Shown one piece after another: positions 1-38,132 of a stretch of DNA of 38,132 nt (position 1 is its first letter; each line of letters opens with the position of its first letter). The notes beneath the pieces were generated by a model, which was not told the DNA's origin, did not search any database, and saw only the letters and a program-made list of their open reading frames with translations. This stretch comes from Thermoplasmatota archaeon (lineage in GTDB: Archaea; Thermoplasmatota; E2; DHVEG-1). The stretch is taken from assembly GCA_029762575.1 (NCBI GenBank), contig JARVGL010000007.1:1-38132 (forward strand), given 5' to 3'. A program made the translations under genes and the position numbers.

Positions 1-102
1 CTCACGATTGGTTTTGTAATAATCATGGGCTATCTTATTGAACGACTCATCGACGGGAGTAACAAAAAAAATAGGGGGTACAACTCAAAAACCAGTACTT
101 GA
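1..102 (+). CDS. C-terminal end of a membrane protein (partial)
   Basis: Only the last 33 codons of a reading frame that enters from outside the window are visible, ending in TGA at 100-102. They encode one strongly hydrophobic stretch (about residues 1-17 of the visible part) followed by a short polar, basic tail rich in Lys, Asn and Ser. This looks like a final transmembrane helix with a short soluble end. The other two forward frames are closed by stops within the first 40 bases. No family can be named from so little sequence. Confidence 0.5.
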   Translation, partial: LTIGFVIIMGYLIERLIDGSNKKNRGYNSKTST

Positions 103-125
103 TTAAAAAAAGAGGTATGATATAA

Positions 126-464
126 ATGAAAATAACAAAAATTGAATCTATAAGATCATCTGAAAACCCTCATCAGGTTGATGCTAGAAAGATCTATGAT
201 ACCAAAGACGCTCAAGTAGTACATATAACATTAAGGCCTGGTGAATCATTAAAACGACATATCACACCAGTTGACGTGTTCTTCTATGTGCTTGAAGGAA
301 CCGGTATCGTTGAAATCGGTGACGAACAAGAAGAGGTAACAAAAGACATGCTCATTGAAAGCCCTGCTAATATCGTTCATTGCTGGTATAACAGAAGCGA
401 TACCATCTTACGAGTGCTCGTAGTAAAAACCCCTCGACCAATAACAAAGACAACAATACTCTGA
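126..464 (+). CDS. Small single-domain cupin protein
   Basis: A 112-residue protein that is essentially one cupin beta-barrel. The first cupin motif is seen around HITLRPGESLKRHITPVDVF, where the usual metal-binding His/Glu pattern is only partly kept, followed by the turn FFYVLEGTGIVEIGDE. The second motif has its His in PANIVHCWYN. Small cupins of this type bind a metal or a small ligand, and the substrate cannot be told from sequence. The start is supported by an AGAGGT Shine-Dalgarno sequence at 110-115, about ten bases upstream. It lies 23 bases after the preceding membrane-protein gene on the same strand, so the two may be co-transcribed. No regulatory HTH domain is attached. Confidence 0.8.
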   Translation: MKITKIESIRSSENPHQVDARKIYDTKDAQVVHITLRPGESLKRHITPVDVFFYVLEGTGIVEIGDEQEEVTKDMLIESPANIVHCWYNRSDTILRVLVVKTPRPITKTTIL

Positions 465-731
465 TTATACCAAGAAACAATAATTTTGAAATAGAGGTCA
501 TAACAGATCGATACTAGATTAAGTTGATAGATTGATCTAATAGAAACACTTGATTACTCGTTATTCATAAACGAGAGGTATCAGATCATCTATCTTCATA
601 TTTTTTTAAAGTCTTCCTCGTCATATCACCTTTGCACTCTTATAGATGACAATCTGAAAGTTTCTTGATCTTTATTCTAGAGATTCAAATGGGTGAGATC
701 GATGTGTGTTGTTTCAAACAATAATCAACCA

Positions 732-1439
732 CTATCTCTCCATAGCTTTAGCTCGTAGCTCCTTAGGCATTTTTTCAATTGCATAACGTAATGCAGTCCG
801 GGGCATAGTGTTTTTATGTGTAAATACATATTCAAAGACCTCTTTTTGATTGGTTCTACTTTGTTCTTTTAACAACCAACCATATCCTTTTTGAACGAGG
901 TCATCGGAATCATTGATGAGCATATCAGCGATATCAAAAGCATCTTTGAGAAACATGCCTTTCTTCGCTGGAATGATCAGGGATACCGCTGATGCTCTTC
1001 TCAGCCAGCGATTATCTGATTGTGTCCATGTTTTAATATTCTTGATATATGCTGGATATAATTCTAGAAATGCACCAACGGTATGGTTACATAACGTATC
1101 ACACGAAGCCCAGTTATTGATGTATTCTCCTAGCCATCTTTCAAATACAAAGAAGTCCTTTTCTTCAAATCTATCCTTCAGATAATACGACCAATTACAA
1201 GCGATAAACGATTCCTCTAGAAACCCTGATGAGAATAAGGTATCACATACGGTGAATATCTCTGTTTTATCTAGACCTTGTAGTTCGCTAAAATATCTTC
1301 TCGATATTTTACTTACTGTTGCAGTCTTGATCCCATATACTTTGATTTGTTCTTTAAAGAATCTCTGCGCAGTGTTTCTGGTATGTTCATCGATATTCTG
1401 TTGTAATTCTTCTCGGAGACTCTGTATGATATCACTCAT
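732..1439 (-). CDS. DNA alkylation repair protein (AlkD-like HEAT-repeat glycosylase)
   Basis: A 235-residue all-helical protein resembling the AlkD family of DNA glycosylases, which remove N3- and N7-alkylated purines and are built of HEAT-like repeats rather than a catalytic pocket fold. Family-like segments include the N-terminal AQRFFKEQIKVYGIKTATV, the central WASCDTLCNHTVGAFL region and the NRWLRRASAVSLIIPAKKG segment, which matches the conserved W-x-R-R-x-A core. I prefer the ATG at 1439 over one ten codons upstream because a GGAAGG ribosome site lies about seven bases before it. The gene stands alone. A second DNA-repair group (MutY-like, UvrB, UvrC) occurs 30 kb away and is not linked. 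Confidence 0.85.
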   Translation of the reverse strand: MSDIIQSLREELQQNIDEHTRNTAQRFFKEQIKVYGIKTATVSKISRRYFSELQGLDKTEIFTVCDTLFSSGFLEESFIACNWSYYLKDRFEEKDFFVFERWLGEYINNWASCDTLCNHTVGAFLELYPAYIKNIKTWTQSDNRWLRRASAVSLIIPAKKGMFLKDAFDIADMLINDSDDLVQKGYGWLLKEQSRTNQKEVFEYVFTHKNTMPRTALRYAIEKMPKELRAKAMER

Positions 1440-1615
1440 GGTATTCCTTCCAAATAAAGACTGACTCATTTCAGGGATAATCTGATATTATGCTCTATTG
1501 TAATTACATCTTCGTATTCTTTGAACCCTATAAAAACTCATTTCTTTATCTTTATGGATGATGAAAAATGGGTATGTTTAGAAAAATTTGTTACATGATA
1601 ACAATATATAGAGGA

Positions 1616-3250
1616 TTAAGGGGAAGTAATCACTCCTAACAGTTTTGAAAGATCATCCTCCACTTCTGTATTTGGCATGATCCCAAATGTTTCAACAAGT
1701 ACCTGTAACAAACCAGGTGATACAAACGCGGGTAAGCAGGGTCCTAGCATTATATTCTTAACGCCTAACGATAACAATGATAATAATACGAGTACTGCTT
1801 TCTGTTCATACCATGCGATATTATAGATGATGGGGAGATCATTGATACCGACACCAAGAGCCTCAGCAAGTTTTTGCGCGATCACTACTAGTGAATATGA
1901 ATCATTGCATTGTCCCGCATCAAGTATGCGGGGAATCCCATCGATATCACCTAGGGTAAGCTTGTTATATCGATATTTCGCGCAACCTGCGGTAAGAATC
2001 ACCGATTCTTTAGGTAATCGTTTCGCAAACATAGTGTAATACTCACGGTCTTTATGGCGACCATCACAGCCAGCCATGACTACGAATTGTTGTATCTTTC
2101 CATCTTGAACTGCTTTTAGCACCTTATCAGCTAATTGTAACGTGGCATGATGAGCAAAACCTATCGTTATATCCCCCTGCTCGATCTCTAAGGGTGGCAG
2201 GCATTCTTTTGCATGAGCTATAATGCTTGAGAAATCCTTTTCACCATTTTGTATCCGGTCAGGGATATGTTTTAGACCTGGAAAGCCAACTATGCTTGTT
2301 GTATATACTCTATCTTTATAGGAGTCCTTTGGAGGTACTAGGCAATTTGTGGTCATAAGGATCGGTCCATTGAAGGAATCGAATTCTTCTTTTTGTTTCC
2401 ACCAGGATCCACCGTAATTACCAATGAAATGATCATATTGTTTGAAAAATGGATAGGCATTAGCTGGAAGCATCTCCCCATGACTATACACGTCAATTCC
2501 TGTGCCTTTGGTTTGTTTTAATAATTCTTCCAGATCTTTCAGATCATGACCACTGATAAGAATGCCAGGTTTATCGCCTACGCTGATAGAGACAGATGTT
2601 ATCTCAGGATTTCCATAGGTACTGGTATTTGCCTTGTCCAGCAACGCCATGGTCTGAACCCCGATCCTTCCGCATTCAAGCACCATGTTTGTTAGCATAT
2701 CACCTGTTACATCAGCTTGTAAGGTACTGGCTAAGGCTTGTTGCATGAACAATGGGATATCATCATCATGATATCCTAAAGCAGTGGCATGATGATAATA
2801 TGCTGCGATACCCTTCAAACCATATATCAAGAGTTCCTTTAATGATCTAAGATCCTCATGAGCTTCAGATAATACACCAACGTTTTTTGCTTTATCAAGC
2901 ATGTCCTCTCGGTTAGCAGGATACCAAGATACGGCATCATGGTCAAATGAAGCATTGGTTTCCTTATTAACGGTCTCTCGAAATTGGATGGCTTTATCTA
3001 TTTCAGCTAAGAAATAATTAGCATCAAAATTCACATTGGTAATAGTTGAGAACAATCCACAAGTGATGAACTCATCAACTTCTCTTGTGGATAACCCTTG
3101 TTTTTTCTTCTGTAGATTGACCGTTGATAAACCTTTTAAAAGATAGATGTAGAGGTCTTGAAGTTCTGCAACATCACTCTTCTTTCCACAGACGCCGATA
3201 GAAGTGCACCCAATTCCTTTTGCTGTCTCCTGGCATTGATAACAATACAT
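1616..3250 (-). CDS. hcp: Hybrid-cluster protein (hydroxylamine/NO reductase)
   Basis: A 544-residue hybrid-cluster protein, the usual length for the anaerobe type. The N-terminal Cys motif binds a 4Fe-4S cluster (C3, C6, C15, C21). The hybrid 4Fe-2S-2O cluster ligands lie in [31 protein letters not shown] and [11 protein letters not shown]. Members reduce hydroxylamine in vitro, and in Escherichia coli Hcp acts as a high-affinity NO reductase and protein S-nitrosylase. It sits 15 bases downstream of a ferredoxin gene on the same strand, with an HxlR regulator divergent from that pair. The expected flavoprotein partner Hcr is absent, and the ferredoxin may fill the electron-donor role. The function is therefore probably nitrosative or oxidative stress defence. 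Confidence 0.95.
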
Positions 3251-3265
3251 ATTTCTTCCTCCGTT

Positions 3266-4096
3266 CTATATCCATTCTTCTTTTACAATTTCTCCTCTGA
3301 TGTTTACCATGATGTGTTTAATAGGGATCAGTCTAGATGCTTGTTTTCTCGCGTTCTGAGCAAGCAATAAGAGTCCATTACAGCAGGGCACCTGCATGGT
3401 CATTACTGTTAGAGTGTTTATCTTTGCAGTATCAATAAGCTCGATAAGCTTTTGAACATAGATATCACGATTTGTATCTAGCTTTGGGCAAGCGATAGCA
3501 AGGGTTTTTTTAGAGAGGAATCGTTGATGGAAATCACCGACTGCATAGGCAACACAGTCCGCAGCTAGTAACAGATCACTACCTTGGAAAACGGAGGCAT
3601 CCGGAGAGATCAAATGCATTTGCACTGGCCACTGTTGTAAATGGGATCCCTGAGTGTTCATTATTGGTTTCGAAATACTGAGATCAATCGATTGAGCACT
3701 CGGACATCCTTCCGGATAGAAATGTGCTTTTTTTTCTTGCTCAAAAAATATATCGATATTGTTTTCCTTCAAATATTCTAACGCCTCAGCTAGATATGTG
3801 GTTTCTCCATGATCTCGGAGATGTTTGAGATGGGCTATAATTGTGTTCTCACCTTGTTTCACTATGTTTTTCATAACCTTTTTTTCATCATAGACCTTAG
3901 CTTCACGTTCAGTGATACTAATCGCACCTTTGGGGCAATGACCAAGACAAGCGCCAAGTCCATCACAGAAGATATCACTGATGAGACGAGCTTTCCCATT
4001 GATGATCTGTATCGCGCCTTCAGGACAGTTTGGGATACATGCACCGCAGCCATCACATTTCTTTTCATCGATGTTGATTATCTTTCTAGTTGCCAT
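3266..4096 (-). CDS. 4Fe-4S ferredoxin-type protein, probable electron partner of Hcp
   Basis: A 276-residue protein with an N-terminal ferredoxin domain. The first cluster motif is complete (C14, C17, C20, C24). The second (C44, then Leu at 47, C50, C54) lacks one Cys. The CDGLGACLGHCP form occurs in a recognised group of anaerobe ferredoxin proteins, so I do not read it as damage. The remaining 200 residues contain further cysteines, including a CC pair in QVPCCNGL, and hydrophobic strands, but no domain I can name. The gene is immediately upstream of hcp and almost certainly in the same transcript. Repeated GTATAC palindromes lie in the divergent promoter region shared with the HxlR regulator. 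Its role as donor to Hcp is inferred from position. Confidence 0.85.
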   Translation of the reverse strand: MATRKIINIDEKKCDGCGACIPNCPEGAIQIINGKARLISDIFCDGLGACLGHCPKGAISITEREAKVYDEKKVMKNIVKQGENTIIAHLKHLRDHGETTYLAEALEYLKENNIDIFFEQEKKAHFYPEGCPSAQSIDLSISKPIMNTQGSHLQQWPVQMHLISPDASVFQGSDLLLAADCVAYAVGDFHQRFLSKKTLAIACPKLDTNRDIYVQKLIELIDTAKINTLTVMTMQVPCCNGLLLLAQNARKQASRLIPIKHIMVNIRGEIVKEEWI

Positions 4097-4116
4097 AACA
4101 CATCATTTACTATCAA

Positions 4117-4178
4117 TTGTATACAAGGTATAGTATGTATACAAAGGTATTTATAGATACGAGTTTCTAAATGTATAC
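4117..4178. promoter_or_regulatory. Divergent promoter with three GTATAC palindromes
   Basis: The 80 bases between the ferredoxin-hcp pair and the HxlR gene hold three copies of GTATAC at 4119-4124, 4137-4142 and 4173-4178. The first is extended to TTGTATACAA (4117-4126) and the second to TGTATACA (4136-4143). Their starts are 18 and 36 bases apart. A TATA box (TATTTATAG, 4148-4156) lies between the second and third copies and fits a rightward start near 4178-4180. The arrangement suggests that HxlR binds here and controls both directions. This is inference from layout. Confidence 0.6.
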
Positions 4179-4179
4179 T

Positions 4180-4539
4180 ATGGATGAGAACTGTACAGTC
4201 TATAAAACGATGGATTTCATCTCAAAGAAATGGACGCTTCTAATACTCTTAGAACTCTACAAAGGCGGCAAAAAGAGAAAACGATACACGGAGATCAAGA
4301 ACAAGTTACAGGATGTCACACCAAAAGTACTTTCTGAACGATTAAAAGAACTGGAATCAGAAGGGTTGATCATAAGAAACATCGATACCTCACAATTCCC
4401 CGTAAAGGTCGAATACGGACTTACAGAAAGTGGTCTTGATTTCATACCAGTCATCAGCATGATGAAATCATGGGCATTGAAATGGAAACCACATAACAGA
4501 CTCTGTGAGAGTGTCGATTGTAGAAACTGTGAACTATGA
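4180..4539 (+). CDS. HxlR-family winged-helix transcriptional regulator
   Basis: A 119-residue HxlR (MarR-related) DNA-binding protein: the N-terminal segment CTVYKTMDFISKKWTLLILL, the recognition region around TPKVLSERLKELESEGLI and the wing near FPVKVEYGLTESG are all typical. Members often sense oxidants, electrophiles or aldehydes through cysteines. Here there is an N-terminal Cys in the usual sensing position and a C-terminal Cys cluster (LCESVDCRNC) that could add redox or metal sensing. An ATG nine bases upstream (4171) is in frame, but it is only 19 bases from the TATA box centre and lies inside a GTATAC palindrome, so I choose the ATG at 4180, giving a nearly leaderless transcript. 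It is divergent from ferredoxin-hcp and probably controls it. Confidence 0.85.
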   Translation: MDENCTVYKTMDFISKKWTLLILLELYKGGKKRKRYTEIKNKLQDVTPKVLSERLKELESEGLIIRNIDTSQFPVKVEYGLTESGLDFIPVISMMKSWALKWKPHNRLCESVDCRNCEL

Positions 4540-4785
4540 TAGACAATTCTATTCTTTCAGAACACTGATATAGAAATGAGGCTATCTTTCTTCTTCATTA
4601 GATTGTAATGAACATGCATTCATTTGTATGTACAAAACACCTCTAAGTATCAATTGATAGCGTTTGCACTACTAAACTATTTACCTATTGCTGACAAGTT
4701 AGTAAAATAGAAACCTATTTAAAACTAGAGCAAAGGTTAGAAGAATAACACTTTTATGATGCTTTTGTTTGGTAACAAAGAATCT
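4540..4785. other. Intergenic stretch, no gene seen
   Basis: No convincing reading frame on either strand between the HxlR gene and the possible micro-gene at 4786. An imperfect inverted pair (CTATTTAC at about 4677 and GTAAAATAG at about 4702) could fold, but it has no T-run beside it. I see nothing further. Confidence 0.5.
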
Positions 4786-4887
4786 TTACACCTGTTTAAG
4801 TTGCTTTTTTCTTTGTTTGAACTTCATCATTCGTTCGTGCATTTCTTTGACTCGTCGGTCGACGTGATCTTCGAAAGAACCACTCAT
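4786..4887 (-). CDS. Possible 33-residue highly charged microprotein
   Basis: A short frame starting at ATG 4885-4887 and ending at TAA 4786-4788. The product is 33 residues, begins MSGSFEDHVD and continues with a run of Arg, Lys, Glu, His, Met and Gln that would form one amphipathic, mostly basic helix. Expression signals support it: a GGGGGA ribosome-binding sequence at about 4893-4898 sits some seven bases upstream, and a consensus TATA box (CTTTATAAA on this strand, 4965-4973) sits about 80 bases upstream, giving a 5' leader of roughly 55 bases. No homologue is recognised and the frame is short enough to arise by chance. Confidence 0.45.
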   Translation of the reverse strand: MSGSFEDHVDRRVKEMHERMMKFKQRKKQLKQV

Positions 4888-4964
4888 TTCTTTTCCCCCA
4901 TTGATTTCATTAGAATCGTTGGTTTTCCCTTTTACCAGGGTCAAAACCCCTCAGCACTTCATCA

Positions 4965-4983
4965 TTTATAAAGTTTACGTAAA
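4965..4983 (-). promoter_or_regulatory. TATA box and palindrome ahead of the micro-gene
   Basis: Reading leftwards, a perfect 10-base palindrome TTTACGTAAA (4974-4983) abuts an archaeal TATA box CTTTATAAA (4965-4973). Transcription would start near 4943. The only open frame downstream on this strand is the 33-residue one. The palindrome occupies the BRE/operator position and could bind a repressor or activator. Confidence 0.45.
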
Positions 4984-5105
4984 GTTAAAAATCATAAGTC
5001 ATTTTTTTGTTTTAAAATGACCTAATAGCATCACAAAAAAACAAGATAGTACCATAATCTAAAAAACAATGCTATACTTCAAACAAGGAAAAGGTTCTTC
5101 CTCTG

Positions 5106-7703
5106 TTAGATCTGAAGACAATAATAATCTCCTGTTGCTCCAAAGAACACCTTTTCATCCTCTGCAATGGTATTTGAACGAAAAGCGGTCGTGAAATAAT
5201 TCTCTCTTTGATCATTGATAACCCGGCCAGGTGCAAAAGACCACTGTATCCGCCCATTTTTTGCATCAAGACCATACAGATATCCATCATGGGACCCAAT
5301 GATGATTTGTTCATTAAAGAGTACTGGTGAGGAGGTGATTGCTCCATTACTCTTGAAAGACCATCGTATATCACTAGAGTTCTTATCAATAGCGTAGACA
5401 ACCCCATCATACGATCCAAAATACAAGGTTGCCTCATCGGCGACCGGGGTCGATTCAACACCCCACCCTGTCTGGAACTTCCAGATATTTTGTCCCGTGG
5501 TACAATTGAACGCATAGAGATATGAATCCCAGCTTCCAACATAGACAACATCATCGATGATGACCGGCTGCATGGTTATCACAGCATCTGTCTCTCTAAT
5601 CCAGAGGATCTCAGCGTTCGTAACGTTAATTCCATGAAGTATTGGACCTGCAGCGGCAACTATAATGTCCTTCGTTGGTTCAGAGATCCATACTTCAGAA
5701 TCTAAGTTTAATCTCCATCGCTCAACACCGTTTGAGACATTATAACTAAAGAGCAACCCTGACTGAGAACCAACAAAGAGTGTTTTTGAACCATATGTTG
5801 GTGGACAGATGATAGGGCCAATGGGTTTTATACCAACCTGTAACCATTCCACATCAACCTTTTTTAAACCTTCATAGGTACCGATATAGAGGCTATGGTT
5901 CACATAGACCGGCCGGGTGGGAAGCGGTCCAATCGTCATATTCCATAGGATTGTACCTGTCGAACTATCTATCGCGGTAAGGATTCCATCATTTGATGTA
6001 CTATATATCACTGAATCAACATTGATGCTCTGAGAAAATAGATCATTTCTCTTTTGACCAATAGATGTTTTCCACTGCACCATCGGGGGATCTCCTTGCA
6101 CCGGATCAGCCTCAGACGATATGTAATCATGGTCTGTGGGAAGACCATAGATACGAACCCAACCAACAGGAAGTACTTCAGTATAGTAAACACTTGGCGC
6201 ATCAAACACAGCCATGGATAGGTTCTTTCCACCGGGATTACCTGTGAACAACCAGACGCCGTTATTCGCTACTAGGGACGTCGAGGTTATCTTACAATCA
6301 GGTGAATAGGTTCCGATAGGATCTGTGGACATGATCTGTTTGACCACTTCCACATCGATCTTTCCATAATGTTTGTTGCCCAGTTCTTCAAAAGCAAGGT
6401 CTCTAGATGCAGGTAGATACCAGGGTGAATGATATTGATAATTATTCAAACCAAGGATGATATGATAGATGTATTGTTGAATGAAAAGTTTCCAATCCAT
6501 CTTCTCCCAACGCACCCAGAAATCCATAGGATTATTACTTGACCATTGGAAACCATTCTTTGTTCGCTCAATGACCGCATCATGATATAACCCTAGTTCA
6601 TAGCGCGCTATCTCACCATTCTTCGTATCACCAATGAGCCATACAGCATTCATAACCCCATCATTATCCGTCCGTAAAAAATGGATGACATCATCGATGC
6701 TATCAGCATATTGTACTGCTTTTCTTGCTCGAATGGCTAAAGGAAGACCTTCTTCGGTCCATATACCTTGAGGTAGTGTCGTCTCGATGAACACCATACC
6801 TGCATTGTTCTGATAGAAATCATGATCGCTCCAGATATACCCTGGTGCACAGCTCATCTGGAATCGATATCCCTCAGTTGGTATGACATCAAGAAGAATG
6901 TTCCAACGTATCGCGATATAATATGACCACCACCACATACCAGCACCATCGATGCTACTCCACATCGAGTTAGAGATGATCAACTGCCCATCTGTTGTCG
7001 CATCACCTGTTGCAATAAATGAACTACAATGATGATGAACAGGGCTAAAAGGATCTTGAAGGCTTGATTCAACGAATTCTTCTTTGGAGAGGGAAGCATA
7101 CCCTTCGATATCCGGTTTGATCATATCATACAGGGTGAACAACGGATGGATGCCTTTCCGTATCTTTCTATCAGTAAGCTTTGAAAGCATCTCATACATT
7201 GAATTGGATGCAAGGACATCTCTATAGGTGACTGGTTCACCATAGAGGAAAAGACCACGCTGTGTGATCCCTGCAGCGATACCTTGTATCTCATCTTTAT
7301 ATTCTTGAGGATATTCATCCCAGTACATACGAACAGCTGTTTTCTTGCAGAACTCCCACCATTTCGCAGACACGCTTTCGTATTGCTGTTGGTCCATGAA
7401 TCGACTAAAAGGTTTGAAGCTTGGATGATTATGGATCATGTTACTCCAACGGGTCATCAGATCAATGATCTCCTCTGCAAGAAGATATCCATATTGATAT
7501 CCTCGTTCATAGGGAGCACCTTGGATCTGTACATAGACCCATCCTTGGACGTTAAAACGTTTTCCGCTCATGGTCTCCTGCGAATATGATTCCACGATAT
7601 CACCAAGGGAGCTTGTGGCATCCGTTTCAAGTGAAAATGCAGCAATAAGACTAGGTGATAACAAGAGAAGAGACGTTATGATGACAATAAATGATACGTT
7701 CAT
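5106..7703 (-). CDS. Secreted C45/phospholipase B-like hydrolase fused to a PQQ-type beta-propeller
   Basis: An 865-residue exported protein. Residues 1-22 form a signal peptide. Residues about 55-540 resemble the Ntn-type C45 peptidase/phospholipase B-like fold: the motif QGAPYERGYQYG (61-72) is typical, and the candidate self-processing nucleophile is C226 in HHHCSSF, followed by DGQLIISNSMW. From about residue 550 there are seven or so PQQ/WD40-like blades with the recurring pattern VYVGSxDGxLYAxDxxxGxxxW, ending at FFGATGDYYCLQI. The tryptophans and Gly-Asp turns of a propeller are clear, but nothing shows bound PQQ, so the propeller may be a binding platform. Likely role: extracellular amide or ester hydrolysis with substrate or surface binding. 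A TATA-like sequence lies near 7735-7745. It has no operon partner. Confidence 0.8.
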   Translation of the reverse strand: MNVSFIVIITSLLLLSPSLIAAFSLETDATSSLGDIVESYSQETMSGKRFNVQGWVYVQIQGAPYERGYQYGYLLAEEIIDLMTRWSNMIHNHPSFKPFSRFMDQQQYESVSAKWWEFCKKTAVRMYWDEYPQEYKDEIQGIAAGITQRGLFLYGEPVTYRDVLASNSMYEMLSKLTDRKIRKGIHPLFTLYDMIKPDIEGYASLSKEEFVESSLQDPFSPVHHHCSSFIATGDATTDGQLIISNSMWSSIDGAGMWWWSYYIAIRWNILLDVIPTEGYRFQMSCAPGYIWSDHDFYQNNAGMVFIETTLPQGIWTEEGLPLAIRARKAVQYADSIDDVIHFLRTDNDGVMNAVWLIGDTKNGEIARYELGLYHDAVIERTKNGFQWSSNNPMDFWVRWEKMDWKLFIQQYIYHIILGLNNYQYHSPWYLPASRDLAFEELGNKHYGKIDVEVVKQIMSTDPIGTYSPDCKITSTSLVANNGVWLFTGNPGGKNLSMAVFDAPSVYYTEVLPVGWVRIYGLPTDHDYISSEADPVQGDPPMVQWKTSIGQKRNDLFSQSINVDSVIYSTSNDGILTAIDSSTGTILWNMTIGPLPTRPVYVNHSLYIGTYEGLKKVDVEWLQVGIKPIGPIICPPTYGSKTLFVGSQSGLLFSYNVSNGVERWRLNLDSEVWISEPTKDIIVAAAGPILHGINVTNAEILWIRETDAVITMQPVIIDDVVYVGSWDSYLYAFNCTTGQNIWKFQTGWGVESTPVADEATLYFGSYDGVVYAIDKNSSDIRWSFKSNGAITSSPVLFNEQIIIGSHDGYLYGLDAKNGRIQWSFAPGRVINDQRENYFTTAFRSNTIAEDEKVFFGATGDYYCLQI

Positions 7704-7845
7704 ATCACTTCTACACCTATTATATATGATAAGGTTAATATATAAATGTTAAGGGATTCAACATTTTTTCATGGGTGAAAGTGATCTCTAAATCAACGGT
7801 GACCATTAACAGACAAGAAGAAGAGATCTTGTAAGGAACTCATCA

Positions 7846-8244
7846 TCAAAACGAGTCCCGATAATGGAACACATACCGGGTAGGGATCTGTTTCTTTTTA
7901 CCCGTCCAATATCCGCAGGAGGGACATTGGAACTCGATGGTGACCACACCACCCCAAATCGTTAGATTCTTCACCCTTTTCAAAGGATGCCCACATACCG
8001 GGCATACAGCAAATGACTTCTTAGGATCACCCTCCCTCGAATGGATCTCCACTGTTGCGATATTCTCTGAGACAACAAGTTTTCGTAACCGTTCAGCATG
8101 CACACCATAGCTTTCTATTCCTTTGTTCAACTCTTTATCGACAAGGGTTCGTAAAAGAGCTTGGGATGTCACTGTCCGATGTTTCTTAAGTACCTTTTTC
8201 AACGCAGAGATCAACTGATCATCAGAAGCGATCTGATACGACAT
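7846..8244 (-). CDS. Winged-helix plus zinc-ribbon protein
   Basis: A 132-residue protein. The first 75 residues are helical and look like a winged-helix domain (SALKKVLKKHRTVTSQALL, then GVHAERLRKLVVSENIATVE). A zinc ribbon follows with two CxxC pairs: CPVCGHPL and CPSCGYWTG. The layout suggests a nucleic-acid-binding regulator or a helper of transcription or translation, but no specific role is known to me. It is the last gene of a three-gene unit, 26 bases after the four-CBS protein, and its weak GTGATT upstream sequence fits translation by coupling. CBS domains usually bind adenosine nucleotides, so this protein may act on signals read by the CBS proteins (inference). Confidence 0.7.
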   Translation of the reverse strand: MSYQIASDDQLISALKKVLKKHRTVTSQALLRTLVDKELNKGIESYGVHAERLRKLVVSENIATVEIHSREGDPKKSFAVCPVCGHPLKRVKNLTIWGGVVTIEFQCPSCGYWTGKKKQIPTRYVFHYRDSF

Positions 8245-8270
8245 CTACGAAAGAATCACATAAGGATTAC

Positions 8271-9068
8271 TTAAATGCTCTTTTCATTGGGCAATGTTAT
8301 TGTTTTTAAGATATCAGTTCTCGAGATGATACCAATGATCTTACCGTTCTTTATAACCGGTAGACATCCAATACCCTCTTGTTTCATCAGTTGAGATGCT
8401 TCATGTACTGTTTTCTCTGATTCGATGGATATCGCAGGTGTCCTCATCGCATCATTAACTAAGAGTTCATCTAATTGATGTTTCTGTTTACCCAATGGAA
8501 ATGATTTCTTGATTTTTGCAAGAGCTAGCGCGATATCAAAATCTGCGATGATACCAATAAGCATACCATTATTGACCACCGGAAGACGTGCCACATTGGA
8601 TTTGATCATCACATGACGAGCATGAATGACCCGATCATCAGGGGATACGGTATGAAGGACTTTGCCCATGACCTCATCAACCGGTTTTGCACTTGTTGCA
8701 AACGGTAGAAGATCTGCTTTGGTAACAATCCCGATCAATTGATCCCCTTCGATAACATGAAGAATCGTAGGACCAGGTTCGCCGACCCGTGAGAGTATCG
8801 AAGAAACCTCATCATCCTGAGAGACGATATCAAGATCTTTCTCGATCACTGATGATACATGCATCCGAGCAGCAGGTATTCCCCTTGTCCGGATAGCACC
8901 AAGTTTCACTGCAAGGATCTCATCATTTACCACGCCGATAAGTTTTTTTTCTTCAAGGACCGGTATCTTTGTAATCCCATGTTTCTTCATAAGTTTCAAT
9001 ACGAGTTTCACATCTTCATCTTTATCGACTGAGATTATATCTGTTGTCATAACATCTTTTACTTTCAT
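8271..9068 (-). CDS. Protein with four CBS domains
   Basis: About 265 residues consisting only of two Bateman modules (four CBS domains) at roughly 1-60, 65-125, 130-190 and 205-262. Each shows the usual pattern of VxDVMTxxxxSVxxDxxV, then HGITKIPVLEEKKLIGVV-type strands. Bateman modules bind AMP, ATP, SAM or other adenosyl ligands and normally regulate a partner. No enzymatic domain is attached. Three ATG codons stand in tandem at the start. A GAGGG sequence ends right before the first one, so the third (9068) has proper spacing and I choose it. It follows the CBS/zinc-ribbon gene by about 33 bases on the same strand. Confidence 0.85.
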   Translation of the reverse strand: MKVKDVMTTDIISVDKDEDVKLVLKLMKKHGITKIPVLEEKKLIGVVNDEILAVKLGAIRTRGIPAARMHVSSVIEKDLDIVSQDDEVSSILSRVGEPGPTILHVIEGDQLIGIVTKADLLPFATSAKPVDEVMGKVLHTVSPDDRVIHARHVMIKSNVARLPVVNNGMLIGIIADFDIALALAKIKKSFPLGKQKHQLDELLVNDAMRTPAISIESEKTVHEASQLMKQEGIGCLPVIKNGKIIGIISRTDILKTITLPNEKSI

Positions 9069-9101
9069 CATCATCCCTCATTTCGTATCTATACTCTATC
9101 T

Positions 9102-9656
9102 CTACTCATATTTCAAAGCGTCAATGCAATCCTCACAGAGAAGTCGCCCTTCGACATTGTGTAGATTAGTTGAAAGGGTATTACAATCCTCACATTTACC
9201 TGAAAACACTTGCTGTTTATAATATGATTCATCCCGAGGGTGAATAACCGCCCATTCTTCAGAGATCTCTCGCAATAATGGAGAAAGACGGGCGATGTCC
9301 TTGATAGTGATGATACCTAGCAGTCTATCGTTCTCGATGACCGGGAGTCGTTTGATATTGCATTTTCCCATGATCCTCATCGCTTCATCAATGTTCACAT
9401 AAGGGTCAATGACCATGATCGGTGATGTCATTATCATAGAGACCATTACATCCTTAGCTTGCTTTCCTACTGATACCACTTTTCTGATGATATCACTCTC
9501 AGTGATGATGCCAATAGGTTTTTTGTCGACTACGATGCAATTACCTATTTTATGCTGGGTCATAAGAACCGCTGCATCCTGCACACTTGTATTTGGGGAG
9601 ACCGTCACTGGTTTGACCTTCATTGCCTCCCGAACGATGACATTACCTTTATTCAT
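9102..9656 (-). CDS. CBS-pair protein with C-terminal zinc ribbon
   Basis: A 184-residue protein with one Bateman module (two CBS domains, about residues 8-125) followed by a short zinc ribbon built from two CxxC pairs (CEDCNTL and CEDCIDAL) at the C-terminus. Archaea often have such CBS-zinc-ribbon proteins, whose partners are largely unknown. A GAGGAA ribosome site lies eight to ten bases before the ATG. It is the first gene of a leftward unit with the four-CBS protein and the winged-helix/zinc-ribbon protein, and it is divergent from the Hjc gene with about 85 bases between them. Confidence 0.85.
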   Translation of the reverse strand: MNKGNVIVREAMKVKPVTVSPNTSVQDAAVLMTQHKIGNCIVVDKKPIGIITESDIIRKVVSVGKQAKDVMVSMIMTSPIMVIDPYVNIDEAMRIMGKCNIKRLPVIENDRLLGIITIKDIARLSPLLREISEEWAVIHPRDESYYKQQVFSGKCEDCNTLSTNLHNVEGRLLCEDCIDALKYE

Positions 9657-9741
9657 TGAATGTTCCTCGGTATTATTTCATATCGTTAATATTCAAGGAC
9701 TATTTATCAAAACCATTAAAACCTTTCGATTGATTGGAACC

Positions 9742-10263
9742 ATGGTGGATATGAACGGGAGCCAATATGAACGTGAATTTCGCTGCATCCTAGAAGCAGA
9801 GCAAAAAATCCTTGAAAAAGTGACAAAAACATGCTCAGTACTTGAAAAGGAGAACTATCTAAAGATAAAAAGAAGGCCCTTTGCAGTCATACGAGCCGCA
9901 GGATCCTTTGGTATCGACCTTGTGGCAGTACGTGGAGATATATCGTTTCTTGTGGAAATAAAGACCAGTGGTGCGAATACGTTACATTTCAGCAGCATCA
10001 ATGGAAAACTCCAAGAACAAGCAATAGTGATGAAGTCGATCTGTGAAAAGACCTGTACACTTCCAGTCTATGCATTTCGCTTGAAGAACCATCGAGGGGA
10101 TAGTTGGAGGGTGTTCACATTAGATCTAGATACGCTTTCAGGTCGACTTGAGATCCTCCATCGACGTATACCCTTACTTGAAAAAAGTAAGAACAATAAT
10201 TATATCATGCGATGGGAAAAAGGAATGAGACTATCAGATTTCATCTCTTATCTTAATCAATAG
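9742..10263 (+). CDS. hjc: Hjc-type Holliday junction resolvase / archaeal endonuclease
   Basis: About 173 residues of the archaeal Holliday junction resolvase family with the PD-(D/E)xK nuclease core. The first catalytic Glu is in QYERE near the N-terminus, the Asp in GSFGIDLVAV, and the E-x-K pair in FLVEIKTS. The family cuts four-way junctions in recombination and fork repair. The protein is longer than typical Hjc (about 120-140 residues), with a C-terminal extension ending in MRWEKGMRLSDFISYLNQ. The open frame extends far upstream over the CBS gene, but a TATA box (CTATTTATC, 9700-9708) predicts transcription starting near 9730. This leaves ATG 9742 (or 9751) as the start and a very short leader. 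Confidence 0.85.
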   Translation: MVDMNGSQYEREFRCILEAEQKILEKVTKTCSVLEKENYLKIKRRPFAVIRAAGSFGIDLVAVRGDISFLVEIKTSGANTLHFSSINGKLQEQAIVMKSICEKTCTLPVYAFRLKNHRGDSWRVFTLDLDTLSGRLEILHRRIPLLEKSKNNNYIMRWEKGMRLSDFISYLNQ

Positions 10264-10316
10264 GAAATTCGTTCGAAATGTTTTAGAACAATCATATGTT
10301 TCTGTTGTGAAGAACT

Positions 10317-10757
10317 ATGAAAAAGATACTTATTGCCTATGATGGTTCGGAAGCCTCAAAGAAAGCAATTGATGTTGGTCTGAAATGTGCCCAAAAGGAT
10401 GATTCCATCGTTTTAATAACGGTGATACCTGCTGAACTTGTTGAATCATCGTTTACTAAGATGTTATTACCAACGATTGATATGAGTTCAGTTGTTCAAT
10501 CAGGCGGCTTTAAAGAAAAAGCAATGGAATCGTTATCAACACTAGCAGATTCTATCAATGCAAATGTCAGTCAGATAAATGTTGATGTTGAGATCGGTGA
10601 TCCTGCGGATGAGATCCTCCTTGCAGCTAAAAAACTCGAGGTCGATATCATCGTTGTTGGATATAAAGGGTATGGGAAAGAAGGTCGCTTCCTCCTCGGT
10701 AGTGTAACAGACAAGGTCGTTCGCTATGCAGGGGTCTCCGTTCTCGTCGTCCGATAG
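10317..10757 (+). CDS. Universal stress protein (UspA family)
   Basis: A 146-residue single-domain UspA protein. It begins with the strand KKILIAYDGSEASKKAI, and the C-terminal nucleotide-binding motif is VGYKGYGKEGRFLLGSVTDKVVRYAGVSVLVVR, matching the ATP-binding G-2x-G-9x-G(S/T) subtype. Such proteins bind ATP or AMP and are induced in starvation and stress. It stands between Hjc and coaBC, all rightward, with gaps of 53 and 21 bases, so co-transcription with coaBC is possible. The nearby CBS proteins are also predicted adenosine-nucleotide binders, but a functional link is only a guess. Confidence 0.9.
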   Translation: MKKILIAYDGSEASKKAIDVGLKCAQKDDSIVLITVIPAELVESSFTKMLLPTIDMSSVVQSGGFKEKAMESLSTLADSINANVSQINVDVEIGDPADEILLAAKKLEVDIIVVGYKGYGKEGRFLLGSVTDKVVRYAGVSVLVVR

Positions 10758-10778
10758 GATATTAAAGAATAGTGTCAT

Positions 10779-12005
10779 GTGGATTTCATGCATCCCTCAG
10801 AAGAGATTCGAGGAACAAAAACCAAGCTTCTCGCTGGGAAACAGATAATCCTAGGTGTCACCGGAAGCATTGCTGCAGTTCAAACCATCCAGCTTTCACG
10901 GGAGTTCATCCGTCACGGTGCAGATGTCATCCCTGTGATGAGCCCTGCAGCAACCCGTATCATCCATCCAGATGCTCTCTATTTTGCAACAGGTCATCAA
11001 CCAATATGTGAACTATCTGGAGATACTGAACATGTCCGCTATTGTGGTAAGACAAAGAGTCCTGCGGACCTCTACCTTCTTTGTCCTTGTACTGCAAATA
11101 CTCTATCTAAGATAGCCTATGGTATCGATGACACAGCAGTGACTACCTTTGCAACGACCGCTCTAGGGTCAAACATCCCTCTTGTTCTTGTTCCTGCGAT
11201 GCATCAATCAATGTATGACCATGTTATCGTCAAACAAAATATCGATCTTCTTCGAAAAAAAGGGTTACTGTTCATCGATCCCAATCTGGAATCAAACAAG
11301 GCAAAGCTTGCATCCATCGAAATGATAACGCATGAGACCATACGGCTCCTTGGCAACCATATCTATGATGGAACACATGTTCTCATCATCGGTGGATCTA
11401 GCTGTGAACCAATCGATACGGTTCGATGCATCTGTAATACTAGCTCAGGTAAAACTGCTCTTGCTCTTGCCACCACCGCGTATCATCAAGGAGCAGAGGT
11501 TGAACTCTGGTATGGATCAAGCCAACAACAAGTACCTACTTTTATAAAGGATGTGAAAAGGTTCTCTTCAGTTAAAGACGTTGAAGAGATGATTCAAGAT
11601 CGAGATCTGTCAACGGTTGATCTTATCATCGTCTGTGCAGCATTATCAGATTATCTTCCCGAAAAAACAAACGAGAAGATCCCTTCAGAAAAAAAGGAGT
11701 TAAACATCATCTGTCATCCTGCTCCTAACATTCTCTCCCTTATTCGAAAAAAAGCTCCACAGGTACCCCTTGTTGGTTTTAAACTTGAAAGTAACGAAAA
11801 AACCCTAATTAAGAAAGCTGAGGACCTTAGAGCGCGACATCATCTCACTCTTGTTGTTGCTAACACGACAAGTAATCTTTCCACGGAAGACGGATCGGTT
11901 CATCTTATTGGAGAAAAAGGCCAGATAAAAAAGATAAATGGTACAAAGAACGATATCGCTATGGAAATACTCTGTTTTTTACATGAGACGATACATCATG
12001 ATTAA
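10779..12005 (+). CDS. coaBC: Bifunctional phosphopantothenoylcysteine decarboxylase / phosphopantothenate-cysteine ligase
   Basis: A 408-residue CoaBC, which ligates cysteine to 4'-phosphopantothenate and decarboxylates the product in CoA synthesis. The N-terminal flavoprotein CoaC half shows ILGVTGSIAAVQTIQL, the ADLYLLCPCTANTLSKIAYG segment and PAMHQSMY, the archaeal form of the PAMN motif. The CoaB half begins at about residue 195 with GGSSCEPIDTVRCICNTSSG, followed by AALSDYLPEK and the GFKLE segment. A GTG at 10779 and an ATG three codons later (10788) are both possible starts. Its last eight bases overlap the pantoate kinase gene, so the two are translated together. They supply consecutive parts of the archaeal CoA pathway. 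Confidence 0.95.
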   Translation: MDFMHPSEEIRGTKTKLLAGKQIILGVTGSIAAVQTIQLSREFIRHGADVIPVMSPAATRIIHPDALYFATGHQPICELSGDTEHVRYCGKTKSPADLYLLCPCTANTLSKIAYGIDDTAVTTFATTALGSNIPLVLVPAMHQSMYDHVIVKQNIDLLRKKGLLFIDPNLESNKAKLASIEMITHETIRLLGNHIYDGTHVLIIGGSSCEPIDTVRCICNTSSGKTALALATTAYHQGAEVELWYGSSQQQVPTFIKDVKRFSSVKDVEEMIQDRDLSTVDLIIVCAALSDYLPEKTNEKIPSEKKELNIICHPAPNILSLIRKKAPQVPLVGFKLESNEKTLIKKAEDLRARHHLTLVVANTTSNLSTEDGSVHLIGEKGQIKKINGTKNDIAMEILCFLHETIHHD

Positions 12006-12879
12006 TGCATCCGCATTTGCACCAGGTCATATCTCAGGGTTTTTTCAACCAGTCTTTGATCCAACTAACGTCTATAAAACAGGTTCTCGAGGTGCAGGAT
12101 TCAGTGTAACTCTTGGTTCAACATCACAAGTTACCGTTGAAGAATCCAAACAACAAACGATACACGTCTATCTAAACGATGTCCTCATTGATTCCCCTTT
12201 GATCACCAGTTGTATCGTTCAGCTCATTGGAGCGCAACCGCTCAAGATCATTAGTAAAATCGATAACGACCTACCAATGAGCCAAGGATTTGGGATGAGC
12301 GCAGCAGGAGTACTTAGCACCTCTTATGCTCTTACCTCTTGTCTACATCTTTCACTTGAAGATGCGGTCAAGGCAGCGCATGCAGCAGAAGTAAAGCTTA
12401 TGACCGGTTTAGGTGATGTGCTCGGTAGTAAAACCGGTGGTTTTGAGATACGCAGTGACCCAGGACTGCCACCATGGGGATTTATACATAAGATACCTCT
12501 AAAAAAAGAGATGGTACTCTGTATTGTTGATACGGGTATTGATACAAAAAAAGTACTAACCGATGAGAAACAACGAAGCATAATCGATGTTGAAGGAAGG
12601 ATATGTACCGATACATTGTTAGAAGACCCTAGCCTAGAACATTTCTTTGCACTTTCAGAATCATTTGCTCGTAGAACGGGTCTAGCGAACAAGTCGGTCA
12701 TCAAAGCAATCGATGCAGCAAAAACACAAGGGATTGTGAGTATGTGTATGTTAGGTCATTCGATTTTTGCTACGGGATCCACAGATAAACTAGTAGATAT
12801 CCTTAAGGATTTTGGGGATGTCTATGTTACTGATATTGATACTGTTGGTGCCCGGATCATACACAACGATGAAGCGTAA
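11998..12879 (+). CDS. Pantoate kinase (archaeal GHMP family)
   Basis: A 293-residue GHMP-superfamily kinase matching archaeal pantoate kinase, which phosphorylates pantoate before beta-alanine is added by phosphopantothenate synthetase, the reverse of the bacterial order. Visible motifs are the N-terminal NASAFAPGHISGFF, the GHMP phosphate loop PMSQGFGMSAAGVLS, and the C-terminal MCMLGHSIFATG segment. The frame is open for 60 bases upstream, but the ATG at 11998 overlaps the coaBC stop (ATGATTAA), and residue 2 onward matches the family start, so I use it. Phosphopantothenate synthetase is not in the window. A likely bidirectional terminator follows. Confidence 0.9.
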   Translation: MINASAFAPGHISGFFQPVFDPTNVYKTGSRGAGFSVTLGSTSQVTVEESKQQTIHVYLNDVLIDSPLITSCIVQLIGAQPLKIISKIDNDLPMSQGFGMSAAGVLSTSYALTSCLHLSLEDAVKAAHAAEVKLMTGLGDVLGSKTGGFEIRSDPGLPPWGFIHKIPLKKEMVLCIVDTGIDTKKVLTDEKQRSIIDVEGRICTDTLLEDPSLEHFFALSESFARRTGLANKSVIKAIDAAKTQGIVSMCMLGHSIFATGSTDKLVDILKDFGDVYVTDIDTVGARIIHNDEA

Positions 12880-12920
12880 AGCCTACGGCATCCTTAATCA
12901 GTATGAATAGAAAAAGAGGG

Positions 12921-12951
12921 GGAACCGTTTCCAAAAAAATGAAACGTTTCC
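12921..12951. terminator. Bidirectional hairpin terminator
   Basis: An 11-base stem with one mismatch (GGAACCGTTTC at 12921-12931, GAAACGTTTCC at 12941-12951) around a loop rich in A. It lies between the convergent pantoate kinase and POR beta genes. T-rich sequence follows the stem on both strands (CTTTTATC rightward, CTCTTTTTC leftward), so it could end both transcripts. Confidence 0.6.
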
Positions 12952-12971
12952 TTATTGTGTCTTTTATCGAT

Positions 12972-13877
12972 TTATAAGAACTCTTTCTGATATCGTTCCC
13001 ATCGTTTGTCGATATGTTGTTGGATGAGCTTGAGTTTTTCTTCATCCTTCTTTGGAACGAACAGATGCCGGAACCGACCTTGATGTTTGATCCATTCCTC
13101 AGCTGGTTTCCGTTTGATCTTTCCTTCAAGCAGAATCTTACTTTTCCCGTTGAATGTGACGATATCGTTCTCACATTCATATAATGTCCAAGCACCGGTC
13201 TCAATAGCTAGATCCCCCATTTCAACAGTGAGGTCCATACTGAACCGCCATCCTGGTGGACAGGGAGCAAGTATCTCAATATATTTAGGTCCTTTGATAC
13301 CTTTAGCCTTTTGTACCTTTCGATATAGATCCTCTGGTTGACTGATACAAGCTTGAGCGGAATAAGGGATATGATGAGCCCGGACGATATCCCCCATCTC
13401 TTTATAGAACTCGGTTTTACCTGATACTGTGGTCGTCGTCCATGCACTATAGGGTGTTGCACCACTCCGCTGGACACCTGTGTTTGAATAGATCTGATTA
13501 TTATAACAGATATAGATGAAATTCGTTCCTCGTTCTAAAGCCCCAGAGAGCGCTTGGATGCCGATATCATAGGTCCCACCATCGCCAGCCCATGCAAGAA
13601 CAGTGGTATCCTCTTTTCCCTGCTGACGAAGCGATGCTTCCACTCCTGAAGCACCAGCGGCTGCTGCTTCAAAGGCGATGTTCATCACCGGGACATCAAA
13701 TGAGGTTTTTGGGTACAAGCTTTCAATGACTGCGGTACAGCAAGCTGGAACGACCATGATAGTGTTCTTTCCTAGTGCTTTTAACACAAGTCGAAGTGCG
13801 ATAGTAGCTGGACATCCAGGACATGCTGCGTTTCCTTGAAAGAGACATTCTTCAATAGGGAGATCTTTTAATGCCAT
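12972..13877 (-). CDS. porB: Pyruvate:ferredoxin oxidoreductase, beta subunit
   Basis: A 301-residue thiamine-diphosphate-binding subunit. The 4Fe-4S ligands include the N-terminal C-x2-C of AACPGCPATIALRL and later cysteines. The ThDP motif is GDGGTYDIGIQALSGA followed by the NN of CYNNQIYSNTGVQRS. The YxNTGxQRSGATP signature points to pyruvate rather than other 2-oxoacids. It catalyses pyruvate + CoA + oxidised ferredoxin -> acetyl-CoA + CO2 + reduced ferredoxin with the other three subunits. The start has a strong GGAGGTGAG ribosome site that contains the stop region of porA, only three bases away. It is the last gene of the four-subunit operon. Confidence 0.95.
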   Translation of the reverse strand: MALKDLPIEECLFQGNAACPGCPATIALRLVLKALGKNTIMVVPACCTAVIESLYPKTSFDVPVMNIAFEAAAAGASGVEASLRQQGKEDTTVLAWAGDGGTYDIGIQALSGALERGTNFIYICYNNQIYSNTGVQRSGATPYSAWTTTTVSGKTEFYKEMGDIVRAHHIPYSAQACISQPEDLYRKVQKAKGIKGPKYIEILAPCPPGWRFSMDLTVEMGDLAIETGAWTLYECENDIVTFNGKSKILLEGKIKRKPAEEWIKHQGRFRHLFVPKKDEEKLKLIQQHIDKRWERYQKEFL

Positions 13878-13880
13878 AGT

Positions 13881-15047
13881 TTACTCACCTCCATCAAAAC
13901 CAAACCAGATTTGACTATTGTTAACCTTTTTACTCTTGATGGCCTTCTTACACATTGTCTCTATATCATGATATGGGACATCTTTACCGCCAAGACCTGC
14001 GATAAAACCAGTCACCTTTGTATCAGATACTCCATATAATGCGGATTTGATCTCGTTATAGAATGCACCATTTGACCCGATCGATATATTCCTATCAATG
14101 ACGATGAGTTCTGATTGTTTTGCTAGTTTTCTGATCTCCTCTTCGGGGAATGGTCTAAATACCCGCAATCGTGCAAGACCTATCTTTATCCCTTCTTTTC
14201 GTAGATTGTTGATGGCGGCTTTGCTCTCAGCACCAATAGCTCCTGTTGAGATAAGGATATATTCCGCGTCATCACAATGGTAATATTCAATGAGATCCCC
14301 GTGATGTCGTCCGAATTGTCTTTCCCATTCTTTAGCTACATCTTTGATGATCTTTTTCGCATGATCCTGAGCATCCTGCATCCCCTTTCGGATATGTTCA
14401 TAATACGCGGTGCCGATGATGTTACCATGGGTGACTGGATTATTGACATCGAGTTTCCAATGAGGTTTGAATGGTGGGAGGAAATCATCGATCTCTTTTT
14501 GTGTAGGGATATCAGCAGGCATAGAGGTATGGGAGAGGATGAACGCATTATAGTTTATCATGACAGGGAGAACGATCTTCTCATGTTCCGCTATCTTAAA
14601 GGATTGGATGATGGTATCAAATATCTCTTGGTTGCTACTACAGTAGAATTGTATCCAACCGGTATCCCGTTGTGCAATGGAATCATTTTCATCTGTCCAG
14701 ATATTCCAACCTGGTCCAATAACACGGTTGATGTTACACATGACGATGGGTAACCGAGCAAGAGACGCCCAATGAAGCATCTCATGCATAAGGAGGAGAC
14801 CATGGGATGAGGTAGCGGTGAACGTTCGAGATCCTGTTTCGCTAGCACCAATACAGGCAGCCATCGCGGAATGTTCACTCTCTACACAGATATACTCTCC
14901 TTTGTACTCCCCATTTGCCACATAATTGGCAATACCTTCAACAAGTGTTGTTTGAGGGGTGATTGGATATGCTGCGACCACTTGGGGTCTAGCCATGACA
15001 GCAGCTTTTGCTGCGATATAATTCCCTGTATCGATCATAATGGTCAT
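13881..15047 (-). CDS. porA: Pyruvate:ferredoxin oxidoreductase, alpha subunit
   Basis: About 388 residues, the usual length of the archaeal alpha subunit. Recognisable parts are the pyrimidine-binding domain with AAYPITPQTTLVEGIA, the conserved Glu segment VESEHSAMAACIGASETGSRTFTATSS, and the HEMLHWASLARLPIVM and NRVIGPGWNIW stretches. A transketolase C-terminal-like domain follows (LISTGAIGAESKAAINNLR). The frame is open 15 codons further, but the ATG at 15047 overlaps the delta-subunit stop as ATGA and has a GGGAGG ribosome site, so it is the likely start. Translation is coupled along gamma, delta and alpha. Confidence 0.95.
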   Translation of the reverse strand: MTIMIDTGNYIAAKAAVMARPQVVAAYPITPQTTLVEGIANYVANGEYKGEYICVESEHSAMAACIGASETGSRTFTATSSHGLLLMHEMLHWASLARLPIVMCNINRVIGPGWNIWTDENDSIAQRDTGWIQFYCSSNQEIFDTIIQSFKIAEHEKIVLPVMINYNAFILSHTSMPADIPTQKEIDDFLPPFKPHWKLDVNNPVTHGNIIGTAYYEHIRKGMQDAQDHAKKIIKDVAKEWERQFGRHHGDLIEYYHCDDAEYILISTGAIGAESKAAINNLRKEGIKIGLARLRVFRPFPEEEIRKLAKQSELIVIDRNISIGSNGAFYNEIKSALYGVSDTKVTGFIAGLGGKDVPYHDIETMCKKAIKSKKVNNSQIWFGFDGGE

Positions 15048-15316
15048 TCTTTTTTCGCCTCCCGATCCATTGTAATGGCTTTCACCTTGCATACATTAGA
15101 ACAGACACCACATCCTTTACAATAATCATAATTGATTTCAACCGAGTTATCTTTGTTTCTTTTAATGCTGCCTTCAGGACAAAAGATCCAGCAACGAAGA
15201 CATTTCACACATTTAGATACGTCAAGAACTGGTCTGAAGACACGCCAACTCCCCGTCTTACCCATAGCCCCCTCTTGAGGATATGAGAGAGAGGTGATGA
15301 CCTTGTATTTTTTCAT
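15044..15316 (-). CDS. porD: Pyruvate:ferredoxin oxidoreductase, delta subunit (2x4Fe-4S ferredoxin)
   Basis: A 90-residue dicluster ferredoxin subunit. The two motifs are CVKCLRCWIFCPEG and CKGCGVCSNVCK; the usual Pro after the last Cys is replaced by Lys in the second. It carries electrons from the ThDP/4Fe-4S catalytic unit to external ferredoxin. The N-terminal GKTGSWRVFRPV segment is typical of PorD. A near-perfect GGAGGTG ribosome site precedes the start. Its ATG overlaps the gamma-subunit stop and its stop overlaps the alpha-subunit ATG, both as ATGA. Confidence 0.95.
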   Translation of the reverse strand: MKKYKVITSLSYPQEGAMGKTGSWRVFRPVLDVSKCVKCLRCWIFCPEGSIKRNKDNSVEINYDYCKGCGVCSNVCKVKAITMDREAKKE

Positions 15317-15888
15317 GTATCCACCTCCACAGTGTCAAAAGCTTCTTGGGTTGCTTTGACGTTTTTCTCTCCAGCAGTCCCCTTCCATTTCTCCATCACT
15401 GTTTTTTGGATAGATGGTAATGTGACCTTTGAAAGGATCTTAGGTACTGCTCCAAGGATCGGTGTGTTGACAACAGGTATCCCACCGACAGTGATATCAT
15501 ATTTAAGGGCGATACTTGTTGCATCAACCGTAGCGACGTTATATTTCTTTGAAAAGGGAAAGTCCTTTGGAGATTTCCTTGTGTTTATAAGGATCTTTCC
15601 ATCATCTTTTAAGCCTTTGAGCACATCCACTAGATCCATGATGCTTTCATCTTGAACGATGACTATATCCGGTGAATAGATCTCACTACGAAGATGTATC
15701 TCATTTTCTGAGATACGAGCAAACGCTCGGACCGGGGCACCTCGCCGTTCAGCTCCAAAGATAGGAAATGCTTGTAAACCTTTGTTTCCATCCTTAAGAG
15801 CTGCGGAGACCAAGAGATTTGCTGCGGTGACAGATCCTTGTCCACCTCTTCCATGTATCACGATTTCGACCAAGTCTGTTTGAGACAT
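15313..15888 (-). CDS. porG: Pyruvate:ferredoxin oxidoreductase, gamma subunit
   Basis: About 191 residues of the gamma (domain III) subunit, which binds CoA in 2-oxoacid oxidoreductases. The family start is VEIVIHGRGGQGSVTAANLL, followed by FPIFGAERRGAPVRAFARI and the DIVIVQDESIMD segment. The frame is open 13 codons upstream, but the ATG at 15888 has a GGGAG ribosome site about ten bases before it and gives the family-typical start, so I choose it. It is the first gene of the por operon, 68 bases after the thiamine-binding-protein gene on the same strand. Confidence 0.95.
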   Translation of the reverse strand: MSQTDLVEIVIHGRGGQGSVTAANLLVSAALKDGNKGLQAFPIFGAERRGAPVRAFARISENEIHLRSEIYSPDIVIVQDESIMDLVDVLKGLKDDGKILINTRKSPKDFPFSKKYNVATVDATSIALKYDITVGGIPVVNTPILGAVPKILSKVTLPSIQKTVMEKWKGTAGEKNVKATQEAFDTVEVDT

Positions 15889-15956
15889 AATTGATACGCT
15901 CCCAGGATGGGAATGAAGATTCCCCATATAACTGTTTTGACAATTCTTTTGAATAT

Positions 15957-16250
15957 TTAGATGGTTACAGCTTTGATTTTATCTTCTATCGTTGCGTTCT
16001 TATCACGTCGATCATCGATTTTTATCTCTGTTATGACCCGATGTACGCCAGGCATTCCAAGAACCTTGTTATGAGCATGACCCACTGCTTGGAATAATTG
16101 GTCGATTGTCTTTGTCTCAACGACTGTGGCCATCGCATTTATCTCACAACGATCCGTTTCTTTTTGAAGGATGGTAACTGCTTTTTTCACATAACCTGAA
16201 AGATCAACATCTTTTCCGACTGGGGCAATACTAATCTGAGCAATGATCAT
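15957..16250 (-). CDS. MTH1187/YkoF-type thiamine-binding protein
   Basis: A 97-residue protein of the MTH1187 (DUF77, thiamine-binding) family with a ferredoxin-like fold. Typical segments are the start IIAQISIAPVGKDVDLSGYV and the middle YEI-like strand INAMATVVETKTIDQLFQAV with the His-rich GHAHNKVL helix. Family members bind thiamine or a related pyrimidine. It is placed directly upstream of, and in line with, the ThDP-dependent POR operon, which suggests a role in cofactor supply or sensing. That link is inferred from position. It is divergent from malic enzyme. Confidence 0.8.
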   Translation of the reverse strand: MIIAQISIAPVGKDVDLSGYVKKAVTILQKETDRCEINAMATVVETKTIDQLFQAVGHAHNKVLGMPGVHRVITEIKIDDRRDKNATIEDKIKAVTI

Positions 16251-16357
16251 GGTATCATCAAATACTTGATAGATGTCATGGTTTTTTATCTTTCTCTACT
16301 GGTCTTTGAGTAAATGGTAAAAAAGGGATAGTGATATCCATACAAGGAATATGGGGA

Positions 16358-17716
16358 ATGTCTATGACATCAAATGCCACTGAAGAACAATTGATAGAGA
16401 AAGCAAGTAAACCAGGGAAAGATGCGATGAGGCTCCATCCGTATTATCGGGGGAAGATAGAGGTGATCCCAAAATGCAGGGTCAAGGATTTCGATGATTT
16501 TGGTATCTGGTATACACCAGGGGTTGCTGAGCCATGTAAAGCAATCGTTAAGGACCCCTCCCTTGTCTATGAGTATACGAATAAATGGAATACTGTTGCA
16601 GTGGTCAGTGATGGTACCCGTGTCCTAGGATTAGGTGATATCGGTCCTGAAGCAGGTCTTCCCGTGATGGAAGGAAAATCATTATTGTTCAAATACCTAG
16701 GAGGGGTTGATGCACATCCGATCTGTTTAGATACAAAGGACCCCGAAGAGATCATCCAAGCAGTGAAATGGTTAAAACCTAGTTATGGTGGTATCAATCT
16801 AGAGGATATCGAAAAACCAAAATGTTTTGAGATCCTTGCTAGGTTACGTAAAGAGTTAGATATCCCTGTCTGGCATGATGATCAACAAGGGACAGCAACG
16901 ATTGTGACCGCTGGAGCCATCAATGCATTGAAACTTGTTGGCACGTCGTTAGCCGATGCCCATGTTTGTATGATCGGGGCAGGTGCAGCAAATATCGCTA
17001 TTGCTCGTGTGTTGATTGCTGCGGGGATCACTCAAAACCATATCGTCATGGTCGATAGCAAAGGTATCCTACACTCATCTCGAAAAGATTTAGAAGAAGA
17101 CAAAGAGAGGAATCCGGTGAAATGGGAGATGGCACAAAACTCGAATGGAGAAGGCCGAACAGGACCGATCTCTAAAGCATTTGGAGGATGTGATATCTGT
17201 ATAGCGGCCAGTAAACCAGGTCCTGGGACCATAAAAAAAGAATGGCTTGCCACTATGACTGATGATGCGATAGTGTTTGCAACAGCTAATCCTATCCCTG
17301 AGATCTGGCCATGGGAGGCAAAAAAAGCAGGGGTACGTATCTTTGCGACAGGACGATCTGATTTTCCAAACCAGATCAATAACTCACTAGGTTTCCCAGG
17401 TATCTTTAGAGGTACTCTTGATGTCCGTGCTGAGACAATCACTGATGAGATGTGTATCGCTGCAGCCTATGAACTTGCCAGGACCGCAGAGGATGAAGGT
17501 CTAACTGATGATCATATCGTTCCAACTATGGATTCTTGGGAAGTGTTCCCCCGTGAGGCAGTAGCGGTAGGAATGAAAGCCATAGCGCAAGGGATCGCTC
17601 GAGTGAAGATATCTCGAGACGAACTCTACGACCATGCTATGGATGTTATAAAGAAAGCTAGGGATACCACAGGTCTTCTTATGGAAAAAGGATTCATTGA
17701 TGATCCTGATCGATAA
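16358..17716 (+). CDS. Malic enzyme (NAD(P)-dependent malate dehydrogenase, decarboxylating)
   Basis: About 452 residues, the length of the bacterial/archaeal single-domain malic enzyme. It converts malate to pyruvate and CO2 with reduction of NAD(P)+. Key segments are [12 protein letters not shown], the catalytic Lys region [17 protein letters not shown], the metal-binding WHDDQQGTA, the Rossmann loop [13 protein letters not shown] and [22 protein letters not shown] nine codons upstream (16331) is open, but ATG 16358 or 16364 is a better start. It is divergent from the POR unit, which uses its product pyruvate. Its last 23 bases overlap the 3' end of the opposing Lrp-type regulator gene. Confidence 0.93.
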
Positions 17717-18176
17717 GGACATCTTCTGCAGAGAGATTGATGATGTTTGTTCGTTTGTAGATATCTAGGAATGTTGAGACATGTATCTTTTTCTCAACGC
17801 CTTCGATCGTCTTGATATATTCATTGATGAATCTCCAAAGATGTTTCCCATTTTTTGCAAGTATCTCGATAATGAGATCATGATCTCCTGAGGAGGTGGT
17901 GACGACTTGAACTTCATGATACGATGCAAGTTGTCTAGCGATATCATGCATCTTGAGAGGATCTACATTCAGACCGATGACTGCGGTGGTGGTATATCCC
18001 ACTTTTTCAGGGTCAATGACGGCGGAGAACTGCGTGATGATGCCATCCTTTATAAGCTTCTTAATCCTATAATGTACGGTGCTAGCACCTAGATTCAGAT
18101 CCTCAGCGATCTTCTGATATTGGGTCTTATCGTTCTTTTGAAGGATGTTTAATATCTTCTTATCAATATCGTCCAT
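17694..18176 (-). CDS. Lrp/AsnC-family transcriptional regulator
   Basis: A 160-residue regulator with the N-terminal HTH (MDDIDKKILNILQKNDKTQYQKIAEDLNLGASTVHYRIKKL spans residues 1-41) and the C-terminal RAM/AsnC ligand-binding domain (VIDPEKVGYTTTAVIGL, then SGDHDLIIEIL). The family often binds amino acids and controls metabolism as an octamer. The gene overlaps the end of malic enzyme tail to tail and is divergent from the hydrogenase operon, so either could be a target. The A+T-rich 280 bases upstream carry inverted repeats that could include its sites. Confidence 0.92.
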   Translation of the reverse strand: MDDIDKKILNILQKNDKTQYQKIAEDLNLGASTVHYRIKKLIKDGIITQFSAVIDPEKVGYTTTAVIGLNVDPLKMHDIARQLASYHEVQVVTTSSGDHDLIIEILAKNGKHLWRFINEYIKTIEGVEKKIHVSTFLDIYKRTNIINLSAEDVLIDQDHQ

Positions 18177-18357
18177 ATTAATTGTATATCATTTCATTAC
18201 TTTAAAATTTTTTGATTATTTTTCAATTAATTTTATTGATTATCTTTTTTCATTCAAAACATTTATTAGTTTCGTACCTATGTCGTTTTACCCCTTATCT
18301 CAGGGTATGGATACAACTAGTATATGAACAAGTTAACTAGGTCTCTAGGGAAATCAA

Positions 18358-18420
18358 GAATATCGCATTAAGAGCTGAGATATCTCTCGAGTAATGCTTA
18401 TTAAGAGATACCCGATATTC
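18358..18420. promoter_or_regulatory. Nested inverted repeats upstream of the hydrogenase operon
   Basis: The segment starts GAATATCG (18358-18365) and ends CGATATTC (18413-18420), an exact inverted pair. Inside are GCATTA (18365-18370) with its complement TAATGC (18392-18397), a perfect palindrome GAGATATCTC (18377-18386), and a direct repeat ATTAAGAG (18367-18374 and 18400-18407). A weak TATA-like AGTATATGA lies at 18319-18327, which would place the repeats in the 5' leader, and a ribosome site AAAGGAG follows at 18445-18451. It may be a regulator-binding region or an RNA fold. Nothing in the sequence decides which. Confidence 0.55.
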
Positions 18421-18458
18421 CATCCGATTACTTCCCCCCTACTAAAAGGAGAGTATAT

Positions 18459-20384
18459 ATGAAATCGATATCTGAAGAAGATCTAAATTGCTTTATAGAT
18501 GCATTGATACAGGATGAAACCTATGAAGTTCATGGTGTGCAATCAAAAGGAAAACGATTTGTTTTTGCACCTTTGGAAACAGCAGAGCATCTGCGGTTGG
18601 AGTATGATGTTACCATCCTTCCACCTAAAAAATATTTCCTTCCGCAGTATGAGAACTTGATGGATTTCAATCTATCACAGGATTTTTCAGTGTCCCCTCA
18701 AAAAGTAGATAAACCCTTGATACTGATCGGTGTACACCCCTATGATATCATAGCCCTCCAACAAACCGATAAAGTGTATCTTGACGATCAAAAAGATGAT
18801 TTTTATCAGAAACGAAGGAAAAACACTCTCATCATCGGTGTTGACATTCAAAATGTGTCTGAACATTCATTTGCAGGTAGTCTTGGGACTCATTATGTGG
18901 ACTCCGGTTTTGATCTGATGTTGACAAACATCGGCAAGAAATATGTGATAACCATCGGGTCTAAAAAAGGAGAAAAACTTGTTCAACGATACGCAAAGGT
19001 AAAAGATGCAACAGATGCCGAAGTAAAAGAGATTGAAAAAATACGGATTAATACTCTTAACAAATTCAAAAAAAAGGTACAAGTTACAGATGCAGCGGGA
19101 TGGTCATCACTTCTCGTCAGTAATTATGAGAATAGTATTTGGGAGGAGCAGTCAAGCAAATGTATGGAATGCAGTAGTTGTACGATGGTGTGTCCAACGT
19201 GTTTCTGTTATGATGTAAAAGATGATGTCTCTCTTAATATGCGAGATGGTTCCCGGATACGTACATGGGATGGATGTCTTCTCAAGGATTTCACAAAGGT
19301 TGGCAGTGGTGAAGTATTCCGAGAGGATTTAAAGGATAGATTCCGTCATCGATTCTTTAGAAAAGGAAATTACCTAACAGAAAGATATGGTTTTATCGCG
19401 TGTGTTGGATGTGGTCGATGTAGTATAGCATGCTTACCAAATATTGCAAGCCCCTGCGATATCATAAATGAACTATCAAAATCTGGTGGAAAAGGAAAAA
19501 GGGATACATTTTTTATCAAACAGAAAAACAAGACAGATGAAAAAGGTATCATCCATGTTCCAAGAAGAGCCATAATTAAGAAGATTCAAAAGCTCACTGA
19601 ATGGGAAACATTATTTACTCTTGAATTCGAAGATAAGAAACCATTGGGTCACAAACCTGGGCAATTCGTTGAACTCTCAATCTTTGGGGTAGGTGAAGCA
19701 CCATTTGGGATTTCTTCACCACCAAGTGATGATCCACAATTTGATGTTGTCGTTCGAAAGGTGGGGAATCTAACTTCAAAACTTTTTACATTGAAGAAAG
19801 AAGATTCCGTTGGTATCCGAGGTCCTCTAGGAAACGGTTTTGATATGAAGGAATTCAAAGGAAAACATATAATTTTCGTGTCTGGAGGAACTGGGATGAT
19901 ACCAATGAGATCTCTTATCGAATACTGTCTTGATAAAAAGAATCGAGACAAATTCAAATATATTAAGATACTCTACGGTGCAAAACGACCATGCGATGTC
20001 CTTTTCCAAGATAAAATAGCAACATGGGAAAAATGTGATAGCGTTACCTGTAAACTCACTGTTGATACCTGCCAAGATGGGGAATGCTGGGTTGGAAGTG
20101 TTGGTCTTGTAACAGCATTATTTCCAAAATTAGAAGTGGATAGAATAGATCCAAAGAACACTAAAGCTGTTGTTATTGGTCCACCGGTCATGTTCAAATT
20201 TGTCATCAAATGTCTACAAACAATCGGGATTGATGATAAAGATATCTATGTATCCTTAGAACGTCGGATGAAATGTGGTGTTGGGAAATGTGGTCATTGT
20301 CAGATCAATGGTGTCTATTGCTGTAAGGAGGGTCCAGTGTTCAATTATGCTGAGATCAAAAATCTACCGGAGGCGTTCGAATGA
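18459..20384 (+). CDS. Sulfhydrogenase beta-gamma fusion (HydB-HydG), Fe-S and FAD/NAD(P)-binding subunit
   Basis: A 641-residue protein joining two subunits that are separate in Pyrococcus. Residues 1-340 match HydB: 4Fe-4S clusters at C235-C238-C241-C245 and C315-C318-C321-C325. A linker at about 340-365 leads to the HydG diaphorase half. That half has the FAD-binding region GQFVELSIFGVGEAPFGISS (401-420), the NAD(P) loop SGGTGMIPMRSL (475-486) and a C-terminal 2Fe-2S site (C606, C611, C614 and C621 or C622). It should pass electrons between NAD(P)H and the NiFe subunits; homologues also reduce sulfur or polysulfide. The start has an AAAGGAG ribosome site. Its stop overlaps the next ATG. 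Confidence 0.92.
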   Translation: MKSISEEDLNCFIDALIQDETYEVHGVQSKGKRFVFAPLETAEHLRLEYDVTILPPKKYFLPQYENLMDFNLSQDFSVSPQKVDKPLILIGVHPYDIIALQQTDKVYLDDQKDDFYQKRRKNTLIIGVDIQNVSEHSFAGSLGTHYVDSGFDLMLTNIGKKYVITIGSKKGEKLVQRYAKVKDATDAEVKEIEKIRINTLNKFKKKVQVTDAAGWSSLLVSNYENSIWEEQSSKCMECSSCTMVCPTCFCYDVKDDVSLNMRDGSRIRTWDGCLLKDFTKVGSGEVFREDLKDRFRHRFFRKGNYLTERYGFIACVGCGRCSIACLPNIASPCDIINELSKSGGKGKRDTFFIKQKNKTDEKGIIHVPRRAIIKKIQKLTEWETLFTLEFEDKKPLGHKPGQFVELSIFGVGEAPFGISSPPSDDPQFDVVVRKVGNLTSKLFTLKKEDSVGIRGPLGNGFDMKEFKGKHIIFVSGGTGMIPMRSLIEYCLDKKNRDKFKYIKILYGAKRPCDVLFQDKIATWEKCDSVTCKLTVDTCQDGECWVGSVGLVTALFPKLEVDRIDPKNTKAVVIGPPVMFKFVIKCLQTIGIDDKDIYVSLERRMKCGVGKCGHCQINGVYCCKEGPVFNYAEIKNLPEAFE

Positions 20385-21130
20385 GCAAACCAAAAGTTGC
20401 TTTTTTTGATTTTGCCAGTTGCGAAGGCTGTCAACTTCAAATAGCTAATCTTGAAGAAGAGATCCTGGATTTGATACAACTCGTTGATGTTGTCTCATTT
20501 AGAGAGGTAATGAAAGAACATGCTGAGACCTATGATATTGCATTCATTGAAGGATCAGTCATGCGTCCTATGGATGAAGAACGAATAAAAGAGATACGAA
20601 AACATGCAAAGATACTTGTTGCACTTGGAGCATGTGCAACCATCGGCGGTGTCAATAAGATACGTAATCAATGGGATGTTGAGAACGTTAAAAAGGATGT
20701 GTATGGGGATGCAAAGATCAAGGGAAATAAATATTTTGATGTCTTTCCAACAAAATCAGTAGACGAGGTCGTAAAAGTTGATTTCTATATACACGGATGC
20801 CCCATCAATCGAGATGAATTCAAAAAAGTCGTCGTGAGTCTTATAATGGGAAAGACCCCGGAGATACCAACGTATCCAGTATGTGTGGAATGTAAGAAGA
20901 ATGAGAATGTCTGTCTGTTTGAACAAGGCAAATTCTGTTTGGGTCCTATCACAAGAGCAGGATGTAACGCTATCTGTCCAACAAATGGAAGTCCCTGTGA
21001 TGGTTGTAGAGGTATTCTTGATAAACCCCAGGTGGAATGTGTTCAAGAGGTACTTGATCGATATAATCTGACCTATGAAGATATGAAGAATCGTTGTATC
21101 ATCTATAATTATACGAAGGAGGAATGCTAG
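20381..21130 (+). CDS. hydD: NiFe hydrogenase small subunit (sulfhydrogenase delta)
   Basis: A 249-residue group 3 hydrogenase small subunit. The proximal 4Fe-4S site is formed by DFASCEGCQLQ near residues 14-17, the GACATIGG segment (about 86-93) and the HGCPINRDE segment (about 145-153). The C-terminal cysteines (CVECKKNENVCLFEQGKFC and CPTNGSPCDGC) bind the medial and distal clusters. It wires electrons from the NiFe site in HydA to the HydBG fusion. The ATG overlaps the upstream stop (ATGA), so it is translationally coupled. No signal peptide is present, so the enzyme is cytoplasmic, as in Pyrococcus sulfhydrogenases. Confidence 0.94.
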   Translation: MSKPKVAFFDFASCEGCQLQIANLEEEILDLIQLVDVVSFREVMKEHAETYDIAFIEGSVMRPMDEERIKEIRKHAKILVALGACATIGGVNKIRNQWDVENVKKDVYGDAKIKGNKYFDVFPTKSVDEVVKVDFYIHGCPINRDEFKKVVVSLIMGKTPEIPTYPVCVECKKNENVCLFEQGKFCLGPITRAGCNAICPTNGSPCDGCRGILDKPQVECVQEVLDRYNLTYEDMKNRCIIYNYTKEEC

Positions 21131-21131
21131 G

Positions 21132-22433
21132 ATGAGTAAAGATGTTTCAGTAAACGTTCACCATGTGACTCGAGTAGAAGGACATGGTAATATTGTTCTT
21201 GATGTTAAAAGTGGAGATATTAAAGAGATACAATGGCAGGTTCCTGAGGCACCACGTTTCTTCGAGGCGATGCTCCGAGGCCGGCATTATGATGACCTCC
21301 GACCAATCACATCTAGAATTTGCGGTATTTGTAGTATTGGGCATTCTCTTGCGAGTTTGAAGGCAACGGAAGATGCATTGGATGTTTCCATCTCAGATCA
21401 ATCCCATATACTCCGTCGTCTAGCGATTAATGGAGAAAATATGCAGAGCCATATCTTACACATAGGCTATCTTGTAGCGCCAGATTTGTTTGGCGTGGGA
21501 AGTGTGTTTCCCCTTGTTGGAAGTAAACACCAAGATGCATTATTAAAGATAGTTCAACTTCATCGATTATCCAATGAGATGTCTGATATGATATGCGGTC
21601 GTACAACACATCCAATCCGACTGGTCGTAGGTGGTTTTTCAATGGTTCCAACAGAGAAACAATTACGCGAAATGAAACAACGACTTACGGATGCTATACA
21701 ACCAACTCAAGATGTTGCTACCGCGGTTCTTTCTGTAGCTGACAAACTTCCTGATTTCTCAAGGGAGACGGAATATATTGGATTAAGTGCTGATAATGAA
21801 TATGCATTCTATGATGGATATATCAATTCGACAGATACAGGCGCTTTCAAAGATTACAAGAACTATACCGATGTCATGAAAGAATATATCGTTTCTCAAT
21901 CAACCGCGAAATATGCAAAACATCATAGGAAATCCTATATGGTCGGAGCATTGGCCAGGTATAATCTGAACAGTAAACAACTTCATCCTCTTGCAAAGGA
22001 TGTCGCTAAGATGTTTGGTTTGAAACCTGTTTGCTATAATCCATATATGAATACCATTGCCCAGATCGTTGAGTTTGTCCATAACATCGAGGATTCCATA
22101 CTGCAGATCGATGCATTGTTGGATACTACGATAAAAGATGAAAAACCGGTCAAGGTGAATAAAAGGTCAGGAACCGGTGTTGGCATTGTTGAGGTTCCAC
22201 GAGGGATCCTTGTTCATGAATATGTCATTAAAAATGAACTATGTACGAAAGCCAATTGTATCATACCAACGAATCAGAACCATGCAAACATTCAGCATGA
22301 TATGGAGGAATTGGTGCCCCAGATACTTGATAAGTCGGAAAAAGAAATCGAACTAACTCTTGAAATGCTTGTTCGTGCCTATGATCCTTGTATCTCCTGC
22401 AGTACTCATTATCTGACGGTAACATTTGAATAA
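21132..22433 (+). CDS. hydA: NiFe hydrogenase large subunit (sulfhydrogenase alpha)
   Basis: A 433-residue catalytic subunit. The nickel ligands are intact: L1 motif RICGICSIGHS (C64, C67, H71) and L2 motif DPCISCSTH (C420, C423, H426). The seven residues after H426 would be removed by the maturation protease encoded next downstream. The N-terminal HHVTRVEGHGNI is family-typical. It produces or takes up H2, probably with NAD(P)H through the HydBG fusion. It starts one base after the hydD stop, with a GGAGGA ribosome site overlapping the end of hydD. Confidence 0.95.
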   Translation: MSKDVSVNVHHVTRVEGHGNIVLDVKSGDIKEIQWQVPEAPRFFEAMLRGRHYDDLRPITSRICGICSIGHSLASLKATEDALDVSISDQSHILRRLAINGENMQSHILHIGYLVAPDLFGVGSVFPLVGSKHQDALLKIVQLHRLSNEMSDMICGRTTHPIRLVVGGFSMVPTEKQLREMKQRLTDAIQPTQDVATAVLSVADKLPDFSRETEYIGLSADNEYAFYDGYINSTDTGAFKDYKNYTDVMKEYIVSQSTAKYAKHHRKSYMVGALARYNLNSKQLHPLAKDVAKMFGLKPVCYNPYMNTIAQIVEFVHNIEDSILQIDALLDTTIKDEKPVKVNKRSGTGVGIVEVPRGILVHEYVIKNELCTKANCIIPTNQNHANIQHDMEELVPQILDKSEKEIELTLEMLVRAYDPCISCSTHYLTVTFE

Positions 22434-22460
22434 ACCAATCCTGTTTCCTACGTTGTTCCC

Positions 22461-22943
22461 ATGCAAGAGGTATGTGGTGTAATTGGTATTGGCAATCCCC
22501 TTAGACGTGATGATGGGATAGGTCTTGTCCTGCTAGATCATCTACGATCACGTGAAAAAGGATTTGCATCATTAGTTACCTATATCGATGGTGGGACAGC
22601 GGGTATGAACCTCTTACATTATTTCTCTATATATCGTATGATTCTTCTCATTGATGCAGTCCGGTTCGGAGGGATTCCTGGTCAGTGGCGATTCTTTTCA
22701 CATAATGAGGCCATAAGCAAATCTACACAAGAACATGTTTCAACCCATATCTCTGATGTATTTCAAGTAATTAGAATTGCTCAAAAGATAGGTCAGATAC
22801 CTCAGCATCTCTATATATTTGGAGTGGAACCTGAAGATGTCTCAGTAGGTCAAGGGTTATCTGATACACTACAAAACAAGTTACCTGTTCTAAAGAAAAG
22901 TGTAGAGGAAAAGCTAGGTTGGATGATTGAAACGGTTCTCTAA
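22461..22943 (+). CDS. Hydrogenase maturation protease
   Basis: A 160-residue HycI/HoxM-type endopeptidase that trims the C-terminus of the NiFe large subunit after nickel is inserted. The family start is GVIGIGNPLRRDDGIGL, whose acidic residue binds nickel, followed by the LIDAVRFGGIPG region and a His in HVSTHISDVF. It lies 27 bases after hydA on the same strand, and the HydA C-terminal tail it should cut is present. The nickel-insertion proteins HypA-F are not in the window. It converges on the thiol-redox operon, whose last gene ends 10 bases away. Confidence 0.9.
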   Translation: MQEVCGVIGIGNPLRRDDGIGLVLLDHLRSREKGFASLVTYIDGGTAGMNLLHYFSIYRMILLIDAVRFGGIPGQWRFFSHNEAISKSTQEHVSTHISDVFQVIRIAQKIGQIPQHLYIFGVEPEDVSVGQGLSDTLQNKLPVLKKSVEEKLGWMIETVL

Positions 22944-22953
22944 TACTCAATTG

Positions 22954-23595
22954 TTATGGTTGTTGCTCGGGATGATACGCAACATGGTTCTCATCCCATA
23001 GTTGGAGGCTTTCCTGCATGATGCCCTGGAGGAACTCAAGACGTTTTTCATCTGTATTGATATTGAGTGTTCCATAGAGACTTGTATAATATGGTTTGAT
23101 GATGCCGCTGTCATAGCCAACGGTGGCTATGGTAAACATCGGTAACCCTCCGATATGGTCTTTGTCATAGACGAAAAAAGCATCGATCCTCTCTTTTATA
23201 GCATGATCGATGTTCGTATAATAGTAGTGGACGGTTTGATTGTTATAGCTGAGTTGATAATAGATCATCTCCTCTTTTCCAAAATCAATAGAGAAAAGAT
23301 CCTTAATGACCGGGTACATGACATCGCAGCCATAACAGGCATCCTCGCTGAAATGAAGGAAGACAACACCCGTTTTAAGGTTTTCCAACACATAATCCGT
23401 ATGAGGTTGATTATGGGCTGTTTCAAAGGTATACTCCGATGAAGTTAATGGTTCTAATTTAATGCAACTGAGGCAGAGCACCTGAACGATGCTTGTATAG
23501 ACATCATCGTAGATAGTTGTTGTCGCTATCATCGTACATCCTGATAGAACAATAAGACCTGCAACTGCTATTTGTATCAATTGGTTTTTTTTCAT
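22954..23595 (-). CDS. Thioredoxin-like lipoprotein with two CxxC motifs
   Basis: A 213-residue exported protein. An N-terminal hydrophobic segment ends in the lipobox LSGC with C20 as the likely lipidated Cys. Two CxxC motifs follow: CLSC at 41-44, before the thioredoxin fold, and CYGC at 87-90 in VVFLHFSEDACYGCDVMYP, the thioredoxin active-site position. A Pro in GLPMFTI is the expected cis-proline. The frame is open upstream into the preceding gene, but the ATG at 23595 lies five bases after that stop, with GTGATC as ribosome site. It is the last gene of the five-gene thiol/electron-transfer unit. Function is probably envelope disulfide reduction or electron relay, with the substrate unknown. 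Confidence 0.75.
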   Translation of the reverse strand: MKKNQLIQIAVAGLIVLSGCTMIATTTIYDDVYTSIVQVLCLSCIKLEPLTSSEYTFETAHNQPHTDYVLENLKTGVVFLHFSEDACYGCDVMYPVIKDLFSIDFGKEEMIYYQLSYNNQTVHYYYTNIDHAIKERIDAFFVYDKDHIGGLPMFTIATVGYDSGIIKPYYTSLYGTLNINTDEKRLEFLQGIMQESLQLWDENHVAYHPEQQP

Positions 23596-23599
23596 TTGA

Positions 23600-24421
23600 T
23601 CACTTTTCATAATGGATAAGGTCTTTTGGACACACCTCGATACATTTTCCACAGAGGATACATTCCGGATCACGGTTGAGATGTATCACATCGATACCCA
23701 TAGGGCAGATGTTTGAACATGCATTGCAACGGAGACATTCCTTTTGAAATGTTTTTTCTTCAACGCGTGCAACATGAAGAAGACTTATCTTATTGAATGG
23801 AGCAAGAAGTGCTCCGAGGGGACAGAAATATCGACACCATCCTCGTTCAATGGTAAAAATTAGGATAGTAAATAAGATGAAAATGATAGATGCTATCAGG
23901 AAATAGGAACTTGGGACAAATTTACCCCAGAAGATACTCAATGTGGGGAGAGTCCCAGTTAAAAAACCGATGGGGCAGATATCAGTGAACATGAAACCGA
24001 TGAGTGCGCTTGTGAGAAATACGAATCCAATAAGGACAAAATATTTTGCATATCGCAGGTAGTGTTCAAGAGGGTGATGTCCAAGTCGTTTCGCTAGCGG
24101 CATCTTCTTGATCTTTCGTGCAACCTTTGCTGTTAGTCTCTGGAGAAGACCTATGGGGCATGCCCATGCACAGATGCCACGACCAGTGAGAACCCCGACA
24201 AACCCGAGGATAAGAAGCGGATAGGTGAACAGTTTCCATTTGAAATTATTCTCAAAGACACTTAGTTCAAGTGCTCGTAATGGACAAGCTGATGTAGCTG
24301 CAGGGCAGGCATTACAATAAAAAAAAGGAAAGCAAAACCCTGTTTTGACACCAAATGGTCTAAGGTTTGCTGCTAAAAAAATAAGAATTTGAGTGAGGAA
24401 TCGTTTTCGTTGGAAATTCAT
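23600..24421 (-). CDS. NapH/MauN-like membrane ferredoxin
   Basis: A 273-residue polytopic membrane protein with Fe-S sites. An N-terminal cysteine group (C30, C36, C39, C46) is followed by transmembrane segments at about 64-81, 126-146 and 174-190. Two CxxxCP motifs close to membrane segments (CAWACP at 84-89, CRYFCP at 196-201) are typical of the NapH/NosR/RdxA group. The C-terminus has two 4Fe-4S motifs (C229-C232-C235-C239 and C254-C257-C260-C264). Such proteins pass electrons between cytoplasm or quinone and exported redox proteins. It lies three bases after the PGF-CTERM-like gene and overlaps no neighbour. It probably moves electrons to the lipoproteins encoded beside it. Confidence 0.85.
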   Translation of the reverse strand: MNFQRKRFLTQILIFLAANLRPFGVKTGFCFPFFYCNACPAATSACPLRALELSVFENNFKWKLFTYPLLILGFVGVLTGRGICAWACPIGLLQRLTAKVARKIKKMPLAKRLGHHPLEHYLRYAKYFVLIGFVFLTSALIGFMFTDICPIGFLTGTLPTLSIFWGKFVPSSYFLIASIIFILFTILIFTIERGWCRYFCPLGALLAPFNKISLLHVARVEEKTFQKECLRCNACSNICPMGIDVIHLNRDPECILCGKCIEVCPKDLIHYEK

Positions 24422-24424
24422 CTC

Positions 24425-24934
24425 TTATCGTCTTCGCCTAAACAAAATAAACGATATAAAGATTGTTGCAAAGGCAAATACGACGAGATCAAAACCAGGG
24501 GTTCCGTTGGCAGATCCACCGTTATTTGATGGTTTTTCAGATAATGTTACCTTTGTTAATTCAAGATATTTTATCCACTCTCCATTGTTCTCAACGATAA
24601 GAGTGAATTCAATATATGTTGCTTCACTGTGTTTAAGGGTGAGGGAGGCTTCATAGGTATAGGCAGATTTTTGGGTCATTGAGACATTGGAATCATCAGG
24701 GTAACAAAGACCAAGATTACCATTACATTCCTGAACATGGATATAGACGTTCGTCACATCGATATCAGCGATATCTGCAGTAAATGTTACCGTAGATTTA
24801 GGAGCGGGTTTTTCAGGGTTCAATGTAACGGTTGGTTGGGCTGATGCGAAAACGATACTACTAGCAGTAGAGAGAAGCATAAGTAAGAGAACTGCAAAGA
24901 TGATCGTTTTCTTTTTTTCATATTTATTCTTCAT
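24425..24934 (-). CDS. Exported protein with a PGF-CTERM-like sorting tail
   Basis: A 169-residue surface protein. Residues 1-32 form a signal peptide. The middle (33-130) looks like one Ig-like beta domain with only two cysteines, C70 and C77 (ECNGNLGLC), which could form a disulfide. After a Ser/Asn/Gly linker the tail has TPGF (145-148), a hydrophobic helix and four Arg, the tripartite form of PGF-CTERM signals processed by archaeosortase A. No archaeosortase gene is in the window. It is set between TlpA-like and NapH-like genes on the same strand. Its role is unknown: it may be a surface redox partner or an anchor. Confidence 0.75.
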   Translation of the reverse strand: MKNKYEKKKTIIFAVLLLMLLSTASSIVFASAQPTVTLNPEKPAPKSTVTFTADIADIDVTNVYIHVQECNGNLGLCYPDDSNVSMTQKSAYTYEASLTLKHSEATYIEFTLIVENNGEWIKYLELTKVTLSEKPSNNGGSANGTPGFDLVVFAFATIFISFILFRRRR

Positions 24935-24996
24935 AGGGCATACACCTCGTATTTTATCCTGTAATTTTCCTTTTGTTTTTATGTGTTGTTATTTGT

Positions 24997-25557
24997 TCAT
25001 ATGATTCCATCGATCTTCTCTTTGAGGGTTATTAGTTCCCCGGTCCATCCGTCAGGGAATTCTGAGAAGAAGCTAAGACCATTATGTTCCCAGTAGATGT
25101 TTCCTTTTTGATCAAAGATAACGAGTTTAGGTATGGTCTCTGAAGGATTGTAATCCTTCAAGCTATCGAGTTGTTTTGCAAATACCCAGTCAAGATCGTA
25201 TCCATACAATGCAAATTCGTCGAGGAATTCTTGAATAAGGCTAACACTTTCTCTAGGGTCTGTATTAATGGAAAGGATCTCGAATTGGTCATTAGGATAG
25301 AATTGATAGGCTTTCCGTAGCTCAAGCATTTGATATTGGCAGGGGCTGCACCAGGTTGCCCACAGGTCCATGATGACGACCTTTCCTCGATAATCCTTTA
25401 ATTGTTTGACCGTTCCATCTAAAAGCGTAAAGGAGAAATTATGACCTGTATCCGTCTGATCCGCATCGTTTCCATCTGATGTCCCAGTGCAGCCTGAAAG
25501 GAGAATAAGGGAGAGGAAGAGGGATGCAGAAAGGACGGCAAGAAGATTTTTTTTCAT
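24997..25557 (-). CDS. TlpA/ResA-like thiol-disulfide lipoprotein
   Basis: A 186-residue exported thioredoxin-fold protein. The signal segment ends in LLLSGC with C23 as the lipobox Cys, followed by an acidic spacer. The fold begins at about residue 41 (FSFTLLDGTVKQLKDYRGK) and the active site is ATWCSPC (C70, C73). The cis-proline is in ETIPKLVIF. TlpA/ResA proteins reduce disulfides outside the membrane, for example on cytochrome c or secreted proteins. No c-type haem motif or CcdA/DsbD protein is encoded here, so its electron source is open; the NapH-like protein is a candidate. Confidence 0.9.
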   Translation of the reverse strand: MKKNLLAVLSASLFLSLILLSGCTGTSDGNDADQTDTGHNFSFTLLDGTVKQLKDYRGKVVIMDLWATWCSPCQYQMLELRKAYQFYPNDQFEILSINTDPRESVSLIQEFLDEFALYGYDLDWVFAKQLDSLKDYNPSETIPKLVIFDQKGNIYWEHNGLSFFSEFPDGWTGELITLKEKIDGII

Positions 25558-25586
25558 CTGAACAAATCAATCCTTTTATTCTTTTA

Positions 25587-25997
25587 TTAGATATGTAAAG
25601 CTAATTTTGCCATTAACATCTGTTTTGGCATGGCGCCTACTATCTTATCTACAAGCTTTCCGTTTTTGAATATTAGCAGGGAGGGTATGCTCATGATCCC
25701 GTAGTCCATTGCTGTTGACTGGTTGTTGTCGACATTTAGTTTTCCAAAGACGACTTTTCCTTGGAGTTCTTTAGCGAGATCTTCGACGATTGGTGCAATT
25801 GCGCGACATGGTCCACACCATGGTGCCCAGCAGTCGACTACGACGGTGTCGTATTGTTTGATTTTATTGTTAATATCGGCATCGGTCATTTCTATCGGCG
25901 TATTTGGCATTTGTTCCATTTTCTTTTCACCACTTAAATAACGGTTTTTTAATTCTTCGAGCTTTTTCTTTTTGATGGCGTTGAGTTCATCATCCAT
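25587..25997 (-). CDS. Thioredoxin with a charged N-terminal extension
   Basis: A 136-residue cytoplasmic thioredoxin with active site APWCGPC (C61, C64), preceded by the strand TVVVDCWAPW and followed by the cis-proline region MSIPSLLIF. The first 35 residues form a charged helix (MDDELNAIKKKKLEELKNRY) of a kind seen on other archaeal thioredoxins. It is the first gene of the leftward five-gene unit, 29 bases before the TlpA-like gene. A TATA-like TTAAATA (about 26023-26029 on this strand) predicts a start near 26001, a nearly leaderless transcript. It may feed electrons to the exported proteins or serve general cytoplasmic reduction. Confidence 0.93.
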   Translation of the reverse strand: MDDELNAIKKKKLEELKNRYLSGEKKMEQMPNTPIEMTDADINNKIKQYDTVVVDCWAPWCGPCRAIAPIVEDLAKELQGKVVFGKLNVDNNQSTAMDYGIMSIPSLLIFKNGKLVDKIVGAMPKQMLMAKLALHI

Positions 25998-26047
25998 TGG
26001 TTACTATTATGGTGGAGGTAGTATTTAACGTTTGTGCATAATTTTAA

Positions 26048-26090
26048 CACAACCATTATAAACCCATGTATACTATATACCTGTGTATGA
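26048..26090 (+). promoter_or_regulatory. Promoter of the HTH regulator with a GTATA-N3-TATAC palindrome
   Basis: A TATA box ATTATAAAC (26055-26063) predicts transcription beginning near 26084, three bases before the ATG at 26087. Between them lies GTATACTATATAC (26068-26080), a perfect GTATA-N3-TATAC inverted repeat, well placed to block transcription when bound. Its first half, ATGTATACTAT, is identical to bases 4171-4181 in the HxlR promoter. A weaker pair TTGTG-N11-CACAA spans 26032-26052. Confidence 0.6.
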
Positions 26091-26440
26091 AGATAACACC
26101 CCTTCCAAAGAACATGCAATGTGAAGAGGCCATCAAATGTGTCTTTGACCTCAACAAACTTGATATAAGAGTATACAAGGAATTGAAACGGATCGGGGAA
26201 GAACGGGCAGATGCGCTTGCATTAGTGTTAGATAAAGAACGTAGTACTGTTTATCGGTCTCTACAGAAACTCACCGATGCAGGTATATGTAGGAAGATGA
26301 GAAGGAGTATTGAACAAGGTGGTTATTATTATACCTATCAATGTAATGATATCTCTAATATCCAAAAAAAAGCATTTGACTGTCTGGATTCCTGGTATCA
26401 ATCGGTCAAAGAGACGTTACAACTTCTAACTGATGAATAG
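26087..26440 (+). CDS. TrmB-like winged-helix regulator
   Basis: A 117-residue DNA-binding protein with one winged-helix domain: LDIRVYKELKRIGEERADALALVLDKERSTVYRSLQKLTDAGIC spans about residues 25-68, typical of TrmB-type N-terminal domains. A short helical tail follows. Three cysteines (residue 12 in MQCEEAIKC, residue 18, and the later CRKM and YQCND) could give redox sensing. The in-frame ATG at 26066 is only about seven bases from the TATA box, so the real start is ATG 26087. It is divergent from the thioredoxin unit and probably represses it, itself, or both. Confidence 0.75.
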   Translation: MKITPLPKNMQCEEAIKCVFDLNKLDIRVYKELKRIGEERADALALVLDKERSTVYRSLQKLTDAGICRKMRRSIEQGGYYYTYQCNDISNIQKKAFDCLDSWYQSVKETLQLLTDE

Positions 26441-26460
26441 ATAACGATCTATTTCTACAG

Positions 26461-26661
26461 ATGATAAATGATACAAGATATGCATACAAGAACCAATACA
26501 TCATAGCCCTACCAGTTCTTGTCATTACTGTTTTTACATGTTATCAGGATTTTTTCATTAAAGTTGAAATATTTAAGATGAATGGTTTATTTAACCTTAT
26601 TTTCTATTTGTCAAGTATTTTTATATTAGATATTTTAACAATCATTCGCTTAAAAAAATAG
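26461..26661 (+). CDS. Possible small two-helix membrane protein
   Basis: A 66-residue frame 20 bases after the HTH regulator. It encodes two hydrophobic stretches (IIALPVLVITVFTCY and LIFYLSSIFILDILTII) separated by a short charged loop, ending in RLKK, so a two-helix membrane protein is plausible. No family is recognised and no clear ribosome site is present. The region is A+T-rich, which favours chance hydrophobic frames, so I hold it loosely. Confidence 0.4.
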   Translation: MINDTRYAYKNQYIIALPVLVITVFTCYQDFFIKVEIFKMNGLFNLIFYLSSIFILDILTIIRLKK

Positions 26662-26716
26662 AATGATTTAAATATCTCAAATCATATGCATGCTCAAAAA
26701 CTAGGAGAGATGGAGT

Positions 26717-27289
26717 ATGAAAGTACACAATCCACACGATATAGTAGGAAAAGAAGTGTTCGACTGTAATGGTAACACCGTGGGTCGAATCGACAAGACC
26801 TGGAAAAGCTGGAATGAGGAATACCCTGGATGGTTCTTTGGTATCCGACCAAATGAGAACACAAGGGACACCTATTTTAGAGGAACCAACAAACTTGTTC
26901 CAATCTACAGTGATTATATCAAAGAGGTCACTGAGCATATCACGTTAAACAAGACCACCGATTACTTGAGCAGATTCTGGAACCGTGCAGTTCCCTGTGG
27001 AAACACAACCTGCCCAACTGATGAGCTTGTTGACAAACCGGTCTATGATAAGAACCACTCCCGTGTTGGAACATTCTATGCATGGGTAGAAAGTGATGGA
27101 ACCTATAAGAACTATGGATGTTTTGTTGACCCGTATCTCTGCGATACTTGGAATATGCCACAAAACACACTAATGCCAATGCCAACAAACTACATCTTTG
27201 ATGTAAAAGACACCATCACGCTCGACAGAACACTTGAAGAGCTTCGTGAATACTGGGCGAAGAACTATAATTTCAACTTTCACAAATAA
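26717..27289 (+). CDS. Duplicated PRC-barrel-like protein
   Basis: A 190-residue protein with two similar halves. Each starts with a PRC-barrel-like strand pair (VGKEVFDCNGNTVGRIDKTW at 10-29; LVDKPVYDKNHSRVGTFYAW at about 104-123) and ends in a strand-helix segment (YIKEVTEHITLNKTTDYLSRFW; YIFDVKDTITLDRTLEELREYW). PRC barrels occur in RNA-processing and photosynthetic proteins and in many archaeal proteins of unknown role. Cysteines at CGNTTC and YGCFVDPYLC may bind metal. A GGAGAGATGGAG ribosome region lies just before the ATG. A strong hairpin terminator follows, so it is a single-gene transcript or the end of one. Confidence 0.75.
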   Translation: MKVHNPHDIVGKEVFDCNGNTVGRIDKTWKSWNEEYPGWFFGIRPNENTRDTYFRGTNKLVPIYSDYIKEVTEHITLNKTTDYLSRFWNRAVPCGNTTCPTDELVDKPVYDKNHSRVGTFYAWVESDGTYKNYGCFVDPYLCDTWNMPQNTLMPMPTNYIFDVKDTITLDRTLEELREYWAKNYNFNFHK

Positions 27290-27320
27290 GTCTTCTGAAA
27301 ATAAAATAAAGAAGATTTAA

Positions 27321-27351
27321 AGAGGGTCTTACCCTCTAATATTTTTTTTTT
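27321..27351 (+). terminator. Hairpin terminator after the PRC-barrel gene
   Basis: A perfect 7-base stem, AGAGGGT (27321-27327) and ACCCTCT (27331-27337) with a CTT loop, followed within four bases by a run of ten T (27342-27351). It lies 31 bases after the stop codon. This is the clearest terminator in the window. The 97-residue gene on the other strand ends inside the T-run. Confidence 0.8.
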
Positions 27352-27643
27352 ACCAAATATATTTTCCACATTCATCATCTTCATTTTTGATGGACCCAAA
27401 GCTTTTATCTGTTATTGTGACGATTTTCTTGAATCGATCACCATGAAGGTTCAATAAGATCTGTTCTAGATTTATCTGTAATGATTCGTTCATCGAGGAA
27501 ATGATCAGGATATATCTGACAAGCCACATGGCAAGTCTTTGAGCGAACTGTTTATTATTTCTCCGAGCAATATTTTGAAAGATCTGAGTGCAGAGAAGTT
27601 CTTCGGTTGCCTGACGTATCGTTATATCCCTATTATCAGTCAT
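27350..27643 (-). CDS. Uncharacterised 97-residue protein
   Basis: A 97-residue protein I do not recognise. It is mainly helical, with a hydrophobic middle (FAQRLAMWLVRYILIISSM) that reads more like a buried helix than a membrane span, a strand-rich second half (FKKIVTITDKSFGSI) and an acidic tail ending NEDDECGKYIW. A TATA-like sequence in the A+T-rich DNA near 27690-27705 is well placed for its promoter. It stands between the PRC-barrel gene (convergent) and the acyl-CoA synthetase-GNAT gene (same strand, upstream start far away). Length and promoter support a real gene. Confidence 0.6.
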   Translation of the reverse strand: MTDNRDITIRQATEELLCTQIFQNIARRNNKQFAQRLAMWLVRYILIISSMNESLQINLEQILLNLHGDRFKKIVTITDKSFGSIKNEDDECGKYIW

Positions 27644-27751
27644 TACTAAAGCCTCTGAATAAGGTTTTATGTAATGAATGTTAATTTGAATAATATTTAT
27701 ATATTTCCATAAAATAATGGGAAGAGATAAAAAAAGGAGGCAGGGGAGGAA

Positions 27752-30421
27752 TTATTTAAACGTGTATTCAACAAGATACTCCCCAGGATTGCCTTCTGAA
27801 ATGGTGAAGCCTTTCTCTTGACATAATGTTATCATCGGGACATTATCCTTAAGAACGGGACCATAGACCTTTTTGTAATCCCTATCCCCCGCAATATGTA
27901 TCAGTTGATCGATAAAGGCTGCTCCAAGACCGAGTCGTTGCCATTTATCACTGACCACGATAGCAAATTCCGCTTTCTCCGTCTGCCCTGGTTCTAAAAT
28001 GATTCTCCCAACTCCGATGAAACGACGATTTCCATTATCATCTATCTCACCGACGATCCCTATTTCTCGATCGTAATCGATATTACAATATCTTGTCCGT
28101 ACCTCATGAGGTGTCTCTTTGATGATCCTGAAAAAGCGGAACCGAACAGTTTCTTCTGAGAAACTCTTGAACATATCCAGCCAGAGTGGTTCATCTTCAG
28201 GTTTAATGGGTCGAAGTATTACCTTTGTTCCATCAGAAAGCTTCACCGTCTTGATATATTGGCTTGGATACTTACTGATGATCATATGCGGCTTATTTTC
28301 CGGATGTGGGTCAATAACGATACGAGCATCGACTGCAATGATGTCATCATCCACTGGTATAAGCGGGTTGATATCAAGTTCACTGATCTCAGGATGATCT
28401 TCAAGTAATTGTGAGAAGTTGATCATCGTCTCTTCGATCTTATGTATATTTGCTGGTGGGATGTTCCGAAATCCTTTGAGGAGTTGGTACGCTTTTGTCT
28501 TTTCAATGATCCTATGGGCAAGCACCTGATTTAAGGGTGGGAACCCAATAGCTCGATCCTTAAACAGTTCTGTGAAGATGCCGCCAAGACCAAAGAGGAT
28601 AACAGATCCAAAGACCGGATCCTTTTTTGATCCAAGAATGAACTCTCCACCTTTATGTTCGATCATCTTCTGTATCGTTACGCCTTCAATTGTTGCATCT
28701 GGAACATTCTTTTTAACCGTCTTCATCATTTTCTTATATGCGTCTCTTAAAGTCTTTTCACAGTCAAGATTAAGTGCGACACCACCTACATCACTTTTAT
28801 GGGTGATCTGGGGAGAATGGATCTTCATCACAACAGGGAATCCCATCTTTTTTGCAATTTCAATGCATTCCTCTTCAGAAGTAGCCACCTGAGGTCTACT
28901 TGTCTTGATCCCATAGAGCTCAATGACCTCTTTTGCCTCAGCTTCGTTCAAAAGCGTTCGATTCTCCTTTAAAGCAGCATTGATTATCTTAGTGATGGTC
29001 TGTTTTCCTTTTTTTGTAGGTTCGATGTTTCGTTCCTCAGGGGTCTGAAAGAGAAGTTCTAGATTACGGGCATAATGATACAGATGCATGTAGGTCTCCA
29101 CCGCTTCTTCTGGAGTTGCATAGGTTGGAATATTATTCCTATTTAGTATCTGACGGGCATATTGCACGCTTTCTTCACCGACAAAAGCGGTCAATAAAGG
29201 TTTTGTGATACGTTTTGATAGATCGATGATGTGTTCCGCAAGTCTCTTTGGGCTAGCCATGACCTGGGGTACAGTGATGACCAATAATCCATCGATGTTT
29301 CTATCCTTTAAACAAACCTCTATAGTTTTTCGATAGACATCCTCGTCACTATCCCCGATGATATCAATAGGGTTTCCCTTGCTCCAATGTTTAGGGAGAA
29401 ACGTATTGAGTTCATCGATGGTCTCCTGTGAAAGTTTTGCAAGTTTTCCTCCGGTCTCAATGATAGAATCGGTTGCAAGTACTCCAGGCCCACCAGCATT
29501 TGTGATGATAGCAAGATTCGGTCCAGTAGGTCTGGGTTGTTTTGCTAAGATTGATGCACAATTGAAGAGGTCGCCAATTTTTTTAACTCGTACGATACCT
29601 GCACGTTTGAATGCGGCATCATAGATGTAATCCTCTCCAGCCATTGCACCAGTATGAGATGAAGCTGCTTTTGCCCCTTCTTTATATCGCCCAGATTTTA
29701 TGACGATGATGGGTTTGACACGAGAGAAACTTCGTGCCGCGCTCATGAATTTACGAGCGTTTGTAATATTCTCAGCGTAGATAACGATACTTCTTGTATG
29801 AGTATCCATACCGAAATAATCGATGAGGTCGCCAAAATCCACATCAAGCATCGATCCTACTGAAATAAATGAGCTGAAGCCTACCTTTGCTGATGCAGCC
29901 CAATCTAGGATTGCTCCGCAGACAGCACCGCTCTGTGAGAATAAAGCGATGTTACCCTTCTCAGGCATTGCCCCTGCAAATGTTGCATTCATCTCTAGAT
30001 AGGGTAAGATGAAACCGACGCAATTAGGACCAATGATACGCATACCATATTTTTCTCGTATCGCTGATAGTTTTGCTTCTAATGCTTTTCCCTCGTCGCC
30101 TATCTCTTTGAAACCAGCTGAGATGATAAGCAATCCTTTTATGCCTTTTTTTCCACATTGTTCAGCGATGTCAAGAACGATCTTAGATGGTGTGACGATA
30201 ACGGCAAGATCCGGTGTCTTTGGAAGTTTTTCTACTGACGGATATGCTTCAACTCCTTGGATACTTTCATGGTTTGGATTCACGGGATAAACGATACCGT
30301 TGTATCCTGATCCGATCAGGTTTCTGAAAATTCGGTAACCTGCTGATCCTATCTTGTTACTTGCTCCAATCACCGTAATAATCTTTGGTTTGAATATTTT
30401 ATCAAGATTTTCGACGCCCAT
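27752..30421 (-). CDS. ADP-forming acyl-CoA synthetase fused to a GNAT acetyltransferase (Acd-GNAT / Pat-like)
   Basis: An 889-residue three-part protein. Residues 1-460 are the CoA-binding and ligase domains of NDP-forming acyl-CoA synthetases (GASNKIGSAGYRIFRNL; SQSGAVCGAILDWA), with the phosphorylated His at H256 in SSHTGAMAGED. Residues about 485-710 are the ATP-grasp domain (GIKTSRPQVATSEEE; GFPVVMKIHSPQITHKSDVG). The last 160 residues are a GNAT domain with the acetyl-CoA loop QRLGLGAAFI. The same order is found in bacterial lysine acetyltransferases such as Salmonella Pat, where the synthetase part is inactive. Here H256 is kept, so it may also make acetate and ATP from acetyl-CoA. A CCCATATATGGG palindrome lies in the promoter. 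Confidence 0.92.
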   Translation of the reverse strand: MGVENLDKIFKPKIITVIGASNKIGSAGYRIFRNLIGSGYNGIVYPVNPNHESIQGVEAYPSVEKLPKTPDLAVIVTPSKIVLDIAEQCGKKGIKGLLIISAGFKEIGDEGKALEAKLSAIREKYGMRIIGPNCVGFILPYLEMNATFAGAMPEKGNIALFSQSGAVCGAILDWAASAKVGFSSFISVGSMLDVDFGDLIDYFGMDTHTRSIVIYAENITNARKFMSAARSFSRVKPIIVIKSGRYKEGAKAASSHTGAMAGEDYIYDAAFKRAGIVRVKKIGDLFNCASILAKQPRPTGPNLAIITNAGGPGVLATDSIIETGGKLAKLSQETIDELNTFLPKHWSKGNPIDIIGDSDEDVYRKTIEVCLKDRNIDGLLVITVPQVMASPKRLAEHIIDLSKRITKPLLTAFVGEESVQYARQILNRNNIPTYATPEEAVETYMHLYHYARNLELLFQTPEERNIEPTKKGKQTITKIINAALKENRTLLNEAEAKEVIELYGIKTSRPQVATSEEECIEIAKKMGFPVVMKIHSPQITHKSDVGGVALNLDCEKTLRDAYKKMMKTVKKNVPDATIEGVTIQKMIEHKGGEFILGSKKDPVFGSVILFGLGGIFTELFKDRAIGFPPLNQVLAHRIIEKTKAYQLLKGFRNIPPANIHKIEETMINFSQLLEDHPEISELDINPLIPVDDDIIAVDARIVIDPHPENKPHMIISKYPSQYIKTVKLSDGTKVILRPIKPEDEPLWLDMFKSFSEETVRFRFFRIIKETPHEVRTRYCNIDYDREIGIVGEIDDNGNRRFIGVGRIILEPGQTEKAEFAIVVSDKWQRLGLGAAFIDQLIHIAGDRDYKKVYGPVLKDNVPMITLCQEKGFTISEGNPGEYLVEYTFK

Positions 30422-30456
30422 TCGTATACCCCAATTTTTTTTGAACTGGCTGTTTC

Positions 30457-30468
30457 CCCATATATGGG
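30457..30468. promoter_or_regulatory. Palindromic operator candidate before the Acd-GNAT gene
   Basis: CCCATATATGGG is a perfect 12-base palindrome. Reading leftwards it lies between a TATA-like sequence (30473-30482) and the predicted transcription start near 30451, about 36 bases before the start codon. This position suits a repressor site. A GGGGT ribosome sequence follows at 30428-30432. Confidence 0.5.
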
Positions 30469-30502
30469 TCGTATTAATAAAACTATCGACATTATTAGTT
30501 TT

Positions 30503-31540
30503 CTATTCAAAATTCCAATAATTTCTTAGAATTTTTTTCAATTCCTTTATTGTTGCTTGGACTTTAGTCATATTCCCAAAGGCAAAGGTGTCTGGTTCTG
30601 TAAGGTACTTATCTTTATTGAGCACACCATTAAAAATGTTTTCATATGCGTTAATACAGGTGGTGCTATTGTAGCCACCTCCTAATAAAATAAGAAGCTT
30701 GTTACATGTTTGCTCTGAAATTTGTACAATGGATCTAGCAAGATGATAATATGTTTGATAGGCTATGTTGAGATCGGCAAGTGGGTCGCTATGATGGGTG
30801 TCGACACCTGATTGATAGATGATGATGTCTGGGTCGTATTCTACTGCGATGTAGGGGACTATTTCATTGAATGCATGAAGATAAGCATTGCTACCGGTCC
30901 CCGGGGGCAGGGGTATGTTTACTGTGTGACCACTACCCATATCTTCTCCGATGTTTTCCAGTTCACCGGTACCAGGGTACAGGGTTCTTCCATCTTGATG
31001 TATAGATATGTTTACAACGCTAGGGTCTCTTAGATAGATGTCCTCAGTGCCATTTCCATGATGGACATCAAGGTCGATAATGAGGAATTTCTTAAGGTTT
31101 CTTTTGATACGTAGATACTCGATGACTATAGCGATATCATTAAAGAAACAGAAGCCAGATGATTGGTTTTGACTAGCATGATGGAATCCACCCAGAGGAT
31201 TAATTGAAATTGAATATTTTTCAAATAATTTTGAACCACATGCAATGGTACCTCCTGCGGATAATGCCGCTATCTCATAGATGCCCTTTGGAGCGGGTGT
31301 ATCATATGAGAGCATACCACCAGTCTTGCTCAGTTCCTTGATCTTGTTGAGATACGAAGCGCCATGTATCCTTAAAATATCTTCATCAGTTGCAGGTGAG
31401 GGAGAAAGAACGTCAAAGAACTCCAATAGACCTTTTTCTCTTAACCGATCCATTATGTTATGTGGTTTGTCACCAACCAATGGATGATCAACACCAAGAT
31501 CATATTTATTATAATCCGAATGATACGTTAATAGGTTCAT
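30503..31540 (-). CDS. HDAC/AcuC-family deacetylase
   Basis: About 345 residues of the zinc-dependent histone deacetylase superfamily, close to AcuC. The catalytic parts are present: the His pair in GGFHHASQNQSSGFCFFND, zinc ligands Asp and His in LDVHHGNGTEDI, the third ligand in YQSGVDTHHSDPLADLN, and the GGGYN loop. Possible substrates are acetyl-lysine proteins, acetylpolyamines or other acyl amides. A TATA box (GATATAAAT, about 31566-31575) predicts a start near 31545, so the ATG at 31540 is chosen over one five codons upstream. It is immediately upstream of the Acd-GNAT gene on the same strand. In Bacillus, AcuC similarly pairs with the acetyltransferase AcuA. Confidence 0.9.
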   Translation of the reverse strand: MNLLTYHSDYNKYDLGVDHPLVGDKPHNIMDRLREKGLLEFFDVLSPSPATDEDILRIHGASYLNKIKELSKTGGMLSYDTPAPKGIYEIAALSAGGTIACGSKLFEKYSISINPLGGFHHASQNQSSGFCFFNDIAIVIEYLRIKRNLKKFLIIDLDVHHGNGTEDIYLRDPSVVNISIHQDGRTLYPGTGELENIGEDMGSGHTVNIPLPPGTGSNAYLHAFNEIVPYIAVEYDPDIIIYQSGVDTHHSDPLADLNIAYQTYYHLARSIVQISEQTCNKLLILLGGGYNSTTCINAYENIFNGVLNKDKYLTEPDTFAFGNMTKVQATIKELKKILRNYWNFE

Positions 31541-31744
31541 ATCGTTTCCCTTCATTGGAAACTGTGATTTATATCTTTTTATTTAGAGAAAATAGACTCT
31601 ATCCCTCAAAAATAAAGTAATTTTCATTTTTTTAGAGGGGTTGATAAGAGAGCGATGATTATCAAGATGAAGAGTTGAACAATAGGTATTGTAAATATAA
31701 CAATGTTTTTATCTAGAATGTTTATTGAGGCCTTGGGTTATACT

Positions 31745-31924
31745 ATGCAAGTTGATCTAGATACCGTTCATTCGATAACCGAAACCGCGCTAACCATACG
31801 AGGGTCTCGAAGAAGAATTACCGTTCCTGCAGAAATCGTTGAACAATTAGAGCTAAAAGATGGAGATAAACTCCGATGGATAGCGTTCAAGGATAAATCC
31901 ATTTATGTGCAAAAAGTTCAATAA
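31745..31924 (+). CDS. AbrB/SpoVT-type swapped-hairpin protein
   Basis: About 59 residues forming one AbrB-like swapped-hairpin domain: IRGSRRRITVPAEIVEQLELKDGDKLRWIAFKD. Such dimers bind DNA as regulators or as antitoxins. No toxin gene is beside it, so a free-standing regulator is more likely. The frame is open 14 codons upstream, but those add only hydrophobic residues unlike the family, and ATG 31745 fits the usual domain start. The next gene encodes the MutY-like protein, 87 bases on, with its own ribosome site. Confidence 0.75.
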   Translation: MQVDLDTVHSITETALTIRGSRRRITVPAEIVEQLELKDGDKLRWIAFKDKSIYVQKVQ

Positions 31925-32011
31925 GTACTTTTCTTTGTTTTATTCAATATTCAATAACGAAGAAACATACCTTTTGATAAATGGTCTTCTCATGAAAGGC
32001 GGCTACGTATC

Positions 32012-32815
32012 ATGGATATTGCTGAAAAGACTATAAAAGAGTTTCAAAAAAAAATATTACTCTTTTACAGGGAACATGGTCGAAATCTACCATGGAGACA
32101 AACGACCGATCCCTATCACATACTTCTTTCAGAGATAATGCTACAAAAAACCCAAGTGTCCCGGGTCATCACGTATTATGATCAATGGATCAAAAAATGG
32201 CCTTCGGTACATCATCTAGCCAAAGCAGAATATAGAGATATACTCCAACACTGGATGGGTTTAGGATATAATCGAAGATCATATTATATTCATCAAACAG
32301 CTCAGATCATCTCCATAGATTTTGATGGAGACGTTCTCAAAGCGATAAAACAATACAAGAAACTACCAGGTATAGGATTGTATACCTCAAAAGCTGTCCA
32401 GATATTTTCAACAAATGCTGATATTGCAACTGTTGACACAAATATCCGACGGATATTTATCCATGAATTCAACCTCGCTGAAACAATATCAGATGCTGAA
32501 CTGTTCAAAATTGCAGAGCAATGCCTTCCCAAAGGTCAAAGTAGAAACTGGCATAACGCTTTAATGGATTATGGATCTCTCAAAGTAACTGCTTTAGAAA
32601 CAGGTATAAAACCAAAGACCCAGCAATCAAAATTCCCTGGCTCTGATCGTCAGATACGAGCAAAGATATTAAGAAGATTATTGAACGAACCAGGATCCTT
32701 CGAATACTTACAAACTGATCTCAAGGTTGAAAAAGAGCGTTTACAGAAAATACTAGAAAAAATGAAGGGTGAGGGAAGTATTGTAATAAACAACCAAAAA
32801 TATTATCTTCCATAG
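32012..32815 (+). CDS. MutY-like DNA glycosylase lacking the Fe-S cluster, with C-terminal winged helix
   Basis: A 267-residue HhH-GPD glycosylase closest to MutY, which removes adenine paired with 8-oxoguanine. The catalytic Glu is E41 in LLSEIMLQKTQV, the HhH motif is LPGIGLYTSKA (118-128), and the catalytic Asp is D142 in TVDTNIRR. After NALMDYGSL, MutY and Nth normally carry four Cys for a 4Fe-4S cluster. Here that stretch (residues 190-205) has none, and C171 is the only Cys in the protein. The end (GSDRQIRAKILRRLL, then the wing IVINNQKYYLP) looks like the winged-helix tail of actinobacterial-type MutY in place of the NUDIX-like 8-oxoG domain. The 8-oxoG domain is absent, so specificity is uncertain. 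Confidence 0.85.
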   Translation: MDIAEKTIKEFQKKILLFYREHGRNLPWRQTTDPYHILLSEIMLQKTQVSRVITYYDQWIKKWPSVHHLAKAEYRDILQHWMGLGYNRRSYYIHQTAQIISIDFDGDVLKAIKQYKKLPGIGLYTSKAVQIFSTNADIATVDTNIRRIFIHEFNLAETISDAELFKIAEQCLPKGQSRNWHNALMDYGSLKVTALETGIKPKTQQSKFPGSDRQIRAKILRRLLNEPGSFEYLQTDLKVEKERLQKILEKMKGEGSIVINNQKYYLP

Positions 32816-32948
32816 ATTCACATGTTTTTATAATTATACGGTTGAAATCTTTCAGTCCTAAAAATAATAATTCAAAATATTAGCTAATTTCCATTACGAT
32901 TAAGGGAAAAAAATAAATTGTACATAAAATATATAATAGAGGAGAATT

Positions 32949-33866
32949 ATGAGAAAGATACTACTATTCATCTTCATTCTTATTATTGCACTTCCAGTTC
33001 TATCGGGTAATTATACACCGTCTGGGAAGACTATCTATGTCGATGACGATAATACCAATGGTCCATGGGATGGATCAATCGAGCATCCTTTTCAAAATAT
33101 AGCTGAGGGTATTCAGGCAAGTGATGCAGGCGATATGGTTTTTGTAAATTCTGGAACCTACGCTGAGAATATTATAATAGATAGAGCAATCAGTTTGATC
33201 GGTGAAGAAAATGATCGACCGATTATTGATGGAAAAATAAATAGAGATGTGATCCTTGTCACGTCCTCAAATGTTCAAATTCAAGGTTTTTGTATAACAC
33301 AGGATGATTCAAATCAAAATGCTGGGATAAAAATCAATTCTGATAATTGTTATATCTCTAGAAATATCATTGATACCTGTACTAAAGGTATCTATCTAAA
33401 TAATTCCTTTTATTGTGATCTAAAGAATAATACAATCACCTCATGTCTCATTGGAATATATCTTTTCGCATCACATAGCAACATGATCAAAAACAACACT
33501 ATTTCGGATAGTGCTACAGGTATCTATATTGAAGAAAGTTCAAAAAATATTGTAATATATAACAATATTCAAGAGAATTCCAGAGGAGTTTTTTCTTCAT
33601 ATGCAACTGAAAATTCGATAAAAGAGAATACTTTTTTAAGTAATGAGGAATCAGCGAAGGCCACTAAGTATCTTTCCCCAGGCTTTTTAAAACCAAATAC
33701 ATGGAACAATAATTACTGGGATGATTGGATTGGGTTTGGCGTAAAAGTCATACCTGTACTTATATACATTCCAATCAATGAGGACCCGATTGGTTATTTT
33801 TTTCCCTGGTTCGAGATAGATTGGAATCCATCTAATCACCCATTTGATAATGGATGTGCAAAATGA
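32949..33866 (+). CDS. Exported right-handed beta-helix (NosD-like) surface protein A
   Basis: A 305-residue exported protein. Residues 1-20 form a signal peptide, and the mature part opens with IYVDDDNTNGPWDGSIEHPF, a sequence common at the start of archaeal beta-helix surface proteins. The rest is built of PbH1 parallel beta-helix turns with repeated NNTI/NTI ladders (for example LKNNTITSCLIGIYL and IKNNTISDSATGIYI). The fold is used by NosD/CASH proteins and by polysaccharide-binding proteins or lyases, and no catalytic site is evident. A GAGGAG ribosome site precedes the start. The stop overlaps the next start as ATGA. Confidence 0.85.
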   Translation: MRKILLFIFILIIALPVLSGNYTPSGKTIYVDDDNTNGPWDGSIEHPFQNIAEGIQASDAGDMVFVNSGTYAENIIIDRAISLIGEENDRPIIDGKINRDVILVTSSNVQIQGFCITQDDSNQNAGIKINSDNCYISRNIIDTCTKGIYLNNSFYCDLKNNTITSCLIGIYLFASHSNMIKNNTISDSATGIYIEESSKNIVIYNNIQENSRGVFSSYATENSIKENTFLSNEESAKATKYLSPGFLKPNTWNNNYWDDWIGFGVKVIPVLIYIPINEDPIGYFFPWFEIDWNPSNHPFDNGCAK

Positions 33867-35062
33867 AAAAACATACCATTCAATTAACCTTTTTTCTCCT
33901 AATCATACTAATGCAATTCTATTCATCTGCCAAAGTAGAAATAAATGTTATCTATGTTGATGATGACAACACAGATGGACCATGGGATGGATCAATTGAA
34001 CATCCTTTTTTGTTCATTCAAGATGCTATAGATATATCTTCAAGTTCTGATGTAATAATTGTATTTGACGGCCTCTATCAGGAGAACCTTATTATCGAAA
34101 CATCGATAACAATACAGGGCTCAGATTCAACGATCATTGATGGTATGGGAAAAAATACCACGATCACCATTCGAGCAGACAATTGCATCATACAAGGATG
34201 CACTATCATTAATTGCTCACCAGCGATTCTTGAATTTGACCATAGTTTGATGCTGATACAATCAGATAACAACACAATCCAAAACAACCTTTTTTCAATG
34301 GATGGGACGGCCGGATTCTATTCTATAGCCTCAGTTCATGTTCAAGATGCAAAGGATACTAGAATCATATCCAATGAATTCATCGGCATCGATAACATCT
34401 CAAGAAATCACGCTATCCATCTTACGGGACGATGCGAAAGGACAACAATAGAACACAACAAGATCAATGGATATGATGTTTGCTTTTCTGATTCATACGA
34501 GAACACACAAACAATCATTACAAATAATGATCTTTTAGAGAATATTATGGGATTGGAACTCTATGGATCAAACATTTTGATTTCAAATAACACTATTATG
34601 TTCAACAAGGCAAACGGGATACTCATTTTCAACGGATTACAACATATCATTATAAATAACGAGATATCAGAAAACGGTCAATATGACGGTACAGGTGCTA
34701 GCCCTGGACTTATGCTATATCGGGGGAAAGACATGATCATTCAAAACAACAATTTTTATCATAATGCAGGCCCTTCCATCTATATCTATCGGAGCTATGA
34801 TAATCAGATAAGTGAGAACAACATCATCGATAATGGTTGGAACTATGATCAAGAACAAAAACCCAACGCGTTCTTTTACACTCATCTCTCAGAAATGTTC
34901 AAACAAAACACATGGGAGAACAATTATTGGCAACCATCATCTGGGAACAAATGGGAACAAATCCCTTCAGTATTACAGATTCTAGCTTATTTTGATGCAG
35001 TCTATTCAATACCCTGGTATACATTTGATAAGAACCCTTCACAGACCCCTTGGACCATCTAG
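33863..35062 (+). CDS. Exported right-handed beta-helix (NosD-like) surface protein B
   Basis: A 399-residue paralogue of the preceding protein: signal peptide (about 1-22), the opening IYVDDDNTDGPWDGSIEHPF, then PbH1 turns (for example IIQGCTIINCSPAIL and LISNNTIMFNKANGILI). The ending TWENNYWQPSS parallels TWNNNYWDDWI in protein A, so both close with the same cap. An ATG three codons upstream is in frame, but ATG 33863 overlaps the stop of the previous gene and is preferred. The two were probably produced by tandem duplication and are translationally coupled. Likely surface carbohydrate- or cell-binding role, unproven. Confidence 0.85.
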   Translation: MKKHTIQLTFFLLIILMQFYSSAKVEINVIYVDDDNTDGPWDGSIEHPFLFIQDAIDISSSSDVIIVFDGLYQENLIIETSITIQGSDSTIIDGMGKNTTITIRADNCIIQGCTIINCSPAILEFDHSLMLIQSDNNTIQNNLFSMDGTAGFYSIASVHVQDAKDTRIISNEFIGIDNISRNHAIHLTGRCERTTIEHNKINGYDVCFSDSYENTQTIITNNDLLENIMGLELYGSNILISNNTIMFNKANGILIFNGLQHIIINNEISENGQYDGTGASPGLMLYRGKDMIIQNNNFYHNAGPSIYIYRSYDNQISENNIIDNGWNYDQEQKPNAFFYTHLSEMFKQNTWENNYWQPSSGNKWEQIPSVLQILAYFDAVYSIPWYTFDKNPSQTPWTI

Positions 35063-35084
35063 GTACACATTCTTTTTAATGGTT

Positions 35085-37022
35085 CTACGGTTCTTTTTCA
35101 AGTTGATTTCTAAATTGTTTAATGGTGTCACGTAGATGGATCGCTCGTTCAAAATCAAGTCTGTCAGATGCTTCCTTCATCTCTTTCTCTAGCTGTATAA
35201 TAAGGTCAGGTATCTCTGAACGAGGGATATATTTTGTATCTTTGATATCCACGGTTTTTTCAGCAATAGGTTTAATGATTGTCTGAGGAATGATTCCATG
35301 TTTCTTGTTAAACGCTATCTGAAGATGTCTTCTACGCAGGGTCTCATCGAGAGCTTTCTGCATTGAATCCGTAATGGTATCTGCATAGAGGATGACGTGT
35401 GCATCAGCATTCCGGGCTGCTCGACCAATGATCTGGATAAGCGAACGATGATCTCTAAGGAATCCTTCTTTATCCGCATCAAGGATACCAATAAATCCTA
35501 TTTCAGGAATATCAATACCCTCTCTAAGAAGATTGATGCCAACCAATACGTCAAAGACACCAAGACGAAGTTGCCGGATGATCTCTGTTCGCTCTAACGT
35601 ATCGATCTCTGCATGAAGATACCTGGTCTTGATGCCCTGCGCCGACAGATAATTGGATAATTCCTCAGCTAATTTCTTAGTTAACGTGGTCACTAGTGTC
35701 CTCTGTCCTCTCTTAATGGTTTTATTGATCTCTTTGATGAGGTGGGGTATCTGACCCTTTGTTGGTAACACATCTACGGTTGGGTCAACAAGTCCAGTTG
35801 GCCGGATGATCTGTTCAGCGACCTGTTGAGAGATCCGAAGTTCATAATCACCAGGGGTTGCAGAGACAAAGATGACGTGATGCATGTAAGCTTCGAACTC
35901 TTCAAAGGTCAATGGTCTATTGTCAAAGGCGCTTTTCAACCGGAACCCATAGTCAATAAGTGCTTTTTTACGAGAGTAATCACCATGATGCATCCCATGG
36001 GTCTGAGGGATCGTCCGATGACTTTCATCGATGAACATCAAGAAATCATCAGGAAAATAATCTAGCAGACAGAATGGTTTTTCTCCAGGTTTTCTCCCAT
36101 CGAAATGTCGAGAGTAATTCTCAATACCCTTACAGAACCCTGTTTCTTCGATCATTTCGAGGTCATAGAGCGTTCGTTGTTTCAACCGATGAGCTTCGAT
36201 CATACCTAGGCCTTTCAATTGTTCCTCTAGTTCTTGTTTAATCGATTCAACGGCCCGTTTTTGTTTCTCTATAGGTATCACGAAATGTTTTGCAGGATAC
36301 AGATAATAATACTGATAGGTTTCATTTGGTTCTAACGTTATCTTATCAAGTTCTCTTATACGATCAAGAGTGTTACCGAAAAGCTCCAAACGGATGATAT
36401 TATCATAATAACTTGGGATAATATCAATAACATCTCCTTTCACCCTATAACGACCCTGTTGCAGATCCATATCATTTCGTTCATATAGCATTGATATAAG
36501 CTTGTTAAGTATCTCACGACGAGTAATCTGCATACCTTCTTGGAACTCAAAACCAAGACTTTGATAATCACCTGGGTCGCCAACGCTATAAATGGCTGAG
36601 ACCGATGCGACCACAATAACATCCCTTCTTGAAAGAAGGGAAGCGGTAGCTGATAGTCTCATCTGTTCTATCTTAGGATTGATATCCGCATCTTTTTCAA
36701 TATACAAATCCTTGGATGGAATATAGGATTCAGGTTGATAATAATCATAATAGGAGACAAAATATTCAACACGGTTATTTGGGAAGAAGTCTTTGAACTC
36801 ACTGTAGAGCTGAGCGGCAAGGGTCTTATTATGGGCTATCACGATCGTTGGTCTTTGGGTTTTATCAATGACTTGAGCCATTGTGAATGTTTTTCCACTC
36901 CCTGTTGTACCTAGAAGGGTTTGATGTGTGTAGCCTTTTGAGAGTCCATTGACAAGTTTTTCTATTGCCTCTGGTTGGGATCCTTTTGGTTTCAACTGAG
37001 TTGTTAACTGGAAACTGGTCAT
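35085..37022 (-). CDS. uvrB: Excinuclease ABC subunit B
   Basis: A 645-residue UvrB, the damage-verifying helicase-like subunit of nucleotide excision repair. Present are the Walker A loop LLGTTGSGKTFTMAQ (K44), the beta-hairpin region YYDYYQPESYIPSKDLYIEKD used to probe DNA, the DESH box in FIDESHRTIP, the motif VI region IQIIGRAARN, and the C-terminal UVR domain (IQLEKEMKEASDRLDFERA) that contacts UvrC. Length and motifs are complete. This is a bacterial repair gene, found in some archaea by transfer. Its ATG overlaps the uvrC stop (ATGA), so the two are coupled. uvrA is not in the window. Confidence 0.96.
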   Translation of the reverse strand: MTSFQLTTQLKPKGSQPEAIEKLVNGLSKGYTHQTLLGTTGSGKTFTMAQVIDKTQRPTIVIAHNKTLAAQLYSEFKDFFPNNRVEYFVSYYDYYQPESYIPSKDLYIEKDADINPKIEQMRLSATASLLSRRDVIVVASVSAIYSVGDPGDYQSLGFEFQEGMQITRREILNKLISMLYERNDMDLQQGRYRVKGDVIDIIPSYYDNIIRLELFGNTLDRIRELDKITLEPNETYQYYYLYPAKHFVIPIEKQKRAVESIKQELEEQLKGLGMIEAHRLKQRTLYDLEMIEETGFCKGIENYSRHFDGRKPGEKPFCLLDYFPDDFLMFIDESHRTIPQTHGMHHGDYSRKKALIDYGFRLKSAFDNRPLTFEEFEAYMHHVIFVSATPGDYELRISQQVAEQIIRPTGLVDPTVDVLPTKGQIPHLIKEINKTIKRGQRTLVTTLTKKLAEELSNYLSAQGIKTRYLHAEIDTLERTEIIRQLRLGVFDVLVGINLLREGIDIPEIGFIGILDADKEGFLRDHRSLIQIIGRAARNADAHVILYADTITDSMQKALDETLRRRHLQIAFNKKHGIIPQTIIKPIAEKTVDIKDTKYIPRSEIPDLIIQLEKEMKEASDRLDFERAIHLRDTIKQFRNQLEKEP

Positions 37023-38132
37023 GTGGTTAGCTCCTTAGTTCGAAGAAGTCGATTATAAGAGATTGCGAAACGATGTGCTTCATCCCTTATTTCTTGAACA
37101 TAATGTAGTGCGGGATCTTTTTTTGAAAGATGCAATGGTTGCATATCGCCAGGTATATATATCTCTTCGAATCGCTTTGCGATAGAAATGATGGGGATCG
37201 AAAGATACAACTCATAGAGAACGTCAAGAGCTCGATTAAGTTGTCCTTTACCTCCATCGATGATGATAAGGTTTGGCAGATCTTGTCTTTCTTGTTTTAG
37301 TCGAGTATATCGTCTACGGACAACCTCTTCGATAGCGCTTACATCATCGATTCCTATAACGGTTCTGATACGGAATCGTCGGTAGTTGCTCTTATCAGGT
37401 CGTCCATTTCTATATTGGACCATGGAACCTACCATACTTGTTCCTGAGAGGTGACTGATATCGAAACATTCAATGACTATCGGTGGTTCATGAAGACGAA
37501 GTCTTTGTTGTAGACTAGTAATCTTTTCTTTTGAAGCGAAAAAGGTGAGCTCCACGTTTTTACTTGCAAGAGCAAGAAGTTGTTTTTTCTCCCCTTTTTG
37601 AGGAACGGTCACAACCACTTTTGACCCTTTTATTTGTTCAAGATATTCATGAACCGGATCTGACAATGTATGGGGTATGATAAGCTCTTTAGGGATTGGG
37701 TTTTCTGCATAATATTGGACAACGAACTCTTCAAAGACATCTTCATGAGCATCAAATGTAAAATCATGTTTATTTGTCAGTGTTCCCTTATACACATTGA
37801 ACACAAGCAGATAAACAGTGTCATCATGGATCTGATAATTGATGATATCCTCATCAAATTGTTTTTGCCGTTGCATGTTCTGATGCTCTTCAAGATGCTG
37901 TAATGCTTGTATCTGGTTACGTAAAAGAAGTGCTTGTTCGAATCCTTGGTTTTGTGCATATTGATTCATCTCATGGGTAAGCTTTTTGACAACGGTGCTA
38001 ATGTTTCCAGATAGGATGAGTTTTGCATGATCGATGTTCCTTTCATAATCCTGGATGCTTATTGCATTGATACAAGGTGCATCACAAAGATTGATATGGT
38101 AACGAAGACACGGTTTCTTAGGCAGACGCTTG
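37019..38132 (-). CDS. uvrC: Excinuclease ABC subunit C, partial, apparently without the C-terminal HhH domain
   Basis: The gene enters from the right edge, so the N-terminal GIY-YIG nuclease is not visible. The visible 370 residues begin with the UvrC cysteine region (KPCLRYHINLCDAPC), then the UVR domain around EMNQYAQNQGFEQALLLRNQ, and the RNase H-like endonuclease with Asp in VIECFDISHLSGTSMVGS, Asp in LIIIDGGKGQLNRA and His in EIRDEAHRFAISYNR. The protein then stops at RTKELTT, right where the double helix-hairpin-helix (HhH) domain of about 60 residues normally begins. The stop overlaps the uvrB start as ATGA, so this end looks native rather than caused by a frameshift. Confidence 0.93.
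   Translation of the reverse strand, partial: KRLPKKPCLRYHINLCDAPCINAISIQDYERNIDHAKLILSGNISTVVKKLTHEMNQYAQNQGFEQALLLRNQIQALQHLEEHQNMQRQKQFDEDIINYQIHDDTVYLLVFNVYKGTLTNKHDFTFDAHEDVFEEFVVQYYAENPIPKELIIPHTLSDPVHEYLEQIKGSKVVVTVPQKGEKKQLLALASKNVELTFFASKEKITSLQQRLRLHEPPIVIECFDISHLSGTSMVGSMVQYRNGRPDKSNYRRFRIRTVIGIDDVSAIEEVVRRRYTRLKQERQDLPNLIIIDGGKGQLNRALDVLYELYLSIPIISIAKRFEEIYIPGDMQPLHLSKKDPALHYVQEIRDEAHRFAISYNRLLRTKELTT

Follow-up and report, generated by a model that had tools for sequence, protein, structure and literature searches.

Five genes on the minus strand of a Thermoplasmatota archaeon contig, trx-tlpA-pgf-napH-lp5, form a conserved unit. The reading we favour, with a probability of about 0.6, is that they encode a DsbD-like reductive thiol relay in which an Fe-S protein of the NapH type replaces the membrane domain of DsbD/CcdA. 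Four observations lead to this reading: the conserved gene order, the gene fusions, the additional outer cysteines of lp5-linked NapH proteins, and a DsbD membrane domain beside the same pgf-like protein in the same-genus genome G001. They also give good support, at the level of sequence, to the central idea of the original prediction, i. e. that the NapH-like protein passes electrons to outer thiol proteins. In textbooks, reducing equivalents for thiols cross membranes by way of the CcdA/DsbD fold; a conserved Fe-S protein in this role would, if true, be a second solution. The window, meaning the whole stretch of DNA that was analysed, comprises 38,132 nt (GCA_029762575.1, contig JARVGL010000007.1).

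Composition of the gene cluster

The first gene of the operon, trx (25587-25997, minus strand), encodes a cytosolic thioredoxin with a WCGPC motif and without a signal sequence (PF00085, E=2.3e-29; TIGR01068, 117.9 bits, above the cut-off of 96.8). It is followed on the same strand by tlpA (24997-25557), whose product is an extracytoplasmic TlpA/ResA-like thiol-disulfide oxidoreductase with a WCSPC motif (Redoxin/AhpC-TSA PF08534/PF00578, E=2e-14; ResA model, E=1e-17, under the ResA cut-off); 27 of its 35 homologues have a lipobox cysteine. The third gene, pgf (24425-24934), codes for an exported Ig-like surface protein that has an invariant C70-x6-C77 pair and is anchored in the membrane by a PGF-type C-terminus (TPGFD-TM-RRRR). 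The product of napH (23600-24421) is a NapH variant with four transmembrane segments; it has two CxxxCP motifs on the cytosolic side, two [4Fe-4S] motifs at the C-terminus and further cysteines that are predicted to lie outside. The last gene, lp5 (22954-23595/23610), encodes a thioredoxin-fold protein with a signal anchor; its CLSC lies close to the membrane, its active site is CYGC, and its (cis-)Pro153 is invariant. The gene starts at 23595 or 23610 and abuts or slightly overlaps napH; the GTG at 23673, which had been listed as its start, is too early. The gaps between the five genes are about 3-62 nt. A Sta1/Lrs14/TrmB-like winged-helix regulator, reg (26066-26440, plus strand), is encoded divergently.

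All six ORFs of the original prediction, five co-directional genes and a divergent regulator, were confirmed, and Pfam/NCBIfam profiles matched the families it had named for the thioredoxin, TlpA-like, NapH-like and winged-helix products. The pgf and lp5 products have no family assignment in Pfam or NCBIfam. No FMN-binding domain (PF04205) is present among the five unit proteins. Partner genes of a nitrate reductase or methylamine dehydrogenase were neither found in the unit nor recurrent across the 41 loci described below.

Conservation of the unit and gene fusions

Relatives of the napH product occur at 41 Thermoplasmata loci and in 47 of 60 related genomes, the window's own genome included in the latter count. 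At every one of the 41 related loci lp5 lies directly after napH. The complete order trx-tlpA-pgf-napH-lp5 is present at 32; several of the other nine end at contig edges. As two loci belong to one MAG, the 41 loci correspond to about 40 species, and the recurrence of the same order in that many species places the gene set far beyond chance. Conservation of the neighbours had been proposed as a check of the module, and the fact that the order is kept in close relatives favours it. The flanking genes are mostly not shared (sulfhydrogenase at 1 of the 41 loci, a PRC-barrel gene at 5, the regulator at 13). In more distant families of the class lp5 and napH are still paired, and a pgf-like gene is nearby.

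In two genomes, G303 (L128, 5248-8130) and G339 (L129, 5133-7925), NapH, the thioredoxin domain of lp5 and a pgf-like domain form one chain of 930-960 aa. In the L128 chain NapH covers aa 4-269, lp5 276-454 and the pgf-like domain 806-941; the domain scores in G303 and G339, respectively, are 292 and 284 bits for NapH, 102 and 112 for lp5, and 48 and 27 for the pgf-like domain. In G245 and G243 the pgf-like region is fused to the lp5 domain and adjoins NapH. Three of the five families are thus physically tied to each other by the single-chain fusions, and the fusion of the pgf-like domain with NapH and lp5 suggests that pgf is part of the relay. With regard to their distribution, NapH-lp5-pgf fusions occur outside the class, elsewhere in the phylum.

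The fusions also bear on the idea that the unit serves the maturation of one surface metalloprotein, in which it would keep the cysteines of a single client reduced so that a cofactor can be inserted, the role that TlpA/ResA have for cytochrome c or CuA. The TlpA/ResA homology is in line with this, and the strictly conserved cysteine pair of pgf could be that of a metal-binding client and not that of a carrier. Yet a pgf-like domain in one chain with NapH and lp5 looks like a relay part, no oxidase or haem-protein gene is present in the unit, and the proteins of the unit contain no CxxCH motif. We consider such a role very unlikely.

The extracytoplasmic proteins pgf and lp5

In the alignment of the pgf homologues (A3), C70, C77, G147 and F148 are invariant and the PGF motif nearly so. 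The PGF-CTERM model PF18204 matched 5 of 36 pgf members, with a best value of 5.8e-5; pgf of the window was not among them. The surroundings of the cysteine pair, QECNGNLGLCYPDD, resemble QGCADAGFCYPPE, which is the active loop in nDsbD of E. coli. None of the 36 members matched the DsbD N-domain (PF11412) in Pfam. A comparison of pgf with nDsbD by hhalign gave a p of about 0.003 and a probability of 3-10%, covering only 17 columns around the cysteine pair; the profile score over these columns was higher than in all 200 shuffles, even when the cysteine heptad was kept. Because of the 17 columns and the low probability we do not claim homology.

In lp5, C42, C45, C88, C91 and P153 are invariant (alignment A1). 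One CxxC pair lies beside the single N-terminal helix, the other within the thioredoxin fold. The AF2 model has a pLDDT of 90, and its Foldseek matches (best E 9e-4) are at the top overwhelmingly thioredoxins. From this model, lp5 is predicted to be a membrane-anchored thioredoxin fold with a CxxC and a (cis-)Pro. The protein had been described as a lipoprotein with two CxxC motifs: both motifs are borne out and are invariant, but the lipoprotein label falls, as a lipobox cysteine was found in 1 of 42 homologues and is thereby ruled out as a family feature.

The NapH variant and its additional cysteines

The napH product matches Fer4_5 (E=3e-12) and TIGR02163 (NapH_; E=1.5e-27), the latter with 96.8 bits and hence below the curated cut-off of 213.05. 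C84/C88, C196/C200 and the eight ferredoxin cysteines are invariant in the NapH alignment (A2). Three more cysteines, C36, C46 and C149, are common to all 44 NapH sequences of the class, and C30 and C39 are further outer cysteines. In the more distant NapH proteins that are linked to lp5, C36 and C46 are kept in nine out of nine, while C149 is Asp in some. None of 12 other NapH proteins (from Bathyarchaeota, Bacillus relatives and other bacteria, and E. coli NapH) has C36/C46; E. coli NapH has Ser and Asp at these positions. The NapH of L132, with no lp5 within about 5 kb, possesses both.

The number of Lys and Arg per 10 residues is 0.66 in the loop between TM1 and TM2 and 0.20 between TM3 and TM4, compared to 2.85 in the inner TM2-3 loop. 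On account of the scarcity of these residues in the first two loops, C36/C46 and C149 are predicted to be extracytoplasmic. The structure model of NapH is weak at the outer cysteines (poor around C30-C46, pLDDT mostly below 50 for residues 27-44), and Foldseek gave no usable match with it.

DsbD/CcdA systems in the same lineage and the direction of electron flow

The original prediction had noted the absence of CcdA/DsbD. This is correct for the window's own genome (94% complete), in which no DsbD_TM (PF02683) was found, but not across the lineage, where 15 of the 47 napH-bearing genomes also carry DsbD_TM. As both systems coexist in these 15 genomes, the NapH module is not a strict replacement of CcdA. 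G001 has no match to the NapH variant. At its locus L142, consecutive genes encode a thioredoxin-like lipoprotein, a TlpA-DsbD_TM fusion and a pgf-like protein. Among the functional hints for the NapH variant, this occurrence of a genuine DsbD_TM next to the same pgf-like protein is the best.

Sequence leaves the direction of the electrons unfixed, and a quinone-coupled oxidase is possible, which speaks against a reductive relay. The lp5 and TlpA proteins would then draw electrons from exported thiols and NapH would hand them to quinone or a cytosolic acceptor, so that disulfides would be made in the manner of DsbB/VKOR. None of the 60 genomes encodes VKOR, which leaves an oxidase otherwise unaccounted for, and bacterial NapH is regarded as a quinol dehydrogenase (PMC8238504). 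On the other hand, the unit encodes a cytosolic thioredoxin, the host organisms are anaerobes, and in known cases TlpA/ResA-type WCxPC proteins as well as DsbD_TM systems, the latter found here beside the same pgf-like protein, are reductive. Electron transfer from thiols to ferredoxin is, moreover, uphill at usual potentials. Taken together, an oxidative role appears unlikely to us.

For the favoured reductive relay we infer direction, donor, order of transfer and substrates as follows. A cytosolic low-potential donor, ferredoxin and possibly the co-encoded thioredoxin, would reduce the two [4Fe-4S] centres of NapH, from where electrons would pass via the CxxxCP cysteines to C36/C46 (and C149) on the outside. 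These would reduce the membrane-proximal CLSC of lp5 and this in turn the CxxC of its thioredoxin fold, which would serve TlpA and the C-x6-C dithiol of pgf. Both could finally act on disulfides of surface and secreted proteins, possibly including cysteines of C25 peptidases. The relay model makes sharp predictions for a few cysteines, namely C36/C46 of NapH, CLSC and CYGC of lp5, and C70/C77 of pgf.

Electron donors and acceptors

The window's own genome encodes a ferredoxin:thioredoxin reductase beta subunit and a TrxR-like protein, which makes reduced cytosolic thioredoxin and ferredoxin plausible donors. Rnf was found in 4 of the 60 genomes, the own genome not among them, and is therefore ruled out as an obligate donor. 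In the same-genus locus L002 an Rnf operon follows lp5, and only there does an ApbE-like gene adjoin the unit.

Both the window and L003 have a sulfhydrogenase close to the unit. This neighbourhood and the Rnf operon of L002 could mean that the electrons end on an acceptor outside the cell, such as sulfur, polysulfide, iron or some other surface acceptor, with thioredoxin-like proteins as the carriers of a respiration-like sink for ferredoxin electrons; NapH-like proteins do serve respiratory reductases in bacteria (PMC8238504). But no terminal reductase gene is present in the unit or recurrently adjoins it, and both the hydrogenase and Rnf are as rare as stated above, so that we regard this option as decidedly unlikely. 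The tie to the neighbouring sulfhydrogenase and to sulfur which had been suggested for the window is not supported: with a single shared case among the related loci, the linkage is ruled out and the adjacency incidental.

Gingipain-like peptidases as possible clients

C25 (gingipain-like) peptidases are present in all 47 genomes with napH, often with 10-30 matches, and with 21 in the own genome; the one inspected has a signal peptide. The five genomes of the class which lack C25 all lack napH as well (Fisher p=2.4e-4, with kinship ignored and few lineages). Eight C25-bearing genomes are without napH, five of which are less than 75% complete. No link was seen for clostripain (C11), which is absent from the own genome. 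The literature reports exported C25 peptidases from this group of archaea and from its sediments (PMC6461988, PMC6752024), and in estuary sediment they make up a large share of the predicted secreted peptidases (PMC6752024). The digestion of albumin by gingipains and interpain needs, or rises under, reducing conditions (PMC4582931). These data suggest exported gingipain-like C25 cysteine peptidases, which depend on a reduced cysteine, as candidate clients of the module. A surface thiol reductant would suit the protein-digesting life style of these sediment archaea.

A more far-reaching proposal, which we advance tentatively and at somewhat less than even odds, is that the NapH variant is a transmembrane disulfide reductase of a class whose mechanism is new. 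It would convert one-electron transfer from ferredoxin into two-electron thiol chemistry at C36/C46 independently of the CcdA/DsbD fold, be widespread in Thermoplasmatota and serve extracellular cysteine proteases. If true, a conserved Fe-S route would show by what means these abundant archaea of sediments maintain the activity of exported proteases that depend on thiols.

The regulator and its putative operator

The reg product matches NF053606 (E=7e-18; 64.6 bits, below the curated cut-off of 80) and TrmB-like PF01978 (E=4e-10). Its cysteines Cys19, Cys75 and Cys106 are conserved in 12-14 of 14, and hence redox sensing is possible. A palindrome, TAATGGTTGTG-N11-CACAAACGTTA (26022-26058, no strand assigned), abuts the TATA-like box of the trx promoter; its consensus upstream of trx is TAATGnTTGTG-N11-CACAAACGTTA-nATA. 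It was present at 14 of 14 loci with an adjacent reg and at none of 20 without, one of the 20 being a shortened sequence. No other site in the own genome has 0-2 mismatches, and the remaining matches, all with 3 mismatches, do not exceed the reversed control in number, i. e. there is no sign of a regulon beyond the operon in this genome. Since the palindrome tracks the adjacent reg and is the sole site in the genome, the regulator is local and probably autoregulated.

Comparison with known systems

No description of a NapH-thioredoxin module in archaea was found in the open-access literature searched. Meheust et al. 2021 (PMC8238504) describe NapH-like proteins as conduits through the membrane that are used in a modular way by flavinylated proteins, and treat DsbD proteins as a class parallel to them. 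NapH and the flavinylated NapH-like systems (NapGH, NosR, PceC) share with the module the four-TM core, the two CxxxCP and the two C-terminal 4Fe-4S motifs, and both are modular membrane conduits for extracytosolic redox partners. The module differs in having neither an FMN-binding domain nor nitrate, nitrous oxide or dehalogenase partners. Its NapH has thioredoxin-fold and Ig-like dithiol proteins as partners, and the outer C36/C46 are absent from other NapH proteins.

The TlpA-DsbD_TM systems of relatives (L104-L107 and L142, the same genus included) likewise include a thioredoxin-like lipoprotein and, in some cases, a pgf-like protein. They possess the classical CcdA-type membrane domain with its cysteine pair, whereas the NapH module has Fe-S centres instead.

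With DsbD itself the module shares all roles: a cytosolic thioredoxin, a membrane conduit, an outer thioredoxin-fold domain and, likewise outside, an Ig-like domain whose Cys-x(n)-Cys loop is short (CADAGFC in E. coli DsbD, CNGNLGLC in pgf). For the Ig-like domain of the module no homology to PF11412 can be demonstrated from sequence, and the membrane part, which is PF02683 in DsbD, is here a NapH-family Fe-S protein unrelated to it. Unlike in DsbD, the parts are encoded by separate genes in this lineage, yet in G303 and G339 the outer parts and the conduit are joined in one chain, as they are in DsbD.

Regulator and thioredoxin reductase candidate

The regulator divergent from the five-gene module (window 26066-26440) contains three well-conserved cysteines, and because of these its sequence suggests a redox or metal sensor. 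Elsewhere in the window (1616-4539), a hybrid-cluster-protein-like gene and a ferredoxin-domain gene are found, with an HxlR-like regulator divergent from them. In the window's own genome, the top thioredoxin-reductase match was a 539 aa chain (L169 824-2443). It carries a thioredoxin-like half with CPYC at its N-terminus, and its layout is AhpF-like.

Redox genes near the module in related genomes

One genome of the same genus has, directly after the module, genes for an ApbE-like lipoprotein and RnfC-, RnfD-, RnfG- and RnfE-looking proteins (L002 8537-13382); the RnfD/NqrB family was found in only 4 of the 60 related genomes. Some of the relatives without the regulator have a glutaredoxin-like small protein with CxxC encoded upstream of the thioredoxin gene trx (L021 5218-5475, L026 5209-5466). 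In distant families, the surroundings of NapH or of the lp5-napH pair include genes for Omp28/thioredoxin-like exported proteins that have a CxxC close to their N-terminus (L090 6691-8619, L097 6575-8620, L130 2239-3186); these proteins could possibly be further members of the proposed thiol relay or its clients.

DsbD_TM (PF02683) was present in 17 of the 60 relatives. A parallel operon (L142 3-2424 and L104-L107) encodes a thioredoxin-like lipoprotein and a TlpA~DsbD_TM fusion; a surface protein like that of the module (pgf) is also part of it in some genomes. Downstream of NapH, one family has a membrane protein of 174-175 aa bearing CSACTLP (L130 5606-6133, L131 4070-4594). A Pfam scan of the L130 copy alone gave no match; by its appearance, the protein looks like a CcdA-type half.
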